Made by a program: the position numbers and the translations under genes. From NCBI GenBank assembly GCA_019454105.1, contig CP075364.1, positions 499,362 through 563,361 on the forward strand: a stretch of 64,000 nucleotides of DNA. Direction: 5' to 3'. The notes beneath the pieces were generated by a model, which saw nothing but the letters and a program-made list of their open reading frames with translations, did no database searches and was not told the DNA's origin. Positions 1 through 64,000 of this stretch are shown piece after piece. Every line of letters starts with the position of its first letter. Positions within the stretch are counted from its first letter, which is position 1. Origin of the DNA: Fimbriimonadaceae bacterium (GTDB lineage: Bacteria > Armatimonadota > Fimbriimonadia > Fimbriimonadales > Fimbriimonadaceae).

Positions 1-1588
1 CGTCCGAATTGTCGAACTCGGCTTCGATCCGGAGCTTTGATCCCCTCGTGAGTAGGAGAGGCTCCTCGAAGTGGTAGACGAACTGCCAGTTGAAGTCCCA
101 GTCGTCGACCTTGATGAGCAGCGCCTCTTGTCCGTCCGGTTTGATCCAGGTCGCTTTCATCTTGCGACCCAAAAGGTGCATGTGCGGCATGAGGGAGTAC
201 AACTTGACGTCGACAGGAATCGGGATCGTCTGGGTGAACCGGGCATCGGACTTGCCCGCCGGAATCTGGATCAGCGGGTTCGCGAGCCAGGCGATCGTCA
301 CTTCGTCCTGAACTTTTCCTTTCTCGAAGTAGAGCGCGACCTCGGTTTGGTCGGTCTCTTCCACTCCCGATTTGCTGTAGTGGACTTGGAGCACAAGGTC
401 TGTCCCCGGATCGATCCGGATCCCTGTGCCCGGGGGGTAGCGCTCCGGCATCAGTCCCGGCGCCCAGCCACCCAGGGAGCCGCTCGGGATCGTGCCGATG
501 CCTCCGAAAGTCATGAACCCGCCAGCTTTGCCCTGGGCCGCCTGACGCGCGGCACGGCCTGAACGGTCCAAGAACACGATCACGTGGTGGACGATCCGCC
601 GGTTGCCAGGGCGGACATCGATCGCACTGACAAAGACAGGCTCTTTGATGTCAGGTCGGACGACGAAGTTCCAGTACTCGTCCCTGCCGTCCGGCCCGAG
701 CGTGAACTTCTCCGGCATCTTCACGGTCATGTCGGGCTCTCCGAGCGGCCAGTCGGTAGGGAAGTCGGGGGTCTTCGGCTCGGTACCTTCGCCGCGGGGG
801 GCTCCAGCGTCGGACCACCGCTGGAGCAGGGCGACGTCCGCTTCTGACAAGCGATTGTCGTGCTTGAAGGGAACAACGCCTGGCTCGGCCTTCCAGGGCG
901 GCATCCGGCGGCTCTGGGTGACCTGGGCGATCATCCGGTGCCGCTTCTTGGCATTGTCGTAGCCAACGAGCGAGAAGGGTGCGACCTGCCCGGGCCGATG
1001 GCAAGAAACGCAATGGCGGTTGAGCAAGTCTCCTACCGACTCGGTGTAAGTGGACTTCCGCATGGGCAAAGGACGCGGTCCAGGCTCGACGAGGCAACCA
1101 AAGGCTTCCGTCTCGCTGAAGCTCCAAGTTCGTCCGTCCAATAAGGCCCGGAGCACGTCCCGAAGGTAAGGTTCCTGAACGTCTTCCGAGTATTTGGCGT
1201 CGTCGATCGCCCCTCGATACACAAGTCGGCCTCGCGCGTCCCGGACGACGACGGTCGGGACGACCTTGACACGGTCGGATTGGGCTTCCATCCCGCCGGG
1301 ATCTAAGAGACAATCGAAGCGATAGCTGCGGGCCCGAGCGTATTCCGACACCTTGGGCTCGTCGTCGGCCGCGTTCGGGAACCTCGCCTCGAACGTCACG
1401 CCCTTGCCCTCGAAATCCCGAACGATCGACAAAATGCGGGGCGTGTACTTGGCCGCTACCGGGCACTCGGTCGACAGATAGAAACGAACTCTGGCGACAG
1501 GTTCCTTCTTGACTTCTTGCTTGCCTGTCGCGAACCAGTGGACTCCAGTCACGACGGCCACCAGTAGCCCGACCTTTACAAATGTCAT
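1..1588 (-). CDS. Secreted redoxin / c-type heme / copper-monooxygenase-like protein (partial)
   Basis: The reading frame is open from an ATG at 1588 (AGGAAGG ribosome binding site just upstream) to the window edge, giving about 529 residues with the C-terminus missing. Residues 4-20 form a hydrophobic export segment. Residues ~30-150 look like a redoxin (thioredoxin fold) with a single Cys in STECPVAAKY rather than CxxC. A heme-binding CVSCH lies at 193-197. The second half has the histidine pattern of copper type II ascorbate-dependent monooxygenases: VHHV (~334), QVHYS (~402) and HMHLLG (~469). Similar multi-domain proteins are known from Acidobacteria and Planctomycetes. The substrate is unknown. 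The domain order is seen directly; the enzyme activity is inferred. Confidence 0.75.
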   Translation of the reverse strand, partial: MTFVKVGLLVAVVTGVHWFATGKQEVKKEPVARVRFYLSTECPVAAKYTPRILSIVRDFEGKGVTFEARFPNAADDEPKVSEYARARSYRFDCLLDPGGMEAQSDRVKVVPTVVVRDARGRLVYRGAIDDAKYSEDVQEPYLRDVLRALLDGRTWSFSETEAFGCLVEPGPRPLPMRKSTYTESVGDLLNRHCVSCHRPGQVAPFSLVGYDNAKKRHRMIAQVTQSRRMPPWKAEPGVVPFKHDNRLSEADVALLQRWSDAGAPRGEGTEPKTPDFPTDWPLGEPDMTVKMPEKFTLGPDGRDEYWNFVVRPDIKEPVFVSAIDVRPGNRRIVHHVIVFLDRSGRAARQAAQGKAGGFMTFGGIGTIPSGSLGGWAPGLMPERYPPGTGIRIDPGTDLVLQVHYSKSGVEETDQTEVALYFEKGKVQDEVTIAWLANPLIQIPAGKSDARFTQTIPIPVDVKLYSLMPHMHLLGRKMKATWIKPDGQEALLIKVDDWDFNWQFVYHFEEPLLLTRGSKLRIEAEFDNSD

Positions 1589-1633
1589 GGTGCCTTCCTG
1601 TTACTGACGCTCTGACTGTGCCAAGGTTGGCAC

Positions 1634-2377
1634 ATGCGGGATCGCCGTGTCTTGGTCACCGGGAGCTCGAAGGGTATCGGACGGGCTGTCGCAAGGAGGG
1701 CGGCGAGGGACGGGTGGCGGGTCGCGGTGCATTACCGAGCAGACCAATCGGCGGCCGAGGACACGCTGTCGGCGCTCGGCGAATCAGCCGCTGGGCTTTA
1801 TCAGGCGGACCTGGCCGATCCGTCGGCGGCTGCGACCCTCGTCGCCCGGGTCTTGGCGGAAGGGCCCTTGCACGCCTTGGTCAACAACGCGGGCGAGTAC
1901 GTGAAGCTCGACTTCGCCGGGTCGTCGGCTGCAGAGACCCGAGAAGCCTTCGAGAGGGCATGGGCTGTCAACTTCCTCTCTCCGGCCTTGCTAGTCCATG
2001 CGGTGTGCCAGGCGTTTGTGGAGCAGGGGGAGGGAAGGGTGGTGAACGTCGCGAGCCGTGTCGGGCATCGGGGCGAAGCGGGCGCCGCTCCCTATTCGGC
2101 GAGCAAGGCCGCCTTGATCAACCTCACTCGGGCCCTGGCGGTCGAACACGCCACGTTCGGTGTCAGGCACTTCGCTATCGCACCGGGCTGGGTCGAGACG
2201 TCGATGGCGAGAGAAGGCATGGAGACCCGACTGCCCGAGATCCTGCGCGACATCCCCCTCGGACGTATGGCGACACCGGAGGACTGTGCTGGAGCCGTCG
2301 CCTTCCTTCTGAGCGAGGAGGCCGACTACCTCAGCGGCATTGTGATCGACATCAATGGGGCCAGCTACCTGCGGTAA
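1634..2377 (+). CDS. Short-chain dehydrogenase/reductase (FabG-like)
   Basis: This 247-residue cytosolic oxidoreductase is of typical length for classical SDRs. It has the nucleotide-binding TGSSKGIG near the N-terminus, NNAG in the central fold, the catalytic Ser in NVASRVG, and the YSASK active site (Tyr-x3-Lys). The C-terminal part reads GRMATPEDCAGAVAFLLSEEADYLSG, split in FabG-like fashion (20-residue limit aside, the PEDCAGAVAFLLS portion is the diagnostic piece). It is divergently transcribed from the secreted protein at 1-1588, with about 45 bp between them. The substrate cannot be told from the sequence; 3-oxoacyl-ACP reductase or sugar dehydrogenase are both possible. Confidence 0.9.
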   Translation: MRDRRVLVTGSSKGIGRAVARRAARDGWRVAVHYRADQSAAEDTLSALGESAAGLYQADLADPSAAATLVARVLAEGPLHALVNNAGEYVKLDFAGSSAAETREAFERAWAVNFLSPALLVHAVCQAFVEQGEGRVVNVASRVGHRGEAGAAPYSASKAALINLTRALAVEHATFGVRHFAIAPGWVETSMAREGMETRLPEILRDIPLGRMATPEDCAGAVAFLLSEEADYLSGIVIDINGASYLR

Positions 2378-2435
2378 CTTTTAAAACTGAACTAGTTGCC
2401 CGTGGCGCCAACCAAGATCACCACATCAAGAACGT

Positions 2436-3395
2436 CTATCTCACAGCCCGCGCCTTCATTTCCTCAAACCACTCGTGCGTCCAAATCGCCCGGGTGGTCA
2501 TGGTCACGCAGACCGACTCGAGCACCCCAGGATCGTACAGGGCGTTCGGAACGAAGAGTCGGTGAGCGAGCTTGCCCCCGTGCTCGCACCACGAACCCAG
2601 CGTATGGCACCGCTTGTACTCGTCCATCTCATGGGTGTTGAGGTCGATGACCAAGTGGCCAATGGCTGACGCCGAGAGCCGCATAGGCACGACCAGCGTC
2701 ACGTGAAGCCCGTTCCCGAGAGTGGGATGGGGCTCGTCGGTGCGGACTTCAAGGGTCATCAAGCCGTCATTGGTGAGCCGCCAATCAAACTCGGCCTTCA
2801 GGAACGTGGAACGGTCCGTCTCAAACGAGCGCGCGCTCCTTTCCATGATCCAGCCACAGGCTTCCCACCGGGGATCGCCGATCCAACGGGAGGGCTGCGA
2901 CCCCGAGTGGCGGAACATTCCGTACGCATGGGTCAGGCTTCCGTCCTCATGGCTCCGAATGCCTGCGGACGGATGGGCGCTCGTCGCCCGCGTCGCATGG
3001 AAGCGGTCGCCGAACGCTTGGGCCATGGAGTGGGCTTCGGCGATCTGGAGGGCCACAGCTGCCGCGAACCCCTTATGGAGCCAACCCTCGTCCTCGCTGG
3101 CATAGACCGCGGCATAGAGCTGAAAGGTGTCGGTCGGGGCATCGTAGACCGGCCCACTGAAGGAACAGTCGTCCATGGAGTGCTCCAGGGCGCTCACAAG
3201 CTCCTCAAGATGGCCCTTCCCTTTGACCATGTCCGTGGTCGCGGTGAGCTTGTAGGTGCATTGCCCCTGCCGGAAAACCCCGTAGTCGGTGGTGACGGAA
3301 GTCGCCAGGTCGCCGGCCCAATAGGTGAAGCCGTCGGGCCGCTCGGCCAGATAGGCGTCGTCAATCCTGAGGACGTCGTGCACCTCCTTGACCAT
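2436..3395 (-). CDS. Hypothetical protein, 319 aa
   Basis: I do not recognise a family. The frame opens at an ATG at 3431, but an ATG at 3395 is preceded by TAGGAGAG at ideal spacing and is taken as the start. The protein is soluble, without a signal peptide or membrane segment. The N-terminal half contains acidic and aromatic stretches (YWAGDLATSV, MDDCSFSGPVYD). The second half repeats a similar alternating pattern, with WRLTNDGLMTLEV and LHVTLVVPMRLS, which suggests two related alpha/beta domains. It is convergent with the SDR gene. Codon use looks like that of its neighbours, so there is no clear sign of transfer. Confidence 0.6.
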   Translation of the reverse strand: MVKEVHDVLRIDDAYLAERPDGFTYWAGDLATSVTTDYGVFRQGQCTYKLTATTDMVKGKGHLEELVSALEHSMDDCSFSGPVYDAPTDTFQLYAAVYASEDEGWLHKGFAAAVALQIAEAHSMAQAFGDRFHATRATSAHPSAGIRSHEDGSLTHAYGMFRHSGSQPSRWIGDPRWEACGWIMERSARSFETDRSTFLKAEFDWRLTNDGLMTLEVRTDEPHPTLGNGLHVTLVVPMRLSASAIGHLVIDLNTHEMDEYKRCHTLGSWCEHGGKLAHRLFVPNALYDPGVLESVCVTMTTRAIWTHEWFEEMKARAVR

Positions 3396-3600
3396 TTGCT
3401 CTCCTAAGGTGTCGCCAGTTCTCCAGGACATAGGCGCCTTCTGGGTTTAAGTACGTTGGAAAGGCAGCTCAAAGATTCAACGCGAGTTAGCAAGGCCAGG
3501 CTCGCGGCAGGTCGAGCCGTTCCTATCGCTCCGACCGTCTGAAACTCTACGGGCAGCCCGCTCCTATTGATGCTGGTTTTTGCCCCAGATCAGCCAGGGA

Positions 3601-3643
3601 ATGGCAAATTATGGCAACAAATGGCAAGAAATGGTGGTATGAT
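3601..3643 (+). promoter_or_regulatory. 10-bp-spaced ATGGCAA repeats over a -10 box
   Basis: ATGGCAA occurs at 3601, 3611 and 3621, with a degenerate fourth copy (ATGGTGG) at 3631. The spacing is exactly one helical turn. The series runs into TATGAT (3638-3643), a good -10 hexamer, which sits inside the small palindrome GTATGATAC. No convincing -35 is visible. The array lies ~110 bp upstream of the ribbon-helix-helix antitoxin gene, so it could be the autoregulatory operator. The rest of 3432-3750 holds nothing else I can identify. Confidence 0.45.
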
Positions 3644-3750
3644 ACAAGTGGCGGTCACACCCATGACGGGATCCGGCCAGCAGTTCCGTCCCCATGCTTC
3701 GTGGGGCTCCGGACAAGAGATGGAAGCCGGCGACTGCCGAGAAAGGAAGC

Positions 3751-3987
3751 ATGGCAATGAAGACGAGGAACGTCTCAGTTCCTGAGGCACTAGACGCGTA
3801 TGTCGAAAAGATGGTCGCATCTGGCGAGTTCAGCAGCTACAGTGAGGTGGTGCGTGAGGCCATTCGGCTTCTCAAGCGGACTGACGCCGAACGGGAGCAA
3901 CGCCGCCAATCGGTCATTGATCGACTTGGTCGCGGCTTCGAGCAAGCGAAGACGGGCCTCGTGGTGGACCGGTCCGAGGCAGGGTAA
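3751..3987 (+). CDS. ParD-like ribbon-helix-helix antitoxin
   Basis: This 78-residue protein has the ParD/CopG pattern. A short N-terminal beta strand (KTRNVSVPEAL) is followed by two helices with the conserved SSYSEVVREAIRLL signature, then a charged tail that would wrap the toxin. The start at 3751 follows AAAGGAAGC; the frame extends upstream to 3694, but without a better ribosome binding site. Such proteins bind their own promoter as dimers and neutralise a partner toxin. The gene is followed 74 bp later by a small ORF that is the candidate partner. Confidence 0.8.
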   Translation: MAMKTRNVSVPEALDAYVEKMVASGEFSSYSEVVREAIRLLKRTDAEREQRRQSVIDRLGRGFEQAKTGLVVDRSEAG

Positions 3988-4061
3988 GGGCGCGAGGCCC
4001 TCGCCTGTCCTCGGCCGGATTGGTCGTGAGAGCAGTCCGAAGATGACGATGGGAGGGCAAC

Positions 4062-4373
4062 TTGCATTGGACGTTCGACGCTCATGAGGACCTGATCGAC
4101 ATCCTGGCCCGTTTTGGCCCGACCAAACGCAAGCGGCTCTTGGCCGAACTTGGGGAAGCCGAGCGATGGATCGGTGAAGATTCGAACGCGGGCTCGCCCG
4201 ACCTTTTCATCGATTTGGCGGCTAGCGAAGAATTCGCGAGGGCTGGTCGGATCGTCACTTTTGGGCACGAGTCTGACGTCGTCATTGCTATCGTCCACTG
4301 CCGGATCCGAGGCACACCGACCATCTTTGGCTGCTTTCTCGCAGACGACCTCCTCTCAGCCCTGGATCCCTGA
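4062..4373 (+). CDS. Small protein, candidate toxin partner of the ParD-like antitoxin
   Basis: This 103-residue protein begins at a TTG with GGGAGGG five bases upstream; an in-frame stop lies at 4044, so no earlier start is possible apart from non-standard codons. It is not an obvious ParE/RelE. It starts HWTFDAHEDLIDIL and ends IFGCFLADDLLSALDP, with no recognised catalytic motif. The toxin role is inferred only from size, order and spacing after the antitoxin. The 74-bp gap is longer than in most type II pairs, which normally overlap, so the link is tentative. Confidence 0.5.
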   Translation: MHWTFDAHEDLIDILARFGPTKRKRLLAELGEAERWIGEDSNAGSPDLFIDLAASEEFARAGRIVTFGHESDVVIAIVHCRIRGTPTIFGCFLADDLLSALDP

Positions 4374-4446
4374 TCGCCATCCTAGGGCGAAACTCCCAAT
4401 CGAAGGGGTCAATCGGATGGAACTGGCCCAATCATGGAGCCGAAGG

Positions 4447-4476
4447 TTGCGAACACGCAAGAGGCTCGGTCATACT
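4447..4476 (+). promoter_or_regulatory. Possible promoter of the ribosomal protein operon
   Basis: TTGCGA (4447-4452) and CATACT (4471-4476) are separated by 18 bp, and each matches the sigma-70 consensus at four of six positions. They lie 120 bp upstream of rplC in the 224-bp intergenic region 4374-4597. No other element, and no recognisable ribosomal-protein leader structure, was identified there. Confidence 0.3.
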
Positions 4477-4597
4477 CCGCTTCCGCTGACTGCCATGCGG
4501 TCAGTTTCGCGGCTTCATGAGCCGATCGCCCGGGCACCCGCTCTCCCAGCGGCTCTGCCAGGTGAGGGCGACGGGCGGGAAGCTGCCGGAGGCACGA

Positions 4598-5224
4598 TTG
4601 CTACCAGGGATACTAGGTTATAAGGTTGGGATGACCCAAGTCTTCAATGACGAGGGCCGTATCGTCCCCGTCACCGTCGTCCAGGCGGGCCCCGTCATCG
4701 TCACCCAGGTCAAGACGCCGGAGAAGGACGGCTACTCGGCTGTCCAGATCGGATTCGGCGACCAGAGCGAGAAGCACCTGACCTTTCCGAAGTTCGGGCA
4801 CTTGAAGAAGGCCGGGGTCAACAAGAACCTTCGGCACCTTCGTGAGTTCCGAGTCGAGAGCACGGAGGCGTTCACGCCCGGACAGGAGATCACGGCCGAG
4901 ATCTTTTCGGCGGGAGAGCCGGTCACGGTGACGGCGAAAGGCAAGGGCCGCGGGTTTCAAGGCGGTGTCAAGCGGTACCACTTTAAGGGTCAGCACATGA
5001 CCCACGGGTACATGACCCACCGAAGGCCGCTTTCGAGCGGCGCGACCGGGCCACAGAGGGTCTTTAAGGGAACGAAGAAACCCGGGCACATGGGTGACGA
5101 GCGCGTGACCCAGAAGGGGCTGAAAGTCGTGGCCGTTGACGCTGAACGAGGGCTCATCCTTGTGAGCGGGAGCGTCCCGGGAGGCAACGGTTGCCTCGTG
5201 ACAATCAACAAGGTGGCGAAGTAA
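4598..5224 (+). CDS. rplC: 50S ribosomal protein L3
   Basis: The protein has 208 residues and begins MLPGILGYKVGMTQVF. The TTG start at 4598 is chosen because GGAGG lies five bases upstream and the family begins within a few residues of GILGxKxGMT. The frame extends back to 4517 but the extra residues have no family support. The conserved central loop GRGFQGGVKRYHFKGQ and the C-terminal VSGSVPGGNGCLV are present. L3 is an early assembly protein of the large subunit. It is first in this operon; rpsJ (S10), its usual upstream neighbour, is absent. Confidence 0.95.
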   Translation: MLPGILGYKVGMTQVFNDEGRIVPVTVVQAGPVIVTQVKTPEKDGYSAVQIGFGDQSEKHLTFPKFGHLKKAGVNKNLRHLREFRVESTEAFTPGQEITAEIFSAGEPVTVTAKGKGRGFQGGVKRYHFKGQHMTHGYMTHRRPLSSGATGPQRVFKGTKKPGHMGDERVTQKGLKVVAVDAERGLILVSGSVPGGNGCLVTINKVAK

Positions 5225-5227
5225 CTC

Positions 5228-5950
5228 ATGGCCTTCATCGACAATTTGAAAGAACTCAGCGTCAGCCCGAACCTTTTGCACAGGGTGGTGGTCGCGGAAG
5301 AGGCCAACGCCCGGCAGGGCACCCAAAGTGCGAAGACCCGTAGCGAGGTCCGAGGCGGCGGCAAGAAACCCTACAAGCAGAAGAAGACGGGCAACGCCCG
5401 CCAAGGCACGATCCGCGCCCCGCACTATGCGCACGGCGGCATGGCCCTGGCCGTCAAGCCGCGCGACTACTCCAAGAAGGTCAACCGCAAGGAGCGGCGA
5501 CTCGCCTTGCTGGGAGCTTTCGCCGCAAAGCTGAACTCGGGAGACATGGTGATCGTGGACAAGATCGCCTTCGAAGCGCCAAAGACCAAAAACGCTCTCG
5601 ACCTTCTCAAGAAGCACGGTTTGAGCGAAGCCCGAAGGGTTCTTGTGGTACTGCCCGAGCACCACGAGCCGACCTTACGGAGCTTCCGCAACATTGAAGG
5701 AGTCGAAGTCCGGACCGCCCCGAGGCGAGACGGCACGGGCGAGGCGTTCGGCACCCGAGACCTCGTCGTCGCCCACAAGGTGCTGGTGAGCAAGGAGGCT
5801 GTGGCCGTCCTCGAGGCGACGTACAGCGGCGAGGAAGCGGCTCCTGCCCCGAAGAAAGAGAAGGCTCCGGCCAAGAAGGCGGCTCCCAAGGCCGCGGCTG
5901 ACGAGCCCAAGCCAAAGAAGCCACGGGCCAAGAAGGAGGCCTCTGAATGA
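5228..5950 (+). CDS. rplD: 50S ribosomal protein L4
   Basis: The protein has 240 residues. The conserved loop ARQGTQSAKTRSEVRGGGKKP, which lines the exit tunnel, and the block GNARQGTIRAPHYAHGG identify L4. The N-terminus is about ten residues shorter than in E. coli L4. The C-terminus carries an added ~35-residue tail rich in Lys, Ala and Pro that is absent from most L4 proteins. Three bases separate it from rplC, and its stop overlaps the rplW start (ATGA). Confidence 0.95.
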   Translation: MAFIDNLKELSVSPNLLHRVVVAEEANARQGTQSAKTRSEVRGGGKKPYKQKKTGNARQGTIRAPHYAHGGMALAVKPRDYSKKVNRKERRLALLGAFAAKLNSGDMVIVDKIAFEAPKTKNALDLLKKHGLSEARRVLVVLPEHHEPTLRSFRNIEGVEVRTAPRRDGTGEAFGTRDLVVAHKVLVSKEAVAVLEATYSGEEAAPAPKKEKAPAKKAAPKAAADEPKPKKPRAKKEASE

Positions 5951-6294
5951 AAGACCCGCACGACATCATCATCCGTCCGCACGTTTCGGAAAAGGCCGTT
6001 GCCCAGAGCTATGGCGACCGCCTGGCCAAGAGTGAGGCCGACGTTCAGCGGCAGTACACGTTCATCGTCGCGAACTCGTCGAACAAGATCGAGATCAAGC
6101 ACGCGCTCGAAGCGATCTACAACGCCGGGAAGCGCGACAAAGAAGAGAAGATCGTCGTCGACAAGGTGCGCACCATCACGGTGCGCGGCAAGACCCGCCG
6201 GGTCGGCTTCAAGAACAAAGGCAAGAAGCCGGACTTCAAGAAGGCGGTCGTGACCCTGGCCAAAGGCCAACGACTCGAGGACTACGGAGTTTAA
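5947..6294 (+). CDS. rplW: 50S ribosomal protein L23
   Basis: This 115-residue protein sits near the tunnel exit of the large subunit, where it docks trigger factor and SRP in known ribosomes. DIIIRPHVSEKAVAQ at the N-terminus, YTFIVANSSNKIEIKHALE in the middle and KVRTITVRGKTRRVG are family hallmarks. A slightly longer loop (YGDRLAKSEADVQRQ) sits between the first helix and the first strand. Its start overlaps the rplD stop by four bases, so the two are probably translationally coupled. Confidence 0.95.
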   Translation: MKDPHDIIIRPHVSEKAVAQSYGDRLAKSEADVQRQYTFIVANSSNKIEIKHALEAIYNAGKRDKEEKIVVDKVRTITVRGKTRRVGFKNKGKKPDFKKAVVTLAKGQRLEDYGV

Positions 6295-6300
6295 CCAGTA

Positions 6301-7143
6301 ATGCCCGTCAAACGAACCAAACCGACCTCGCCGGGACGACGGCACGCCATCGTCTCGACCTATTCCGAGGTCACGAAGAAGAAGCCAGAGAAATCGCTGA
6401 CGGCTCCGTTGCCCAAGTCGGGCGGCCGCAACCACACCGGTCGGATCACCATGTTCAACCGGGGGGGCGGCAACAAGCGGCGCTACCGCATCATCGACTT
6501 CCGCCGCCAGAAGGACGGCATGGTGGCCACGGTCACCGCCATCGAGTACGACCCGAACCGCACCTGCCGGATCGCTTTGCTCGAATACGCCGATGGCACG
6601 AAGACCTACATCCTGGCGCCCCGCAACGTTGTGGTCGGTACCCAGATCATGAGCGGGCCCGAGGCCGACATTCTGCCCGGCAACTGCCTGGCCCTCCGCA
6701 ACATCCCTCTTGGTACCCTGGTGCACAACATCGAGCTCCAACCGGGTCGGGGAGGCCAGATGGTCCGCTCGGCCGGCATGAGCGCGCAGGTAATGGCGAA
6801 GGAAGGCAACTATTGCACCCTCCGTCTGCCGAGCGGCGAGATGAGGATGGTCCATCTGGACTGCCGCGCCACGGTCGGCGAGGTCGGCAACGCCGAGCAC
6901 GAGAACGAAAAGCTCGGCAAGGCGGGCAAGAACCGAGGGCTCGGCCGCAAGCCGCACGTCCGCGGTGTCGTCAAGAGCCCACGCGACCACCCCCATGGAG
7001 GCGGCGAGGCCAAATCTCCGGTCGGGCGCAAGAAGGGCCCGGTCGACAGATGGGGCAACAAAGCTCTTGGACAGCGCACGCGCAAGAACAAGCGCACCGA
7101 CCGGTTCGTCGTCCGCACCCGGCACGACGCCAAGAAGAAGTAA
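6301..7143 (+). CDS. rplB: 50S ribosomal protein L2
   Basis: This 280-residue protein is of normal length for L2, which is required for subunit joining and peptidyl transferase function. It contains [22 protein letters not shown] near the N-terminus (split here as GRNHTGRIT and [10 protein letters not shown]), and the C-terminal [19 protein letters not shown] block. That block holds the conserved His implicated in catalysis (His229 in E. coli, within DHPHGGG). It starts six bases after rplW. Confidence 0.97.
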
Positions 7144-7152
7144 GGATCCAGC

Positions 7153-7440
7153 ATGGCAAGAAGTCTCAAGAAAGGCTATTTCATCGATGGCCACCTGCAG
7201 AAGAAGGTGGAGCAGATGACGGCGTCCGGCGAGAAGAAGCTGATCAAGACCTGGTCGCGCCGGTCGACGATCATCCCCGAGATGATCGGGCACACGATCG
7301 CGGTTCACGATGGGCGCAAGCACGTCCCGGTCTTCGTCACGGAGAACATGATTGGACACAAGCTCGGCGAGTTCGCCCCGACGCGGACTTACCGCGGCCA
7401 CGACGGGTCGATCCCTGACAGGGGGACCAAGCTCCGGTAA
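7153..7440 (+). CDS. rpsS: 30S ribosomal protein S19
   Basis: The protein has 95 residues. [12 protein letters not shown] at the start, [20 protein letters not shown] in the middle and [16 protein letters not shown] near the end are the S19 signature. S19 binds 16S rRNA in the head of the small subunit, next to S13. The gene follows rplB by nine bases, with AAGGATCCAGC before the ATG. Confidence 0.97.
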
Positions 7441-7519
7441 GTCCCTCCGTCCGCGCATCCCCTGAAGTATCATGGGAGGCCTTGCGCGGGCCGGACTTCG
7501 GCCAGAGAGCCGCAAAACC

Positions 7520-8095
7520 ATGGAAGTCAGAGCCGTCGCCAAATACATTAAGGTCCAGCCTCGCAAGGTGAGGATCGTCGCGGACAAGGTCCGAGGCATC
7601 CCCGCACAACGGGCCGCCGACACCTTGAAGTTCCACCCGAGCAAGGGCGCCTTCCACTTGCGCAAGGTCATCATCAGCGCGATGGCCAACGCCATGGAGA
7701 ACCACGGCGTCTCGCCTGAGAACCTTAAGCTGGCCACCGTCATGATCGACGAGGGCCCGAAGCAGAAGCGCATGATGGCGCGGGCCATGGGCCGCGGCAA
7801 CCGGATCCTCAAAAAGACGAGCCACATCACTGTGGTCGTCGAAGAGTTCGAACCGGCCGCCGCGGTAAAGCCGCACGGCACCAAGGCCAAACCACGGCCG
7901 AAGTTCGAGGCTCCGAAGGCCAAGAAAAAGTCCGCCAAGGAGCCGGCAGAAGAGGTGCAGGCGGTCGAGCCGCAGGCTGAAGCCGCTGAGGCCACCGAGG
8001 AGACCGTCGAGCAACCTGCCGCTGAGACTGAGGCTCCTGTGACCGCCGATGAGGCGCCGGCCAGTGGCGAGGCAAAGGAGGGAGAGGGCTCCTAA
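7520..8095 (+). CDS. rplV: 50S ribosomal protein L22 with long acidic tail
   Basis: The core starts MEVRAVAKYIKVQPRKVRIVAD, as in other L22 proteins (read here as MEVRAVAKYIK then QPRKVRIVADKVRG). The internal ATG at 7520 is therefore preferred to the frame's first ATG at 7472. The beta-hairpin block KRMMARAMGRGNRILKKTSHI, part of the exit tunnel, is present. After about residue 112 there is an ~80-residue tail, first Lys/Pro-rich and then Ala/Glu-rich, not found in the typical 110-residue protein. The stop overlaps the rpsC start. Confidence 0.93.
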   Translation: MEVRAVAKYIKVQPRKVRIVADKVRGIPAQRAADTLKFHPSKGAFHLRKVIISAMANAMENHGVSPENLKLATVMIDEGPKQKRMMARAMGRGNRILKKTSHITVVVEEFEPAAAVKPHGTKAKPRPKFEAPKAKKKSAKEPAEEVQAVEPQAEAAEATEETVEQPAAETEAPVTADEAPASGEAKEGEGS

Positions 8096-8937
8096 TGGGA
8101 CAGAAGATTCATCCGGTCGGTTTCCGTCTCGGCGTCATCCGGGGCCACGACAGCCATTGGTACGCCTCGAAGAAGGATTACCGGCACTTGGTCGTCAGCG
8201 ACCAAAAGGTTCGGAAGTACGTTCGCGACAAGATCGGTAAGGGACTCATCTCGCGGGTCGAAGTCGAGAGAGCGGCCGACCGGATCAAGGTCACGATCTT
8301 CACGAGCCGGCCGGGCGCCGTCATCGGCCGAGGCGGCAAAGGCATCGACGAGATTAGCAACGAGCTGAACCGTATGCTGAGAAAGGAGTCGTCGACCGCT
8401 GTGGTGCAGGTCAACGTCGCCGAGGTCCGGCAACCTGAGCTGGACGCCCAGCTGGTCGCCGAGAACATCGCGATGCAGCTCGAGCGGCGCATCAGCCACC
8501 GGCGGGCCATGCGGCAGTCGATGACCCGGGCCCAACGGATGAACGCGCGCGGCATGAAGATCATCGTTAGCGGACGCTTGAACGGGGCCGAAATCGCCCG
8601 CGTGGAGCAGGACCGCATTGGCAAGGTGCCCCTGCACACCCTCAGGGCCGACATCGACTACGGCTATGCGATCGCTCACACGATCGCTGGTTCGGTCGGG
8701 GTGAGAGTCTGGATCTATAAGGGCGAAGTGCTGCCCGAGAAGCAACTGATGGCTTCTTTGGCGGCCGAGGCAGCCTCGGACTCGAGGCGCCCACGAAGAG
8801 ACCGGGGAGATGGCGGTTACGACCGGCCACGGGGAGACCGTCCGCCCAGGCGGGAAGGCCGGGGCCCGAGACCCGGAAACGAAGAGTCCGGCGCTGAGCC
8901 GACCCGGACGGAGGTGACGACCCATGTTGATGCCTAA
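8095..8937 (+). CDS. rpsC: 30S ribosomal protein S3 with Arg/Gly-rich tail
   Basis: The protein has 280 residues and begins [17 protein letters not shown] domain with [10 protein letters not shown] (the GxxG loop) and the C-terminal block [11 protein letters not shown] identify S3, part of the mRNA entry site. The last ~50 residues are Arg-, Gly- and Pro-rich (for example [17 protein letters not shown]), longer than in E. coli S3. The start overlaps the rplV stop by one base (TAATG). Confidence 0.96.
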
Positions 8938-9442
8938 GCGGACGAAGTACCGCAAACAGTTTAGAGGACGGATGCGCGGCCAGGCCAAGGGCGGTGCTGA
9001 GATCCATTTTGGCGACTATGGCCTTCAAGCCACAGAGTGTGGATGGATCACGGCTCGCCAGATCGAGGCGGCCCGAATCGCCATGACCCGCCACGTTCGC
9101 CGTGTCGGTCAGGTCTGGATCCGGATCTTCCCCGACAAGCCTTACACGAAGAAGCCGCTCGAACAGCGAATGGGCAAGGGCAAAGCCGCCGTCGAAGGAT
9201 GGGTCGCGGTCATCAAGCCAGGGCGCGTCATGTTCGAGATGAGGGGTCCTGCCCCGGAAGTGGCGAAAGAAGCCATGCGGCTCGCCCAGCACAAGCTCCC
9301 GATCCGGTCGCGCTTCATCATGCGCGAAGGATTCGTCTGGGTTCCGCCGACAAAAGCCGCACTGGCCGCAGCAGCCAGAGCGGAGCGAGCTGAAAGCCAG
9401 GCTTCAGAGGAGCCTACTGAGCCGAACGAGGTGAACGAATGA
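8924..9442 (+). CDS. rplP: 50S ribosomal protein L16
   Basis: The protein has 172 residues. [17 protein letters not shown] begins two codons after the chosen ATG at 8924; an ATG at 8930 is the alternative. GGAGGTGA about eight bases upstream favours 8924. The core ([34 protein letters not shown]) is normal for L16, which contacts the A-site tRNA. About 35 extra residues rich in Ala and Glu follow the usual end. The gene overlaps rpsC by 14 bases. Confidence 0.95.
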
Positions 9443-9648
9443 AAGCATTGAAGCCCGCAGAACTTCGCGATAAGAGTGTTCCTGAGCTGGAGGAGCTCGT
9501 CAGAAGCGAGCGAGCCTCCCTTTACAAAGCGCGGCGCGACCTGGTCTTCCGACAGATGACGGACACGGCTAGCTTGAAGGTGCGGCGCAAGAACGTCGCC
9601 CGGATCCTGACCCTCATCGCTGAAAAGAAGAGAGGAGGAGACGCTTGA
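9439..9648 (+). CDS. rpmC: 50S ribosomal protein L29
   Basis: This 69-residue, two-helix protein matches L29: [18 protein letters not shown] in the first helix and [16 protein letters not shown] in the second. L29 sits beside L23 at the tunnel exit. The start overlaps the rplP stop (ATGA), and the end overlaps the TTG start of rpsQ. Confidence 0.94.
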
Positions 9649-9914
9649 GCGGCCAATCAACGGAGACTCGGTCAACCCGCAAGGTGAGACGCGGCGTCGT
9701 CGCCTCGAACAAAATGGAACAGACGGTGGTCGTGCGGCTTGAGCGCGCCTACCAACACCCGCTTTATGGCAAGACCGTGAGGAACACCAAGCGCGTCAAG
9801 GCCCACGACGAACTCAGCTGCGACATAGGAGACACTGTCGAGATCATGGAGACCAAGCCCATCAGCAAAGAAAAGCGGTGGCGGGTCACGAAGATCCTCG
9901 AGAAAGTGAAGTGA
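9645..9914 (+). CDS. rpsQ: 30S ribosomal protein S17
   Basis: This 89-residue OB-fold protein contains [20 protein letters not shown] (family start GxVxSxKMxKTVVV) and [19 protein letters not shown], the S17 hallmark. It begins at a TTG that overlaps the rpmC stop, so coupled translation is likely. About 100 bp with no recognisable element separate it from rplN, the largest gap in the operon. Confidence 0.94.
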
Positions 9915-10018
9915 CGACCTGGTTAAAGCCTGCGTCCGGCCCTGGGCACCTCCGTCAACGGGGAGCCTGACCGACGAACGAAGGCGAAGCCAGGGAAGGC
10001 TAGGCAAGGACAACGGAC

Positions 10019-10390
10019 ATGGTTCAACAATTCTCAAGGCTCAAAGTGGCCGACAACAGCGGAGCCCGCGAGGTGATGTGCATCCGCGTGCTCAAAGGCT
10101 CCCAGCCGAAGTACGGGGGCGTCGGCGACGTGATAGTCGCTTCAGTCAAGGCGGCCACGCCGAACATGCCCGTCAAGAAAGGCGATGTGATCAAGGCCGT
10201 CGTCGTCAGGACCAAACAGCCGATTCAACGGATGGACGGATCGACGCTGCGGTTCGACGACAATGCTTGCGTCGTCATCAATCCCGCCAACATGGAGCCG
10301 CGTGGCACCCGCATCTTTGGCCCGGTGGCCCGAGAACTCCGCGACGGGAACTTCATGAAGATCGTCTCCCTCGCTCCGGAGGTGCTTTGA
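10019..10390 (+). CDS. rplN: 50S ribosomal protein L14
   Basis: The protein has 123 residues. The start [36 protein letters not shown] and the C-terminal [19 protein letters not shown] are typical of L14 (the first read as [16 protein letters not shown]). L14 forms an intersubunit bridge with 16S rRNA. GGCAAGGACAACGGAC supplies the ribosome binding site. Confidence 0.96.
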
Positions 10391-10393
10391 ACC

Positions 10394-10807
10394 ATGCCCA
10401 CGAAAGCCGAACTCAAACAGCAAGCCAAGCACGTGAAGCTGAAGATCCGTACCGGCGACCGCGTTCAAATCGTCGCCGGAAAGGACAAGGGCCAGATCGG
10501 CTATGTCGCGGCCGTTTCTCCTAAAGAGTACAAAGCCATCGTGCTCCAGGAAAACCCGGACAACCCCGAGCAACCGTTGCCGCTCAACGCGGTCATTAAA
10601 CACCGCAAAGCGAAGTACCAGGGCGAGAGGTCGGCCCGGATCAAACTCCCTGCCCCGATTCATATCAGCAACCTGATGGTGATCGACCCAGAAACCGACA
10701 AGCCGACCCGGATCGGTCGAAGAAAGGAAGACGGCAGCCTGGTTCGGTACGCCAAAAAGTCTGGAAAAACGATTAAAGACGCGCCGAACATCGCGAAGAA
10801 GGATTAA
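10394..10807 (+). CDS. rplX: 50S ribosomal protein L24
   Basis: The protein has 137 residues against about 105 in E. coli. A KOW motif ([18 protein letters not shown]) lies at ~20-37, and the C-terminal half keeps [20 protein letters not shown]. The extra length is split between a Lys-rich N-terminal extension ([16 protein letters not shown]) and a longer central loop. L24 is an assembly initiator at the tunnel exit. The gene starts three bases after rplN. Confidence 0.93.
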
Positions 10808-10818
10808 GAGGCAAGACC

Positions 10819-11403
10819 ATGGCGAGAAAAGAAAAGACCACTGAAGCTGGGTCGCAGGGCAAACTGCCAGCATCGCGATTGAAGAAGATCTATCGCGAGC
10901 AGGTCGTTCCGAAGCTGACCGAGCAATTCAAGTACACGACGGTCATGCAGGCGCCACGGATCACGAAGATTGTGGTCAACATGGGCACCGGTATCGATGA
11001 GAAAGAACTTGACAAATCGATGCAAGACATGCAGGTCATCACAGGCCAAAAGCCGGTGGCGACGAGCGCTCGTCTTTCAGTTTCGAACTTTAAGGTCCGG
11101 GCAGGAATGAAGGTTGGCTGTCGAGTGACCCTTCGTGGCGATCGTGCCTATCACTTTTTCGATAAGCTTTGCACGGTGGCATTGCCTCGTATTCGTGACT
11201 TTCAAGGACTGTCGCCGAAGAGTTTCGACGGCCGGGGCAACTATTCGCTCGGACTCAAGGAGCAGTTGGTGTTTCCTGAGATCGATTACGACTCGTTCGA
11301 CAAGATCCGCGGTATGGACATCACGATCTGTACCGATGCTAAGAACGATGAAGAAGCGAGGGCCTTCCTCAAGCTCATGGGGCTTCCTCTGCGCGACAAG
11401 TAA
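10819..11403 (+). CDS. rplE: 50S ribosomal protein L5 (last gene of the operon)
   Basis: The protein has 194 residues. Family blocks [32 protein letters not shown] and [20 protein letters not shown] are present. L5 carries 5S rRNA into the central protuberance. In most bacteria rpsN, rpsH, rplF and others follow. Here the operon ends, and a gene on the opposite strand begins five bases later. No terminator hairpin is visible in that gap. Confidence 0.96.
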
Positions 11404-11408
11404 GGCGT

Positions 11409-12035
11409 CTATCCATTTGCCATTTTGACCAACTTGAGCAGGTTGGTCGCTTTCGGGTGGTTAGGGCTGAGCTTGAGGGCTTTTTGTAGCAAAGGTTCGG
11501 CGGACTTGGGCCGCCCAAGTTGTATCTGTACCGACGCCGCAGTGACCAGGACCTCCGGATCTTCTGGGGCGAGCTCTATCGCCTTTGAAGCCGATTTTTC
11601 AGCGTTTGAAAAGTCCCCTTTGTCAAAGTCGATCTGGGCCATGAGGTCATAGAGACGGGCGAGGGCCAGACGGTCATCAGGGCTGGGGGTCGAGGGTGCC
11701 TGCAAGACGCCCTGGGAAAGGGCTCGGCTCGCTGCTTCGCTGTCGCCCAAAGCCCGCAAGACCAACCCCTTGAGGATGTAAGGCCCATATTTGTCCGGTT
11801 GAAAGGCGATAAGGCCATCGATCAATCGGTTCGCTTCCTGAAGATCTGATCGTTGATCGTCAGAGAGCGTGTCTCCATCTTGGACGACTTGGAAGGGAGC
11901 CTCGGTCAGTTGACGGACAGAGACGAGCGTTTGTTCATATTCTTTGCTGTCCCTCAGGACGGGGGGCGTGTTCGGATCCGGGGAGCCGCAACCGCACAAG
12001 GCCATCAAGACGAGGAGGCTAGTTCGCGACCACAT
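11409..12035 (-). CDS. TPR-repeat lipoprotein
   Basis: The chosen start at 12035 gives MWSRTSLLVLMALCGCGS, a lipoprotein signal with the lipobox LCGC. The frame extends to 12086 but those residues precede the signal. After a spacer, residues ~75-205 contain tetratricopeptide helices (for example LALARLYDLMAQIDFDKGDF, EKSASKAIELAPEDPEVLV, PLLQKALKLSPNHPKA). The start lies 17 bases inside the end of leuS, which suggests translational coupling. Its function is probably as a periplasmic scaffold; the partner is unknown. Confidence 0.8.
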   Translation of the reverse strand: MWSRTSLLVLMALCGCGSPDPNTPPVLRDSKEYEQTLVSVRQLTEAPFQVVQDGDTLSDDQRSDLQEANRLIDGLIAFQPDKYGPYILKGLVLRALGDSEAASRALSQGVLQAPSTPSPDDRLALARLYDLMAQIDFDKGDFSNAEKSASKAIELAPEDPEVLVTAASVQIQLGRPKSAEPLLQKALKLSPNHPKATNLLKLVKMANG

Positions 12036-14922
12036 TGACGAGCTTCCCCGGCACCACGATGACTTTTCGGACCGTTTTTCCCTCAAGTTGAGCTTTTATC
12101 TTTTCACTGGAGAGGGCGGCCGCTTCCATCGCTTCACGGTCGGCGTCCGCATGCATCCCGAGCGTGTCTCGGAGCTTCCCGTTGACCTGCACAGCAATGG
12201 TGACGGTGTCGTCTCGGGCGAGTTCTGGATCGGCCACTGGCCAACGGGCGTCCAACGTGAACCCTTCGAGTCCGAGCCCTTCCCACATCTCGTCGGCGAC
12301 ATGGGGAGCGCCCGGAGCGAGCAGCAGAGCCAAGCACTCGACCGCCTCGCTGAACGCTGTGGCTTCGTCCTCATGGCCCGTCGCGCTCCGTTTAAGCTCC
12401 ATGAGTCGGTTCAGGCAGATCATGAGCCCAGAAACGTAAGTGTTGAAGGCGAAGCGGTCGATGTCTTCGGTGGCCTTCAGGATGGCTTGGTGGGTGGCCC
12501 GGCGAACGTCGCCGCTGACCCCGCCGCCCTTGGCCACGATCTTCGAGCGCCAGTCTCGGTCGAACCCGTCCGCGAATTCCGACACAAAGCGCAAGGCCCG
12601 GCCCAGGAACCTGGCCGTGCCGCTCATCCCTTCGCTGTCCCACTGGACATCAGCGTCGTAGGGAGCGATAAAAAGCTCGAAAAGACGGAGAGCGTCGGCT
12701 CCGAACTGCTCCACCGCCTCGTCCGGGGTCACAACGTTCCCCTTCGACTTGCTCATTCTCACCCACTTCCAGGTGACGTCGTCCGTCGGTAGGGTCGACG
12801 CTTCATCACGGCTGATCAGAATCCCGTCTTCGCCGACGTCGAGCCTCTCGCCTTCCCGGGGCCGGCGATAGGGTGTATGGCCCAAGACTTGGCCTTGGTT
12901 GCGGAGGGTCTTGAAGGGCTCCTTCACCGATACCAGCCCCTCGTCGAAAAGCACTTTGGTCCAGAACCGCGCGTACAGCAAGTGCATGACGGCGTGTTCG
13001 GCGCCCCCGACATAACAATCGACCGGCATCCACTCGGCGGCAAGTCGCTTGTCCCACGGAGCTTGGTCATTGCGCGGATCGATGAACCGAAGGAAGTACC
13101 ACGACGAACAGGCGAACCCGCCCATGGTGTCGGTCTCTCTCCGTCCAAGCCGCCCGTCGGGCGTGGTAGCGTTGACGAACTCTGGGATCCGCGACAGTGG
13201 GGACGAGCCGTCGTCGCTGGGCTCATAGTTGTCCACATCTGGGAGTTCGACGGGCAGTTGGCCCTCGGGCACCAGGAACTCCTCTCCATCTTGGCCATAG
13301 ACCACCGGGATCGGGCAGCCCCAATATCTCTGTCGGCTGATCAACCAGTCACGGAGCCGGTATTGCACCTTGCGCTCGCCGAGGCCACACGCCTCGATCC
13401 ATTCGCCGAGGGCGGTCGCGGCCTCTCCAAAGGCCATGCCCGTGTACTCCTTGGCGTTGATCAACGGCCTATCCTTCGAAACGAAGGCACCCTTGAAGTT
13501 CTTCGGTTCGGCCAGATAGTCTGCCAGCAGGTCGCCGGACTGGGACGTTGCGTTGGCCCGCAACCATTCGTCGTCCGGCTCCTGGATCGGAGCGACTGGG
13601 AGACCGAACTTCAAGGCGAACTCGAAATCGCGCTGGTCGCCAGCGGGCACGGCCATGATCGCACCCGTTCCATAGCCCATCAAGACGTAATCCGCGATCC
13701 AGGCCGGTACTGTCCGCCCGGTCGCCGGGTTCACTGCGTATGCCCCGGTAAAGACGCCGGTCTTCTCCCGATCCTCGCTTTGCCTAGAAGCGTCGGACTC
13801 GGCGCGGGCCATGGCCTGGTAGGTTTCGATCTCGGTGCGACGGGCCGGATCGACCCGCCGTTTGATCGTCTCGACCAAGGGATGCTCAGGGGCCAAGACG
13901 CAAAAGGTCATGCCGAAAATCGTGTCAATCCTTGTGGTGAAGACTTCGAAAGTGTCAGGGGCGTCAGCCCGTTTGACCTCGAATTGGTCGGCCCACTTGT
14001 CGAATTCGGCGAGGGCCTGGCTCATGCCCGCTCCAGTGAGGACGTCTTCGCTCGCCGAGGCGAACTTCGAGGCGATCTGCCGCGCCTTCTCTTCGGCGGC
14101 AGGATCGGGGGCGGCCTCGGCCCGCACTTCGGCCTCGAGCCTCCTCAACTCGTCGTCGCCGGCTTCTGATTGGGCTGGGGCGCCCACCGGAGTTTTGTCC
14201 CCGGCGTGCCATTCCAAGCGCATCCGGAACTGGACGCCTTCGCTGCGTCCGATCCAGTTCCGCTGCATCTGCTTGATGCCTTCGGGCCAATCGAGATCGT
14301 CGAGGTCGTCGAGCAAGCGCTGGGCATACTCGGTGATCTTGAAGAACCACTGCGGGATCGCCCGCTTTTCGACCGGAGTGCCGCATCGCTCGCAAAGGCC
14401 GCCGACCACCTCCTCGTTGGCCAAGGCGGTCTTGTCCTTGGGGCACCAGTTGACGTCGGCGTGCTTGCGATAGGCCAGTCCGCGCCGATAGAGCACCTCA
14501 AAGATCCACTGCGTCCATCGATAGTAGTCCGGGTCGGAAGACTTGAACGAGCGCGACCAGTCGTAGCTCAAACCGACGAGGTCCATCTGCCGCCGGTAGG
14601 TGGCGGCGAACTCGTCGATCATGGCCGCCGGATGACGCCGAGCCTTGATCGCCGCGTTCTCAGCAGGCAGGCCAAAGGCGTCAAAGCCCATGGGGTGCAG
14701 CACGTTGTAGCCCTGCATCCGCTTGAGTCGGCTCACGACGTCGGTGATCGTGTAGTTGCGGACGTGACCGACGCTCAGGCCCGCCCCGCTCGGGTAAGGG
14801 AAAAAATCCAGCACATAGAACTTCGGCCGTTCTTCTTCAATGCGGGCGGCGAAGAGGTCGGCCTCTTGCCACCTCTTCCTCCACTTGGGCTCGAACTCGG
14901 CGGGCTCGTATCGGTCGAGCAT
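12019..14922 (-). CDS. leuS: Leucyl-tRNA synthetase with inserted segment
   Basis: This cytosolic class I synthetase attaches leucine to tRNA-Leu. The start at 14922 (MLDRYEPAEFEPKWRKRW) matches the family; the frame runs to 15225 but overlaps the divergent gene. The HIGH-like motif is SVGHVRNY (~50-57), zinc-type Cys pairs sit at WCP (~160) and CERC (~177-180), and the KMSKS loop is MSKSKGNVVTP. The editing domain starts at VFTTRIDTIFG. Residues ~237-318 are an Ala/Glu-rich insertion just before it, which makes the protein 967 residues against about 820-860 in most bacteria. Confidence 0.95.
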   Translation of the reverse strand: MLDRYEPAEFEPKWRKRWQEADLFAARIEEERPKFYVLDFFPYPSGAGLSVGHVRNYTITDVVSRLKRMQGYNVLHPMGFDAFGLPAENAAIKARRHPAAMIDEFAATYRRQMDLVGLSYDWSRSFKSSDPDYYRWTQWIFEVLYRRGLAYRKHADVNWCPKDKTALANEEVVGGLCERCGTPVEKRAIPQWFFKITEYAQRLLDDLDDLDWPEGIKQMQRNWIGRSEGVQFRMRLEWHAGDKTPVGAPAQSEAGDDELRRLEAEVRAEAAPDPAAEEKARQIASKFASASEDVLTGAGMSQALAEFDKWADQFEVKRADAPDTFEVFTTRIDTIFGMTFCVLAPEHPLVETIKRRVDPARRTEIETYQAMARAESDASRQSEDREKTGVFTGAYAVNPATGRTVPAWIADYVLMGYGTGAIMAVPAGDQRDFEFALKFGLPVAPIQEPDDEWLRANATSQSGDLLADYLAEPKNFKGAFVSKDRPLINAKEYTGMAFGEAATALGEWIEACGLGERKVQYRLRDWLISRQRYWGCPIPVVYGQDGEEFLVPEGQLPVELPDVDNYEPSDDGSSPLSRIPEFVNATTPDGRLGRRETDTMGGFACSSWYFLRFIDPRNDQAPWDKRLAAEWMPVDCYVGGAEHAVMHLLYARFWTKVLFDEGLVSVKEPFKTLRNQGQVLGHTPYRRPREGERLDVGEDGILISRDEASTLPTDDVTWKWVRMSKSKGNVVTPDEAVEQFGADALRLFELFIAPYDADVQWDSEGMSGTARFLGRALRFVSEFADGFDRDWRSKIVAKGGGVSGDVRRATHQAILKATEDIDRFAFNTYVSGLMICLNRLMELKRSATGHEDEATAFSEAVECLALLLAPGAPHVADEMWEGLGLEGFTLDARWPVADPELARDDTVTIAVQVNGKLRDTLGMHADADREAMEAAALSSEKIKAQLEGKTVRKVIVVPGKLVNVVAN

Positions 14923-14979
14923 TCGCCGCAGTTTACTGACTGGGTCGGAAACGGCCCGGTCCGGGTAGTTTGAGACTCC

Positions 14980-16098
14980 ATGCTTTCCTCTCTGGCCCTT
15001 GTGATCGCCGGAGCTCAGGTCTTTGAATCGCCAAAGCTTCGTCTCAACCTGGACAACGGGGCCATCGTGCACGCCGAGCAGATGCAAGCCGGAGGGCGTT
15101 TCTCGTTGGCGGTCAGGTTCCGGGCAGTGCCCGAAACGACCGAGACCCACGGGTGGCGCCATTTGCTGGAACACCTGGCGGCGAAGGGTCCGGCCAAGGA
15201 GGTCGACCGGCTTGTGGAGTCGCACGGCATGTTCCTCTTGGCGGAGACGGGCCGGGAGTGGACGCTCTTCACCATCTCGGGCCCGAGCGACGGGTTCGCG
15301 ACCGCAGTGGAGGCTATGGAACAGGTCTTGGCCGACCGGGAATACGCGGACGATGAGGTTCGGGCCGAGGTGACGGTCCTCGCTGAGGAACTCGCTTTGG
15401 TCGAGTCGGCGCAGCGGGCCTCTTGGGAAGCCTGGGAGACACTCTTCGGCGCCGCAGGCTTGTCTCCATTCGGGTCGTTGGAAGCAGTGGAACGGGCCGA
15501 CGGCGCCGCACTCCGACAGTTGGCCTCTCGGGTCTTCGTCGGAAGGGGAGCGGTCGCCACGGTCGCCGGTGACATCGAGCCGCGCGTGGCGGCCGAGCGG
15601 ATGAAGAGGATGTTGCAGCGTTTGCCCGCCGGAAGCCCTGAACCTCTCGCCATCCGGCAGTCAGTCCCTTCGGGTGTTGCCTTTGCAAGTACGGTCGCTA
15701 TGCCGATGCCTCCAGTCCGCGACCCGGGATTCTTGGCCACTCTCGGTGCGGCGATGGGGGTATCGAGCGTCCAACCGGGGCTGGTCATCGGAACGACACC
15801 GTCCGCGGCTCCCGGACTTTTGACGATCGGTTCGAAATCTGGAGACCCGGCCCGCCAGATCCGCAAAGCGATCGAGGAAGGTCCGGACGTCTTGGCCGAA
15901 CTAGGACTCCGGTCGGCCAAAGATTGGCTCGCTAGACTCGTCGGCTCGGCTGAGGGCAGGACGTACCTGAGGGCGATCCTGTTGCCCGAGTCACCCGCCT
16001 TCGATCCCGACCGCTGGAAGCAGGACATGGATCTGGGAACAGCAAGGTCGGACGTCGCCCGGGCTCTGGCTTCCCTAAGGCGGACGGTGGAGCCATGA
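14980..16098 (+). CDS. M16 family zinc peptidase, catalytic subunit
   Basis: This 372-residue protein has an N-terminal signal-like segment (LSSLALVIAGAQVF). It carries the inverted zinc motif HxxEH as RHLLEH (~64-68), with the third-ligand region ELALVE (around VLAEEL) about 71 residues later, as in the M16 family. It is shorter than a four-domain pitrilysin and resembles half of one. The following gene, overlapping by ATGA, supplies a second M16-like half, as in two-subunit M16 enzymes such as mitochondrial processing peptidase. It is predicted to be exported; substrate unknown. Confidence 0.82.
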   Translation: MLSSLALVIAGAQVFESPKLRLNLDNGAIVHAEQMQAGGRFSLAVRFRAVPETTETHGWRHLLEHLAAKGPAKEVDRLVESHGMFLLAETGREWTLFTISGPSDGFATAVEAMEQVLADREYADDEVRAEVTVLAEELALVESAQRASWEAWETLFGAAGLSPFGSLEAVERADGAALRQLASRVFVGRGAVATVAGDIEPRVAAERMKRMLQRLPAGSPEPLAIRQSVPSGVAFASTVAMPMPPVRDPGFLATLGAAMGVSSVQPGLVIGTTPSAAPGLLTIGSKSGDPARQIRKAIEEGPDVLAELGLRSAKDWLARLVGSAEGRTYLRAILLPESPAFDPDRWKQDMDLGTARSDVARALASLRRTVEP

Positions 16099-17258
16099 CG
16101 GTGGCGCTTGCGGCCTGCCTGGCCTTGGTGCCAAGAGCTGATCTTCGTGTGGTGGAGTTCCGCGACCCGGACGCCCGTTTCGTGGTCGTGCAAGCGTGGG
16201 CCAAGGCGCCCGAAGGGGCCGACCCAGCGGCATGGCGCGTGATGGCCCGGTGCCTCTCGGAGGGAACCCTCGAGTTTTCGCGCGAGAGCTTGTTGTCGAC
16301 CGCTGGACAAACGGGTCAGCCGTTGCTGATCGAGGCGACTGACGAACTGCTTTCGGTCACCGTCGTCTTGCCTCCTGACGGCCTGGCGGTCGGCGCGCAC
16401 TTGGTGGCGTCCATCCTGACCCAACCCCGGCTGAACGAGCGGATCATCAATGGGGCCGTCGCCTCGCTCAAGTCCGAGCCTCCAGGAGCTTGGGAAGCGC
16501 ACCTGGACGGAACCCCGGACTTCTCGAAAGTCAGGGCCAGGGACGTGCTGGCTCTTGGAGAAAGGCTCGGAAACCCGGCCCAAGTCGTTGTGACCACGGC
16601 CGGGCCGATTGAGCGAGGGGACGGCTCCGCGGCATTCTCTGGGAGGTTCAAGCCTAGGCCCAGCCCGTCGCAGCCGATCCGGGCTCAACAAGCAAGCCCC
16701 AGGTTGTCGCGCCAGGAAGTCACGTTTGTCGAATTGTCAGGACCGGTACTGGATCCAGCGGACGCGGCATCTCCGCCCATGGCTTTAGCCGCATTCGCCT
16801 TGGGGGTCGGGAAAGACGGGGCCATGCACAGGGCGCTCAGAGAGGGCCGTCAGTGGTCGTACCGCCAGGAGTCGGTTTTCTGGCCAACGTCGAAGGGATG
16901 GCGACCTCGGCTGGTCATGGCTCGGCGCGCCTCGACCGAGACCGTCAGCCCTGAACAGATGGCCGACGCCCTCCGCCCAGAAATCGACAGGTGGGAGGAT
17001 GGCGACCGGCTGAGGGCCCTCGCGATGGCTGAGGCGTCGCTCCAAGGGAGACTGCCGGTCAATCCGTTCCACTTCTCGGCATCACGACGAATGTCCGACA
17101 GCCTCGCATCGCGGGCGGCGTGGGCTGGATATCTTGAGCTGACGGGCAAGGGAGCACTAGGAACCGACACGTTCCTTGAGCTCTTGCGGCAAGTGACGCT
17201 TGAAGAGCTGAAGGCGGCAGCCCGCGACTTGATGGGAGCCAAAGCTACCGCGAAGTGA
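16095..17258 (+). CDS. M16-like non-catalytic partner subunit
   Basis: This 387-residue protein lacks any HxxEH motif. It keeps the C-terminal M16 signature in which an Arg and a Tyr bind the substrate (ALREGRQWSYRQESVF). Its start overlaps the stop of the catalytic subunit (ATGA), so the two are almost certainly made together and form a heterodimer. A short hydrophobic N-terminus (VALAACLALVP) suggests export. Family knowledge: in paired M16 proteins one subunit carries the zinc and the other the R/Y motif. Confidence 0.8.
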   Translation: MTVALAACLALVPRADLRVVEFRDPDARFVVVQAWAKAPEGADPAAWRVMARCLSEGTLEFSRESLLSTAGQTGQPLLIEATDELLSVTVVLPPDGLAVGAHLVASILTQPRLNERIINGAVASLKSEPPGAWEAHLDGTPDFSKVRARDVLALGERLGNPAQVVVTTAGPIERGDGSAAFSGRFKPRPSPSQPIRAQQASPRLSRQEVTFVELSGPVLDPADAASPPMALAAFALGVGKDGAMHRALREGRQWSYRQESVFWPTSKGWRPRLVMARRASTETVSPEQMADALRPEIDRWEDGDRLRALAMAEASLQGRLPVNPFHFSASRRMSDSLASRAAWAGYLELTGKGALGTDTFLELLRQVTLEELKAAARDLMGAKATAK

Positions 17259-17271
17259 GTATAAGCGTCTG

Positions 17272-19047
17272 ATGCCGCGAACACTCGCACTGATCCTGCT
17301 GGCGGTCTTGGCCCCGGCCATCCGGGCCGAGATCAGCTATAGGGTCACGCCCCAGCCAGAGACCAAGTCGCTTCAGGTCCAGGTCACGGTTCCTTCGCAA
17401 GGCCCGAGGGTTCAAGTCCAGGTCCCCAATTGGGCGCCGGGCGCGTACGCACTGGCGAATTACCGAGACCAGGTCAAGGAGATGATCGCGACCGGTCCGG
17501 ACGGCGCCGTTCTGAGCGTCGAGCGTACCGACCCGAACACGTGGACAGTCAACGCGGCCCCCTCTCAGGTGATCTTCACCTATAGCGTGCCGTTTCAATT
17601 CAACCTGGACGTTGGCCACTATGCGGGCCCGGGCGTTTACGTTTACGTCGTCGGGCGGATCCCCGAGGCCTGCCGTCTGACCCTGAATCTCCCCGAGACA
17701 TGGCGGTCTGCCTGTGGACTCGACGAAACTGGAGCCAACACTTATGCGGCGCCGAACTACGACGTTCTCGCCGACAACCCGGTGACGGTCGGTAAGTTCG
17801 AGTCCGACTCGTACAAGGCGCTCGGTGTGCCTCACACGATCGTGTACTACGCAGGCGACCCAGGGTCGTTGGACCGCGAGGCCGTCGTCAAAACGTGCCA
17901 GTTCATCTCTGAGTCCCAAGGCAGCTTCTTCGGTGGGTTGCCGTTCAGCAAGTACGTCTGGCACTTCAATGTCATGGAAGCCCTTGATGGCGGGTGGGGT
18001 CTCGAACACCTTTCAAGCACGACCATCGGGCTCGCCGCCGGACTGGGGCCAGGAACCGTCTCGGTCTGTTCGCACGAGTACTTCCACGCCTGGAACGTCA
18101 AGCGGATTCGGAGCCGCGTGCTAGGGCCGTTCGACTATCAGGTGCTGCCCAAAACTGGGGCGCTTTGGTGGCTGGAGGGAGTGACCGATTATTACGCCAA
18201 CGTCTTCCTTCATCGATACGGCTGGTATGGCACCGATATCTTCCATCAGGCCCTGCTCAGCAATCTTGACCGGACGCGGGCGAACCAGCGAAGGTTCGAG
18301 GTGAGTCCTTACGAGGCCAGTTTCCGAGTCGGAGAGGCGAACAATGGCCGTGGCAACAGTAGCGGCTTCGGCGTGAGTTACTACAACACCGGCTGGCTCG
18401 TGGGTCTGTGCCTTGACATTGAACTCCGAGCGGCCACCGGCGGAAAGAGGAGTCTGGACGACGCCGTCCTCAGGCTTTGGGAGATGTGCAAGGACGATCA
18501 GCCAGGATTCGAGGAAGGAGCGATCCGTGAGATCCTTGTCGAGCTCGGAGGCGTCCAGCTTGGGGAGAAGTACGACCAATGGGTCATGAAGCCGGGCGAG
18601 CTTCCGGTCGAGGACCAACTGGCCAAGGTTGGGCTCAAGATTGAAACGATTGACGTGTCCTTCATGGACATTGGCGTCGCTCCCCAGATGGCCCCGAAGG
18701 ACGGTGGAGTGCGCGTGCGCCAGGCCTTGCGCATGGCCAGAAACGTTCTTCAGCCGCGAGACGTGATTACAGCCGTCGACGGGGCTGCCCTCGACACCTC
18801 ATCCTTCGGCAAGCTTGCCGCTGACTGGGGGGAGAAGTTGGCGGCTCTCAGGCCGAGCAGCGACGTCGAACTGACCATCCTTCGAGGCGACGAGACGCTG
18901 AAAGTGAAAATCCAAGTCGGCCAGGGACAAAGAAAGGCGAAGCGGATCGTGCCGAACGGCGACACCGCCAAGGACGAACTGCGCAACCAGTGGTATTTCG
19001 CAGGCGTCAAGGCGCGACAAAGTCAGGGTGGCGCTGGCAAAGAGTGA
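17272..19047 (+). CDS. M61 glycyl aminopeptidase with PDZ domain
   Basis: The 591-residue exported protein has a signal peptide ending LAPAIRA. The zinc site is HEYFHAWNVKRIR, with the third ligand in WWLEGVTDYYA about 30 residues later; this is the M61 signature. The N-terminal ~170 residues form the family's beta-sandwich. A PDZ domain lies near the C-terminus (ARNVLQPRDVITAVDGAAL). It follows the M16 pair by 13 bp and may share their transcript, giving a cluster of periplasmic peptidases. Its end overlaps the convergent gene by 41 bases. Confidence 0.9.
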   Translation: MPRTLALILLAVLAPAIRAEISYRVTPQPETKSLQVQVTVPSQGPRVQVQVPNWAPGAYALANYRDQVKEMIATGPDGAVLSVERTDPNTWTVNAAPSQVIFTYSVPFQFNLDVGHYAGPGVYVYVVGRIPEACRLTLNLPETWRSACGLDETGANTYAAPNYDVLADNPVTVGKFESDSYKALGVPHTIVYYAGDPGSLDREAVVKTCQFISESQGSFFGGLPFSKYVWHFNVMEALDGGWGLEHLSSTTIGLAAGLGPGTVSVCSHEYFHAWNVKRIRSRVLGPFDYQVLPKTGALWWLEGVTDYYANVFLHRYGWYGTDIFHQALLSNLDRTRANQRRFEVSPYEASFRVGEANNGRGNSSGFGVSYYNTGWLVGLCLDIELRAATGGKRSLDDAVLRLWEMCKDDQPGFEEGAIREILVELGGVQLGEKYDQWVMKPGELPVEDQLAKVGLKIETIDVSFMDIGVAPQMAPKDGGVRVRQALRMARNVLQPRDVITAVDGAALDTSSFGKLAADWGEKLAALRPSSDVELTILRGDETLKVKIQVGQGQRKAKRIVPNGDTAKDELRNQWYFAGVKARQSQGGAGKE

Positions 19048-19771
19048 GGAAGTCGCAGCCTTCGCACAGCGACTTGCCGACGGGGACGACCGACTCGTAG
19101 TCGCGGTTCAAGATCTCTTCGCCGATAGTCCGTAGATCCGAGGCGAAGGCCTCGGCCTCCGGGTCAGAGAGGGACGCCACCGCTTTCGTGTTGGTCCTCA
19201 AGGCGACGATACTGGCCACGACCTTTTGGCCCGGGTACGCGGCCCGGGCCAAAAGCTGATAGCAACACATGGCAAGGTCGGTTGCGACGTCTTCCTGCTT
19301 GACGGTCTCCCGCCCGGACTTGTAATCGACCACCTCGATGGTGCCGTCCTTGTGGCGGTCGATGCGGTCGATCCGGCCCAAGAGGATGAACGGGCCGAGA
19401 TCGAGACGCAGGGTCTTCTCCACCGCGACGGTGTCGGCCGTCGCGGGAAGCGCCACCACGTGTTCAATGTACTTCTCCACGATCTGCTTGCCCTCGGACA
19501 TCGCCTGCATCATGTGGTCGTGGCTCTCATAGCCAGCGTCGATCCAGTTCTGTTCGAGTTCGGCCACAGCTTCGGCCGCGGTTGTGACTCCTTGGTCGCC
19601 GCTATCGTGGAACCGTTGCAGCACGGCGTGCAGAGTCGTGCCGAACGAGTAGTACGACTTGGAGCGCAAGAACCACTTGCCACGGTCGTCCACATAGGTC
19701 CACATGTACTTGCTCGGGCAAGCGAGATAGGTAGAGATCTTGGAAGGGCTCAGGGTCGGCTTCCGGGCCAC
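19007..19771 (-). CDS. RecB-family PD-(D/E)xK nuclease with Fe-S cysteines
   Basis: The 254-residue protein starts LSPSKISTYLACPSKYMW, the usual N-terminal Cys region of RecB/AddB/Cas4-like nucleases (SKISTYLACPSKY). The catalytic motif is GRIDRIDR...IEVVDYKSGR, where Asp and the D-Y-K triad are in place. CEGCDFLTLC near the end, with the N-terminal Cys, can hold a 4Fe-4S cluster. It has no helicase part. It could act in DNA repair with an unlinked helicase. No cas genes or CRISPR repeats are in the window, so it should not be called Cas4. Confidence 0.85.
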   Translation of the reverse strand: MARKPTLSPSKISTYLACPSKYMWTYVDDRGKWFLRSKSYYSFGTTLHAVLQRFHDSGDQGVTTAAEAVAELEQNWIDAGYESHDHMMQAMSEGKQIVEKYIEHVVALPATADTVAVEKTLRLDLGPFILLGRIDRIDRHKDGTIEVVDYKSGRETVKQEDVATDLAMCCYQLLARAAYPGQKVVASIVALRTNTKAVASLSDPEAEAFASDLRTIGEEILNRDYESVVPVGKSLCEGCDFLTLCQRHPDFVAP

Positions 19772-19800
19772 GCCCCATTCTGACCTGCCAAACTGCGTCC

Positions 19801-20817
19801 ATGTCCCGCGTGTTCTCGGCGTTGGCCTTTCTGGTCGCGTTCCTGGCCTGCCAGCCGGTCGGCTCTTCGCCTCGGCCCAACGGCGAAGTCCGCTTGATGA
19901 CCTACAACATCGAGTGGTTCAGCGAGGACGCCAACCCTCAAAGGGTGGCAAACATCAAGCAGATCTTGAACGAGACGAAGCCCGACGTGGTCGCTCTGCA
20001 GGAGATCCAGAGCAAGAGGGCTTTGGAGCAGATATTCGGCCCAGAGTGGCAGATCGGCATCCTGGACTCGGCTGACGAGAAGCAAGAGCTGGCGATAGCC
20101 GTGCGCAAGCCGTTCGTCCTCGTGAGTTCTGAACCCGTGTTCAAGGGGCCTTTGTACGATTTCGCCTTTCCCCGCGAACGCGACCCCCTGAGGTGCGTGG
20201 TCCAGACTCCGGACGGGAAGCAGCTGGTCGTGTATGTGGTCCACATGAAGAGCCGTCGCGAAGGAAGGGCGACGACCGACCCCATGCGCGAGTCGGCCGC
20301 TGGGCTTCTCGCTGCCTTTGTCCGCTCCCGGCCGGAAGAGCCGAGCGTGGCTGTCATGGGCGACTTTAACGACGCCCCTGACGACCGGAGCCTCAATATT
20401 TTGACAACGGGTGATTTGCTCGTCGAGGGTGGGCCGCTGAAGTCTCCTCCTCGGTTGATGACCAACTTAGGCCTCCCGCTTTGGGAGAAGGACACCGTGA
20501 CGATTGGGCTTGATAGCCTCTTTGACGGTAAGCCCCTTCAACCGGTGGTGAGAGGGGCGCGAGAGGACAATGCGCGCCTGCGAGGGATGGACTACAAGTT
20601 CCCTGATGACGTGCGTGTGCGCCAAACGATGTTCGACCAGGTGCTGGTGAGCCCGGCCCTGACCAAGGGCGCCAAAGCCGAGGTCTATTCTGGTGTCGCT
20701 GCGCTTCGCGGCCAACGGGGGCGGGTACGGGTCGATGGGGACATTATCGAGTACCTCGAGAAGGGCGACCGGGCGAGCGACCATCTTCCCGTCCTCGCGA
20801 CGATCAAGATCCCCTGA
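19801..20817 (+). CDS. Endonuclease/exonuclease/phosphatase family lipoprotein
   Basis: The signal sequence ends with the lipobox FLAC (~14-17), so this should be anchored in a membrane. EEP-fold motifs appear in order: MTYNIEWFSED, VVALQEIQSK, VYVVHMKSRR, VMGDFNDAPDD, FDQVLVSP and the final ASDHLPVLATI. The catalytic residues (Asn, Glu, His, Asp-x-Asn and the last Asp-His) are all present. The substrate could be extracellular DNA or a phosphoester. The gene is divergent from the RecB-like nuclease, with 29 bp between them. Confidence 0.88.
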   Translation: MSRVFSALAFLVAFLACQPVGSSPRPNGEVRLMTYNIEWFSEDANPQRVANIKQILNETKPDVVALQEIQSKRALEQIFGPEWQIGILDSADEKQELAIAVRKPFVLVSSEPVFKGPLYDFAFPRERDPLRCVVQTPDGKQLVVYVVHMKSRREGRATTDPMRESAAGLLAAFVRSRPEEPSVAVMGDFNDAPDDRSLNILTTGDLLVEGGPLKSPPRLMTNLGLPLWEKDTVTIGLDSLFDGKPLQPVVRGAREDNARLRGMDYKFPDDVRVRQTMFDQVLVSPALTKGAKAEVYSGVAALRGQRGRVRVDGDIIEYLEKGDRASDHLPVLATIKIP

Positions 20818-20861
20818 CGACGAGCACCGACGCTCGCGTCCTCCTGATGTAAAGTTGGCGG

Positions 20862-21308
20862 GTGACAGGTCTCTCCCCTTTCACGGTTCAGACCTTCGTG
20901 CCGTACGTCCATGTCTCCGACGTGCAGGCGTCGATCGACTTCTATCTGAAGTTAGGCCTGTCGCTGGACTCCAGGTTCGGGCCCGAGGGAGAGCCCTACT
21001 GGGCGCGAATGAAACGGCCCGGATGCGACCTGATGCTGGCGCGGGCGAGCGGCCCCATCGACGCGGGCCAACAAGCCGTGCTGTTCTATCTCCATGTCGA
21101 CGACATCGATGCATTTCGGGCGGCCATGCTCGCGAGCGGACTCCAAGACGGCGGCAAATACGACGGGACACCGGGCCAGGCTCCCCGTAGTGGCATGGTC
21201 TTCGAACCGACCTTTCCGGACTACATGCCGGCAGGCGAAGTTCGAGTCCATGAACCTGACGGATATGTCCTGCTGGTGGGACAAATCGGGGAGCCTCGTT
21301 CCGGGTAG
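20862..21308 (+). CDS. VOC (glyoxalase/bleomycin-resistance fold) protein
   Basis: This 148-residue protein begins at GTG. The pattern PYVHVSDVQASIDFYLKLG at the start and VRVHEPDGYVLLVGQ at the end is the vicinal-oxygen-chelate fold; the His of YVHVSD and the Glu of RVHEPDG are at metal-ligand positions. The specific reaction is not assignable. It is followed ten bases later by the DinB-family gene and is probably co-transcribed with it. Confidence 0.8.
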   Translation: MTGLSPFTVQTFVPYVHVSDVQASIDFYLKLGLSLDSRFGPEGEPYWARMKRPGCDLMLARASGPIDAGQQAVLFYLHVDDIDAFRAAMLASGLQDGGKYDGTPGQAPRSGMVFEPTFPDYMPAGEVRVHEPDGYVLLVGQIGEPRSG

Positions 21309-21317
21309 CGTCGCCCT

Positions 21318-21803
21318 ATGGAAACTGTGGTGCGGACGAAGGCTGAGCTCGACGAGTCGGTCGGACGGATGTTGGCCCTGATGGACGCCACGCCAGACGA
21401 CAAGCTCTTCTGGAATCCAAGTCCGAGTGCCCGGTCGATCGGCGAGATCGCCGCCCACGCCGCCCATGCCCTTGAGAACATCACGAGCCAGATGCGCGGG
21501 GAGCCATTTCCGATCCCGACCAGCTCGGACGCGAACCGAATGTTCAGAGAACATGACCGGGCCTTCACGGATCGACAGGAAGTGCGTCGTCTCCTTGAGG
21601 AGATGAGGTCTGCCTATGACGCGTTCCTTGACTCTCTGACGCCCAAGGATCTGGATCGGACCGTCCCTTTGCCGTTCGGGCTGGGCGAATGGCCGTTGCG
21701 GGAGTTTATAGGTGCCGGCCCGATGCACACCCGGTGCCACAACGCCCAGATCGAATACATCCAAACGCTGTACGGCGACCAAGACTGGCACTGGGGTTTC
21801 TAA
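21318..21803 (+). CDS. DinB superfamily protein
   Basis: This 161-residue four-helix-bundle protein has the metal-binding pattern of the family: AHAAHALENI in the second helix region and MHTRCHNAQIEY in the last helix, giving three histidines. Homologues include thiol transferases such as BstA and uncharacterised stress proteins. It lies between the VOC gene and the GtaA-like gene in a same-strand run with short gaps. The substrate is unknown. Confidence 0.8.
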   Translation: METVVRTKAELDESVGRMLALMDATPDDKLFWNPSPSARSIGEIAAHAAHALENITSQMRGEPFPIPTSSDANRMFREHDRAFTDRQEVRRLLEEMRSAYDAFLDSLTPKDLDRTVPLPFGLGEWPLREFIGAGPMHTRCHNAQIEYIQTLYGDQDWHWGF

Positions 21804-21825
21804 GACGGAAGGCTAGAATCAGTCC

Positions 21826-23805
21826 GTGCTCGCCGCCCTGGCCGCCACCATTGTCATGCAGCAGTCCCCGCACCGGCCCCCTGCCGTCCCTCTTTTCGTC
21901 CACGATCCCTATGTTTCGGTCTGGTCGTTCACCGACCGCCTGACCGACGATTGGCCCAAGCACTGGACCGGCAAGAACCATGGCATGGCGGGCATGCTCA
22001 GAGTGGACGGGGTCGCCTACCGGTGGATGTCGCCGGCTGACAGAACCTCACCTCCGGCCGAGCAGACGTTGCTCCAAGTGTTGCCAAGCCGCACCGTCTA
22101 CAGTTTCAAGGCGGCTGGCGTCTCGCTGAAGGTGGAGTTCGTGGGGCAAGCGGACGTGCGTGACCCAGCCGCGCTTTCCCGCACGACCACACAAGTCGAC
22201 TTTCAAGCCGAGTCTTTGGACGGTCAAGACCATCAGGTCGAGCTCTATCTGGACTGCTCGGGTGAGCTTGTGGTCGACGTCCCGTCTCAACCGGTCTCCT
22301 GGAGCCGGGTACGCAGCAACGGCAGGGACGTGCTCGCCATGTGGCACTCGGCTGGAAAGCCGCTTGACCGCACAGGAGACGACCACAGAATCGACTGGGG
22401 GCGGCTCTATCTTGCTGGTTCTGGAGGCACAACGATCTTCGGGAGGAGTCAAGAAGTGCGAAGGCGATTCGCGACCACTGGGTCACTGAGTGGCGACGAC
22501 GACACTCGCCACCCGCGCCCCGCTTCCGACGGATGGCCCGTGATGGCATGGGCGAGCGGACCGCTAATGGTCGGGAAGGAGCCCGCCTCAGCGAGCACTA
22601 CGCTTTACTATGACGACGACAAGGCGATCGAGTATTTCGGTCGGCCCCTCGAAGCGGCATGGAGAAGTGGTTCGTCCGGGCCCCAGGAAGGCCTGGTACT
22701 GTCCAAGCCTGCTTGGGATGTGGACTCGCTGGCCGACGAATGGCGAAGGGTAGGAGGCGAGGGCTACGCGCGATTGGCCACGCTCGCCTACCGGCAGGCC
22801 CTGGCCGCCCACAAGATCGTCCGCGACATCGATGGGACGCTTCTGATGTTCAGCAAAGAGAACTTCAGCAATGGGTGCATCGGGACGGTGGACGTGATGT
22901 ACCCGGCGTCGCCGCTGTTCCTCGCCTGTAACCCCGAATTGTTGCGCGCGAACATGGAGCCTGTGCTCCAATACGCCTCGATGCCCCGGTGGAAGTGGCC
23001 GTTTGCTCCGCACGACCTGGGCCAATACCCAAAGGCGAACGGCCAGGTCTATGGTGGCGGCGAGCGCAGCGAAGACGACCAGATGCCTGTCGAAGAGAGC
23101 GGCAACATGCTGATCATGGCCGCCGCCTACTTGCATCAGGGAGGCGATCAGGTGTGGGTCAAAAAGTACTGGCCGCTGTACACTCGTTGGGCCGAATACT
23201 TGGCCGAGCACGGGGTCGAGCCAGGCCACCAGCTTTGCACCGATGACTTCGGCGGCCACCTGGCCAACAACGCCAACCTGTCGGTGAAGGCAATCGTCGG
23301 TATGGCCTGTTACGCGCGGATGTGCGAGAAGCTCGGGCTTAGCGACGAAGGGAAGCGATGGTCGGTCCGGGCCAAGGAAGGGGCAGAGCGGTGGATGAAG
23401 CTTGCCGAGGACGATGGGCATACCCGTCTCGCCTTCGACCGCCCAGGCACCTGGAGTCAGAAGTACAACCTGGTCTGGGACAAGGTCTTGGGTCTGGGCC
23501 TCTTCTCGCAGGCGGTCTATGAGAGGGAAGTGGCCTGGTACCTCGGGCGGCAGAATCTCTACGGGCTGCCGCTCGACAACCGGGCCGATTACACGAAGCT
23601 CGACTGGGTGGTCTGGACAGCATGCCTGGCCTCACGGCGCGAGGACTTCGACGCGATCATGGCCCCGGTGTACAGGTGGGTCGAGGAGACACCGGACCGC
23701 GTGCCCCTCACCGACTGGTACGACACCAAGACAGGGCGGTGCGTCGGTTTCCGAGCGCGGTCGGTTGTCGGTGGAGTCTTCATGCCACTGCTCTTGCCGC
23801 GCTGA
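21826..23805 (+). CDS. Glutaminase A-like (DUF4965/DUF5127 type) protein
   Basis: The 659-residue protein, GTG start, has the GtaA family pattern: VPLFVHDPYVSVWSF near the N-terminus, DDWPKHWTGKNHGMAGMLRVDG (DDWPKHW and MAGMLRVDG), and in the C-terminal alpha/alpha-barrel region SNGCIGTVDVMYPASPLF, DDFGGHLANNANLSVKAI and WTACLASRREDF. Fungal members are secreted glutaminases, and bacterial ones are often found in sugar-use loci. The N-terminus has only a short hydrophobic start (LAALAATIVM). The substrate in this organism is not certain. Confidence 0.85.
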   Translation: MLAALAATIVMQQSPHRPPAVPLFVHDPYVSVWSFTDRLTDDWPKHWTGKNHGMAGMLRVDGVAYRWMSPADRTSPPAEQTLLQVLPSRTVYSFKAAGVSLKVEFVGQADVRDPAALSRTTTQVDFQAESLDGQDHQVELYLDCSGELVVDVPSQPVSWSRVRSNGRDVLAMWHSAGKPLDRTGDDHRIDWGRLYLAGSGGTTIFGRSQEVRRRFATTGSLSGDDDTRHPRPASDGWPVMAWASGPLMVGKEPASASTTLYYDDDKAIEYFGRPLEAAWRSGSSGPQEGLVLSKPAWDVDSLADEWRRVGGEGYARLATLAYRQALAAHKIVRDIDGTLLMFSKENFSNGCIGTVDVMYPASPLFLACNPELLRANMEPVLQYASMPRWKWPFAPHDLGQYPKANGQVYGGGERSEDDQMPVEESGNMLIMAAAYLHQGGDQVWVKKYWPLYTRWAEYLAEHGVEPGHQLCTDDFGGHLANNANLSVKAIVGMACYARMCEKLGLSDEGKRWSVRAKEGAERWMKLAEDDGHTRLAFDRPGTWSQKYNLVWDKVLGLGLFSQAVYEREVAWYLGRQNLYGLPLDNRADYTKLDWVVWTACLASRREDFDAIMAPVYRWVEETPDRVPLTDWYDTKTGRCVGFRARSVVGGVFMPLLLPR

Positions 23806-23850
23806 ACCTTGCAGAGCAGAGCCCGGCTATTCCGTCCGAAGCTCAATCGC

Positions 23851-23881
23851 TTGACTTTGATAAGACCTCTAGGTATATACT
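23851..23881 (+). promoter_or_regulatory. Sigma-70-like promoter of the Tat-signal protein
   Basis: TTGACT (23851-23856), then 17 bp, then TATATA (23874-23879); the overlapping TATACT at 23876-23881 is an alternative -10. It is among the best-matching promoters visible in the window, in a locally AT-rich stretch, and lies about 25 bp before the TTG start codon at 23904. Confidence 0.6.
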
Positions 23882-23903
23882 CTTCATGTAACAGAGGTTA
23901 CCC

Positions 23904-25028
23904 TTGAAGCGAATGTCGATCACACGAAGAGAGGCGATCATTGGCGCCGCCGCTGCTGGGACGGGTTTACTGGCCCGAAAAGTCTTTGGTGAAACCTCGC
24001 CTGTTGTCCAGGCCAATGGAGGGATCGTCAGTGATCCGGTGACACTGTCCGGCACGATCGTCAGAACGCCGCCGCCCGTCATGGCTTCGAACATCGAACA
24101 GGACGGATACGTCTTCCGAGGCGGACGGGCGACAGGCTACTACACGTTCCGGTTAGAAAAGAACGACATCACGAAAGCGTTCCTCATCACGTCGCCAAAT
24201 GGGCCTGTGACCATGCGGTGCCGCATGAAGACGGAGCCGGGGTCGGCCGTGGTGGCGGTCGAGCCAGAGTCGATCATCGAGGCGATAGAAGAGGAACTTC
24301 CCCCGTTTGGCCTCACGCTTGAAGAGGCGCCGCTGACGAGCCTTGAGGAGCAGGCTCTGACCGAGATCATGAAAATGACGTTGGTCGCGGCCTTCGCCCA
24401 TCCAGATCCGAACATGGCGGCACAATTCTTGGCCAATTCAGTCGCGGCTTTCGACCAGATTGAGCGGGATCCGGCTTCTGTTGCCAAAACGATTCAGTCT
24501 CCTTTGACGAACGTTGAGACTCCAGAAGGAGCCGTTGGCGGAGCTTCTTTGTCCGGCCTCATCTTTGAACCGGACGAGGATCTGGCCAAGTGTCTCTACA
24601 CGGTGTTCAAAGCCGTGTTCTTCCTCATCTTGGGCCTTCTGATCGGCTACATTTCGAAAGCCGTGCGGGAAAGAGCGCTTCAGGTTTGCCAGAACTTGAT
24701 GGTGAACGTGAACATCAAGGATGCGGTGACGAGGCTGATCGATGTGTTCCGGGCGACAAAACTCAAAGGCAAGCAAAGGGGCGACATGTTAAGGGCCGCC
24801 TTGCTGAATCTTGTCCAATCCGCCGCACCGGCGATGGCCCAAGGATTAGTAGCGGTCTTCAAAGCGCTGCCATGGCACCAATACATCGTCGCTGTTGGAA
24901 GCGCGCTCGCCTTCGCGGCACAGATTGCTAAGTATCTGTACCAGTTCTATCAGTTCGTGAACACGGTAGCTGACATCATCGCAAACTGTGTGTTCGACGA
25001 AGAGGCTCAGTGTCAATACAAGGCTTGA
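23904..25028 (+). CDS. Tat-signal protein of unknown function
   Basis: The 374-residue protein is not a family I recognise. AGAGG six bases upstream supports the TTG at 23904; ATG at 23913 is the alternative. The N-terminus SITRREAIIGAAAAGTGLLA has the twin-Arg pattern of Tat signals. Residues ~100-190 are rich in Glu and Ala. Residues ~235-255 (FKAVFFLILGLLIGYI) form a clear membrane segment, and a second hydrophobic stretch lies at ~325-345. Two Cys pairs occur near these segments. It borders the low-coordinate end of the Rhs array but is on the opposite strand. Confidence 0.6.
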   Translation: MKRMSITRREAIIGAAAAGTGLLARKVFGETSPVVQANGGIVSDPVTLSGTIVRTPPPVMASNIEQDGYVFRGGRATGYYTFRLEKNDITKAFLITSPNGPVTMRCRMKTEPGSAVVAVEPESIIEAIEEELPPFGLTLEEAPLTSLEEQALTEIMKMTLVAAFAHPDPNMAAQFLANSVAAFDQIERDPASVAKTIQSPLTNVETPEGAVGGASLSGLIFEPDEDLAKCLYTVFKAVFFLILGLLIGYISKAVRERALQVCQNLMVNVNIKDAVTRLIDVFRATKLKGKQRGDMLRAALLNLVQSAAPAMAQGLVAVFKALPWHQYIVAVGSALAFAAQIAKYLYQFYQFVNTVADIIANCVFDEEAQCQYKA

Positions 25029-25084
25029 TAGATTGACCTCGGATTGAACCGTTGGTGCAGTTGGGGTCCAGCCGGCCAAAGAGC

Positions 25085-25107
25085 CCTGCCAGCGTTCTGC
25101 TGGCAGG
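25085..25107 (+). terminator. Hairpin after the Tat-signal gene
   Basis: CCTGCCAGC and GCTGGCAGG form a perfect 9-bp stem with a 5-base loop (GTTCT), 57 bp after the stop codon. There is no T-run, so intrinsic termination would be weak in the plus direction. It may instead be a boundary structure of the neighbouring Rhs remnant. Confidence 0.45.
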
Positions 25108-25129
25108 AGACGCAGGACATCATGACTGC

Positions 25130-25552
25130 GAGAAGCAGCCGCCTGCCCGCCCTCTATACCAAGGCCACGTGGGCCGGTTCAGCGAGTAGGTGCCGCAGTA
25201 GCCCGACACCGCCCCCTGGTCGACGGGATTGATCCCGATCCCCGTCACACGCCGCGCCCGCAGCCCGGCTGGCCCAGCAACGTCGCCGAAACGTAGTCCT
25301 TCACCGAGGTCAAGACCCCGTTTTGGGCCCCCGCAGTCCCATAGGAGTATTCCACGACCTTCTTGTCAAGCCCCGAGTCCACCCGCTTGACCAGGGTCAG
25401 GTTCAGGTCTTGGTCGTAAGAGTTGAGGAACTCGCGCCCTGTCCCGTCCTTCGTCTTGATGGCCTTGCCGCTCGGGTGGAACTCGAGGGTCTGCGTCAGC
25501 CGGTTGCCGAACGGCTTGGCCGGCGTCCCGCCCCCGGTCTGGGTCGCGTCTT
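25130..25552 (-). pseudogene. Decayed Rhs cassette remnant (cassette 9)
   Basis: Two Rhs pieces meet here out of frame. From 25552 to ~25266 the minus strand reads PFGNRLTQTLEFHPSGKAIK...LDKKVVEYSYGTAGAQNGVL, the same YD-core segment as at 33.7-34.0 kb. At the 20-bp junction motif (25256-25275) the frame stops. A second frame begins GLRARRVTGIGI...DQGAVSGYCGTYSLNRPTW, then loses similarity near 25130 and stops. There is no intact C-terminal domain or partner gene. It is the most worn copy of the series and marks the end of the array. Confidence 0.7.
25256..25275 (-). repeat. Rhs junction motif, copy 1
   Basis: GCCCGCAGCCCGGCTGGCCC on the plus strand. The X-type core (…VLTSVKDYVSATL) lies upstream in the minus direction and the P-type core (RRVTGIGI) downstream. 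The reading frame changes at the motif. Confidence 0.75.
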
Positions 25553-25818
25553 TACCGACGCTGGGCTCCCTCCTGCTTCCTTCTGAGTCGAGTCACTTCC
25601 AGTCCTATGAGCGCGAGCAAGATCCCTTGCACAGAGATGAAGTTCATGGCCTCGTCCGATTCGTGTGTCAGGTAGACGAACATCGCTGATACTCCCGTAA
25701 CCACCATAAACGCAGCAAGAAAGGATAGCACTAAGGATTGTCGTTGGATGAGAAGCCGCAACCCCATGTAAAACGGAATAGCGCCGAGGAGAAGCGCGAA
25801 AACGATTCTGGCGATCAT
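25552..25818 (-). CDS. Candidate immunity membrane protein of Rhs cassette 8
   Basis: The start at 25818 (MIARIVFALLLGAIPFYMG) overlaps the stop of the Rhs gene as ATGA. The frame runs up to 25881, but inside the Rhs gene. The 88-residue product has three hydrophobic helices: residues ~3-21, ~28-48 and ~62-80. No family was recognised. Its position directly after a toxin-like C-terminal domain, and its membrane nature matching that hydrophobic domain, suggest that it is the cognate immunity protein. This is inference from organisation. Confidence 0.6.
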   Translation of the reverse strand: MIARIVFALLLGAIPFYMGLRLLIQRQSLVLSFLAAFMVVTGVSAMFVYLTHESDEAMNFISVQGILLALIGLEVTRLRRKQEGAQRR

Positions 25819-26816
25819 CGCGCGAACTCTGTGGCTCGCCCCCACATCGAACCGACGATGTCGATCCACTCTCCTAGACAACCCAAAGGGGCCCTGCCTG
25901 CCAACCTCATCGTTACCTCATCGTAACTGTCGAAGTAGTCGGAGGATAGCATCATGAGGCAGATAAGTTGAGTAACTGCCGCCATTGCGCAAATGGCTGA
26001 AACACCGGCCAGAAGAAAACCTCCAGCAACTGCGACCATCGGGTTCGCAATCGATCCGAGTGCAACAGCCAGACTCGCTGCGGCGATTCCGTCCAGGGTC
26101 GCAGAGACCAAAGCTTTCAACGTTCTTCCGATTGTTGTGTCGGGCTCCCAATGGGAGAGAAGGAAGCTGGCCATGAACAGCAGGCCTGGCACCAAGAACT
26201 GGGCCACTTTGCCCGTCGGATCCACCCGGTTCACCGGGTCGTTGGCGCAGTAGACGTACCAGTTCGCCCCGTCCATGGCCGGGTCTTCGGAGAGGAACCG
26301 CCCGGTAGATGGCTCGTAGTAGCGGGCCCTCATGTAGACCAGCCCAGACTCGGCGTCCCGCCTGTGCTGGAGGCTCGCGCAATACCCTTGGTTCGGGCCG
26401 CTCCCGGACCGCACCTGGCCCCAGGCGTCGGACTTGCGCCTGGCGCCGAGCCCGAAGGCCGGGGCACCAGGCACGGCCATAAAAGAAGAGCCCGGAGCCT
26501 CGTCCTCAGCCCTGGCCACTTGGGCGACCATGTTCCCGTGCCCGTCGTACAAGGGGTAAGACCGCAATGTCTGCTCTCCCGCCAGGCCCATAGCGAGCAC
26601 CGTCTCGACCATGTCCCCGCCCCTCGCGCCAAGCGCGTAGCGGGTCACGTCCTTCCTCGTCCCCTCGCCGGCGTTGTGGGTCTTGTCGTCCTCAAAAGCC
26701 GCCTGCCCGTCGTGATAGTACCGCCACGTCGGCAGGTTGAGCGAATACGTGTCGTAGTAGCCCGAAACGGCCCCCTGGTCGTCCACTCGGCTGGTTTGAG
26801 GAGCGGCGCTGTCCAA
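25815..26816 (-). CDS. Rhs core with hydrophobic C-terminal domain (cassette 8)
   Basis: This 333-residue, 5'-truncated Rhs gene begins at a TTG just after hepT. The core resumes at DDQGAVSGYYDTYSLN and runs through YPLYDGHGNMVAQVARA, RRDAESGLVYMRARYYEPSTGRF and ANWYVYCANDPVNRVDPTGK, the Rhs core end where tips usually begin. The tip (~130 residues) is strongly hydrophobic (LVPGLLFMASFLLS, ASLAVALGSIANPMVAVAGGFLLAG). No nuclease motif is seen, and a membrane-active toxin is possible. The next gene overlaps its stop. Confidence 0.75.
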   Translation of the reverse strand: MDSAAPQTSRVDDQGAVSGYYDTYSLNLPTWRYYHDGQAAFEDDKTHNAGEGTRKDVTRYALGARGGDMVETVLAMGLAGEQTLRSYPLYDGHGNMVAQVARAEDEAPGSSFMAVPGAPAFGLGARRKSDAWGQVRSGSGPNQGYCASLQHRRDAESGLVYMRARYYEPSTGRFLSEDPAMDGANWYVYCANDPVNRVDPTGKVAQFLVPGLLFMASFLLSHWEPDTTIGRTLKALVSATLDGIAAASLAVALGSIANPMVAVAGGFLLAGVSAICAMAAVTQLICLMMLSSDYFDSYDEVTMRLAGRAPLGCLGEWIDIVGSMWGRATEFAR

Positions 26817-27158
26817 TCAGGACCGGCGTTCCTGCAAGCGTGCGACAGACTCAGACAGCACCGGAACGTCCTTAGTCAGGACTTCCCAAACGATTTCGTC
26901 CTTGATCCCGAAATAGGCGTGGACAAGGATGTCCCTCAATCCAGCGATCCTTCGCCAAGGCACGCTCGGTTCCTGGTCTCGGAGCTCTTGCGGCAGGCCC
27001 TTCACGGCCTCCCCGATCACGGTGAGGTGCCGTAGGCAAGCCTCGTGCAGAACGTCTTCGCCCACAAAGTCCTCATAGTCCTTCCCGTCCAGGGCCAGAC
27101 CCAACCGCTGGCAGCGCGACCTGATGTCGGCGAGATAGACGGCCGGGTCACGCGACAC
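26817..27158 (-). CDS. hepT: HepT-type HEPN toxin (DUF86)
   Basis: The 113-residue protein carries the HEPN ribonuclease motif RX4HXY as RDILVHAYFGI, the Tyr being the residue AMPylated by MntA in known pairs. GLPQELRDQEPSVPWRRIAGL immediately before it is typical (VPWRRIAGLRD). Its start overlaps the upstream mntA by 11 bases. It ends directly against cassette 8, so the module has been spliced into the Rhs array. Confidence 0.9.
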   Translation of the reverse strand: MSRDPAVYLADIRSRCQRLGLALDGKDYEDFVGEDVLHEACLRHLTVIGEAVKGLPQELRDQEPSVPWRRIAGLRDILVHAYFGIKDEIVWEVLTKDVPVLSESVARLQERRS

Positions 27159-27438
27159 GCACGGCCTCGCGCAGGGCCGACTCGCGGATCAGCGGGTGAA
27201 GAGTCTCCTCTTCGAGCAAGTCCACCTTCAAGCCCAGTTCGTCCTCGATCATGAAGAGCAGCCCGAAGAACGAGTCGGCCGTCGTCTTGCCCTTGAACCG
27301 GACGATCAGGTCGAGGTCGCTGTCGACCCGCCGCTGACCACGGGCAGTGCTGCCGAACACCCTGAGCTCTTCGACGCCGAGCGCGTCCAACCTGGGCGCA
27401 AGGCGCGCCAACCTTTCGCGCAGTTCCGCCAAATCCAC
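27148..27438 (-). CDS. mntA: MntA-type nucleotidyltransferase antitoxin
   Basis: The 96-residue minimal nucleotidyltransferase has the motif GSTARGQRRVDSDLDLIV (GSx10DxD). In characterised pairs it blocks HepT by adding AMP to the Tyr next to the HEPN active site. It is translated ahead of and overlapping hepT, the usual order. It follows a DUF433 gene and the wreck of its partner, so two toxin-antitoxin modules lie side by side. Confidence 0.9.
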   Translation of the reverse strand: MDLAELRERLARLAPRLDALGVEELRVFGSTARGQRRVDSDLDLIVRFKGKTTADSFFGLLFMIEDELGLKVDLLEEETLHPLIRESALREAVRVA

Positions 27439-27447
27439 TTCATTATT

Positions 27448-27591
27448 CTACTTCGAGGGCCGGTGCCCCCACTCGCCTTGCTCATGCTGCCTCCGCCGCG
27501 GATCCGGTTCGCGGCAAGCGGTGTCGTGGTCCGCCTCCGAGAGCACCGGGTCGGCGAGCCTCGAGACGCAGGCGTCCGACACGATCCTCAT
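27448..27591 (-). pseudogene. Truncated DUF5615-like (VapC45-type) toxin remnant
   Basis: The frame starts ATG at 27591, overlapping the DUF433 stop as ATGA, and stops after 47 codons. The beginning, MRIVSDACVSRLADPVLSEADHDT, resembles the start of DUF5615 proteins (MRIxxDxxxxxxVxxxLxxxGHDV), but the usual ~110-residue PIN-like domain is missing. The position after a DUF433 antitoxin is exactly where the toxin is expected. I infer a deletion that disabled it. Confidence 0.55.
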
Positions 27592-27827
27592 CCAGCGAGC
27601 CTGACAGGGTCGATCCGTTCGTTGGCCACGGCCCGCCGGGCGTAGGCGACACGGGCCAGCACGTCCTCGCGCCCGAGCCAGCCGTAGGCCGACAAGAGGT
27701 CGTCCACCGTGTCGTCCGCCTTGAGCATCGCCAAGACGTGCTCGACCGCGAGCCGCCGCGCCCGCACGACCGGCTTGCTGCCGAACACGTCCGGATCGAA
27801 CGTGATCCGCCTGCTCAGAGCGTCCAT
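27588..27827 (-). CDS. DUF433 antitoxin
   Basis: This 79-residue protein contains ITFDPDVFGSKPVVRARRLAVEHVLAML and ADDTVDDLLSAYGWLGREDV, the DUF433 pattern (DPxxxxGKPVIxGTRxxVxxVL), a winged-helix-like antitoxin family usually paired with DUF5615. Its partner just downstream is truncated, so this is probably an orphan antitoxin. Upstream, 27828-28107 contains no gene I can support. Confidence 0.82.
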   Translation of the reverse strand: MDALSRRITFDPDVFGSKPVVRARRLAVEHVLAMLKADDTVDDLLSAYGWLGREDVLARVAYARRAVANERIDPVRLAG

Positions 27828-28107
27828 GGACGGACTTTACCTTCGTCCGGGACCGTCAGAGAGCGTGCGGAACAAGCGGGGCAAAGCCCCTTCAAGGGAA
27901 GTACAGTCAAGAGGGCTAATCGCGACTGCCCCGGGGTTCCCGTTCAGCCGCCTCCTTCCCCCTTGGCAGTCCGGGCCATGGCGCGGAAGACGCGCGCCCT
28001 CCCACCCTGGGCTCCGGTCGCCAGTGACGTTTTGCTCGGACTTCACGGTACAAGGATTGTCAATTGTTAGTTTCGAGATGAACGGATGGAACATTAAACG
28101 AGATTTG

Positions 28108-28404
28108 CTAAGAGAAACCTAACCATTTGCGATCAACGACAAATGACAGAACTAGGAACACCAGTCCGAGAATTATGCTGACAATTGCTCCATATTTCGT
28201 GGACTTCACCCTAAAGAAACACCGTAACATCGGATCCAATCCGCAAGCGGAAAGGCCGAAAAATAGTGGATTTACAAAGCCCAGATGAGCCCCGAGTAAA
28301 CCAGTCATCACCATCGTAATCGCACAGGCAAGAGAGTAGCCGAGCCTTACTGCAGGCGTAGGTGAAGACGCACTTAGCTCCGCGTCATTCCGGGACAAGG
28401 CCAT
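28108..28404 (-). CDS. Candidate immunity membrane protein of Rhs cassette 7
   Basis: The product is about 98 residues, taken from the ATG at 28404, which gives a 20-base overlap with the Rhs stop; an ATG at 28419 is the alternative. Three hydrophobic segments are visible (YSLACAITMVMTGLLGAHLG, NPLFFGLSACG, YGAIVSIILGLVFLVLSFVV). No family is recognised. The DNA is visibly more AT-rich than the Rhs core. The proposed role, blocking the hydrophobic tip of cassette 7, rests on position. Confidence 0.55.
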   Translation of the reverse strand: MALSRNDAELSASSPTPAVRLGYSLACAITMVMTGLLGAHLGFVNPLFFGLSACGLDPMLRCFFRVKSTKYGAIVSIILGLVFLVLSFVVDRKWLGFS

Positions 28405-29182
28405 TAACCCATTGATCAAGCTCGGCCATTAAGAACGCCAGAAAGAACGTGTAGCCAACGTAGAAGCCAATCACGACGTTCAGTCTGCAGATCTCGAGCG
28501 CCGTCTGAGGCATTCCCTTCGCAGACTTGCCTTGACTAGCCACGAACGTCCTTACTAGATCGTCCGCAGCTTCAAGTGTCCATTGGGATACTCTTTGCGA
28601 GTTGAGGGCTCCAGTTACGATCCCAATGATGACAGCTTCTAGGAACTTGATACCATTTCTGATCGTGCTCGCACCTTCGCTTTGAGGGGCCCAGAGAACC
28701 AGGAAAAGCAAGAATGCTCCGAGGCCCCAACCGATAGCGTTCCTACCACTTGTGTCAAAGCTGCCGACCGGATCGTTCGTGCAGTACACGTACCAGTTAG
28801 CTCCGTCTCTCGCCGGGTCCTCGCTCACGAACCGCCCCGTCCAGGGCTCGTAGTACCGGGCCCGCATGTAGACCAGCCCAGACTCGGCGTCTCGGCGGTG
28901 CCCCAAGTTGGCGCAGTACCCCTGGTCCGGGCCGCTTCCGGACCGCACCTGGCCCCAGGTGTCGTACTTGCGCCTCGCCCCGAGTTCGAAGGCCGGGGCG
29001 CCAGGCACGGCCACGAAAGAACCGCCCGGCGCGTCGTCCTCGGCCCTGGCAACTTGGGCGACCATGTTCCCGTGCCCGTCGTACAAGGGGTAAGACCGCA
29101 CCGTCTGCTCTCCCGCCAGGCCCATGGAGAGCACGGTCTCGACCATGTCCCCGCCCCTCGCGCCAAGCGCGTACCGCGTCAC
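28385..29182 (-). CDS. 5'-truncated Rhs core with hydrophobic tip (cassette 7)
   Basis: Rhs similarity begins at DDKTHDPGAGTRKD (29227) directly after an in-frame TAG, so only internal starts such as GTG at 29182 are available. The core runs to NWYVYCTNDPVGSFDTSG. The tip (~125 residues) has two or three hydrophobic stretches (WGLGAFLLFLVLWAP, AVIIGIVTGAL, VVIGFYVGYTFFLAFLMAEL). The upstream half of the core was replaced by the HicBA module, so this copy is unlikely to be exported as it stands. Confidence 0.7.
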   Translation of the reverse strand: MTRYALGARGGDMVETVLSMGLAGEQTVRSYPLYDGHGNMVAQVARAEDDAPGGSFVAVPGAPAFELGARRKYDTWGQVRSGSGPDQGYCANLGHRRDAESGLVYMRARYYEPWTGRFVSEDPARDGANWYVYCTNDPVGSFDTSGRNAIGWGLGAFLLFLVLWAPQSEGASTIRNGIKFLEAVIIGIVTGALNSQRVSQWTLEAADDLVRTFVASQGKSAKGMPQTALEICRLNVVIGFYVGYTFFLAFLMAELDQWVNGLVPE

Positions 29183-29282
29183 GTCCTTCCTCGTCCCGGC
29201 GCCCGGGTCGTGGGTCTTGTCGTCCTAAAAACTGGCAAGCTAAAAGTCATGTGCCCCAAAAACATCGGCCTAGTGGCATTCG

Positions 29283-29510
29283 TCATGCGTCAAGGGCGTC
29301 AACGAACTCGTCCACCGTGGCACCCGCGAGCCGAACAAGGGCTCTGAGAGTGCCTCGGTCAAGCTCCCTATGGGCCGGCACCGAGAGCGTGGCGGACATT
29401 CCGGCCCGCACGAGGATCATGTGACTGCCCGATTGGCGGGCCATCGTCCAGCCCAACCTCTGGAACGCGGCCACGGCCTCGCGCCCACTACAAACCGGTA
29501 GCTTGCCCAT
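29283..29510 (-). CDS. hicA: HicA toxin
   Basis: This 75-residue double-stranded-RNA-binding-fold mRNA interferase has the active-site His in QSGSHMILVRAG and the flanking CSGREAVAAFQRLGWTMARQ typical of the family. Its start overlaps the hicB stop by one base (TGATG). It cleaves mRNA when free and is neutralised by HicB. Both genes sit inside a broken Rhs core. Confidence 0.9.
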   Translation of the reverse strand: MGKLPVCSGREAVAAFQRLGWTMARQSGSHMILVRAGMSATLSVPAHRELDRGTLRALVRLAGATVDEFVDALDA

Positions 29511-29731
29511 CAGGCCGCTACGGTCACGCGGCGGCGGACGACCCTCTCAGGCAGGCCGAGCTCCCGGCGTGCCGCAACGCACTCTCGGATGGCGTCGCGC
29601 ACGTTGGTCAAGGCTTCCTCCTCGGTCGAGCCTTCGCTCACACACCCAGGGATGCTCGGGCACTCGACCACCCACTTCCCGTCCTCACCTTCATAAATCT
29701 CCACCTCGTACTCGCGCTCCATGGGATTCAT
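29510..29731 (-). CDS. hicB: HicB antitoxin
   Basis: The 73-residue protein has the partial RNase H fold of HicB: YEVEIYEGEDGKWVVECPSIPGCVSEG (read as DGKWVVECPSIPGCVSEGST) and the TEEEALTNVRDAIRECVA helix. The C-terminal DNA-binding domain is short. The antitoxin gene precedes the toxin. The module lies between the Rhs motif DDQGA on one side and DDKTH on the other, replacing about 26 core codons. Confidence 0.9.
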   Translation of the reverse strand: MNPMEREYEVEIYEGEDGKWVVECPSIPGCVSEGSTEEEALTNVRDAIRECVAARRELGLPERVVRRRVTVAA

Positions 29732-29739
29732 ATTTTACC

Positions 29740-29970
29740 TAGTTCAAAATGGCCGAAGATGTCCGTCAATGCCCCCTGGTCGTCCATGTTGAACCCGAGC
29801 CCGATCCCCGTCACACGCCGCGCCCGCAGCCCGGCTGGCCCGGTAGCTGGTCACCGACCCGTCCGCGACCCCCTGCACGCTCTTCATCCGGTTCAGGTCG
29901 TCCCAACTGTGCTTGACCACGTTCTGGCTGTTCGCCAGGTGGTCGCCCCCCAGCCGGTTCCTGTCCATAG
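29740..29970 (-). pseudogene. Rhs core fragment interrupted by HicBA
   Basis: From 29970 the minus strand reads RNRLGGDHLANSQNVVKH, then DDLNRMKSVQGVADGSVTSY, a YD-repeat segment of the Y type. At the 20-bp junction motif (29822-29841) the frame is lost. The P-type core starts in another frame (RRVTGIGLGFNMDDQGA) and ends where the HicBA segment begins. The fragment is non-coding as it stands. Confidence 0.7.
29822..29841 (-). repeat. Rhs junction motif, copy 2
   Basis: This is the same 20-bp sequence as copy 1. It joins a Y-type core (…ADGSVTSYRA) to a P-type core, with a frame change. Confidence 0.75.
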
Positions 29971-29980
29971 CGCAAAAATT

Positions 29981-30229
29981 TCAGATTGTTCCTTTAGGGG
30001 TGCCGCTGTCAAGTCTCTCATCTTCGTTCTGGTTGTTCTTCGACGCACCCAAGAGCCGACCCAACGCCACGCCAATGCCACCACTGATGCCAGCACTAAC
30101 GGAGTTAGGAAGGCTAGGAAACAGGAAGTGAACGACTGCGCTTAAGGCGATAGTCATGAGCAACATAGCTAGTAGTATTAGGCCCCAGTCGTTTGGCCAC
30201 TTTACTGTCAGTCTAGGGTCAAGTCTCAC
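29981..30229 (-). CDS. Candidate immunity membrane protein of Rhs cassette 6
   Basis: The 82-residue protein starts with ATGA overlapping the Rhs stop. It has one strong membrane helix (LILLAMLLMTIALSAVVHFL) and a weaker second one rich in glycine (SVSAGISGGIGVALGRLLGA), then a charged tail. The glycine pattern resembles that of its neighbouring toxin-like tip. No family is recognised; the immunity role is inferred from the overlap. Confidence 0.6.
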   Translation of the reverse strand: MRLDPRLTVKWPNDWGLILLAMLLMTIALSAVVHFLFPSLPNSVSAGISGGIGVALGRLLGASKNNQNEDERLDSGTPKGTI

Positions 30230-31104
30230 GGATGGTAAACCCTCGGGTCTATGCCCTCGCCTTCAAAGCCCATTTCGACCAGAACCATGGCGATCATTCC
30301 CAGGTAGAACGAGGTAAAGAATCCAGTGAGGAAACCTATGCCGAAGCTCGCACCAATCGATCCGCCGGCGAAAGCCACACCAACTCCAATGCCAACGACA
30401 CCGATGAGTCCCTCACGGAATATCTTCGACATCACTCCGTTGTAGATCTCCAGCGCCGAGCCCTGAGCCTCCGGGATAAGTTCAGCAGCAAAGCCGCATG
30501 TCCATAGATATTCGCCAAGAGTAAGACCCAAGCCAATACCGATGCCTGCTGCGAGCGCATGTAGCGCAACCAATGCCCAATGTGCGGCTTTGCCGGTCGC
30601 ATCGACTTTGTTGACCGGATCGTTGTGGCAATACACGTACCAGTTCGCCCCGTCCATGGCCGGGTCTTCGCTGATGAACCGCCCCGTCCAGGGCTCGTAA
30701 TGCCTCGCCCTCATGTAGACTAGCCCAGACTCGGCGTCCCGCCTGTGCTGGAGGCAGGCGCAATAACTTTGCTCGGCGGGCCGGCCCTCGGTCCAGCGCA
30801 CCTGCCCCCAGGCGTCGTACTTGCGCCTCGCCCCGAGTTCGAAGGCCGCGGCCCCAGGCACGGCCATAAAAGAAGAGCCCGGAGCCTCGTCCTCAGCCCT
30901 GGCCACTTGGGCGACCATGTTCCCGTGGCCGTCATAGAGCGGATAAGACCGCACCGTCCGCTCCCCGGCCAGGCCCATGGAGAGCACCGTCTCCAACATG
31001 TCCCCGCCCCTCGCGCCAAGCGCGTGCCGCGTCACGACCTTCCTCGTCCCGGTTCCCGGGTCGCGGGTCTTGTCGTCCTCATAGGCAATGCGCCCGCCCT
31101 CCAT
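30226..31104 (-). CDS. Rhs core with glycine-zipper tip (cassette 6)
   Basis: The start at 31104 (ATG in GGTACCATGGAGGGC) is chosen because a matching start and leader occur in cassette 1. The core (YEDDKTRDPGTGTRK to NWYVYCHNDPVNKVDATGK) is intact over ~170 residues. The tip (~120 residues) is hydrophobic with GxxxG repeats: ALAAGIGIGLGLTLGEYL, GVVGIGVGVAFAGGSIGASF, GFLTGFFTSFYLG. Such patterns are found in pore-forming toxins and in RHS-linked membrane tips; this is only a structural resemblance. Confidence 0.72.
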   Translation of the reverse strand: MEGGRIAYEDDKTRDPGTGTRKVVTRHALGARGGDMLETVLSMGLAGERTVRSYPLYDGHGNMVAQVARAEDEAPGSSFMAVPGAAAFELGARRKYDAWGQVRWTEGRPAEQSYCACLQHRRDAESGLVYMRARHYEPWTGRFISEDPAMDGANWYVYCHNDPVNKVDATGKAAHWALVALHALAAGIGIGLGLTLGEYLWTCGFAAELIPEAQGSALEIYNGVMSKIFREGLIGVVGIGVGVAFAGGSIGASFGIGFLTGFFTSFYLGMIAMVLVEMGFEGEGIDPRVYHP

Positions 31105-31205
31105 GGTACCCCCCTTGGTCGGGCGCCTGGCAAAATGACGCCGCAGCGGCCCCAGACTGCGCCCAGACCCTGAGAGCCTCAACCCTGCGAGGGTTGAGGC
31201 ATCAA
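31105..31205 (-). repeat. Leader shared with cassette 1 (copy A), with perfect hairpin
   Basis: The stretch before the cassette 6 start matches the one before cassette 1 (38891-38990), including GCGCCCAGACCCTG and GGTTGAGGCA. Within it CCTCAACCC (31177-31185) and GGGTTGAGG (31191-31199) form a perfect 9-bp stem with a 5-base loop. Beyond the hairpin both copies share about 15 more bases and then diverge. It could be a cassette boundary or an expression leader. Confidence 0.55.
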
Positions 31206-31258
31206 TCCCGGTGACCCTCTCGGTGTCCTTCTTGCCAAAGCCAGTCCCTCATATAATC

Positions 31259-31675
31259 TTACCGCCCGTCCTCGGAGGCATCCAGTAGTTCCCTCATGTG
31301 CCTGTCACAACTGACGGCGTCATTAAGGGCTGCACTGTGCTTGGGATCCAGGCGCGCAGCAAGATTGCTTACTTCGGCCTCGGTTAACAGCTCGCTGTGC
31401 ATGAAGTAGGGCCTTGTTCGACTCACAACAAAGCGTCCCAGTGTCTTAGGAACCTGATCCAATGACAATGCGGCGAGGAGAAGCTTAGAGGCAATCCTGA
31501 AGAGCTCTACATCCTTTGGCGTGCAGGACCACTCTCGGTCTACAATTGTCTGCAGCTCGTGGACAGCAGGCCGCAATTCAGATCTCATGTACGACAACGC
31601 ATTCCTTGTCCGCATGTTGACCCACATCCTCCTCGGGAACATGTCACCTGCCATACATGGCCTCTTAATCGCCAA
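31259..31675 (-). CDS. Candidate immunity protein of Rhs cassette 5
   Basis: The 138-residue soluble protein overlaps the Rhs stop by 11 bases. It is mainly helical and charged (NALSYMRSELRPAVHELQTI, ELFRIASKLLLAALSLDQVP, EAEVSNLAARLDPKHSAALN), with no membrane segment and no recognised family. The DNA is more AT-rich than the core. Since the Rhs copy before it carries a frameshift, this gene may now stand alone. Confidence 0.55.
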   Translation of the reverse strand: MAIKRPCMAGDMFPRRMWVNMRTRNALSYMRSELRPAVHELQTIVDREWSCTPKDVELFRIASKLLLAALSLDQVPKTLGRFVVSRTRPYFMHSELLTEAEVSNLAARLDPKHSAALNDAVSCDRHMRELLDASEDGR

Positions 31676-32290
31676 ATACTGCTTCGAGCGAACCTATCCA
31701 CTCAAGCCCAAGGTCTATATCGTCAATCAGTGCACCGACTATTAAAACGTAGCCAAGAAATTTGTCAAGGGTTCCTCCGATCCTTGAACCCACCCTAACG
31801 ATTTTCTCTTTATACCGAAGCGATCGGAGACTCTTCAGCAAACCCCTAATCTCGTTACGATATTGTCGCTGCTGAGATTCCGGCCAACTTAGCGATCTTC
31901 CGGATTTGACCGACTGCTCTATGATCTCATCAAGCTGCGCCATATAGCGTGTGATGTTATCAATACGCGATAGCACTGCTTCGATCTCCCCCGATATGAA
32001 AAGGCCTAACAGGAACTTCAATAAGCCGACGACTGCTTGTTCTGCTAACCTGCCGTCCGGATCGACTTTGTTCACCGGGTCATTACCGCAGTAGACGTAC
32101 CAGTTGGCCCCGTCCATGGCCGGGTCTTCGGAGAGGAACCGCCCCGTCCAAGGCTCGTAGTACCGGGCCGCATGGAGACCAGCCCGGACTCCGCGTCCCG
32201 GCGGTGCTGGAGGCTCGCGCAGTGGCCCCGGTCGGCGGGCCGGCCCTCGGTCCACCTCACCTGCCCCCAGGCGCTGTGCTTGCGCGACGA
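31665..32290 (-). pseudogene. Frameshifted Rhs core with distinct tip (cassette 5)
   Basis: Core similarity begins abruptly at HSAWGQVRWTEGRPAD (~32290) and continues RRDAESGLVSM. One C is missing from the run near 32167 (GGGCCGCAT against GGGCCCGCAT in other copies), which shifts the frame. ARYYEPWTGRFLSEDPAMDG to NDPVNKVDPDG then continues in the new frame, into a ~125-residue tip with an amphipathic start (VVGLLKFLLGLFISGEIEAVL), a basic middle (RNEIRGLLKSLRSLRYKEKI) and a hydrophobic end. The copy cannot be translated as one protein. Confidence 0.7.
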
Positions 32291-32422
32291 TTGCTGGACG
32301 CGGAAGGAATGGAGCGAAGCGCACGCGGGCCTTACAGCGGCAACGACCAATCGTACCTTTTCAACTTGGCCAATGAGCATGGTGCAAGGGTTTGGATCCG
32401 AACGAGCAGGAAAACTCATTCA

Positions 32423-32755
32423 TCAATAGCGACGGCGCGCGTCATGGCTGAACGGCATCATGTCGTCAAGGTCAGTCGGAAAGCGGCTCAATCGTTTGAA
32501 CTGTCGGCGAGTCAGACTGAGTCCGGCGCTAGCATCGAGTCGTCGTCCGTTCCATGCGCTGTTCAAGTGGTCGTACAAATGGGCGATCCAACTTCTCATC
32601 GCCGCGTTCGAGTACACAGGCTCTCCCTCTGCGAGCGCCCCTTCCTGAACTCGTTCCAAATGTGCAAGAAGGTCGTCCAGATCACCACGCAGTTGTTGAA
32701 GCTCCATTAGCAGATAGGTCGAGCGCGCCCACTGGCGTACAGGATTATTTGGCAT
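32423..32755 (-). CDS. Candidate immunity protein of Rhs cassette 4
   Basis: The 110-residue soluble, helical protein (YLLMELQQLRGDLDDLLAHL, MRSWIAHLYDHLNSAWNGRR) overlaps the Rhs stop by 11 bases. No family is recognised. Its soluble nature matches cassette 4, whose tip also looks soluble. The role is inferred from the toxin-partner order. Confidence 0.58.
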   Translation of the reverse strand: MPNNPVRQWARSTYLLMELQQLRGDLDDLLAHLERVQEGALAEGEPVYSNAAMRSWIAHLYDHLNSAWNGRRLDASAGLSLTRRQFKRLSRFPTDLDDMMPFSHDARRRY

Positions 32756-33695
32756 TTTTCTTGTAGAGGTGTTCGAGCCAGCCTTTCATGTTGGACAAGT
32801 GTTTGTCGATCGCGTACTCATGGTGCGTAAGGGCTTTGTGGATGTGCAATATGATCTGATTCATCTCTCCTTCGTAGTCCCTCCATCTTCCTAGCTTCTT
32901 GAGCCCTCCTTTCGGAGTCGGAACGGAGTTCAAAGCATCAATGATCATCCTGGCCCGCCCATCGATTGCAGGGCCTCCAAAGGCAGTCACGAGAACATCC
33001 ATAAGTTCGACAAGAGAGTCCCAGTTGCCAGCCATCGCATGCATGAAGGCTTGCCTCATTGCGGCGGTGACCGAATCTCGGGAAAGCCCAGTCGAATCGG
33101 TCTCGTTCACCGGGTCGTTGGCGCAGTAGACGTACCAGTTCGCCCCGTCCATGGCCGGGTCTTCGCTGATGAACCGCCCCGTCCAGGGCTCGTAGTAGCG
33201 GGCCCGCATGTACACGAGGCCCGACTCGGCGTCCCGCCTGTGCTGGAGGCTCGCGCAATACCCTTGGTCGGCGGGTTGGCCCTCGGTCCAGCGCACCTGG
33301 CCCCAGGCGTCGTACTTGCGCCTGGCGCCGAGCTCGAACTGCGGGGCGCCGAGGACGCTGACGAAAGAACCGCCCGGAGCCTCGTCCTCAGCCCTGGCGA
33401 CCTGCCCGACCATCGAACCGTGTCCGTCGTAGAGCGGATAAGACCGCACCGTCTGCTCTCCCGCCAGGCCCATAGAGAGCACCGTCTCGACCATGTCGCC
33501 GCCCCTCGCCCCAAGGGCGTACCGCGTCACGTCCTTCCTCGTCCCGGTGCCCGGGTCGTGGGTCTTGTCGTCCTCAATCGGTGCCTGCCCGTCGTGATAG
33601 TACCGCCACGTGGGCCGGTTCAGCGAGTAGGTGTCGTAGTAGCCCGACACGGCCCCCTGGTCGTCCACGTTGAACCCGATCCCGATCCCCGTCAC
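32745..33695 (-). CDS. Rhs core with soluble His-containing tip (cassette 4)
   Basis: The 316-residue frame holds the longest P-type core (GFNVDDQGAVSGYYDTYSLN to NWYVYCANDPVNETDSTG). The tip (~115 residues) differs from the other tips in being soluble. It ends with IILHIHKALTHHEYAIDKHL, five His within 18 residues, reminiscent of a metal or nuclease site but not matching a family I can name. Upstream the frame is cut off by the junction motif at 33703. Confidence 0.72.
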   Translation of the reverse strand: MTGIGIGFNVDDQGAVSGYYDTYSLNRPTWRYYHDGQAPIEDDKTHDPGTGTRKDVTRYALGARGGDMVETVLSMGLAGEQTVRSYPLYDGHGSMVGQVARAEDEAPGGSFVSVLGAPQFELGARRKYDAWGQVRWTEGQPADQGYCASLQHRRDAESGLVYMRARYYEPWTGRFISEDPAMDGANWYVYCANDPVNETDSTGLSRDSVTAAMRQAFMHAMAGNWDSLVELMDVLVTAFGGPAIDGRARMIIDALNSVPTPKGGLKKLGRWRDYEGEMNQIILHIHKALTHHEYAIDKHLSNMKGWLEHLYKKNAK

Positions 33696-33995
33696 CCGCC
33701 GAGCCCGCAGCCCGGCTGGCCCGGCAACGTCGCCGAGAGGTAGTCCGTCACCGAGGTCAAGACCCCGTTTTGGATCCCCGCAGTCCCATAGAAGTACTCC
33801 ACGACCTTCTTGTCCAGCCCCGAGTCGACCCGCTTGACTTGGAGCAGGTTCAGGTCTTGGTCATAGGAACTGAGGAACTCGCGCCCCATGCCGTCCTTCG
33901 TCTTGATGGCCTTGCCGCTCGGGTGGAACTCGAGGGTCTGCGTCAGCCGGTTGCCGAACGGCTTGTCCTGCCAGCTCCAACTACTTATTGACTTC
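33696..33995 (-). pseudogene. X-type Rhs core fragment
   Basis: The minus strand reads DKPFGNRLTQTLEFHPSGKAI, REFLSSYDQDLNLLQVKRVD, LDKKVVEYFYGTAGIQNGVL and ends VTDYLSATLPGQPGCGLGG at a stop inside the junction motif region. It is near-identical to the fragment at 25.27-25.55 kb. It has no start codon of its own in context and is out of frame with cassette 4. Confidence 0.7.
33703..33722 (-). repeat. Rhs junction motif, copy 3
   Basis: Identical to copies 1, 2 and 4 over 20 bp. It joins an X-type core to a P-type core with a frame change. Confidence 0.75.
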
Positions 33996-34050
33996 GCTCC
34001 AGTCGCCGAGCAACCAGCAGAGCCACGCCATTGGCTTCTGCGATCAAAAA

Positions 34051-34404
34051 CTAAACGTCTTTCCAGACATGCGTCTTGTGAGCCTCTCGCTCCTTGGCTG
34101 ATCGCATTGTTTGTATCAATAAAATGAGCGCGACCAATAGCAGAAGAGTCGCGAGGCCCCGGAAAAACCAACTTTGCAGTTCGATTATCCCTTCGGCTAA
34201 CCCATGTTCCCGGGAGCGAAAAAGAGCATTGCTTGCTTCTTCAGATGTTCTTTCACCAGGAGCTTCATTTACGATAAAATGAATCCACTCAGCTTGATAC
34301 CTCCGTACACGGGCTGTTTCCTTATTCCCTAGGAGCCACAAAAATAGAGCAGATAGCACAAGCAATAGCACTATCGCAATCCTCAATTTGAGTGGGTTTG
34401 TCAC
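34051..34404 (-). CDS. Two-helix membrane protein following Rhs cassette 3
   Basis: The 117-residue protein has an N-terminal membrane helix (IAIVLLLVLSALFLWLLG), a charged periplasmic-sized loop (~60 residues), a second helix (LATLLLLVALILLIQTM) and a basic cytoplasmic tail. It begins three bases after the zinc-ribbon gene. With that gene it may form a two-part immunity unit for the hydrophobic tip of cassette 3. No family is recognised. Confidence 0.55.
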   Translation of the reverse strand: MTNPLKLRIAIVLLLVLSALFLWLLGNKETARVRRYQAEWIHFIVNEAPGERTSEEASNALFRSREHGLAEGIIELQSWFFRGLATLLLLVALILLIQTMRSAKEREAHKTHVWKDV

Positions 34405-34407
34405 AGT

Positions 34408-34617
34408 TTACAGCCACTTGAGCCAACGAGGTCGTTCAACTATGTGTCCACACACAGTACATTTGCGTGAAGAAAATGCCTTTAAGAGAGCCATTGACCC
34501 GAAAGGCAGGATCGGAACTTCGCACAAATTAGCAATCAGTTCAGACTTGATATGTAATTCTCCCGGCCCTAAGGGCTTGAGGGTGTCTTTTGCACCGCAT
34601 TCTGAGCACCGAGTCAT
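34408..34617 (-). CDS. Small zinc-ribbon protein following Rhs cassette 3
   Basis: The 69-residue protein has two CxxC knuckles, CSECG near the start and CTVCGH near the end, which would bind one zinc. Between them is a hydrophobic stretch (PILPFGSMALLKAF). It starts 10 bases after the Rhs stop and is followed by a membrane protein gene. It is the only one of the candidate partners with a metal site. Function unknown. Confidence 0.5.
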   Translation of the reverse strand: MTRCSECGAKDTLKPLGPGELHIKSELIANLCEVPILPFGSMALLKAFSSRKCTVCGHIVERPRWLKWL

Positions 34618-34627
34618 CTGCGACCAA

Positions 34628-36085
34628 TCAGGACTCCATCGCCATGTCTATATACCATTCAAGTCGCAACGCGTAAAGTGCAACTAAGAATCCTAGCTCC
34701 GCGCCTATGACGATTCCAGACATGATCACGCCTGCTATGGCACCACCGACAGGCGGTCTGCCGGTGAGGATGCAACGAATGATCGAGAATATGCTAGGAG
34801 CGTACATTGCCGCTACGTCTAAGCCAAAAGCTATGGCATTTTCAGTCTCCGTCAAGTTGAGGAAGTCTGTAGGATCGAACGTAGCAATCTTCATTGCTCT
34901 TCCGAAGGCTGATTCTACATCGATTATGGATGGAGACGGAGTGTTTGCAAGCCAGAAGAAGAAGTACAGAAAGCCTACCGCAGCTGTGATTGCAGACGTT
35001 CCCGCAGGATCGGTCTTATTCCCCGGGTCATTCCCGCAGTAGACGTACCAGTTCGGCCCGTCCATGGCCGGGTCTTCGGATATGAACCGCCCCGTCCAGG
35101 GCTCGTAGTACCGGGCCCGCATGTAGACCAGCCCAGACTCGGCGTCCCGCCTGTGCTGGAGGTTGGCGCAGTAGCCCTGGTCCGGGCCGCTCCCGGACCG
35201 CACCTGCCCCCAGGCGTCGTACTTGCGCTGCGAGCCCAGCGTGAACCACGGAGAAGAACCGGCCCGGGCCACCTCGCCGACCATGTTGCCGTGGCCGTCG
35301 TAGAGCGGATAAGCCGAAGTCTCTTCCGCCCCGTTGACCGACACGTAGCGGGCGTCCCCGCCCCTCGCCCCAAGGGCGTGCCTCGTGACCGTGAGCTGGG
35401 CGCTTTGCCCGGGCTGTCCCTCGACGGTGTGGTCCTCCTCCATCCCCGCCTGCCCGTCGTGGTAGAACCGGGTCGTCGGCTTGTTCATAGGGAAGACGTC
35501 ATGGTACCCCGAGACCTGCTCGTTGTCGTCGAGCACTGCGGAAACGAGCACGTTCTCCACCTTCCGCACCCGCATCCCGTCGGCCCGGTAAGAGTACGCT
35601 GCCCCCACAACCGTGCCCCGGCAAGCCCGGAGCCGCCCGGCGTCGTCCCAGTCGTACCTCCGCACCTGCGCGGGCTGGGAATAGTCCTTCCAAAGCCGGT
35701 TGCCGACAGCATCGTGCTGGTAGGCGCTTCCCGGGCTCGCCGTCATGCGGTTGAGCCGGTCGTAGTCCCAGCCCGCGCCGGTTCGGTTCCCCGAGGCGTC
35801 ATAGGCCCAGGAGCCGTTCCAAGAAGAGTCGTCCGAGTACTGGGCCGAGGTGAGGAAGCCGGTCTTGACGTCGTAGCCGTAAGCCTCGGTGTAGGCCGCC
35901 TGCCAGCCCCCGCTGCCGTCCGGCTCCATCGTCGTGGCCGACGTCTTCCGCCCGGTGACCGGGTCGTAGGCGCAAGCTTGCCCCAGCACCGGCTGGCTCG
36001 TGTAAGCCGACCCACTCTTGGTCTGGGCGAAGGCCGCCGCCCGGAGGGCCCCGTCGCTGTCGTCTTGAACCTCGAGTACTCTCAC
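34628..36085 (-). CDS. Longest Rhs fragment, Q-type core with hydrophobic tip (cassette 3)
   Basis: The 485-residue frame includes YD-repeat units (GYDVKTGFLTSAQYSD, AYDASGNRTGAGWDYDRLNR, YQHDAVGNRLWKDYS, RYDWDDAGRLRACRG) and then runs unbroken through YSYRADGMRVRKVENV, where other cassettes carry the junction motif. The core ends NWYVYCGNDPGNKTDPAG. The tip (~125 residues) is hydrophobic (AAVGFLYFFFWLANTP, GGAIAGVIMSGIVIGAELGF). There is no signal or N-terminal export domain, so it too is a fragment. Confidence 0.75.
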   Translation of the reverse strand: MRVLEVQDDSDGALRAAAFAQTKSGSAYTSQPVLGQACAYDPVTGRKTSATTMEPDGSGGWQAAYTEAYGYDVKTGFLTSAQYSDDSSWNGSWAYDASGNRTGAGWDYDRLNRMTASPGSAYQHDAVGNRLWKDYSQPAQVRRYDWDDAGRLRACRGTVVGAAYSYRADGMRVRKVENVLVSAVLDDNEQVSGYHDVFPMNKPTTRFYHDGQAGMEEDHTVEGQPGQSAQLTVTRHALGARGGDARYVSVNGAEETSAYPLYDGHGNMVGEVARAGSSPWFTLGSQRKYDAWGQVRSGSGPDQGYCANLQHRRDAESGLVYMRARYYEPWTGRFISEDPAMDGPNWYVYCGNDPGNKTDPAGTSAITAAVGFLYFFFWLANTPSPSIIDVESAFGRAMKIATFDPTDFLNLTETENAIAFGLDVAAMYAPSIFSIIRCILTGRPPVGGAIAGVIMSGIVIGAELGFLVALYALRLEWYIDMAMES

Positions 36086-36105
36086 AGTTGCTACGCTCTA
36101 CGGAA

Positions 36106-36549
36106 TCACTCCTCAGGATTTCGGCTCTTGAGGACTGAATTGACTTGCGACGCAACAGTGGGGCTCATCTGGGGCCAGATAATGATTCGAGAACGATTAT
36201 CAGAGACGACCATCACCGCATATCCTCTAGTCAATCGATCATATGACTCCCCGAACAGTCCAACGATTTTCAATCCCGCACTATTCAGGTCAACTTCTGT
36301 TACCACACTCCCTTGCCCCTCGTGCAGTAGTGTTTGGCCGACGATCTCGTAGCTACCGCTTGCCCATTTCGCCCAGCGTCCAAGTTTTACCGCAAGGAAG
36401 AAGGACCCGCCAGCCAGTAAGAGCACAATTACCGCAATGATCTCCAATCCAGGCCGCCAGCTGGACACAGCTAAGAGCAGTAATCCTAGCGCAAGTACAC
36501 AGAATAGCAACGATTCGGCACGCCCGATTGATGACCCCATAAAGTGCAT
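36106..36549 (-). CDS. Candidate immunity membrane protein of Rhs cassette 2
   Basis: The 147-residue protein has two close N-terminal membrane helices (LLFCVLALGLLLLAVSSW, LEIIAVIVLLLAGGSFFLAV) and a ~90-residue soluble domain (SYEIVGQTLLHEGQGSVVTE, RIIIWPQMSPTVASQVNSVL). It begins three bases after the Rhs stop. The soluble part has a beta-rich look, but no family is recognised. It is proposed to protect against the glycine-rich tip before it. Confidence 0.58.
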   Translation of the reverse strand: MHFMGSSIGRAESLLFCVLALGLLLLAVSSWRPGLEIIAVIVLLLAGGSFFLAVKLGRWAKWASGSYEIVGQTLLHEGQGSVVTEVDLNSAGLKIVGLFGESYDRLTRGYAVMVVSDNRSRIIIWPQMSPTVASQVNSVLKSRNPEE

Positions 36550-36552
36550 CCT

Positions 36553-37506
36553 CTATTGACCGAGTAATTGTGAGTAAGCACCTGCGGTTGCTGTCATGCC
36601 TCCGACATCGAAGCTCAGGAGAGCATAAAGTAGGTACTGACGTTCTGCCACTGCGGCTTGGACTGACAGGACACCGCCCAGTCCTCCACCCAGTCCTCCC
36701 AGAATTCCACCAGCAAGAATGTTGCCGCCGGTTAGCCATGCGTCTGCCATACCGGCCAAACTGCCAGCTATAGCTCCACCAACTGGACCGAAGAGGGTTC
36801 CTGCTGCTGTTACTGCTCCGACGGTAAATCCTCGAAGCATTGTCTGCCAGTTCCAGTCGTTGTTCAAGAGACAAGTGAACAGCATGTTTACAAGTCCTGA
36901 TCCAATGATGTACAAGTTGACGGCGGTTGCTGTGGCTACTTCGCGGCCGTCAGGATCGAACAGATTCACCGGGTCGTTGGCGCAGTACGCATACCAGTTC
37001 GCCCCGTCCTTGGCGGGGTCTTCGGAGAGGAACCGCCCCGTCCAGGGCTCGTAGTAGCGGGCCCGCATGTAGACCAGCCCAGACTCGGCGTCCCGCCTGT
37101 GCTGGAGGTTGGCGCAGTACCCCTGGTCCGGGCCGCTCCCGGACCGCACCTGCCCCCAGGCGTCGTACTTGCGCTGCGACCCGAGGCTGAACCAGGGAGA
37201 AGAAGCCGCCCGTGCGACCTCGCCGACCATGTTCCCGTGGCCGTCGTAGAGCGGATAAGCCGAAGTCTCTTCCGCCCCGTTCACGGACACGTAGCGAGCG
37301 TCCGTCCCCCTCGCCCCAAGGGCGTGCCTCGTGACCGTGAGCTGGGCGCTTTGCCCGGGCTGGCCCTCGACCGTGAAGTCCTCCTCCATGCCCGCCTGCC
37401 CGTCGTGGTAGAACCGGGTCGTCGGCTTGTTCATAGGGAAGACGTCATGGTACCCCGAGACCTGCTCGTTGTCGTCCAAGACCGCGGCGATGAGCACGTT
37501 CTCCAC
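36553..37506 (-). CDS. Q-type Rhs core with glycine-rich pore-like tip (cassette 2)
   Basis: The frame starts inside the core at ENVLIAAVLDDNEQVSGYHD, directly after junction motif copy 4. It keeps QLTVTRHALGARGTDARY, AYPLYDGHGNMVGEVARA and the end CANDPVNLFDPDGR. The tip (~125 residues) contains long glycine-zipper segments (GTLFGPVGGAIAGSLAGMAD, NILAGGILGGLGGGLGGVLS), the strongest such pattern in the array. It resembles membrane-inserting domains; no catalytic motif is visible. Confidence 0.73.
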   Translation of the reverse strand: MENVLIAAVLDDNEQVSGYHDVFPMNKPTTRFYHDGQAGMEEDFTVEGQPGQSAQLTVTRHALGARGTDARYVSVNGAEETSAYPLYDGHGNMVGEVARAASSPWFSLGSQRKYDAWGQVRSGSGPDQGYCANLQHRRDAESGLVYMRARYYEPWTGRFLSEDPAKDGANWYAYCANDPVNLFDPDGREVATATAVNLYIIGSGLVNMLFTCLLNNDWNWQTMLRGFTVGAVTAAGTLFGPVGGAIAGSLAGMADAWLTGGNILAGGILGGLGGGLGGVLSVQAAVAERQYLLYALLSFDVGGMTATAGAYSQLLGQ

Positions 37507-37513
37507 CTTCCGC

Positions 37514-37533
37514 GCCCGCAGCCCGGCTGGCCC
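37514..37533 (-). repeat. Rhs junction motif, copy 4
   Basis: The same 20-bp sequence, here joining a Y-type core fragment to the Q-type core of cassette 2. It is the only copy with a Q-type downstream side. Confidence 0.75.
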
Positions 37534-37605
37534 GGCAGCTGGTCACCGACCCGTCCGCGACCCCCTGCACCGACCGCATCCGGTTCAGGTCGTCTCAATG
37601 ATAGG
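37534..37605 (-). pseudogene. Y-type Rhs core fragment
   Basis: The minus strand reads DDLNRMRSVQGVADGSVTS, a YD-repeat piece nearly identical to that at 29.85 kb, then enters the junction motif out of frame with cassette 2. About 50 bp between it and the cassette 1 partner gene hold nothing recognisable. Confidence 0.6.
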
Positions 37606-37656
37606 TTCACTTGCATAGGGTAACAAACCCCCATTTGCTCGGTCAGCACCAACAGC

Positions 37657-38049
37657 TCATGTCGAAATGAGGAATGCCTTCACCTCATCGTAGCGAAGAC
37701 TAATCGGCTCACGTAGCCCAAGCGCATAAAGAATCTCAAATACCTCTTCCATAAACTCTGGATCGTTGGGACTGCGGCCGTTGACTGGCGGCCCTTCAAT
37801 CGTGCTCGCAGCTGTCCGATAGATAATATCAATTTGTTCCAGTCGGGTGATTGTCCGGAGTAACTGACTCTTGAATCCTGGCGCGAGGTGTACCCTCTTC
37901 TCACGGAGTTGCGTGCGTGCGATGGTGAGGAGGTCCGAGCAAGTACTTGCCTCTTGACGTAGCTTCACCACCAAGTCTTTAACGCCACCATCGGCTAGCC
38001 AGAGGTGACGCATTCGCCGAGCCTCCTCGCTATAGTCCATCAATGCCAA
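37657..38049 (-). CDS. Candidate immunity protein of Rhs cassette 1
   Basis: The 130-residue soluble, helical protein (MDYSEEARRMRHLWLADGG, SQLLRTITRLEQIDIIYRTA, FMEEVFEILYALGLREPISL) overlaps the Rhs stop by 20 bases; ATG at 38040 is an alternative start. No family is recognised. The role is inferred from its position. Confidence 0.57.
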   Translation of the reverse strand: MALMDYSEEARRMRHLWLADGGVKDLVVKLRQEASTCSDLLTIARTQLREKRVHLAPGFKSQLLRTITRLEQIDIIYRTAASTIEGPPVNGRSPNDPEFMEEVFEILYALGLREPISLRYDEVKAFLIST

Positions 38050-38890
38050 GTAACCACGCCATCGTGGCGATCTGGGCCATGCCGACAGACGCGATCAGCC
38101 TTGCCTCCGTCCAATGCTGCGTTCCTCTGTTTCTCATGGCAATTGCAAGTTGCAGTTGAATCTCTTGCATTGTTCCCGCAAGTAAGGCCTTAGCCGCATC
38201 ATAAGCTGTGGTTCCTGCGGCGAAGAGCTCATCGCCTGATGTTTTGGCGATTGAGGCCCAGTCAACCATGATGTCTCGGGCTTCGATCAGGAAAGCGTAC
38301 GCATCGTTCGAACCCCTCCCCGCATATTGTAGGAACCTCCACCATAGCTCGGGTTGGAAGTCGGCAAAAAAGCTTCTTCCAGTTGCATCCCTTCTCGATA
38401 CAGGCTCATTGCCACAAAACACGTACCAGTTCGCCCCGTCCATGGCCGGGTCTTCGCTGATGAACCGCCCCGTCCAGGGCTCGTAGTACCGGGCCCGCAT
38501 GTAGACCAGCCCAGACTCGGCGTCCCGCCTGTGCTGGAGGCTCGCGCAATACCCTTGGTCGGCGGGTTGGCCCTCGGTCCAGCGCACCTGGCCCCAGGCG
38601 TCGTACTTGCGCCTTGCCCCGAGCTCGAACTGCGGGGCGCCGGGGACGCTGACGAAAGAACCGCCCGGAGCCTCGTCCTCAGCCCTGGCCACTTGGGCGA
38701 CCATGTTCCCGTGCCCGTCGTAGAGCGGATAAGACCGCGCCGTCCGCTCCCCGGCCAGGCCCATGGAGAGCCCCGTCTCCACCATGTCCCCGCCCCTCGC
38801 GCCAAGCGCGTAGCGGGTCACGTCCTTCCTCGTCCCGGCGCCCGGGTCGTGGGTCTTGTCGTCCTCAAAGGCAGCCTCGCCGCCCTTCAT
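38030..38890 (-). CDS. Rhs core with helical tip (cassette 1)
   Basis: The start at 38890 lies in GGTACCATGAAGGGC after a leader shared with cassette 6. The core is intact from FEDDKTHDPGAGTRKD to NWYVFCGNEPVSRRDATGR. The tip (~115 residues) is helical and only mildly hydrophobic (PELWWRFLQYAGRGSNDAYA, GTTAYDAAKALLAGTMQEIQ, IASVGMAQIATMAWLLGI). No motif assigns an activity. It is the most upstream cassette on this strand, next to the transposon. Confidence 0.72.
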   Translation of the reverse strand: MKGGEAAFEDDKTHDPGAGTRKDVTRYALGARGGDMVETGLSMGLAGERTARSYPLYDGHGNMVAQVARAEDEAPGGSFVSVPGAPQFELGARRKYDAWGQVRWTEGQPADQGYCASLQHRRDAESGLVYMRARYYEPWTGRFISEDPAMDGANWYVFCGNEPVSRRDATGRSFFADFQPELWWRFLQYAGRGSNDAYAFLIEARDIMVDWASIAKTSGDELFAAGTTAYDAAKALLAGTMQEIQLQLAIAMRNRGTQHWTEARLIASVGMAQIATMAWLLGIDGL

Positions 38891-38990
38891 GGTACCCCCC
38901 GGGCAGGCCGGCCGGCTAAGGGCGCGGCAGTGGCCACAGGCCGCGCCCAGACCCTGGGAGCCCCGACCTTGCGGGGGTTGAGGCACCAAG
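38891..38990 (-). repeat. Leader shared with cassette 6 (copy B)
   Basis: It matches 31105-31205 in order: CCATGGTACC-like start, GCGCCCAGACCCTGGGAG, and a hairpin-forming region in which CCCCGACC pairs imperfectly with GGTTGAGG. The middle part differs in sequence and length. Confidence 0.5.
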
Positions 38991-39162
38991 CCCGTGACGC
39001 TGAGCTTCGACGTGAACGTGCCGCCGGGCTGGTACGCGGCCGCCTACCGGTTCGTCAACGTGGCCACGGGCCAGGACACGCGACTGGTCGAGGTTCCGGT
39101 CGTCCAGGTCGCGCTGGCCGTCGAAGGCACGGGCACCCGCTCAAAGAAGAAGGCGGCCTAAG
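38985..39162 (+). pseudogene. C-terminal fragment of an unknown protein
   Basis: A 58-codon open frame preceded by a stop reads TKPVTLSFDVNVPPGWYAAA, YRFVNVATGQDTRLVEVPVV and ends GTGTRSKKKAA. The beta-strand-rich style suggests the end of a larger protein whose front was lost when the Rhs array formed. The first codons (VTLS) also occur after the leader copy at 31.2 kb. No start codon is available. Confidence 0.4.
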
Positions 39163-39193
39163 GCCGATTCCGCCCTCCTTCTCCCGGCCCCCC

Positions 39194-39224
39194 GGGGGCA
39201 ATTATCCCCTCATCCCACGTAAAC
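39194..39224 (+). repeat. Left terminal inverted repeat
   Basis: Begins GGGGGCAATTATCCCCTCAT and ends near CCACGTAAAC. It pairs with the right repeat at 41864-41896. Confidence 0.75.
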
Positions 39225-39226
39225 TG

Positions 39227-39235
39227 TGGTATAAT
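39227..39235 (+). promoter_or_regulatory. Extended -10 promoter of the transposase
   Basis: TGGTATAAT is a perfect extended -10, five bases before the ATG at 39241, with no -35 in the repeat. The transcript would be leaderless or nearly so. Confidence 0.5.
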
Positions 39236-39240
39236 GGGGT

Positions 39241-40156
39241 TATGGCAAAGGCAAGGTACACGCTCCGCGACTTTCAGCGGCAGTTCCCGACCGACGACTC
39301 ATGTCTTGAGTGGTTGGTCGGGTTTCTGTATCCCGCTGGGATTCCTTGCCCAAACTGTGACAAGGTGACCAAACACCACAAGCTGAAGGGACGAAAAGCC
39401 TTTTCTTGCGACATGTGCGGGCACCAAGCGCACCCGACAGCCGGGACGATCTTTCACAAGTCTTCAACACCGTTGACCTCATGGTTCTACGCGATCTACT
39501 TGATGAGTTCGACCCGGACAGGAGTTCCCGCCAAACAGCTTGAGCGAGAACTAGGCGTGACTTACAAAACGGCATGGCGGATGTTCAAACAGATCCGATC
39601 TATGCTCAGTGAGGACGTTGGGCTGCTTACCGGGCGCGTCGAGATTGACGACACCTACTATGGCGGCAGGGAGTCCAACAAACAGCTTTCCAAGCGCAAC
39701 CCCAAGACCATTGGCGGTCGCGGCAAGACGATCATTCTCGGCATGGCAGAACAGGGCGGCGAGATTGTGACAACGATCATCAACAACACCGACCGTAAGA
39801 CGATGGAGCGAGAGATTGTCCCCCGCGTCCACGGTCACGCCCAAGTCTTCACGGACAGCCACCGTGGGTTCGACCGGTTGGACTGGCATTTCGTCCATTT
39901 CCGCGTTGACCATGAAGACCAGGAATACGCTCGGGGTCGCGTCTCGACTAACGCCGTTGAAGGATTCTGGGGAAACTTCAAGTCAGGGACAAAGGGAGCC
40001 TACAAGCACATTGACCCGAAATATCTCCAGAACTACCTGGACGAGTACACGTTCAGATACAACCGCCGCCGCTCGGACGTCGCTATGTTCAATCACTTCA
40101 TGGCCCAAGTCAGCCAGTTGGATTGGTGGGTGCCTTACCCTGATCCGCGGGCTTAG
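39241..40156 (+). CDS. IS1595-family (ISXO2-like) transposase
   Basis: The 305-residue protein begins MAKARYTLRDFQRQFPTDD. An N-terminal zinc ribbon (CPNCDKV and CDMCGHQ) precedes the DDE domain: VEIDDTYYGGRE (first Asp), QVFTDSHRGFDRL (second Asp) and STNAVEGFWGNFKSGTKGAY (Glu). YLDEYTFRYNRRR near the end is typical of the ISXO2-like domain. All catalytic residues are present and the frame is intact, so it may be active. The 3' end overlaps the convergent passenger gene by about 47 bases. Confidence 0.93.
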
Positions 40157-40664
40157 GGTGGACAGTGTACGCGGTCAGCGTGTCCTTGATCGTCGTCATT
40201 ACCATCTCGACGAACAGGGCTATCAGGGTTATTGACAACGCGGAAAGCTGAATCAAGACATCGGGATTTGGCGGGGGCGACGACTTGCGGTCAATCATGG
40301 CAAGTGATAGCAAAGCAATGAAGCATGTCCCGGCAATGACCAGGCCAACCTTTACGGTTGCTAGGGCGTACCCAATGAACTCCGCGAACGTCTCGTTGTC
40401 GTCATCGCTCTCATTCTTAGCCTTCTTCCAAATCTCCGCTAACGGGATGAGAACCGCAAAGAATAGGGCACTGAAGACGGCAACGCCGCCACCTAACAAC
40501 TGCCCAGCGTCCGATGTCAGTGTGACCTTGCGCCAAAGGGCAAGGACTCCAAGGACAATGGGCGTTGCATAAAAAACCGTCAATCGCAGAGTTGGCCCGA
40601 AGGTCAGCCAGTCGGCCTCATTAGTCTTAAAGCGGTTATGGAACGGTGGCAAGCTATGTGCCAT
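40110..40664 (-). CDS. Passenger gene: four-helix membrane protein
   Basis: The 184-residue protein has hydrophobic segments at about residues 29-43 (VFYATPIVLGVLAL), 55-74, 95-118 (IGYALATVKVGLVIAGTCFI) and 135-157. An acidic loop (KNESDDDNETFAEF) lies in the middle, and the tail is proline-rich. No family is recognised. Its start overlaps the stop of the 310-residue gene by 11 bases, so the two are likely co-expressed and may act together at the membrane. Confidence 0.65.
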   Translation of the reverse strand: MAHSLPPFHNRFKTNEADWLTFGPTLRLTVFYATPIVLGVLALWRKVTLTSDAGQLLGGGVAVFSALFFAVLIPLAEIWKKAKNESDDDNETFAEFIGYALATVKVGLVIAGTCFIALLSLAMIDRKSSPPPNPDVLIQLSALSITLIALFVEMVMTTIKDTLTAYTVHPKPADQGKAPTNPTG

Positions 40665-41586
40665 CGGTCTTCTTCTTGGCGAACAGTTCTTTCTCGCAGC
40701 TTGCGTACAATGTCTTCACCTCTCCTTTGAAAAAGTCGCACGTGACATGACCGTCCTTCGTGACTGGATTCTCGATCTCGACCACCGGATACGATAGGTG
40801 GTCGTTCCCAAGCCTCCAAGTTCTTGACTTTCCGTTCCCTATATCGAAAGTTACCGAGATAGAGCCATAGGGCGTGTCCTTGGAGAACATGCCCCCGCCG
40901 AGCTGATCGTAGCCCTTCAGAAAGTCTGCGACTGACGGCAACGCCTTCCCTCTCGGGGCGTTGAATACAAGGGCTCGCTTTGCAAGCTCAAGACCTTGGA
41001 TTTTGTCCGTAATAGCCTTTGCAGCGTTTGGGAGTTTTGTCAACTCAATCTGGACTCTTTTGGCCTTTGTCGCCTCCGCATACTTCTGCACCCACCCCTG
41101 AGGCAAGTAAGGGAAAATGCGAGCCGGGTACTGGGCATTGTTATCCTTCAGGACTGACTTGATGAAGCCGATTATCGGGGCTTGGCAACCGAAAATTCCG
41201 TCCTTTTGAGTAAAAATGACGCCGATTCCCTTGCCAGTCGGAATGACCACCGAGAAATGCAAGGGGGACTCGTCTTGATCATCCACCCCCTGGGTCAGAA
41301 GTATCTTCTTGGACTTTCTATTCCTGATGTTCTTGACGCGCCCGGACTGCCCACGGGCGACTGTCCCGTGGACGCGGCGGTTCGGCTTGTCCAACTCGAT
41401 CGACTGAATCATGTACGTGATACGTGAGTCATTGCCATCTTCGTAAGACACCCCAATCTCGCTCTCGAGACGGGCTGCCAACTTGTCCAGCAGGTCGAAT
41501 GAGCCCGGAGACAGCTTTGATAAATCCGGCTCTGACTTTTCGCCACTCGACACCCTCAGCGTGTGACACGCTATCGAGCAAACCAT
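40654..41586 (-). CDS. Passenger gene: 310-residue protein of unknown function
   Basis: No family is recognised. The N-terminal third contains YMIQSIELDKPNRRVHGTVA; the middle reads LHFSVVIPTGKGIGVIFTQK, IIGFIKSVLKDNN and YLPQGWVQKYAEATKAKRVQ; the C-terminal third has FDIGNGKSRTWRLGNDHLSY. It is soluble and Lys-rich. A cytosolic protein overlapped with a small multi-helix membrane protein on a mobile element is an arrangement seen in several phage-defence systems, but there is no motif evidence for that here. Confidence 0.65.
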   Translation of the reverse strand: MVCSIACHTLRVSSGEKSEPDLSKLSPGSFDLLDKLAARLESEIGVSYEDGNDSRITYMIQSIELDKPNRRVHGTVARGQSGRVKNIRNRKSKKILLTQGVDDQDESPLHFSVVIPTGKGIGVIFTQKDGIFGCQAPIIGFIKSVLKDNNAQYPARIFPYLPQGWVQKYAEATKAKRVQIELTKLPNAAKAITDKIQGLELAKRALVFNAPRGKALPSVADFLKGYDQLGGGMFSKDTPYGSISVTFDIGNGKSRTWRLGNDHLSYPVVEIENPVTKDGHVTCDFFKGEVKTLYASCEKELFAKKKTDGT

Positions 41587-41624
41587 TCGAGCGAGGATAC
41601 CGATACTCAGCAGTGCCAGACTGC

Positions 41625-41798
41625 TTAAGGTGTGTCGGTCGGTTTTCTTCTGGATGCCCGTCGCAGGTCGGCCATAAAGTCCTCTTCGGTCGGGACTGGA
41701 ATCTCGAACCCCTCTTTGGTCTTCTGAGTCCGGCCCTTGGGCCGTGGCGTTTCCGAGCCTGACCGGGGATGGTCGGGCCGTTCCTTTTCGTCGCTCAT
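41625..41798 (-). CDS. Passenger gene: 57-residue charged protein
   Basis: The frame starts at 41798 and ends at 41625. The product begins MSDEKERPDHPRSGSETP and ends with KTKEGFEIPVPTEEDFMADL and a basic tail RRASRRKPTDTP. The first half is disordered. It lies 50 bp after the right-end promoter and 39 bp before the 310-residue gene, so it is first in the passenger operon. Function unknown. Confidence 0.55.
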   Translation of the reverse strand: MSDEKERPDHPRSGSETPRPKGRTQKTKEGFEIPVPTEEDFMADLRRASRRKPTDTP

Positions 41799-41847
41799 AT
41801 CTTAGTGTACGCCACGGGATGCAAGCTGTAATGGTCTCATTGAACGC

Positions 41848-41856
41848 ATTATAGCA
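41848..41856 (-). promoter_or_regulatory. Extended -10 promoter of the passenger operon
   Basis: On the minus strand TGCTATAAT is a perfect extended -10, just inside the right inverted repeat and about 50 bp before the 57-residue gene. It mirrors the arrangement at the left end. Confidence 0.5.
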
Positions 41857-41863
41857 TACATGG

Positions 41864-41896
41864 GTTTACACGTGGCGTAAGGGTATAAGTGCCCCC
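41864..41896 (-). repeat. Right terminal inverted repeat
   Basis: Read on the minus strand it begins GGGGGCACTTATACCC and contains CCACGTGTAAAC. It pairs with 39194-39224, allowing two extra bases. Confidence 0.75.
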
Positions 41897-41943
41897 CCCG
41901 GGGGGAGGGGGGCTCGTGGCTCCCGCGGAGTAACCTAGGGCGA

Positions 41944-42786
41944 ATGCTCATCCGCCTTGGCCATTCGCCCGACTCCGACGACGCCTTCATGTTCTATGGC
42001 TTGGCCAACGGCGTGGTGAAGAGCGACTTGGAGTTCGAGCACGTCCTGCGCGACATCCAGACCCTCAACGAGTGGGCCCGGGAGGGGCGGCTCGAGTCGA
42101 GCGCGGTGAGCGTGCACGCCTTCGCCTTCGTGGCCGACAGATACGCCTTGCTCCGGCACGGGGGCAGCTTTGGCGAGGGCTATGGCCCGATGGTCGTGGC
42201 CCCGAGGGAGCTGGGCCGCGAGGAACTGCGGGAGACGGTGATCGCGGTTCCCGGTGAGCTCACGAGCGCGTTTCTCCAGCTCAACCTCTGGTTCGACGCC
42301 GAGATCGGGCCGGGGGCGAGGCCACGGTACGAGGTTTTGCCCTTCGACCAGATCATCCCTGCCATCCAAGAGGGCCGCTACCAGGCCGGGCTTATCATCC
42401 ACGAGGGCCAGCTCACCTATGCCGAGGAGGGCCTGGTCGAGGTGGCGAACATGGGCCGGTGGTGGCGAGAGAGGACGGGCCTGCCCTTGCCGCTTGGGGT
42501 CAACGTGGTGAGGAAGGACCTCGGGCCAGAGGTCTGTGCCGAGGTCAGCCGCTGCATGCGCGAGAGCATCGACGCGGGCCTGGCCGAGCGGGCCAAGGCC
42601 TTGGACTACGCCCTCCAGTTCGCGCGCGGGATGGACCGCCAGACGAGCGACACCTTTGTCGGCATGTACGTCAACGACCGGACCCGCGACATGGGCGAGG
42701 ACGGCGTGAGGGCCATCCGGCTCTTGCTCAGCGAGGGGCACCGGATCGGGCTCGTGCCCCCGGTCGAGGTCGAGGTCGTCGACTGA
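41944..42786 (+). CDS. mqnD: 1,4-dihydroxy-6-naphthoate synthase
   Basis: The 280-residue protein begins LGHSPDSDDAFMFYGLANG, the MqnD signature, and has the periplasmic-binding-protein-like fold of the MqnA/MqnD group (VSVHAFAFVADRYALLRHGG, GYGPMVVA, YQAGLIIHEGQLTYAEEGL). MqnD cleaves cyclic dehypoxanthine futalosine in the futalosine route to menaquinone. It lies alone here; the prenyltransferase at 63.1 kb probably serves the same pathway. Confidence 0.92.
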   Translation: MLIRLGHSPDSDDAFMFYGLANGVVKSDLEFEHVLRDIQTLNEWAREGRLESSAVSVHAFAFVADRYALLRHGGSFGEGYGPMVVAPRELGREELRETVIAVPGELTSAFLQLNLWFDAEIGPGARPRYEVLPFDQIIPAIQEGRYQAGLIIHEGQLTYAEEGLVEVANMGRWWRERTGLPLPLGVNVVRKDLGPEVCAEVSRCMRESIDAGLAERAKALDYALQFARGMDRQTSDTFVGMYVNDRTRDMGEDGVRAIRLLLSEGHRIGLVPPVEVEVVD

Positions 42787-42790
42787 CGGC

Positions 42791-43474
42791 TCAGTCCTTT
42801 CGGAGCTTGTCGGCGTACTTCTGACGGAACTTGGCGACTTTGGGCGCGATGACGGCGCTGCAATAGCCGCTGTTCATCGTGGCCCGCTCGGCCGGGCTCG
42901 CCTTTTCGTATTTCTCGAAGTAGTCCTGGTGGTACTCCTCGGCCCGCGTGTAGTTGACGAGCGGCTCGAGAGTGGTGACGATCGGGCTCGGGTAGAGCTT
43001 CTCGGCGGTGACCTCGTCGATGATCCTCTGGGCGGCCTGCTTCTCGTCCTCGGTCGTGAAGAAGACGACGGAGCGGTACTGCGTGCCGACGTCGCCGCCT
43101 TGGCGGTTGAGGGTGGTGGGGTCGTGGGTGGTGAAGAAGACCCGGAGGAGGTCGTCGCGCGAGACGACCTTGGGGTCGTAGACGATCTTGACCACCTCGG
43201 CGTGGCCGGTGGTTCCGGTCGTGACCTCGCGGTAGGTCGGGTTGGGCTTGGGCCCGCCGGCATAGCCGTTTTCAACGCTGTGGACGCCCTTGAGCTTCTC
43301 GAAGACGGCCTCGACGCACCAGAAACACCCGCCGCCGATCACCAACTCTTGGGCGCCTTCGGGTAGGGGGGCGACGGCAGGCTGCGGCGCGGGTTCGGTC
43401 GGCGAGGAGCCGAAGGTGGCGAGCAGGCCCACGACAAGGGCGGCGGCGATGGCGAGCGACATGACTGCTTTCAA
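42791..43474 (-). CDS. msrA: Exported peptide methionine sulfoxide reductase A
   Basis: The 227-residue protein has an N-terminal signal segment (MSLAIAAALVVGLLATFGSS), a Pro-rich linker, then the MsrA domain with the catalytic Cys in GGCFWCVEAVFEKLKGV. HAEVVKIVYDPKVVSRDDLL, LLRVFFTTHDPTTLNRQGGD and QYRSVVFF are conserved blocks. It reduces methionine-S-sulfoxide in exported proteins. The resolving Cys is probably in GYCSAVIAPK. It is convergent with mqnD, with four bases between them. Confidence 0.93.
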   Translation of the reverse strand: MKAVMSLAIAAALVVGLLATFGSSPTEPAPQPAVAPLPEGAQELVIGGGCFWCVEAVFEKLKGVHSVENGYAGGPKPNPTYREVTTGTTGHAEVVKIVYDPKVVSRDDLLRVFFTTHDPTTLNRQGGDVGTQYRSVVFFTTEDEKQAAQRIIDEVTAEKLYPSPIVTTLEPLVNYTRAEEYHQDYFEKYEKASPAERATMNSGYCSAVIAPKVAKFRQKYADKLRKD

Positions 43475-43536
43475 GAGTCCTCCGAGTCTGCAAACGGTTC
43501 CCGGGTCACGGTGGTTCCCTTCCTAGAAGAGCCGCT

Positions 43537-43612
43537 CCCCCTCCCCCGTTACGGGGGAGGGGGCAGGGGGTGGGGGCTTTGGGTTCCGCCTTCCCCCGTT
43601 ACGGGGAGGGGG
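43537..43612. repeat. Two copies of a GC-rich hairpin repeat
   Basis: CCCCCTCCCCCGTTACGGGG with its arm (43537-43563), and a close copy at 43589-43612, each fold around GTTAC. They are separated by a G-rich spacer. They lie between the lipid kinase stop and the msrA start, so they could terminate the kinase transcript, but they also look like a dispersed genomic palindrome. Confidence 0.55.
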
Positions 43613-43650
43613 CCTGCGCGGCCCGCCTGGCCCCAGCACCGCACCCGAGT

Positions 43651-44532
43651 TTAGGCTTCCGGTACGGCGACCATCAGCGCCCCCGGCAGAACGCGGGCCG
43701 AGAAGGGAAGGAACCCCGCCACGTCGCCGTCCAGGTGATAGGGCGTTGGGGACACGGACTCGAAAGCCACTTCCCTCGCCTGGGCGTAGTGCACTTTGGG
43801 ATGCTCGAGGTGCGCCCCCGTCTTCAAAAGCCGCAAGAAGGACACGAGTTCGGCCATCCGAATGCCCTGGCCCCGACAGACGTCGAGGAGCCCGTCCGAA
43901 GGGTCTGCCCGGGGAAGCATCATGAGCCCATCGCCGTAAAACCTCATGACACCGACCGCGGCCAGAAGACAGCCGGGGGCCCCGTGCCGCTCGCCGTCCA
44001 ATGTGAGCACGAGGTCGGTCGCCTGATAGCGCACAAAGGTTGAGAGGATAGCCAAGTAGTAACGAAGCTGCGGACTGAGCTTCCGGACTGACCTCTGACG
44101 GTCGAGGGTGACGCTGACGGCGGCGTCGAACCCCGCTCCTGCGATGTTGACGAACCGTTTTCCGCTGTCGGTCTCCGCCGCGTCGATCGTCCTGATCGTC
44201 CCCTTTTGGACGACGTCCACGGCCTTGCCAAGGTCCCTTGGAATCCTCAGGGTGCGGGCGAGATCATTGGCCGTGCCCGCGGGCACGACGCCAAGCACCG
44301 CGCCCGTCCCGACCAAAGCCGAGGCCACTTCACGGACAGTGCCGTCGCCCCCCACCGCCGCGACCCGGTCGAAGCCTTCCTCTACCGCCTCTCTGGCAAG
44401 CCGGGTCGCGTCTCCAGGGCCAAGGGTCTCGCGGGTCTCCAGGGGGCCCAGCGCCGCCACCGTTCTGGTCCATCGGCGAGCTGCCATGCCGCTGCCGCTA
44501 GCGGGGTTGAGCACGAAGCAGGTGCGGGCCAC
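43651..44532 (-). CDS. Diacylglycerol kinase family lipid kinase
   Basis: The 293-residue protein begins CFVLNPASGSGMAARRW and has the nucleotide-binding GGDGTVREVASAL and GTANDLARTLRIP of the DagK/YegS/BmrU family. The C-terminal part (RADPSDGLLDVCRG, YHLDGDVAGF) matches too. It phosphorylates a lipid such as diacylglycerol at the inner membrane. It is divergent from the small ORF at 44568. Confidence 0.9.
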   Translation of the reverse strand: MARTCFVLNPASGSGMAARRWTRTVAALGPLETRETLGPGDATRLAREAVEEGFDRVAAVGGDGTVREVASALVGTGAVLGVVPAGTANDLARTLRIPRDLGKAVDVVQKGTIRTIDAAETDSGKRFVNIAGAGFDAAVSVTLDRQRSVRKLSPQLRYYLAILSTFVRYQATDLVLTLDGERHGAPGCLLAAVGVMRFYGDGLMMLPRADPSDGLLDVCRGQGIRMAELVSFLRLLKTGAHLEHPKVHYAQAREVAFESVSPTPYHLDGDVAGFLPFSARVLPGALMVAVPEA

Positions 44533-44567
44533 AGTCAGGCGATTGTAGCCCGGGTATCGTGGTTCCG

Positions 44568-44789
44568 ATGCGCGAGCCGGTGGTCGCAGACCGCTATTAC
44601 GTCACTTTCAAGGAACTGGGTCTCCCGACTGTCCCTTGCGATGTCGAAGTTCCTGGCATCGGGATCGTGACCCTTGACGATGCCGACGTCCACTGGGGCC
44701 AAACGTACCAAAACTCAGGATTCTTTGTGCGGCAATCGCGAGCCTTGGGCGGAAGGTTCGTTGTGGTCAGCAGGGAACAGCCTGCTTGA
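44568..44789 (+). CDS. Small hypothetical protein, 73 aa
   Basis: The ATG at 44568 is chosen; a GTG at 44559 is in frame. The protein reads DRYYVTFKELGLPTVPCDVE, VPGIGIVTLDDADVHWGQ and NSGFFVRQSRALGGRFVVVS, a plausible compact beta fold with a single Cys. No family is recognised. It fills the gap between divergent and convergent neighbours, which supports it being a gene. Confidence 0.5.
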   Translation: MREPVVADRYYVTFKELGLPTVPCDVEVPGIGIVTLDDADVHWGQTYQNSGFFVRQSRALGGRFVVVSREQPA

Positions 44790-44796
44790 AGAGGCC

Positions 44797-46515
44797 TCAA
44801 GCCTCGGCCAACGCCTGGTGGACAAAACTGACGGCCATGGCTCCCTCGCCGACGGCGCTGGCCACCCGCTTAACCGATCCTGACCTGACGTCGCCGACTG
44901 CGAAAACGTTCGGACAACTGGTCTCAAGGAAGTAGGGGTCTCGGCTGTGGCTCCATCCTTCTCGGACGTCCGGCCCGGTGAGCACAAATCCTTTCTCGTC
45001 GCGCCGCACAGCTTCGGGAAGCCAGGCAGAGCACGGCTGAGATCCGATCATGACGAACAACCCCGCCAAAGTCACGACGGCCACGGTGCCGTCCTTGTGC
45101 AGGATCGTCGCGCATTCGAGGGTCTCTCCCCCGCCGACCTCCACCACCTCGGACTGGAGCATGACTCGAATGTTCGGGGTCTGCTCGATTCGCATGGCAA
45201 GGTAGCTCGACATGGTTTTCCGCAAGTCGTTGCCCCGGACAACAAGCAGGACTTCTGGTGAGCGGTCCGACAGGAAGACCGCTGCCTGCCCGGCCGAGTT
45301 GCCCGCTCCGATCACCGCCGCGGGCTGGCCGGAGCAATGGATCGCTTCGACAGTCGTGCACGCGTAGAAAATGCCGTTGCCAAGGAACCGGTCGTGGTCC
45401 GGGACGTACAACTGGCGATAGGCGGCCCCTGTCGCGGCAATGACGGCTCGTGCCATGACTTGCTGCCCGTCTTCAAGCAAGACTCGTTTGAGGCCGTTTG
45501 GGCAGTCCAGGCTTGAGACGTTCGAAGGAGTCCTGAACGTGGCTCCAAACCGGGTCGCTTGGATGTGTGCTCGATTCGCGAGATCGGCCCCGCTCAGACC
45601 AGTGGGGAAACCCATGTAGTTTTCAATGCGGCTGCTCGTCCCGGCCTGGCCCCCAGGCCCTACCGAGTCGAGAACGATCGTCTTCAATCCTTCGCTTGCC
45701 CCGTAGACGGCGGCGGCGAGACCTGCGGGCCCCGATCCCACGACGACAAGGTCATAGACAGTCCGGTCAAGGGGGTTTTCGATCCCAGTCTGTCTCGCCA
45801 AGATCGAGTTGTCGGGATTTCGCACAAGTTGGCCGTCGGGAAAGACGACGACCGGTGTCTCGTCCTCCCGAACATGAAAGCGAGCCAGAAGCTCGTGCGC
45901 CTGACTGTCCCGCTCAAGATCCGACCATGTGTAGGGGACTTCGTTCTTGGCCAGAAACTCTCGGATCCGCAGCGTGTCTTTACTGTAGCGGGAGCCAATG
46001 ACCCTGGCACCGACGAAGTTTCCCTCAAGAAGGAGTTGGCGCCGAGTCAGAAACGCCGTCAGCACCGTTTCTCCAAGGGCTGGTGACGCCGAGAGGATTT
46101 GTCGGAGGCAGTCGGGAGTCACCTCCAAGGCTTCGAGGCCGTCTCTTGCGATCGCTGAAACGACGGCTGACCGACCGGTCACCATGTCGACATCGCCGGT
46201 GAACTCTCCGGGGCCGTGACGGACGACCGTCCGAGGCTCGTCGCCCGTTTCGTCGATGATTTCGACGTTGCCGCTGAGGACGACGTAGAACATGAACCCT
46301 CGGTCGCCGGTAGAGAACAGCGATGCGCCGTCTCGAAAGTTGCGTACCCGCGCGAACTGACGGAGGCCTTCGATTTGGGCCGGCTCCAAGACCGGAAACG
46401 CGATCGACTCCAAGGAGCTCACAGATGAAGTATGGCCGAGTTCAAGCGATTCCGACGCGCTGTCGGAGAAAGTCGGCGCGTCGCCGGTCAGCCGTGGCCT
46501 GGTCCGTCGTTCCAA
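44797..46515 (-). CDS. cNMP-binding, thioredoxin-reductase-like flavoprotein
   Basis: The order of domains is: cyclic-nucleotide-binding beta-barrel (residues ~35-160, RDGASLFSTGDRGFMFYVVL and FTGDVDMVTGRSAV), a glutaredoxin-like segment (~165-245, VIGSRYSKDTLRIREFL) without its cysteines, then an FAD/NADPH TrxR module (VVVGSGPAGLAAAVYGASEG, VIGAGNSAGQAAVFLSD, NVFAVGDVRSGSVKRVASAV). The redox CxxC is replaced by ACTTVEA, so thioredoxin is not a likely substrate. Related proteins occur in actinobacteria. The start is uncertain: GTG at 46422 would avoid the 74-base overlap with mcsB. Confidence 0.85.
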   Translation of the reverse strand: MERRTRPRLTGDAPTFSDSASESLELGHTSSVSSLESIAFPVLEPAQIEGLRQFARVRNFRDGASLFSTGDRGFMFYVVLSGNVEIIDETGDEPRTVVRHGPGEFTGDVDMVTGRSAVVSAIARDGLEALEVTPDCLRQILSASPALGETVLTAFLTRRQLLLEGNFVGARVIGSRYSKDTLRIREFLAKNEVPYTWSDLERDSQAHELLARFHVREDETPVVVFPDGQLVRNPDNSILARQTGIENPLDRTVYDLVVVGSGPAGLAAAVYGASEGLKTIVLDSVGPGGQAGTSSRIENYMGFPTGLSGADLANRAHIQATRFGATFRTPSNVSSLDCPNGLKRVLLEDGQQVMARAVIAATGAAYRQLYVPDHDRFLGNGIFYACTTVEAIHCSGQPAAVIGAGNSAGQAAVFLSDRSPEVLLVVRGNDLRKTMSSYLAMRIEQTPNIRVMLQSEVVEVGGGETLECATILHKDGTVAVVTLAGLFVMIGSQPCSAWLPEAVRRDEKGFVLTGPDVREGWSHSRDPYFLETSCPNVFAVGDVRSGSVKRVASAVGEGAMAVSFVHQALAEA

Positions 46516-47461
46516 GAACCTCCATGGTGCTGACCCAAAGGTCCACGTCGCGCGGGTGGGGCGGGGCCTGGTCCAATCCGGCCGATGCCCCCCATCGGAT
46601 CCAGGCGAGGATCCGGAGCGCGTCGCCGAGGGGCACCGAAGTCGCTGAGGCGCAGAACTCGCGGGCTTGATCCACCCGCTCCACCAACTCGCTCCGACGC
46701 ACCTCCCGCCTGGCCATCCGCTCTTGGGTGATCAGATAGTCCACTGCGCCCATGAAGTCGGCCATGTCGGCCCGCGTGGCGCTCACCTGGAAAAACGCCC
46801 CGACCGCCCGGCTCGCCTCGCCGAACAAACCCCGGACGACCAGGCCCATCTCCGCCAGAGCCTCGATCACAGGCACCATCCTTTTGCCTCGGGCCAGACC
46901 GATCAAGTGGAACAGAACCGAGAGCCGCCTTCCACCGCCAACGTTCGACGGACTGGCCGTCAGGTACCCCCACCCAGAGTCGTGCATCCATTCGACCTGA
47001 GCGCTCAACGTGGCCAAAGCGTCGTCGGCGGCGACCAGGGCCGTCTTGGCGCTGTTCCCGGCGGTCAGGGCCTGCAAACGCACATGGTCCTCTTCGTTGG
47101 TCATGACGCCGACCGCCCTTTGATCGTCCAGAAGCAGCGTACGGCCGGGCTCCCGATGCAGAAAGTCGGGAGAGATGAGCCGAACGCCCAAGAGGTAGTC
47201 CCGCTCGGCCTCTGTTGGCCGGGTGTGGGCCTTGAAACCCTTGGGGGCCAGGGCCGCCTCGACTTGCTTGGCGACCCTACGCAACTCGTCTGCGTCGGCA
47301 TGGTGCGGGAACCGGACTCCCCTGACGTTTCGGGCGTATCGGGCCCGAGAGCTGACGACGATGTCGCCGTCCGGAGCGTCCGGCCCAAGCCAGGCTGGCA
47401 CCGACATACTCCGGAGTACTTTCTTCTTCCACGCCTCGGAGTTGGAATCAGGCCGCTTCAT
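46442..47461 (-). CDS. mcsB: McsB-like protein arginine kinase
   Basis: The 339-residue product belongs to the phosphagen-kinase family. The start at 47461 overlaps the upstream stop as ATGA; the longer frame to 48172 is in the wrong frame of that gene. IVVSSRARYARNVRGVRFPH, VGVMTNEEDHVRLQ and TASPSNVGGGRRLS are the substrate and nucleotide sites. The Cys normally found in TACPTN is Ser here (~170). In Firmicutes McsB tags proteins with phospho-Arg for ClpCP. No McsA or ClpC gene is near; it ends a flagellar operon. Confidence 0.87.
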   Translation of the reverse strand: MKRPDSNSEAWKKKVLRSMSVPAWLGPDAPDGDIVVSSRARYARNVRGVRFPHHADADELRRVAKQVEAALAPKGFKAHTRPTEAERDYLLGVRLISPDFLHREPGRTLLLDDQRAVGVMTNEEDHVRLQALTAGNSAKTALVAADDALATLSAQVEWMHDSGWGYLTASPSNVGGGRRLSVLFHLIGLARGKRMVPVIEALAEMGLVVRGLFGEASRAVGAFFQVSATRADMADFMGAVDYLITQERMARREVRRSELVERVDQAREFCASATSVPLGDALRILAWIRWGASAGLDQAPPHPRDVDLWVSTMEVLGTTDQATADRRRADFLRQRVGIA

Positions 47462-48216
47462 CGGATAGGAAAGTCGATCGTATGGGCAGGCTTGCCGTCC
47501 AGCGAAACAATCGCTGAATAGTCGCCGGGCTCCCACCCGCTTTCTGATCGGAACTGGGCTGACACGACCGAATTCTGAAGCTTGACGAGGCCTAGATCGA
47601 CCATGGCCAGGTCCTTGGCCTGTCCTTTCTTGCGAAGCGCCCAAACGATGCGGCTCCCCTCGGTGTCGATTCCCACGGTGAAAACTGCGACGTGGATGAC
47701 CTTGTCCTGGGAGGTGACGGGCACGTCCCTCTTCTGGGGCTCGCCGTGGCCATCGTCGGGAGCGACGGAGTGGGAGCGGAAGTCGATGCGAGTGCGCTGG
47801 CCCCCGATTTCGAACTCGAACGTCTTGACCGGCACTTCGTCGATGACGATGACACCCTGGTAGGTTCCGACGGGCCAATCGGTCTTGAGACTGATCTTGG
47901 CCGTCACTTCGGAACCTGACGCCGTCTCTTCCACCCTTGCGACCGGCCGGTTCTTGCCGCCTGTGCTGTCGATCGTTTGGAAGAGCCAGCGAGCCTTGGC
48001 GTTCTTGAGCGGCGGATCGACCTCGGCGACGAAGTAAAGGTCGCGCTGGCGATAGTCGAACCGTTCGACTTTCTCTCGAGGTCGGTCTTGGGAACCGTGG
48101 TGGAAAGTCAGTTTTGTGACCCTTGGCTGCACGGTTTCGTCTGGCAACCCTTGTTTCTGGTCTGATTGACAACCGGCAATGAACAAGACCACGGTCACAA
48201 CGAGGACACGCATCAC
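47458..48216 (-). CDS. Lipoprotein of unknown function
   Basis: The 252-residue protein starts MMRVLVVTVVLFIAGCQSD, a lipoprotein signal with the lipobox IAGC. The rest is beta-rich with repeated strand patterns (DLYFVAEVDPPLKNAKARWL, GTYQGVIVIDEVPVKTFEFE, GDYSAIVSLDGKPAHTIDFP), suggesting two Ig-like domains. No family is recognised. It overlaps flhB upstream and mcsB downstream by four bases each, so it is part of the operon. Confidence 0.72.
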   Translation of the reverse strand: MMRVLVVTVVLFIAGCQSDQKQGLPDETVQPRVTKLTFHHGSQDRPREKVERFDYRQRDLYFVAEVDPPLKNAKARWLFQTIDSTGGKNRPVARVEETASGSEVTAKISLKTDWPVGTYQGVIVIDEVPVKTFEFEIGGQRTRIDFRSHSVAPDDGHGEPQKRDVPVTSQDKVIHVAVFTVGIDTEGSRIVWALRKKGQAKDLAMVDLGLVKLQNSVVSAQFRSESGWEPGDYSAIVSLDGKPAHTIDFPIR

Positions 48217-49277
48217 TTTCTCACCTTCTTGAGGGTCTTGTAGACATAGGCCAAGATCTCGGCGACAGGACCAAAGAGCTCACGTGGTACGAAGTCCCCG
48301 ACTTCGCACTTGTTGTAAAGAGACCTGGCCAAGCGCCGGTTCTCGACCACCGGCACGGCAAGATCTTTGGCCAGTTCACGGATCCGGAGTGCGAGGAAGT
48401 CGGCCCCCTTGGCGACCACGATCGGAGCGTGGTGCTTGTCCCGTTCATAGGCCACGGCGACCGCGTAGTGCGTCGGGTTCGTGACGACCACGTCCGCTTT
48501 CTTGAGGTTGCTGGCCAAGGCTCCTTTGGCCAACCGTCGTCTCCTTTGCGATTGCACCATTTTGACCTCCGGCGAGCCCTCCTGCTCCTTCATCTCCCTT
48601 CGGACCTCGTCTTTAGTCATCATGAGTTGTTTGTTCGTTTGGTGTCGCTGGAAGGCGTAGTCGAGGGCTGCAATGGCAAGCCAGGCCCCAGCGACTCTGA
48701 CCACGATCGTGTGCGCAAGTTCGGCGACCACAGTGGCTGCTTGACCGCCGCTCAGTCCGCCGATCGAGAGGACGCGGTGCCAATCGGCCGCGACCGCGCC
48801 CCAAGCGATCATCACGAACAGCGCCAGTTTGGCCAAGGCTTTGAAGCCGTCAAAGAAGCTGCGCCGCGACAGAAGGCGTTTGAAGCCCTGGAACGGATCG
48901 ATTCGCTTGAAGTCCGGCACCATTGGCTGGCCGCTAGCCGAAAAACCGACCTGGGCGAAGTTCGAGGCGAGACTCGTGGCCAAGATCGCGCCGAGGACGG
49001 GGGCGAACGCGGCCGCGAATGGCCCAATGAAGACACTCGCCACGCGGGCCACTGTCGTCGGACTCAAATCAGTCGGCCCTCGCCAGGCAAACTGGCGGAA
49101 CGTTTCCACAAGTTCGGGCCCAAGTTTGGAGACTGCGCCGGGCAAGGTCAGAGCAGCGGCCATCAGGACAAGCGCGCCGTTCAATTCTGTCGAACGCGCG
49201 ACGGTTCCTTTCTTTCTGGCGTCCCTTTTACGTTTCTCAGTTGGCTGTTCGGTCTTTTCCCCGGCTTGTTCCGACAT
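48213..49277 (-). CDS. flhB: Flagellar export protein FlhB
   Basis: The 354-residue protein begins GEKTEQPTEKRKRDARKKGT, the FlhB signature, has four membrane segments, and carries the autocleavage site NPTH (VVTNPTHYAVAVAY). The C-terminal part (VVENRRLARSLYNKCEVGD, VAEILAYVYKTLKKVRK) is conserved. It switches export specificity from hook to filament. It is separated from fliR by one base. Confidence 0.96.
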   Translation of the reverse strand: MSEQAGEKTEQPTEKRKRDARKKGTVARSTELNGALVLMAAALTLPGAVSKLGPELVETFRQFAWRGPTDLSPTTVARVASVFIGPFAAAFAPVLGAILATSLASNFAQVGFSASGQPMVPDFKRIDPFQGFKRLLSRRSFFDGFKALAKLALFVMIAWGAVAADWHRVLSIGGLSGGQAATVVAELAHTIVVRVAGAWLAIAALDYAFQRHQTNKQLMMTKDEVRREMKEQEGSPEVKMVQSQRRRRLAKGALASNLKKADVVVTNPTHYAVAVAYERDKHHAPIVVAKGADFLALRIRELAKDLAVPVVENRRLARSLYNKCEVGDFVPRELFGPVAEILAYVYKTLKKVRK

Positions 49278-49278
49278 G

Positions 49279-50034
49279 TCAAGAGCCTCCGCGCAACATG
49301 TTCATGAGGGCGTTTGATGCACCTTCGATGCCGGTCTGGACTCCTCCGACCAGGATCGGAAGCCCGATCGAGATCATGAAGATGCCCACGCCAAGCTTGA
49401 AGGGCAACGACAGCAAGAACGGCTGGGTCTGCGGGACGGCTTTGTTCACGACGCCTGCCGACAGGTCGACGATGGCTGTCACCGCCACCGCCGGAGCAGC
49501 GATCTGAAGGCTGACGATGACCGCCATGCTCAGAGTGTCGAGAAGCCCTTGGATCATGAGGCCCCGGCTCACTGTCGCCGACTCAAAGCTGAAGACCAGA
49601 GCCCGGAACATCACGTGGTGCGCGTCCAACAAGAACAGCACCACAAAGCCCAACATCATCTTCAGCTGACTGACAGGGGTCGAGGTCATTCCCAGCATCG
49701 GATTGAAGAGCTGGGCCGAAGCCGTACCGATTTGGACATCCAAGAAGGCCCCGGCCATCTGGAGGGCGAGGACGGCCAAGTGCAGCACGCCTCCGATCAG
49801 TAGCCCGAACATCGCCTCGCGAACCACATAACCGAAGAGCCCGAACAGCGAATCGGGGTGAGGCGGCATCCAAGGCGCGACCACAGGATAAAGGGCCAGC
49901 GCCAGGACGACCGACAACAGGACACGGACGTTCACAGGCACCATCGACCCGAAAGGGGGCGCGGACAACAAGAGGGCTGTGCACCGGGCGAACACTCCCA
50001 CGCAACCGATCAGAGTGTGTTCGTTGAGGGTCAC
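49279..50034 (-). CDS. fliR: Flagellar export protein FliR
   Basis: The 251-residue integral membrane protein belongs to the FliPQR export gate. Family features are ALYPVVAPWMPPHPDSL, YVVREAMFGLLIGGVLHLAV and DVQIGTASAQLFNPML. Hydrophobic helices fill most of its length. Its start overlaps the fliQ stop by four bases. Confidence 0.95.
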   Translation of the reverse strand: MTLNEHTLIGCVGVFARCTALLLSAPPFGSMVPVNVRVLLSVVLALALYPVVAPWMPPHPDSLFGLFGYVVREAMFGLLIGGVLHLAVLALQMAGAFLDVQIGTASAQLFNPMLGMTSTPVSQLKMMLGFVVLFLLDAHHVMFRALVFSFESATVSRGLMIQGLLDTLSMAVIVSLQIAAPAVAVTAIVDLSAGVVNKAVPQTQPFLLSLPFKLGVGIFMISIGLPILVGGVQTGIEGASNALMNMLRGGS

Positions 50035-50300
50035 AGTCCGACCCTCCCCGCGTGTTCAAAGCAAACTGCCACAAATCGGACGATGGTCGTCAACATCCAG
50101 CCTCCCATGCCGACGAGCACGATCCCGGCACCGATGATCTTGGGGACGAACGTCAGGGTCATTTCTTGGATCTGGGTCACAGCCTGGAGCACGCTCACCA
50201 AGAGGCCCGTGAAGAGGGCGACAGCCAGGATCGGCATCGTCACCATCATCGCGACCGTCATGCCCTGGCGGGCAAGTTCCATGACCGAGTTCGTGCTCAT
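50031..50300 (-). CDS. fliQ: Flagellar export protein FliQ
   Basis: This 89-residue, two-helix protein has the conserved PILAVALFTGLLVSVLQAVTQIQEMTLTFVPKI region (seen as LLVSVLQAVTQIQEMTL). It forms the export gate with FliP and FliR. It lies six bases after fliP. Confidence 0.95.
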   Translation of the reverse strand: MSTNSVMELARQGMTVAMMVTMPILAVALFTGLLVSVLQAVTQIQEMTLTFVPKIIGAGIVLVGMGGWMLTTIVRFVAVCFEHAGRVGL

Positions 50301-50306
50301 GAGCGA

Positions 50307-51062
50307 TTATCCGTATCCAGATAGCAAGGTTCGGACGACGACGGCCCAACCGTCGGCCAAGACGAAGACGAGGATCTTGGCGGGCAATGACACGACGACC
50401 GGAGGCATCATCATCATGCCCATGCCCATCAGGACACTCGCGACGATCAAGTCCAAGATCACAAACGGCAAGAAAATGTAGAACCCGACGATGAAAGCGG
50501 TCTTCAACTCGCTGATGACGAAGGCAGGAACGAGCGACAGGATGTCAAGTTCTCCACGGTTGGCCGGCTTCTGGCCGCGCAAGTCGAGAAAGAGCTGGAG
50601 GTCCGACTCATAGGTGTTCTTAAGCATGAACTTCTTGACCGGCTCCTGGGCCCGGGAGAGAGCCTCGTCGAAAGAGATCGGGTCTTTCTTGGCCAAGTAG
50701 GGCTGGATGGCCACCTTGTTGACTTCTTCGTACGTGGGGCCCATGACATAGAAAGTCAGGAACAGGCTGAGTCCGACGAGCACTTGGTTGGGTGGGATCG
50801 TGGCCGTGCCCAGGGCCGTGCGCACCAACGAGAGGACGATCACGATCCGCGTGAACGCTGTCGTAAGGATCAAGACCGCAGGCGCCACGCTCAGGACAGT
50901 GAGCAGGGCCAAGATCTGGAGCGACGTGCTCAGTTGCTCGCGTCCAGTGGCTCCTCCGACCCCGATTTGGATCGAGGGAACGCCGATGCCGCCATCTTGG
51001 CCCCAAGCCAAGGACGTGGCCCCGATCAGACAGAGCAAGAGAAACCAAAAACGCGCCGTCAT
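50307..51062 (-). CDS. fliP: Flagellar export protein FliP
   Basis: The 251-residue protein has a cleavable signal peptide (FWFLLLCLIGATSLAWGQ). The family blocks RIVIVLSLVRTALGTATIPP, NQVLVGLSLFLTFYVMGP and FDEALSRAQEPVKKFML are present. The C-terminal helices include VILDLIVASVLMGMGMMMMP. It is the core of the export gate. Its start overlaps the fliO stop by four bases. Confidence 0.96.
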   Translation of the reverse strand: MTARFWFLLLCLIGATSLAWGQDGGIGVPSIQIGVGGATGREQLSTSLQILALLTVLSVAPAVLILTTAFTRIVIVLSLVRTALGTATIPPNQVLVGLSLFLTFYVMGPTYEEVNKVAIQPYLAKKDPISFDEALSRAQEPVKKFMLKNTYESDLQLFLDLRGQKPANRGELDILSLVPAFVISELKTAFIVGFYIFLPFVILDLIVASVLMGMGMMMMPPVVVSLPAKILVFVLADGWAVVVRTLLSGYG

Positions 51063-51604
51063 AGTTGGCCGTCGATCAGGCGTTCGATGCGGTCCGAAGC
51101 TGGCCTTTGCGCCGACAGTCTTTGTTTGGCTTGGGAGATCACGGCGACAGCCTCGGCCATGTCGATGCCGCCAGTGTCAAGGTCGTCTTTGCCCATCAGG
51201 TCTGGCGCGATCCCCTCAGAACGGTCGAGCAAGTCGACGAAGGGCTCAGGCTGCGCCCGTTCTGCAAGGTCGGCCTCGGTCAGATCGGCCAGAAAGACGA
51301 CACTTTGCGACGTGGTGCCGAGCAGGAGCGTGCGTCCCCTCACCGTCACGACGCTCAGTTGACCTGCCCCGAACGTCGCGGACTCCTCGACGTGCAGGGA
51401 AGACGACAAGGGCGTTCGGACTCGGCCCTGGAGCTTCGCCAAGACCATCGGGGCCAGCCATTTCAGGGCTGCCACGATCACCACCAAGGCGATACCAAGT
51501 TGGACAAGATCGTTCATGCCCCCGGCTGTCGATTGAGAAGCAGGCTGGACCGGGTTCGGCCTGGTTCCCAGTTCTTGGGCCAAGAGGGCCAGGACGGAGC
51601 CCAT
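51059..51604 (-). CDS. fliO: FliO-like flagellar biosynthesis protein
   Basis: The 181-residue protein has one membrane helix (LVQLGIALVVIVAALKWLAP) followed by a small basic/beta domain with LSVVTVRGRTLLLGTTSQSV, as in FliO, which stabilises FliP during gate assembly. The C-terminal ~60 residues are poorly conserved. Position between fliN and fliP supports the call. ATG is inside the fliN stop (TGATG). Confidence 0.82.
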   Translation of the reverse strand: MGSVLALLAQELGTRPNPVQPASQSTAGGMNDLVQLGIALVVIVAALKWLAPMVLAKLQGRVRTPLSSSLHVEESATFGAGQLSVVTVRGRTLLLGTTSQSVVFLADLTEADLAERAQPEPFVDLLDRSEGIAPDLMGKDDLDTGGIDMAEAVAVISQAKQRLSAQRPASDRIERLIDGQL

Positions 51605-52515
51605 CAGGCGGCCTCACTGAGCCTTTGCATGCGGTCGTGGAGACTCAAGATCTCCGTGATTCGGACGCCAAAGTTGTCGTCGATGACGACGACCTCTCCA
51701 CGAGCCACCAGCCTCCCGTTGACAACGACGTCGACCGGCTCGCCTGCGGCCTTGTCGATCTCGACGATCGATCCCGCACCAAGATCTAAGACTTCGCGGA
51801 CCTGCATCCTCATCCGACCCAGTTCGACCGTGATATCGAGCGGGATGTCCATGATGATCTCCAGGTGCTGCTCGTCCGGAACGGCCGAGTCCGCGATCTG
51901 GGCCCTGGTCGCGCCCGAAGTCACTGTCTGGAAGGGCGATGCTTCCTCGTCCTGGATTTGCATGCCGCAAACCGCGTGGGCCGTCTCGTTGTCCATCAGC
52001 CACGTCAGGACCCCGGAGAAGCCTTCGCCAGTGATTCCAATGTTCGACCGCACCAAACCCTCGGCCTGCTGGAGGTTAGGAGGAAGATTGACGACCTGCA
52101 GCCTGATGCTAAGTCCGCTCGCGGCGATCGGCTCGTTGAGCAGGTTGCCGACGGAAAGACAAATGCCTTGGACCATGGCCTCCAAGAGGGGCCTCAGTTC
52201 GGCCAAGTCTGCCTCGTCGATCTCCTTGGCGGGCGACTCCCGCATCGCGGCGAGAAGTTCCGACATGGACTCGGGCGGCAAGAGGAGCGCCATCGGGTTC
52301 TCGGGCAAGTGCGCGAACGAGAACTGGATCACGACCCTGACCGAATTGTGCTCGGCAAAGATGTCGCCAGCCTGGGCGGTGACGGTCAATGGATCAGCGA
52401 ACCGCACCTCAAGATTGGCGGCCTCGCTTGTCGCCAAGGCGACCGACTGCCAGATCTGAGCGGCGGACGTCCCGAGACGGGAGAGGAGTTCAGAAGAAAC
52501 GGAAGGCATGGTCAA
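51604..52515 (-). CDS. fliN: Flagellar switch protein FliN/FliY
   Basis: The 303-residue protein is longer than a bare FliN. Residues ~50-200 resemble a CheC-type domain (EIDEADLAELRPLLEAMVQG, SVGNLLNEPIAASGLS), as in FliY. The C-terminal ~75 residues are the SpoA domain (IPLDITVELGRMRMQVREVL, NGRLVARGEVVVIDDNFGVR). It forms the lower C-ring with FliM. The conserved CheC phosphatase residues look incomplete. Its start overlaps the fliM stop (ATGA). Confidence 0.9.
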   Translation of the reverse strand: MTMPSVSSELLSRLGTSAAQIWQSVALATSEAANLEVRFADPLTVTAQAGDIFAEHNSVRVVIQFSFAHLPENPMALLLPPESMSELLAAMRESPAKEIDEADLAELRPLLEAMVQGICLSVGNLLNEPIAASGLSIRLQVVNLPPNLQQAEGLVRSNIGITGEGFSGVLTWLMDNETAHAVCGMQIQDEEASPFQTVTSGATRAQIADSAVPDEQHLEIIMDIPLDITVELGRMRMQVREVLDLGAGSIVEIDKAAGEPVDVVVNGRLVARGEVVVIDDNFGVRITEILSLHDRMQRLSEAA

Positions 52516-53570
52516 ATCTCCACGTACGGCCCGCTCACCTGAAAGACAAGCTTGCCGCTCTCAAGGGCAGGACGCCCTTCGAATTTAGGGACCCGGCTGA
52601 CGAACAGCCGGATGTCACGGTCGATGCGTTGGTCCAGCCTGACGATGTCGCCTTGCTGGAGATTGAGAAAGTCTTTGACGTGCATCTTGCTGCGGCCCAG
52701 CCTCACCGTGCACTCGACGAACGAGGCTTGGATCTGATGAGTCAGGGCGCGCCGATGGCTCGCGTGCTGCTTTCGGTTGCTGTTCGCGAACCACTTTTGC
52801 GCGCTCAGCTTGGCCGTGACAGGCTTCAGCACCATGTAGGGGATGCAAAGGCTCATCGCGCCCCTCGTCTCGCCGACACGGACTTCGAACAGGACGCTGA
52901 TCACGATGTCGGTCGGCGGCGCGATTTGCACGAACTGGGGCGACGTCTCCATCCCTTCGATGCCAGGGTTCACGATGACGACGCCCTCCCAAGCCGACTT
53001 GAGCGCTCCGAACATCCGCTCGACCATCTGCTTGACCAGCGGTTGCTCGATCTCAGTGAGAACCGACCGCTCCAAGACGCGACCCGGGCCGCCAAGCAGC
53101 TTGTCAAGCATCGTGAAGACGATCGCGAACTCCATTTCGAGCACGGCCTGCCCGTTGAGCGGAGGGATCGACATGATGGTGAAGGCCGATTGGTTGATGC
53201 AGCGCATGTACTCTTCGTATGGCACTTGCTCAAGGGAGATCAAGTCGATAGAGACAGTGCTTCGCAAATAGGCGGACAGGCTCGAACCTGCCAAACGTGC
53301 GAACGTCTCGTGGAGCATCTGCAGGGTTCGAAGCTGGTCCTTGCTGAACTTGTCCGGTCGTCGGAAGTCATAGACTTCGTAAGCGGCCGACCTTGACTTC
53401 AGGCGAATGGCAGACTCGACCGCTTTGGGAGCAGCAGGGGCTGACGACCCGGCCGCCGCCGGGGTGTCTTCTTCCGTTGGCTCGGCCGACTTTTCTGGGC
53501 CCAACGAACTGAGAAGCGCCTCGATTTCTGACTGAGAGAGGATTTCCGACACGGCCTGAACTGGGGCCAC
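52512..53570 (-). CDS. fliM: Flagellar switch protein FliM
   Basis: The 352-residue protein, GTG start, begins with the CheY-binding-type segment ILSQSEIEALLSSLG. The middle domain contains RPDKFSKDQLRTLQMLHETF and YLRSTVSIDLISLEQVPYEE, both FliM hallmarks, and the C-terminal SpoA domain has HVKDFLNLQQGDIVRLDQ. It links signals from CheY to rotation direction. It follows the metallopeptidase-like gene by 49 bp. Confidence 0.95.
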   Translation of the reverse strand: MAPVQAVSEILSQSEIEALLSSLGPEKSAEPTEEDTPAAAGSSAPAAPKAVESAIRLKSRSAAYEVYDFRRPDKFSKDQLRTLQMLHETFARLAGSSLSAYLRSTVSIDLISLEQVPYEEYMRCINQSAFTIMSIPPLNGQAVLEMEFAIVFTMLDKLLGGPGRVLERSVLTEIEQPLVKQMVERMFGALKSAWEGVVIVNPGIEGMETSPQFVQIAPPTDIVISVLFEVRVGETRGAMSLCIPYMVLKPVTAKLSAQKWFANSNRKQHASHRRALTHQIQASFVECTVRLGRSKMHVKDFLNLQQGDIVRLDQRIDRDIRLFVSRVPKFEGRPALESGKLVFQVSGPYVEI

Positions 53571-53619
53571 GCGGAAGGGTGGCCGTCAGCTTGGGTATCG
53601 GTGGATTTGCCGGGCTTCC

Positions 53620-54672
53620 TCAGTCCTGGCGGTGAAAGACCCGGGTGCCCTTGCCCGGCTTAAACCGCATCCAGGCTCCGCGGACGCCAACAGACTTCGA
53701 CCCGACCAGACGGCCTTTGCCGACTGGATACCAAACCTCCTTGCCGGAAAGGCGGGAAGGAACCATGATTTCGGTCACTTCGGTCTCACTGGCAGCTTCT
53801 TCGAGCGCGCGCCGGTAGCCGAGCGGGGAAGGATCTGTGGTCAAAGCGAGTGATCGGGCGAAAGCGCGCTCGTGCAGGTTTTCCACGGCCCAGCAGATCA
53901 AGGCCAAGAACGCCTCGTACGCCTGGTCGTCAGTACGGGAGAGGCTCGCGTCGTCAGGGCCCTGCAGGGCGACCCGGTCCGCCAGCGGCTGGACGGACGT
54001 CTCCCAGTAGGAGTCAAGCTGGGCCAACGTCGCCCCGCCCGTGTCTTCTGGCGTCAGCGCGCCGTCTCTGATCTGCCTTCTCAACCACGTCAGATAGATC
54101 CGCTCCCCCGCGTCTCCATTCGCCCACTCTTCTCGTCCGAGGCCCACCCTGACCGGCAATAGGGTGGCATGGCCGTACTCGTGAGCCAGCTCCCGGCATA
54201 GCTCCAGCCGGCTCAGCTTGGGGTGGACTTGGTAGAGGAAGACCGTATTGACGGCGCTCGGGGCCTGGTTGCTGTTCAGGGTCTCGGGGTCTTCAGTGAA
54301 AAGCTGCTCGCCCCCAGCCGGTCCTTCTCGACAAAGGTACACATCGACGGCCTGGCGATGAAACTGGCGACTATGGTCGAGGCCCAGGACATAGCGGTTG
54401 AACTCCCACAGTCGCAGGAGCAGCCTCGTCGTCTCGCGGGAGAAAGACTCTTCTCCTTGTGAGAACACCCGGAACCGAAGGGCCTCGCTCCCTCCGACGA
54501 GACCCCATCCCTCGGTCAGTCGGTCGAACTTCCAACTGTGCTTGGGCGATGTCTTCGTCCAACCGGGTTCCGTCCCTGGCTCCTTAATGACGATGCCGCC
54601 AGACCCCTCGATAGAACCGGACAATCGGACGTCTTCCGCAACCGAAGCGATGAGGAGGGCCAGGGCCAGCAC
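53620..54672 (-). CDS. Exported metallopeptidase-like protein (HEYGH)
   Basis: The 350-residue protein has a signal peptide (MLALALLIASVAED) and a zinc motif LCRELAHEYGHATLLP (HExxH), with EEWANGDAGERIYL about 20 residues later, where a Glu could be the third ligand as in gluzincins. The rest has no family I can name. It sits between trxB (two-base gap) and fliM, suggesting co-transcription, but its link to motility is unclear. Confidence 0.7.
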   Translation of the reverse strand: MLALALLIASVAEDVRLSGSIEGSGGIVIKEPGTEPGWTKTSPKHSWKFDRLTEGWGLVGGSEALRFRVFSQGEESFSRETTRLLLRLWEFNRYVLGLDHSRQFHRQAVDVYLCREGPAGGEQLFTEDPETLNSNQAPSAVNTVFLYQVHPKLSRLELCRELAHEYGHATLLPVRVGLGREEWANGDAGERIYLTWLRRQIRDGALTPEDTGGATLAQLDSYWETSVQPLADRVALQGPDDASLSRTDDQAYEAFLALICWAVENLHERAFARSLALTTDPSPLGYRRALEEAASETEVTEIMVPSRLSGKEVWYPVGKGRLVGSKSVGVRGAWMRFKPGKGTRVFHRQD

Positions 54673-54674
54673 GC

Positions 54675-55610
54675 TCAGCGCCCCTCGGCTTCTAGGAACC
54701 GCTCGGCGTCGATCGCGGCCATACAGCCGGTGCCTGCCGCTGTCACCGCTTGACGGTAAACGTGGTCAGCCACGTCGCCGCAAACGAAAACGCCGGGGAC
54801 GGCCGACCGGGTCGTGCCTGGCTCGACCTTGAGGTACCCCAGTTCGTCGGTCTCGAGCCACTCCGTGAAGACTTGACTGTTCGGTTGGTGACCGATCGCG
54901 ACGAAGACACCGTCGGTGCGGATCTCCCACTCCTTGTCATCGACGGTGCTGGCGACTTTGGCCCCGGTCACTCTCCGGTGGGGTTGTGTCTCACCCGTGA
55001 TCTCGGACAGCGCCGCGTTCCAAAGGAACTCTATTTTTGGGTTGTCGAACGCCCTTTGCTGCATGATTTTGCTGGCCCGCAAACTGTCTCGCCGGTGGAC
55101 TACCGTCACCTTTGAGGCGTGTCGCGTCAGATAATTGGCCTCTTCCATGGCCGTGTCGCCGCCTCCGACGACCAGGATCTCTTTGCCACGGAAGAAGAAC
55201 CCGTCGCACGTGGCGCAAGCGCTCACGCCGTACCCGCCGAACTCTTGCTCTCCGGGGATGCCGAGCCATTTGGCAGAAGCCCCCGTCGCCACGATCAAGG
55301 TCAGCGCCTCGTGCTCCTCGCCTTCGGCCCAAAGCCGGAACGGCCGAGAAGAAAGGTCAACACGTTCGACCACCTTATCATGAATAAGGGTGCCGAACCG
55401 TTCGGCTTGCTTACGGAACAAGCCCATCATCTCGGGGCCGGTCACGCCTTCAGGGAATCCGGGGTAGTTCTCGACATCGGTCGTGATCATCAGCTGCCCT
55501 CCCGGCTGTGACCCTGAGAAAAGAACCGGGCTCAGGCTGGCCCGGGCCGCGTACAAGGCAGCGGTGTACCCGGCTGGCCCAGATCCAACAATGGCGACGG
55601 AATACGGCAT
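54675..55610 (-). CDS. trxB: Thioredoxin reductase
   Basis: The 311-residue protein has the FAD site VAIVGSGPAGYTAALYAARA, the redox pair CATC in SACATCDGFFFRGKE, the NADPH site VVGGGDTAMEEANYL, and the C-terminal FAD contact FVCGDVADHVYRQAVTAAG. It is canonical in length and motifs, unlike the related protein at 44.8 kb, and supplies electrons to thioredoxin. Confidence 0.95.
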   Translation of the reverse strand: MPYSVAIVGSGPAGYTAALYAARASLSPVLFSGSQPGGQLMITTDVENYPGFPEGVTGPEMMGLFRKQAERFGTLIHDKVVERVDLSSRPFRLWAEGEEHEALTLIVATGASAKWLGIPGEQEFGGYGVSACATCDGFFFRGKEILVVGGGDTAMEEANYLTRHASKVTVVHRRDSLRASKIMQQRAFDNPKIEFLWNAALSEITGETQPHRRVTGAKVASTVDDKEWEIRTDGVFVAIGHQPNSQVFTEWLETDELGYLKVEPGTTRSAVPGVFVCGDVADHVYRQAVTAAGTGCMAAIDAERFLEAEGR

Positions 55611-55710
55611 ACGATTTTGAGAAGGCTACCATCACCAAGCTTGTTCCTGGTTGACCTAAGGGATCAGGTAGTCCTCTGGGTGTTCCTCACCACTTCCGTC
55701 GCCGAGAACC

Positions 55711-56304
55711 GTGGTGGGGAAGAGCAAATTGCTGACTGTTGGCAGCATCGTCATGATCGTTGGGCCAGACGGCCACGCGAGGGCCACTGCGAAGGTCCTC
55801 AAGAAGGCCGAATCCTTGTGCCTCGTCGAATGCGACCATTTCAACTCGGCAACGACCGGTGAGACCGTCCTGATTGTCGTTGAGGACGATCAGGTGGGTA
55901 CCGGCCTGAAAGTCCGGGTCAAGCTAGCCGCCGGTCGACGACTGACGCTTGAGCTGGCAACAAAGCCCGACCACTTCATGGTGGAAAGAGTCGAGACCCG
56001 GTTTCATGGACGGGGATCGATCGCGACCGTCGCGATACCGAGCGGGAACGTTCGACTGACGGTGCTGGAGGTCACCTCTACGGGGTTCCACTTCAAGGCC
56101 AACGACGCGCTGCCTGTGAACAGGGAACTGGCCCTGACGATCCTCATCAAAGGACAGTATCAGGTCATCAAGGGCCATGTCGTTCATCTGAGCGAAGTGG
56201 GAAACAGGGTCTACACCGGTGTCGTGGCCCTCAACTTTTCATCGCGCCTTGACCGGAGGCTTTGGGAAACAGCCTTGGACTGCGCTGGCTACGAGACCTC
56301 ATGA
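55711..56304 (+). CDS. PilZ-like domain protein
   Basis: The 197-residue protein starts at GTG (55711). The first ~95 residues are beta-rich (VLIVVEDDQVGTGLKVRVKL). The second part has the order of a PilZ domain, VERVETRFHGRGS, then VLEVTSTGFHFKANDALPVN and VVHLSEVGNRVYTGVVALNF, although the RxxxR and (D/N)xSxxG motifs are not clear. It may therefore not bind c-di-GMP. It is divergent from trxB and next to a flagellar cluster. Confidence 0.6.
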   Translation: MVGKSKLLTVGSIVMIVGPDGHARATAKVLKKAESLCLVECDHFNSATTGETVLIVVEDDQVGTGLKVRVKLAAGRRLTLELATKPDHFMVERVETRFHGRGSIATVAIPSGNVRLTVLEVTSTGFHFKANDALPVNRELALTILIKGQYQVIKGHVVHLSEVGNRVYTGVVALNFSSRLDRRLWETALDCAGYETS

Positions 56305-56926
56305 CCGACCAGGTCAAGACTCCTAGCCCGACCAGCAAGCCTGGCTCCGGGGCGGCGACAGGATCGTCCGGGACAAATCCAACAAAGCCGGGCGCGAAAC
56401 TGAGGCCGTCCCACGATTGGTCGGCCAAGATCCGTCCGCTCAAGCCCGTCTGAGCAGCCGTCCAGGATCCGAGGGTCGAGCCGCTGCTCACCCAGTAGCT
56501 CCAGTAACCCGTGTTCCATCCCTCACCGTATCTGTCCTGATCCTCGATGGCTGTCGCACCGTCGCTTGGCTGGCCGACGAGCCAACCATCCACGGGCCAT
56601 GACGTCCCGTCGCTCAGAGGCAGACCGTTTCGATTGGTGTCATATCCCAGTCCGACCAAGGCCGTCCCGAAGGAAAACGAGGCGATCTTGGCGAAGACGA
56701 GCGGATCGGACGTGACGATCGCCCGGAGCATGTCCTCACCGGTCGCCGTCCCATCGAACCGGAAGCCCCACGCCAGGGCCGGAGGCGACTTTTGGTCTTT
56801 CCAATCCACGACCAGAGCGGCCCGGTTGCTGCCGGTTCCGGCCCAAAAAGTGATGTCATTGAATCCAAAAGCTTCGGCGTTCGAAGTGGAAACAAGGGCG
56901 AGCGAGAGGATGGTGGTTCTAATCAT
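56231..56926 (-). CDS. PEP-CTERM protein
   Basis: The start at 56926 gives a signal peptide (MIRTTILSLALVSTSNAEAF). The C-terminus carries APEPGLLVGLGVLTWSVMRSRSQRS: a PEP motif, a hydrophobic helix and basic residues, the PEP-CTERM sorting signal. A further ~17 residues follow it, which is longer than usual. The middle is an unrecognised beta-rich domain (FGFNDITFWAGTGSNRAALV). It is last in a three-gene run and overlaps the convergent PilZ-like gene by 74 bases. Confidence 0.75.
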   Translation of the reverse strand: MIRTTILSLALVSTSNAEAFGFNDITFWAGTGSNRAALVVDWKDQKSPPALAWGFRFDGTATGEDMLRAIVTSDPLVFAKIASFSFGTALVGLGYDTNRNGLPLSDGTSWPVDGWLVGQPSDGATAIEDQDRYGEGWNTGYWSYWVSSGSTLGSWTAAQTGLSGRILADQSWDGLSFAPGFVGFVPDDPVAAPEPGLLVGLGVLTWSVMRSRSQRSPRLFPKASGQGAMKS

Positions 56927-56934
56927 CAGGTTGC

Positions 56935-57729
56935 CTAGTGATCTCGTGGTTGTTGCCGGATGGGCCAGGTTGGCCGTCCGACCCGGGAAAAGCCGTCGAC
57001 TTCGCTCCAAGAGCCAGTGACCTTGATAAATCGGATCGACTTAAACCCGCTTGGGGCCAGGTCGAACGCGCACCCACCTGCCGAGCCTTGAAGTAGGTCG
57101 CTGACGTCCGCAAGCGAGAGCCCCACGAGCAGGGAACGTTGCCAACCAGGGGGCACCGGCTTAGTCCAATCGCTCTCGGGCCCCCAGCCCTTAGTCTGAC
57201 GGTTCCAAAGGTGGGCCATTGTCGGCCAGTACGCGTCGGCCCCGGAGTAAGGGCCAACAGGATAAGTGTGCCAAACGACACCGTCCGGGCTGACGCTCAC
57301 AGCCGCTGGCTCGATGAAGTCCCCTCCAGCCGTCACCCTGACGTTCGCCAGATCTGTGTCCCAGGACACTCCCCGGTCACAGCCGATCACGGGGTTGCCA
57401 TAAACGATGAAGTCATAGCCGTACCAATGACGGGGGTCGTTCATGATGGGTGGGTCAAAGCTGACCGTAATGTGGCCGCCGGGCCGGACAGTGACGACCA
57501 CGGGGCGACCGTCGGGGTCGGTGTCCCAAGCCGGGTAGCCCCACGAGACGGCGACCCTCTCCTCTGGACCACCATTGACGACGTCTCGGATCCATGTCGC
57601 GGGTTTGCCGAGGACCGCACCCGGGTCGCCGTAGACGCCGAAGCCGAGATCCGAGTAGCTGACGACCGACGCCGCGAATCGCGGGTCTGGAGCCGCCAAG
57701 AGCAGAAAGGTCAGGCTAGTCAAGGTCAT
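56935..57729 (-). CDS. Exported surface protein of unknown function
   Basis: The start at 57729 (MTLTSLTFLLLAAPDPRFA) gives a signal peptide; the frame's earlier ATG at 57936 lies in the preceding gene. The mature protein is rich in aromatic and Gly residues (SYSDLGFGVYGDPGAVLGKP, HWYGYDFIVYGNPVIGCDRG, FDLAPSGFKSIRFIKVTG), a galactose-binding-like or calcium-dependent surface fold. I do not know the substrate. It overlaps the pseudopilin stop by 14 bases and is followed by the PEP-CTERM gene, so one operon is likely. Confidence 0.7.
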   Translation of the reverse strand: MTLTSLTFLLLAAPDPRFAASVVSYSDLGFGVYGDPGAVLGKPATWIRDVVNGGPEERVAVSWGYPAWDTDPDGRPVVVTVRPGGHITVSFDPPIMNDPRHWYGYDFIVYGNPVIGCDRGVSWDTDLANVRVTAGGDFIEPAAVSVSPDGVVWHTYPVGPYSGADAYWPTMAHLWNRQTKGWGPESDWTKPVPPGWQRSLLVGLSLADVSDLLQGSAGGCAFDLAPSGFKSIRFIKVTGSWSEVDGFSRVGRPTWPIRQQPRDH

Positions 57730-58423
57730 AAGCGCTGTCGTCCGAAGACAAGGAGCCGACGCCGGGTTCGTCAGCAACGGGCAGATGAACGGTTCGGGAG
57801 CCTTGGCTCCGTCCGTCGGCCCAATGGACGTTGGCCGTACCTTGGTGACGGAAGTGAACCTTTCCGGCAACAAAGAGCGGGTCGCTGGGCGCCCTGAGGA
57901 AATTGTGGGCCCGGACGGGCGACCCAAACCCCGCATCGGCGAAGGCGACAGTGCCCGAGGGATCGCTGATCTCGCTCAAAGCAACGGGGAGTGTGCCCAT
58001 CGCCGGGTCACCGCCAAGATAAGTCGTGTTGTAGGCGAATCCCGTCGTAGGGCGCCCCCAAGCCTCTCCATGGAAGGTCGGGCACTGCTGGATCTCGCCA
58101 GTGCGGATATAGGGGCCCAGGAGCCCAAGCGTCACGAGGACCGTCTCTTGGCGTCTGACAGTGAAGTCCCAAGCCACCGCCGTCCGACCGCGATCCAGCG
58201 AGTAGTGACTAGGGGCGCACCGGTCGCTGTGGTCTCCAGCATAGAGGAGCCACGCGATCCCGATTTGGCGCAGGTTGGACGAGCAAGCGGTCTTGTGAGA
58301 GGCTTCCCGCGCACTCGTGAGGGCAGGGAACAGCATGGCTGCCAGCACCATCGAGACGCAGAGGACGACGAGCATCTCAACGAGGCTGAATCCGGCGTTG
58401 CCGCGGGTCTTGCTAGTCTTCAT
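57716..58423 (-). CDS. Type IV pilin-like (pseudopilin) protein
   Basis: The start at 58423 gives MKTSKTRGNAGFSLVEMLVV, the prepilin cleavage site G-FSLVE followed by a hydrophobic helix (LCVSMVLAAMLFPALTSARE). The globular part contains ACSSNLRQIGIAWLLYAGDH and HFRHQGTANVHWADGR, as in planctomycete/armatimonad pseudopilins of the DUF1559 type. It is the first gene after the cobalamin riboswitch. Confidence 0.85.
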   Translation of the reverse strand: MKTSKTRGNAGFSLVEMLVVLCVSMVLAAMLFPALTSAREASHKTACSSNLRQIGIAWLLYAGDHSDRCAPSHYSLDRGRTAVAWDFTVRRQETVLVTLGLLGPYIRTGEIQQCPTFHGEAWGRPTTGFAYNTTYLGGDPAMGTLPVALSEISDPSGTVAFADAGFGSPVRAHNFLRAPSDPLFVAGKVHFRHQGTANVHWADGRSQGSRTVHLPVADEPGVGSLSSDDSAYDLD

Positions 58424-58484
58424 GGCGCTTCGTATTGCTCCAGGTTTCAAGGAGCAAATGGACGTGCGCCGGTCCGAAGCCTTC

Positions 58485-58622
58485 GCCCGTCGCCTCTGCT
58501 CGGAGGCGCCTGGTTCCCTTCAGCCGTTGGGCGGGCACTCGGGCTCGAGGACAAACTCCTCACACCGTTGCGGCACAGCGCCGGACTTTCACCGGACTTC
58601 CCCCGCTTCATCCCATCACTCG
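58485..58622 (-). ncRNA. Cobalamin riboswitch
   Basis: On the minus strand the region reads, in order, GGGGGAAGTCCGGTGAAAGT, CCGGCGCTGTGCCGCAACGG, and later GAGCCCGAGTGCCCGCCC, the conserved core of cobalamin riboswitches (the GGTGAAAGTCC, CCGCAACGG and GAGCCCGAGTxCCCGCC blocks; plus-strand positions 58580-58595, 58561-58574 and 58529-58546). A hairpin CGCCTC/GAGGCG follows. It is ~60-100 bp ahead of the pseudopilin start. Expected effect: repression of the three-gene operon when B12 is present. Confidence 0.85.
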
Positions 58623-58725
58623 GACGGGATCCAAAAGCTTGACTAACTCTCGCATATCACACATATGTTTGTCAAGGCCCAGAAGAATCCCAGATCCCTT
58701 GCGGACAATTTAGTAAAGTTTGAGC

Positions 58726-59079
58726 ATGGCTGCGGAGGCCCGAAGGACCAGCGTGACTGGGTTTGTCGCCATCAACACGATTCAGTGCCGTCCCGACTAT
58801 TGCGAGCGGTTCGAGTGCCTCTTCTGCACCCGGGCGCACGCCATCGACTCGGCTCCAGGTTTTTGCCATATGTACGTCTTGCGTCCGTCTGCCGAAGGTG
58901 AGCCCTATTTGGTCGTGAGCCATTGGGAATCTGAAGACGCCTTCCGAGCTTGGGTCGGCTCTCCTGCGTTCCACGCGGGCCACAGCCGAGCCTTTGCCGA
59001 TCTCCAAGCCGCGAAGGAACGCGGTGAGGAGCCACCTATGTCGAGCCAGTTCAGGACTTACTCGATCCTCACCCGGTAG
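58726..59079 (+). CDS. Antibiotic biosynthesis monooxygenase (ABM) domain protein
   Basis: The 117-residue protein, ATG at 58726 (a TTG two codons earlier is possible), has the ABM/IsdG-like dimeric barrel pattern: FVAINTIQCRPDYCERFEC, APGFCHMYVLRP and YLVVSHWESEDAFRAWVGSP, then FHAGHSRAF. IsdG-type members degrade heme; others act on quinones. The conserved His of heme oxygenases may be in FHAGH. The reaction is not certain. Confidence 0.8.
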   Translation: MAAEARRTSVTGFVAINTIQCRPDYCERFECLFCTRAHAIDSAPGFCHMYVLRPSAEGEPYLVVSHWESEDAFRAWVGSPAFHAGHSRAFADLQAAKERGEEPPMSSQFRTYSILTR

Positions 59080-60385
59080 AGCCGCCCAGGGACATCAAGT
59101 CCGCCAAGAAATCCGGATAGCTCGTCCGAACGGACTCGGTGCCAGTGATGGTCGTGACGCCTTCTGCGATCAAAGACGCCACGGCGAAGGCCATCGCCAC
59201 CCGGTGGTCGCCCGTCGCATCGATCGCGGCTCCTTTCAAGGGGGTCGGTCCTGAGATCGCGAGACCGTCCTCGAGCTCTTCCACGGAGGCTCCCATCGAT
59301 GCCAGGCCATGCGCCATGACCGCAATACGGTCGGACTCCTTCACTCTCAGTTCCTTGGCGTCTCGAAAGCAGGTCCGGCCCTGACACTGGGTCGCTAGAA
59401 CGGCAAGTACGGGGATCTCGTCGATAAGTCGTGGAACGAGGGGGCCACCGACCTCGAAAGCCGACAACGGGCAGTCTCCCCTCACCGTGACGTCTGCAAC
59501 CGGCTCTCCCGTCTCTTCCCTCGGAATGTCGAGGGACACGGCTGCACCGGCCGCCTCAAGCACATCAAGGATCCCGGTGCGGGTCGGGTTGACCCCGACA
59601 TCGATGAGCCGGACTTGGCTACCAGGGACAAGCGCCGCTGCGACCATCAGGAAGGCCGCGCTGGAAACATCGCCCGGAACCCGAAACAGCATGGGTCCCC
59701 AAGTCTGACCCCCCATCACCCCAATTCTTCCGTCGTCGTCCTTCATCAGGGTGACGCCGAGAGCGTCCAGCATCCGCTCTGTATGGTCCCGGCTTTGGGC
59801 CGGTTCTTTGATCCAAGTCGTTCCGCTGGCGTTCAACCCCGCCAGAAGCAGGCTCGACTTGACTTGGGCGCTCGCAACGGGCGACTCGTAGTCGACGCCT
59901 TGGAGCCTTTGACCTTCGATCTGTAGCGGCGCTGTTTCGCCTGAAATCTCGGCTCCCATTGATCTGAGTGGGACGACGACCCGGCCCATCGGTCGCCGCG
60001 ACAAAGAGGGGTCGCCGATAAGCGTCGCCGACAATCCAGGCCGGGAGGCGAGCACGCCGCAGAGCAGACGCATGGTCGTGCCGCTGTTCCCGCAGTCGAG
60101 CGGGATTGTCGGCGACTGCCATGGGCCCGGCTGGACCAGAGTCATCGGTTCCTCTCCGTTCTCCCAAGCCTCAAACCTCTCGATGTCGTGGCCGCACTCG
60201 ACCAAGGCGGCCAGCGTCGCGTCGCAGTCTTCCCCGGCCAAGGGCCGCAGAATGGTGGAAGGCACGCCTGGCTCGGCCATGGCTGCCAGGATGTAGGCAC
60301 GGTGAGTGAGCGACTTGTCGCTCGGCGGGCGCACAGTCCCGACCAGCGGGCCCGATGCCGACAGCATCCATGGGTCAGAGGACAT
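59069..60385 (-). CDS. aroA: 5-enolpyruvylshikimate-3-phosphate synthase
   Basis: The start at 60385 (MSSDPWMLSASGPLVGTVRP) is preferred over 60424. Family motifs: PSDKSLTHRAYILAA (substrate Lys and Ser), LDCGNSGTTMRLLCGVLA, RRPMGRVVVPLRSMG, SAQVKSSLLLAG, and near the end KELRVKESDRI. It transfers enolpyruvate to shikimate 3-phosphate on the route to chorismate. Length is normal (438 residues). Its end overlaps the ABM gene by 11 bases. Confidence 0.95.
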   Translation of the reverse strand: MSSDPWMLSASGPLVGTVRPPSDKSLTHRAYILAAMAEPGVPSTILRPLAGEDCDATLAALVECGHDIERFEAWENGEEPMTLVQPGPWQSPTIPLDCGNSGTTMRLLCGVLASRPGLSATLIGDPSLSRRPMGRVVVPLRSMGAEISGETAPLQIEGQRLQGVDYESPVASAQVKSSLLLAGLNASGTTWIKEPAQSRDHTERMLDALGVTLMKDDDGRIGVMGGQTWGPMLFRVPGDVSSAAFLMVAAALVPGSQVRLIDVGVNPTRTGILDVLEAAGAAVSLDIPREETGEPVADVTVRGDCPLSAFEVGGPLVPRLIDEIPVLAVLATQCQGRTCFRDAKELRVKESDRIAVMAHGLASMGASVEELEDGLAISGPTPLKGAAIDATGDHRVAMAFAVASLIAEGVTTITGTESVRTSYPDFLADLMSLGGSTG

Positions 60386-60462
60386 CAATGGAAGTTTGAA
60401 CGCTCGATGGGTCTGTGAAACCAAGTCCCAGGGACTGACGTGACGCTAGAATAGAGGCACTC

Positions 60463-61200
60463 ATGTTCCGAACTTCAAATCCGACACTGCGAGATGGCGT
60501 CTTTCATCAGGCTCTGTCCAACGAAGGCCGCATGACGTTGTCCGGCACGCTGGCCAAGTCCGGTGTGCTCTTCCTGGTCTTAGTGGCGTCCGCGATCGGT
60601 GGATGGATGCTCAAGAGCCCGATCGTGATGTGGGGTGGCTTGATCATCGCTTTCGTCCTCGCGCTCGTGATCGGTTTCAAGCAGACGACAGCCCCCTACC
60701 TCGCACCGGCCTACGCCGTCTTCAAGGGCCTTTCACTCGGCGCCATCTCGTATTGGTACGCGGTCGAGTTCGCCAAGTCGGACTTCCGCGGAGCGATCCC
60801 GTTGGCCGTTCTTGGCACCATCGTCGTCTTCGGCGTGATGCTCGCGCTCTACGCCACCCGCATCATCAAGGTGACGCAGACTTTCGTAGCGGTCGTCGCT
60901 GGCGCGACTCTTGCGATCATGCTGACGTATCTTGCGACGATCGTCCTGTCCATATTCTGGCCAGGCGTCTCGCAGCTTCCAATTTATCAAGCCGGACCTA
61001 TCGGGATCGGGTTCAGTTTGTTGGCCATCGTCGTCGCGGCGATGAACCTAGCTCTCGACTTCCGCATCATTGAGGACGGTGTTTCAGCTGGCGCACCGCG
61101 ATACATGGAGTGGTACGCCGGTTTCGCCCTGCTCGTAACGATCGTCTGGATCTACCTGGAACTGCTCCGCCTGCTTCGCTTGCTCTCGAGCAACCGCTAA
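60463..61200 (+). CDS. Bax inhibitor-1/YccA-type membrane protein
   Basis: The 245-residue protein has seven hydrophobic helices. It begins MFRTSNPTLRDGVFHQA, which matches the Bax1-I-like group of bacteria (FxxSNPxL...F). FKGLSLGAISYWYAVEF and DFRIIEDGVSAGAPRYMEWY are conserved, with Asp residues near the end that in related proteins form the pH sensor. It is divergent from aroA. The role may be calcium leak or membrane-protease regulation; not shown here. Confidence 0.88.
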   Translation: MFRTSNPTLRDGVFHQALSNEGRMTLSGTLAKSGVLFLVLVASAIGGWMLKSPIVMWGGLIIAFVLALVIGFKQTTAPYLAPAYAVFKGLSLGAISYWYAVEFAKSDFRGAIPLAVLGTIVVFGVMLALYATRIIKVTQTFVAVVAGATLAIMLTYLATIVLSIFWPGVSQLPIYQAGPIGIGFSLLAIVVAAMNLALDFRIIEDGVSAGAPRYMEWYAGFALLVTIVWIYLELLRLLRLLSSNR

Positions 61201-61223
61201 AGGAGCCTGTAGCAAAAGCAAGA

Positions 61224-61252
61224 TCGCGGGCCCCGAAAAACAGGGCCCGCGA
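61224..61252. terminator. Strong hairpin between Bax-like and PEP-CTERM genes
   Basis: TCGCGGGCCC and GGGCCCGCGA form a perfect 10-bp stem with a 9-base loop (CGAAAAACA). It lies between convergent genes and could stop transcription from both sides. No long T-run follows. Confidence 0.7.
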
Positions 61253-61279
61253 CATTGAGTCTACTTCTCTTCTTTCTGT

Positions 61280-61870
61280 TTACTTGCGGCGGCGTCGGGC
61301 GACAACAGCGGCAAGGCCGAGACCGAGAGCGGTCATTGTTGCCGGCTCTGGCACTGCAGAAGACGTGAACGATGACGTCATTTGAAGTTCGTTTCCGACC
61401 AGCGTTTGGTTAGCGAAGGCGAACGCGAAGGCGAACTGGTCGAGCCCGCCCGGGATGATCGGGCCGCTGAAGTTGATGTCGTTGCCGACCAACTCTGCGC
61501 CGCCGAACGACGTCACGTTGTAGGAAGCTGACGAGAAGCTGATCGTGAAGAGCGGATTGTTGGTGCTATCGAAGAAGTCGATGTTGCCAGCACCGGCAAG
61601 CCCGTTCACCACATTGATCGGATTTCGAACCATGAACTTCGCGTCCACGAAGTCCGGTGCTCCAAGTCCCGGGGTCTGAAGGAAGAGCCCGGTGGTCATC
61701 CAGCCGCCAGTCAGCTGCCCCGTGTTCCCAATTCCGCCGCTAAAGTTGAAGAGCGGGTTCGCAGGACCCGAGCTCGGGTCAGCGAAAGTGATCAGCGTGA
61801 ACGCAGAAGCCGCCCCTGCAAAGGAGGCCACCGTCGCAAACGCTGCGAATCGCATAATGGTCAGTTTCAT
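61280..61870 (-). CDS. PEP-CTERM sorting domain protein
   Basis: The start at 61870 gives the signal peptide MRFAAFATVASFAGAASAF. The C-terminus SAVPEPATMTALGLGLAAVV ARRRRK has the VPEP motif, the helix and the basic tail that direct proteins to exosortase processing. The 196-residue product has a beta-rich centre (LQTPGLGAPDFVDAKFMVRN, SASYNVTSFGGAELVGNDIN). Such proteins are extracellular or surface bound; the specific role is unknown. Confidence 0.85.
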   Translation of the reverse strand: MKLTIMRFAAFATVASFAGAASAFTLITFADPSSGPANPLFNFSGGIGNTGQLTGGWMTTGLFLQTPGLGAPDFVDAKFMVRNPINVVNGLAGAGNIDFFDSTNNPLFTISFSSASYNVTSFGGAELVGNDINFSGPIIPGGLDQFAFAFAFANQTLVGNELQMTSSFTSSAVPEPATMTALGLGLAAVVARRRRK

Positions 61871-61949
61871 CTCTCGTATTACCTCTCGACGGATCTCGAC
61901 CAGCAGACTCAAAGCTTGTCAGAGAACCAACAACGTGAAGACTTTAGCA

Positions 61950-61962
61950 TAGACATTGTCTA
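61950..61962. promoter_or_regulatory. Perfect palindrome upstream of the PEP-CTERM gene
   Basis: TAGACATTGTCTA has 6-bp arms around one base, 80 bp upstream of the PEP-CTERM start at 61870. On the minus strand a TATGCT-like -10 partly overlaps it. It might be a regulator site; no family can be assigned. Confidence 0.3.
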
Positions 61963-62014
61963 GTTGTCCCCGGTAATTTTGACTGACTTGCATTGTTGCC
62001 AGAGTATTGTCGGC

Positions 62015-63073
62015 TCACACCCGCTCCTTCAACAGGCTCAAGGATCGGCGCGCACTGAGGACTCCGTGGCCCCTCGGACAGGGTGTTTCGTCGTCCCACC
62101 ACGAACGCAGACCCCATTCGTCCGGCAAGATTGGCCACTGGATCTCCGGGATCTTGCGTCCCAACAATGTGAGGGTCGCGGCCGCCCACATGCGCGGCAC
62201 GGCCGTGATCTCATAGCCGCCGCCGCCGGCAGCGACAGTCGGTAAGCCTCGCTCCATGACCCAGGTCACAGGCTCCAGCCACTCCTGTGCAGTTACCATC
62301 AAGTGACCGAGCGGATCAAGAAAGTGCGGGTCAGCCCCGGTCTGCAAGACGACGGCCTCTGGCCGGAACCAGTCGAAGGCGACCAACAGGGCTTCAATAG
62401 TCGATTCGGCCCAAACATCGCCGGTTGTCCCCGGGGGCAGAGGCAGGTTCCAAGCGGTGCCGCCAGCCCCGGATTCCTCAACGAACCCCGTGCCAGGGTA
62501 CAGCGTCCTCCCGTCCTGGTGCACGCTCAGTGTGAGCACCGACGGATCGTCATAAAAAAGAGCCTGGACGCCGTCGCCATGGTGAAGGTCGATGTCGACA
62601 TAGGCCACACGCTCGAACCTCTCGCGCAGAGTCATGATCGCGATTGCGAGGTCATTGACGATGCAGAATCCGCTGGCACGGTTGCGCTGAGCGTGGTGGA
62701 GGCCACCTCCATGGGTCACTGCCACTGCAGCGCCATCGCGAACGGCCTCAGCGGCTCGGACCGAAGCGGCCCCGAACGCCAGCGAAGCCTCGTACATGCC
62801 TAGGTAGGCCGGAGTGTCGCCAGCGGCAAGGCCATAACGAGCAAGGTCATTGTGGTCAGTCTGCTTGCCATCGCTGGCCAACTTGACGAAGTCAATGTAT
62901 TCCTGACTGTGCACGCGGAGGAGGTCGGACTCGGTGAGCAGGCCAGGATCCACTCTCTCTATGTCCGGCGCGGCAAGTTCGAGCAGGGCCAAACTGCGAT
63001 CCAAACGTTCGGGCCGCAACGGATGGCGGGGCCCAAAGTCATAGGCCGTCAGTCGGGGATGTGAGAAGAACAT
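62015..63073 (-). CDS. Histone-deacetylase-family (AcuC-like) deacetylase
   Basis: The 352-residue protein has the class I/II HDAC-like motifs: FFSHPRLTAYDFGPRHPLRPERL, then AVTHGGGLHHAQRNRASGFC (catalytic His pair), YVDIDLHHGDGVQALFYDDP (zinc Asp-His) and QTGADPHFLDPLGHL, AAGGGGY. It probably removes acetyl groups from proteins or small molecules such as acetylpolyamines. No acuA/acuB genes are adjacent. It is divergent from the prenyltransferase. Confidence 0.92.
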   Translation of the reverse strand: MFFSHPRLTAYDFGPRHPLRPERLDRSLALLELAAPDIERVDPGLLTESDLLRVHSQEYIDFVKLASDGKQTDHNDLARYGLAAGDTPAYLGMYEASLAFGAASVRAAEAVRDGAAVAVTHGGGLHHAQRNRASGFCIVNDLAIAIMTLRERFERVAYVDIDLHHGDGVQALFYDDPSVLTLSVHQDGRTLYPGTGFVEESGAGGTAWNLPLPPGTTGDVWAESTIEALLVAFDWFRPEAVVLQTGADPHFLDPLGHLMVTAQEWLEPVTWVMERGLPTVAAGGGGYEITAVPRMWAAATLTLLGRKIPEIQWPILPDEWGLRSWWDDETPCPRGHGVLSARRSLSLLKERV

Positions 63074-63125
63074 GTCGAGCCTGAGTCCGTCAGAAGCGTG
63101 GCGTCGGTAGACTTGATGGGTGGCA

Positions 63126-64000
63126 TTGGTCGCTCGTGGATGGAGCGCAGTCCGGGTTTACCTTGAAATGATCAAGGTCGAGCACAGCGTGTTCGCCCTT
63201 CCGTTCGCCTTGGTGGGCATGATGTGGGGAAGCCTCGAAGCCTCCGGGAGCCCCTGGCCAGGTTGGCGAGTCTTCGGTCTGATCGTCCTGGCCATGGTCG
63301 CGGCCCGGAGCACGGCCATGGCGTTCAACAGGATCGTCGATCGGGACGTCGATGCCAAGAACCCTCGAACTCAGAACCGGGCCTTACCCAAGAGACTGCT
63401 AAGCGTCGGGACAGCGTCGACCCTCACCTGGGCCAGCGCCTTTGTCTTTGTCCTCGCCGCCGCGAGCCTCAACACGCTCGCTCTGGCCCTTTCTCCCGTC
63501 GCCCTTCTGGTGACGCTGGGATATTCCTGGTGCAAACGGTTCACTCCCTTCTGCCACTTTGTCCTCGGCCTCTCTCTCGGGATCGCCCCGGCCGCCGCGT
63601 GGATCGCCGTCTCGGGCTCAATGCATCCAGCAATTCTTCCAATGGTTCTCGCCGTGGCCCTCTGGACGGCTGGTTTCGATATTTTATACAGCCTTCAAGA
63701 CGAAGACTTTGACAAAACGAACAATCTGCGCAGTCTCCCCGCATGGATCGGGCGGAAGAGGGCGATGAGTGTGTCGAGGCTGTGCCACGTTGGCGCGGTC
63801 GGGGCCCTTTGTTGGTCGGCGGTCGCCGTCGGCGGAGGACCGTGGCTTTGGGCGGGGGTCGCTGGGGTAGCGATGATGCTGGCCTTTGAGCAGTCCCTCG
63901 TGAAGGTCGATGACCTCAGCCGAGTCAACATGGCCTTCTTCACAGTCAACGGGTTCGTTTCGATCGGATTCTTTCTCTTCGCTTGGGTCGATGTCGTGGC
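63126..64000 (+). CDS. UbiA-family prenyltransferase (partial)
   Basis: The gene runs off the right edge. The start is taken at TTG 63126, because YLEMIKVEHSVFALPFAL matches the family and the upstream residues are in frame; ATG 63168 is the alternative. NRIVDRDVDAKNPRTQNRAL holds the first Asp motif, and ILYSLQDEDFDKTNNLRSLP the second, typical of the prenyltransferases linked to futalosine-pathway menaquinone synthesis. It would attach the isoprenoid chain to a naphthoate. Membrane helices fill the rest. Confidence 0.88.
   Translation, partial: MVARGWSAVRVYLEMIKVEHSVFALPFALVGMMWGSLEASGSPWPGWRVFGLIVLAMVAARSTAMAFNRIVDRDVDAKNPRTQNRALPKRLLSVGTASTLTWASAFVFVLAAASLNTLALALSPVALLVTLGYSWCKRFTPFCHFVLGLSLGIAPAAAWIAVSGSMHPAILPMVLAVALWTAGFDILYSLQDEDFDKTNNLRSLPAWIGRKRAMSVSRLCHVGAVGALCWSAVAVGGGPWLWAGVAGVAMMLAFEQSLVKVDDLSRVNMAFFTVNGFVSIGFFLFAWVDVV

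Follow-up and report, generated by a model that had tools for sequence, protein, structure and literature searches.

What does a cobalamin riboswitch control when it stands ahead of a prepilin gene and two genes of exported proteins? This arrangement was found in the window, the whole 64,000-nucleotide stretch of Fimbriimonadaceae DNA analysed here. The operon was a tight three-gene set after the riboswitch, encoding the prepilin P0001, P0002, and P0003, all on the minus strand, and its features were as follows:

58618-58525, minus strand: cobalamin riboswitch aptamer core, RF01689 AdoCbl-II (cmscan and covariation)
58491..58508, minus strand: conserved hairpin CGCCUC-CGAGCA-GAGGCG, directly 3' of the aptamer (leader alignment)
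58435..58457, minus strand: hairpin UUGCUCC-UUGAAACCU-GGAGCAA, which would mask a Shine-Dalgarno-like GGAG (leader fold count)
58423-57716, minus strand: P0001, type IV prepilin or pseudopilin of the DUF1559 type, with the C-terminal signature tail GSLSSDDSAYDLD (Pfam)
56935..57729, minus strand: P0002, exported surface protein of the BtuH B12-binding-domain family (profile comparison and AF2 model)
56231..56926, minus strand: P0003, exported PEP-CTERM-type protein with a predicted transcobalamin/intrinsic-factor beta-domain (beta-grasp) fold (predicted structure)

An earlier note on this DNA had recognised a minus-strand cobalamin riboswitch and proposed a covariance-model search as a check. 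The search was run, and the riboswitch was accepted above the curated cut-offs, with RF01689 scoring 44.9 bits against a gathering threshold of 36.5 (E=1.5e-7, cmscan) and RF00174 likewise exceeding its cut-off at the aptamer (39.8 vs 31.5 bits; span 58512-58650, minus strand). When the whole 2.74-Mb genome of this member of the Armatimonadota was searched with RF00174, the single cobalamin riboswitch match was the leader of the operon. In an alignment of 30 sequences, 10 of the 18 pairs in the aptamer helices had changed on both sides, a level reached by 1 of 500 shuffles, and the count of 46 cells with such changes exceeded every slid version and every, or almost every, shuffle. The loop of the CGCCUC-CGAGCA-GAGGCG hairpin was almost unchanging across 30 leaders, and both-sided changes were found in 6 of its 6 stem pairs; we propose that it is the P13/L13 regulatory hairpin, a name that we infer. 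A hairpin of the kind that would mask the Shine-Dalgarno sequence was present in 17 of 37 leaders, against 6.6 expected from shuffles, and is proposed from the leader sequences as the expression platform. A promoter scan found no consensus sigma-70 site.

The gene order described in the earlier note also agreed with our analysis. P0001, the prepilin-type gene product after the riboswitch, scored above the Pfam cut-offs for N_methyl (PF07963, 22.3 vs 21.2 bits) and DUF1559 (PF07596, 26.9 vs 23.3 bits). The two exported proteins followed at 57729-56935 and 56926-56231, with the start of the P0002 gene overlapping the prepilin stop and the start of the P0003 gene 8 bp past the P0002 stop. The whole genome contained 44 prepilin-like loci, and with prepilins so numerous, a pilin and surface proteins unrelated to B12 might have fallen under the riboswitch by chance. 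Such an accident is highly improbable and is strongly disfavoured by conservation, because the set recurs in dozens of genomes from several phyla in differing gene orders and each of the two partner proteins matches a family or fold that binds B12.

Relatives of P0002 were found in 13 genomes of the class, including this one, and the cobalamin riboswitch lay upstream at 12 of these loci; the 13th was at a contig end, where the sequence started inside the prepilin. The first gene after the riboswitch was a prepilin at 43 of the 52 riboswitch loci in the class, even though prepilin-like loci number only 44 in the whole genome. Across phyla, a prepilin lay no more than two genes from the P0002 relative in 58 of 76 cases. 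The riboswitch in relatives also preceded genes for DUF4465 proteins (BtuJ-type, known B12 binders), beta-propellers, and P0002-type proteins, and the partner gene could be DUF4465 (1e-50) or a propeller. Outside the named Armatimonadota, the riboswitch was detected at 15 of the 18 loci tested. The trio was conserved in Armatimonadota and rearranged in order in Planctomycetota and Verrucomicrobiota. None of the plasmid records searched carried P0002. A C-terminal tail, GxLSxDxSxYDL, was present in all 17 module prepilins with Armatimonadota names and in 38 of 43 others, and in none of the 24 prepilin paralogues of the Fimbriimonadaceae genome in which it was sought.

The identity of P0002 was approached through its relatives. 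The profile of a wide set of these (A4) matched only BtuG1-H (8blw, E=5.1e-20) and BtuH2 (7biz, 8.3e-13) in the PDB, the narrow profile of the P0002 subfamily (A1) matched A4 with E=7.5e-22 at 99.4% probability, and a profile of wider relatives (A3) reached 8blw at E 0.003. The narrow A1 profile compared directly with the PDB gave chance scFv matches, which were of no use. The PDB search with the single P0002 sequence gave no match, and the AF2 model (pLDDT 91) found weak CBM32/AlyQ-type neighbours in Foldseek (best E 0.02), where the 50 matches listed did not include 7biz; the link to BtuH therefore depends on intermediate sequences. By profile comparison, P0002 is homologous to the B12-binding domain of BtuH through these intermediate relatives. 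BtuH2 contacts B12 through Tyr510, Trp577, Trp511, His476, Asn399, and Gln333 (PMC8941943), and the alignment of P0002 with BtuH2 was too divergent for safe placement of these residues. AlyQ, which is a modest DALI neighbour of BtuH2 (PMC8941943), was shared as a neighbour by P0002 in Foldseek, an overlap that proves nothing.

The predicted fold of P0003 matched 3kq4, 3u7z, 5no0, and 2pmv in Foldseek at a probability of 0.97-0.99, but with weak E values (0.02-0.3). Intrinsic factor, transcobalamin, or DUF4430-type structures made up 18 of the best 19 matches, the TM score against the isolated domains 5no0 and 3u7z was 0.67-0.68 (Foldseek), and a viral library used as a negative control gave no probability above 0.07 among the matches listed. 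The Pfam DUF4430 sequence profile matched neither 15 members of the P0003 family nor 10 further relatives. The P0003 profiles A2 and A5 were also compared with the PDB, where they matched only the PEP-CTERM-like tail on a deposited peroxidase, and were set aside. The model predicts a transcobalamin/intrinsic-factor beta-domain fold for P0003. The PEP-CTERM signal that the earlier note had assigned to this protein stood at the level of the family and not of the protein itself: its own motif was below both curated cut-offs (TIGR02595, 11.6 vs 16 bits; Pfam, no match), and its C-terminus carries an unusual basic tail. P0003 was nevertheless counted as PEP-CTERM since the PEP was invariant in the family alignment, PF07589 matched 9 of 15 family members (E<0.1), and the genome encodes one exosortase (PF09721, E=1.7e-47).

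Surface capture of B12, as the earlier note had suspected, is supported by two independent lines, the homology of P0002 to BtuH at the sequence level and the transcobalamin-type fold predicted for P0003. A riboswitch joined across phyla to a pilin and to surface proteins related to B12 binders suggests an undescribed form of surface B12 capture. The operon is thus quite probably repressed by B12 and captures corrinoids at the cell surface via P0002 and P0003, with the prepilin as a pilus subunit. Alternatively, the operon could make adhesins that attach the B12-starved cell to B12-producing partners without any import of its own. A prepilin with exported proteins is typical of adhesion, and CBM32-like folds were among the best, though weak, neighbours of P0002; however, an adhesin operon would not be expected to encode two different proteins akin to B12-binding folds, and the homology of the P0002 family to BtuH is specific, so we consider adhesion improbable.

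For capture at the surface, we infer a mechanism that covers ligand binding, the direction of the OFF switch, surface display, the role of the pilin, and passage through the outer membrane. Under B12 scarcity, the riboswitch without its ligand would leave the mRNA translatable, and the three proteins would be made. P0002, with its BtuH-type domain, and P0003, with its transcobalamin-beta-type domain, would be displayed outside and bind corrinoid, P0003 being anchored by exosortase through PEP-CTERM. The two may act as a pair, since their families are fused in Verrucomicrobiota and some Armatimonadota. The prepilin would be built as a dedicated subunit into a type IV pilus or pseudopilus, and this structure would carry, position, or deliver the two capture proteins. 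Captured corrinoid would pass to a BtuF/BtuC-type ABC importer encoded elsewhere. BtuC-type, BtuF-type, and B12-binding-domain genes were present in the genome, the first two types being single, unlinked, and outside riboswitch control. When B12 is plentiful, the ligand would stabilise the aptamer and the 3' hairpin, the Shine-Dalgarno sequence would stay masked, and translation would stop.

Whether the prepilin also takes part in import is a separate matter. It might build a retractable pilus or pseudopilus that pulls corrinoid, or a loaded surface protein, through a secretin, replacing BtuB without TonB; this is possible but doubtful. The TonB-receptor plug (PF07715) was not detected in any of the 13 genomes of the class with P0002 relatives, the Fimbriimonadaceae genome included (Fisher p=0.004), although the absence may mean other routes, such as porins or divergent receptors, and the plug was present in 6 of 44 prepilin-type genomes. 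The leading place of the prepilin at riboswitch loci, its tail, and the two secretins in the genome also favour pilus uptake, as do two P0002-type relatives lacking a prepilin, in which a TonB-dependent receptor adjoins the P0002-type gene; no pilus motor gene, however, is linked to the operon. Propeller-type genomes had a single TonB-type receptor, near a response regulator, a binding protein, and a histidine kinase. This receptor was considered as a BtuB alternative to the prepilin and was dropped, because its two-component-system neighbourhood contained no cobalamin riboswitch. Lacking a link to B12, it implies that the anticorrelation between prepilin and TonB may be phylogenetic only. A TonB-independent B12 route widespread in Armatimonadota, Planctomycetota, and Verrucomicrobiota, combining the tail-bearing pilin with BtuH-type and transcobalamin-type surface proteins to take corrinoid through the outer membrane via a pilus secretin, is put forward only tentatively.

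No description of the set of cobalamin riboswitch, prepilin, P0002, and P0003 was found in the open-licence literature. The earlier note's view of an uncommon riboswitch target held in part: what is unusual is the pairing with a pilin and the lack of a TonB receptor, but Bacteroides has known surface proteins that bind B12 and are under riboswitch control (PMC8941943, PMC10404256, PMC12751083). The closest known systems are the BtuB-BtuG-BtuH-BtuJ loci of Bacteroides thetaiotaomicron, which share control by a cobalamin riboswitch and BtuH-type surface proteins (the P0002 family) and, in relatives of the operon, the DUF4465/BtuJ type and a propeller-BtuH fusion like BtuG1 (L088). In contrast to those loci, the TonB receptor is absent from the operon and undetected in the genome, a prepilin is the first gene, anchoring is apparently by PEP-CTERM/exosortase instead of lipoproteins, and a transcobalamin-beta-like protein (P0003) is added. 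The riboswitch keeps the conserved core, helices, and sequence blocks of AdoCbl-II RF01689, but differs in the genes controlled and, in this class, in a conserved 3' hairpin (loop CGAGCA) and a Shine-Dalgarno hairpin. P0001 resembles DUF1559 prepilins and type IV pilins in its N-terminal methylation motif and DUF1559 start, both above cut-off, and differs in its tie to the riboswitch and in a private tail, common to several phyla and absent from the 24 paralogues, which provides an annotation handle for numerous hypothetical proteins from phyla that have received little study. Bacterial SLBB/DUF4430 proteins have been predicted to be cell-surface B12 scavengers, with a clade noted in planctomycetes (PMC1796856). 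P0003 shares its predicted fold with these and with the beta domain of transcobalamin and intrinsic factor, but it lacks the Pfam DUF4430 sequence match and, in place of the alpha/alpha toroid, its partner is the BtuH-type P0002. One bacterial operon thus joins a predicted transcobalamin-like fold with a BtuH-type domain, extends BtuH-type proteins well beyond the gut Bacteroidetes, and offers a concrete, conserved candidate for B12 acquisition by diderm bacteria without TonB receptors.

The window organism's genome was a single contig of 2.74 Mb (99% complete). The earlier note had proposed a cobalamin riboswitch ahead of a tightly spaced operon, and both proposals were borne out: RF01689 passed its cut-off, the start of P0002 overlapped the end of P0001, and 8 bp separated P0002 from P0003. 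In a whole-genome search, RF00174 matched one site only, the leader of this operon (39.8 bits, cut-off 31.5). The features were as follows.

58618-58525, minus strand: AdoCbl-II cobalamin riboswitch (RF01689), 44.9 bits, gathering score 36.5
58508-58491, minus strand: hairpin CGCCUC-CGAGCA-GAGGCG, adjacent to the aptamer on its 3' side, from loop and stem conservation in 30 leaders
58457-58435, minus strand: Shine-Dalgarno hairpin that would pair the GGAG 5' of the start codon, from leader comparison
58423-57716, minus strand: P0001, prepilin, N_methyl and DUF1559 each above cut-off
57729-56935, minus strand: P0002, exported protein, start codon within the 3' end of P0001
56926-56231, minus strand: P0003, exported protein, start 8 bp past the P0002 stop

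Across 30 aligned leaders of the class (113 genomes), 10 of 18 stated pairs showed both-sided changes, and pairing cells made up 88.9%, compared with 19-48% when the 3' partners were slid. In the hairpin 3' of the aptamer, the CGAGCA loop was near-invariant in all 30 leaders and all six stem pairs showed both-sided changes; by analogy, it could correspond to P13/L13, the regulatory element of known cobalamin riboswitches. Of 37 leaders, 17 had a Shine-Dalgarno hairpin like that at 58457-58435, more than the 6.6 that shuffling predicts, and this over-representation points to translational control of the operon. The direction, OFF with B12, was assumed from established cobalamin riboswitches. 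About 110 bp from the riboswitch, a small divergent ORF (58726-59079, plus strand) resembled, by eye, a monooxygenase/HmoB-type (ABM) domain and might be linked to tetrapyrrole metabolism.

RF01689 was matched in 69 of the 113 class genomes, and 52 riboswitch loci, the window included, were examined. The first gene was a prepilin of the P0001 kind in 43 of these 52 loci, which have common ancestry and are not independent trials. A beta-propeller PEP-CTERM-type protein came first in five, once fused to a P0002-type domain; the others began with P0002 itself (one), a ribonucleotide-reductase-like gene (one) or a gene that was not clear-cut (two). Since the window genome holds about 44 prepilin-like loci and a single riboswitch, their adjacency is unlikely by chance. 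P0002 relatives were present in 13 class genomes, and the riboswitch lay upstream in 12 of the 13 loci; in the thirteenth, the contig itself begins within the prepilin. Some relatives had DUF4465 (E=1e-50) in second position and a P0002-type gene after it. DUF4465 is the BtuJ family, with demonstrated B12 binding (PMC13398666, PMC12751083), so the class riboswitch governs three or four surface-protein families for which B12 binding is known or predicted.

Neither Pfam nor NCBIfam gave a family for P0002, and as a single query it had zero PDB matches. The link to BtuH came through L088, a propeller fused to a P0002-type domain in a relative, which matched BtuG1 (8blw, 4e-5) and BtuH2 (7biz, 0.003), both within the BtuH domain. 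With A4, a profile of six such relatives, these two entries came up again (5.1e-20 and 8.3e-13) and no other PDB entry reached E<1; A1, the profile of the P0002 subfamily, aligned with A4 over 191 columns (99.4% probability, E=7.5e-22). The C-terminal domain of BtuH2 binds B12, and the protein raises fitness when B12 is limiting (PMC8941943); Bacteroides BtuG1 has a fused BtuH domain (PMC10404256), an architecture mirrored by L088. Structure comparison of the P0002 model (pLDDT 91) gave only weak CBM32/AlyQ-type matches and did not confirm the BtuH relationship.

For P0003, the AlphaFold2 model (pLDDT 85.8) best matched intrinsic factor 3kq4 (probability 0.99), the DUF4430-type protein 3u7z (0.98) and the transcobalamin beta domain 5no0 (0.98; target-normalised TM 0.68). 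This group accounted for 18 of the 19 top matches, and viral structures stayed at probabilities of 0.07 or below throughout the matches listed. Because the E-values were 0.02-0.3 and no sequence profile tied the family to the group, the modelled likeness is a fold match with homology unproven. For bacterial members of the transcobalamin-type beta-grasp clade, whose carriers include planctomycetes, a role in scavenging B12 at the surface of the cell was predicted in 2007 (PMC1796856). The PEP-CTERM signal claimed for the last gene stood at the family level, with PEP invariant and PF07589 matched by 9 of 15 members, but P0003 itself scored below cut-off (11.6 vs 16 bits) and had an additional basic tail. 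One exosortase was found in the genome (E=1.7e-47). The unusual tail, past the PEP-CTERM, falls within a 74-bp overlap with the 3' end of a convergent ORF, PilZ-like by eye (55711-56304, plus strand). Another PEP-CTERM protein in the window (61280-61870, minus strand), ending in VPEPATMTALGLGLAAVVARRRRK, had no riboswitch.

Taken together, P0001-P0003 most likely, and with good confidence, form a B12-repressed operon for corrinoid capture at the surface. Adhesion to B12 producers is an improbable alternative function of the same surface proteins.

The surface-capture explanation is weakest on what the pilin does. P0001 is a dedicated prepilin: a single pattern for its C-terminal tail (GSLSSDDSAYDLD; planctomycete counterpart GFLSPDNSxYDL) matched 17/17 Armatimonadota-named and 38/43 other prepilins of the B12 module, and none of the 24 paralogues in the window genome with recovered reading frames. 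A second, riboswitch-linked prepilin type, mostly solo, with Ca-binding-like tails resembling LGEIDRDGDLTTDELFDL, occurred at L082, L084, L092, L095 and other class loci; these solo loci suggest that the regulon's conserved minimum is the prepilin.

No TonB plug domain (PF07715) was detected in the window genome, which had two secretins, one BtuC-type permease gene and one BtuF-type gene, both unlinked. It also encoded two B12-binding-domain proteins, one MetH-like from its context by inspection. At L103:4007-4969 (minus strand; genome position 482099-482425), an ArsR-like HTH protein with a B12-binding domain may act as a corrinoid-dependent regulator or sense light. The plug was found in 0 of 13 P0002 genomes of the class versus 39 of 113 overall (p=0.004). 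A TonB-dependent receptor adjoined the P0002-type gene in two prepilin-less relatives, one a WOR-3 genome, which suggests, short of proof, that the prepilin system stands in for BtuB. An apparent swap within the class, where propeller-type genomes have a TonB receptor, carries less weight, since the locus of that receptor is an unrelated two-component one. The conserved loci L189, L190, L191 and L192 (one family) encoded a response regulator, a TonB-type receptor of about 630 aa, the sole one found in those genomes, a small periplasmic-type protein and a histidine kinase. True pilus-mediated, TonB-independent uptake, a special case of surface capture, is rather unlikely; the pilin might instead display or organise the capture proteins.

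The P0002 superfamily occurred in 57 of 291 genomes of the phylum (Armatimonadota), and 15 of 20 further loci fetched had the riboswitch, most of them also with the prepilin and P0003 type. A species-genome scan gave 220 P0002 relatives, and the best 78 loci came from Planctomycetota (Kuenenia included), Verrucomicrobiota, Kiritimatiellae, Lentisphaerae, Desulfobacterales and others. Where a P0002-type gene was called (76 loci), co-directional neighbours no more than two genes away included a prepilin in 58 loci and a P0003-type gene in 48. Most loci outside Armatimonadota had the opposite gene order to the window, P0003-P0002-prepilin, and 15 of 18 loci tested outside named Armatimonadota had the riboswitch. 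P0003-type and P0002-type domains were fused in several Verrucomicrobiota and two Armatimonadota. At L216:1083-1499 and L230:3405-3854 (Desulfobacterota-type), c-di-GMP-I and cobalamin riboswitches stood in tandem 5' of P0002- or P0003-type genes, a possible two-input switch coupling surface state with B12. Two neighbouring c-di-GMP-I type riboswitches lay near the B12 module (a few kb away) at L138:14715-15017 (Armatimonadota, minus strand).

No publication on this gene set was found in the open-licence literature searched. The earlier description of surface proteins as an uncommon target for this riboswitch holds in part: surface B12 binding under riboswitch control is already known in Bacteroides, whereas the system here differs, and is new, in that it pairs a pilin with a transcobalamin-type protein, is apparently anchored by exosortase and has no detected TonB receptor.
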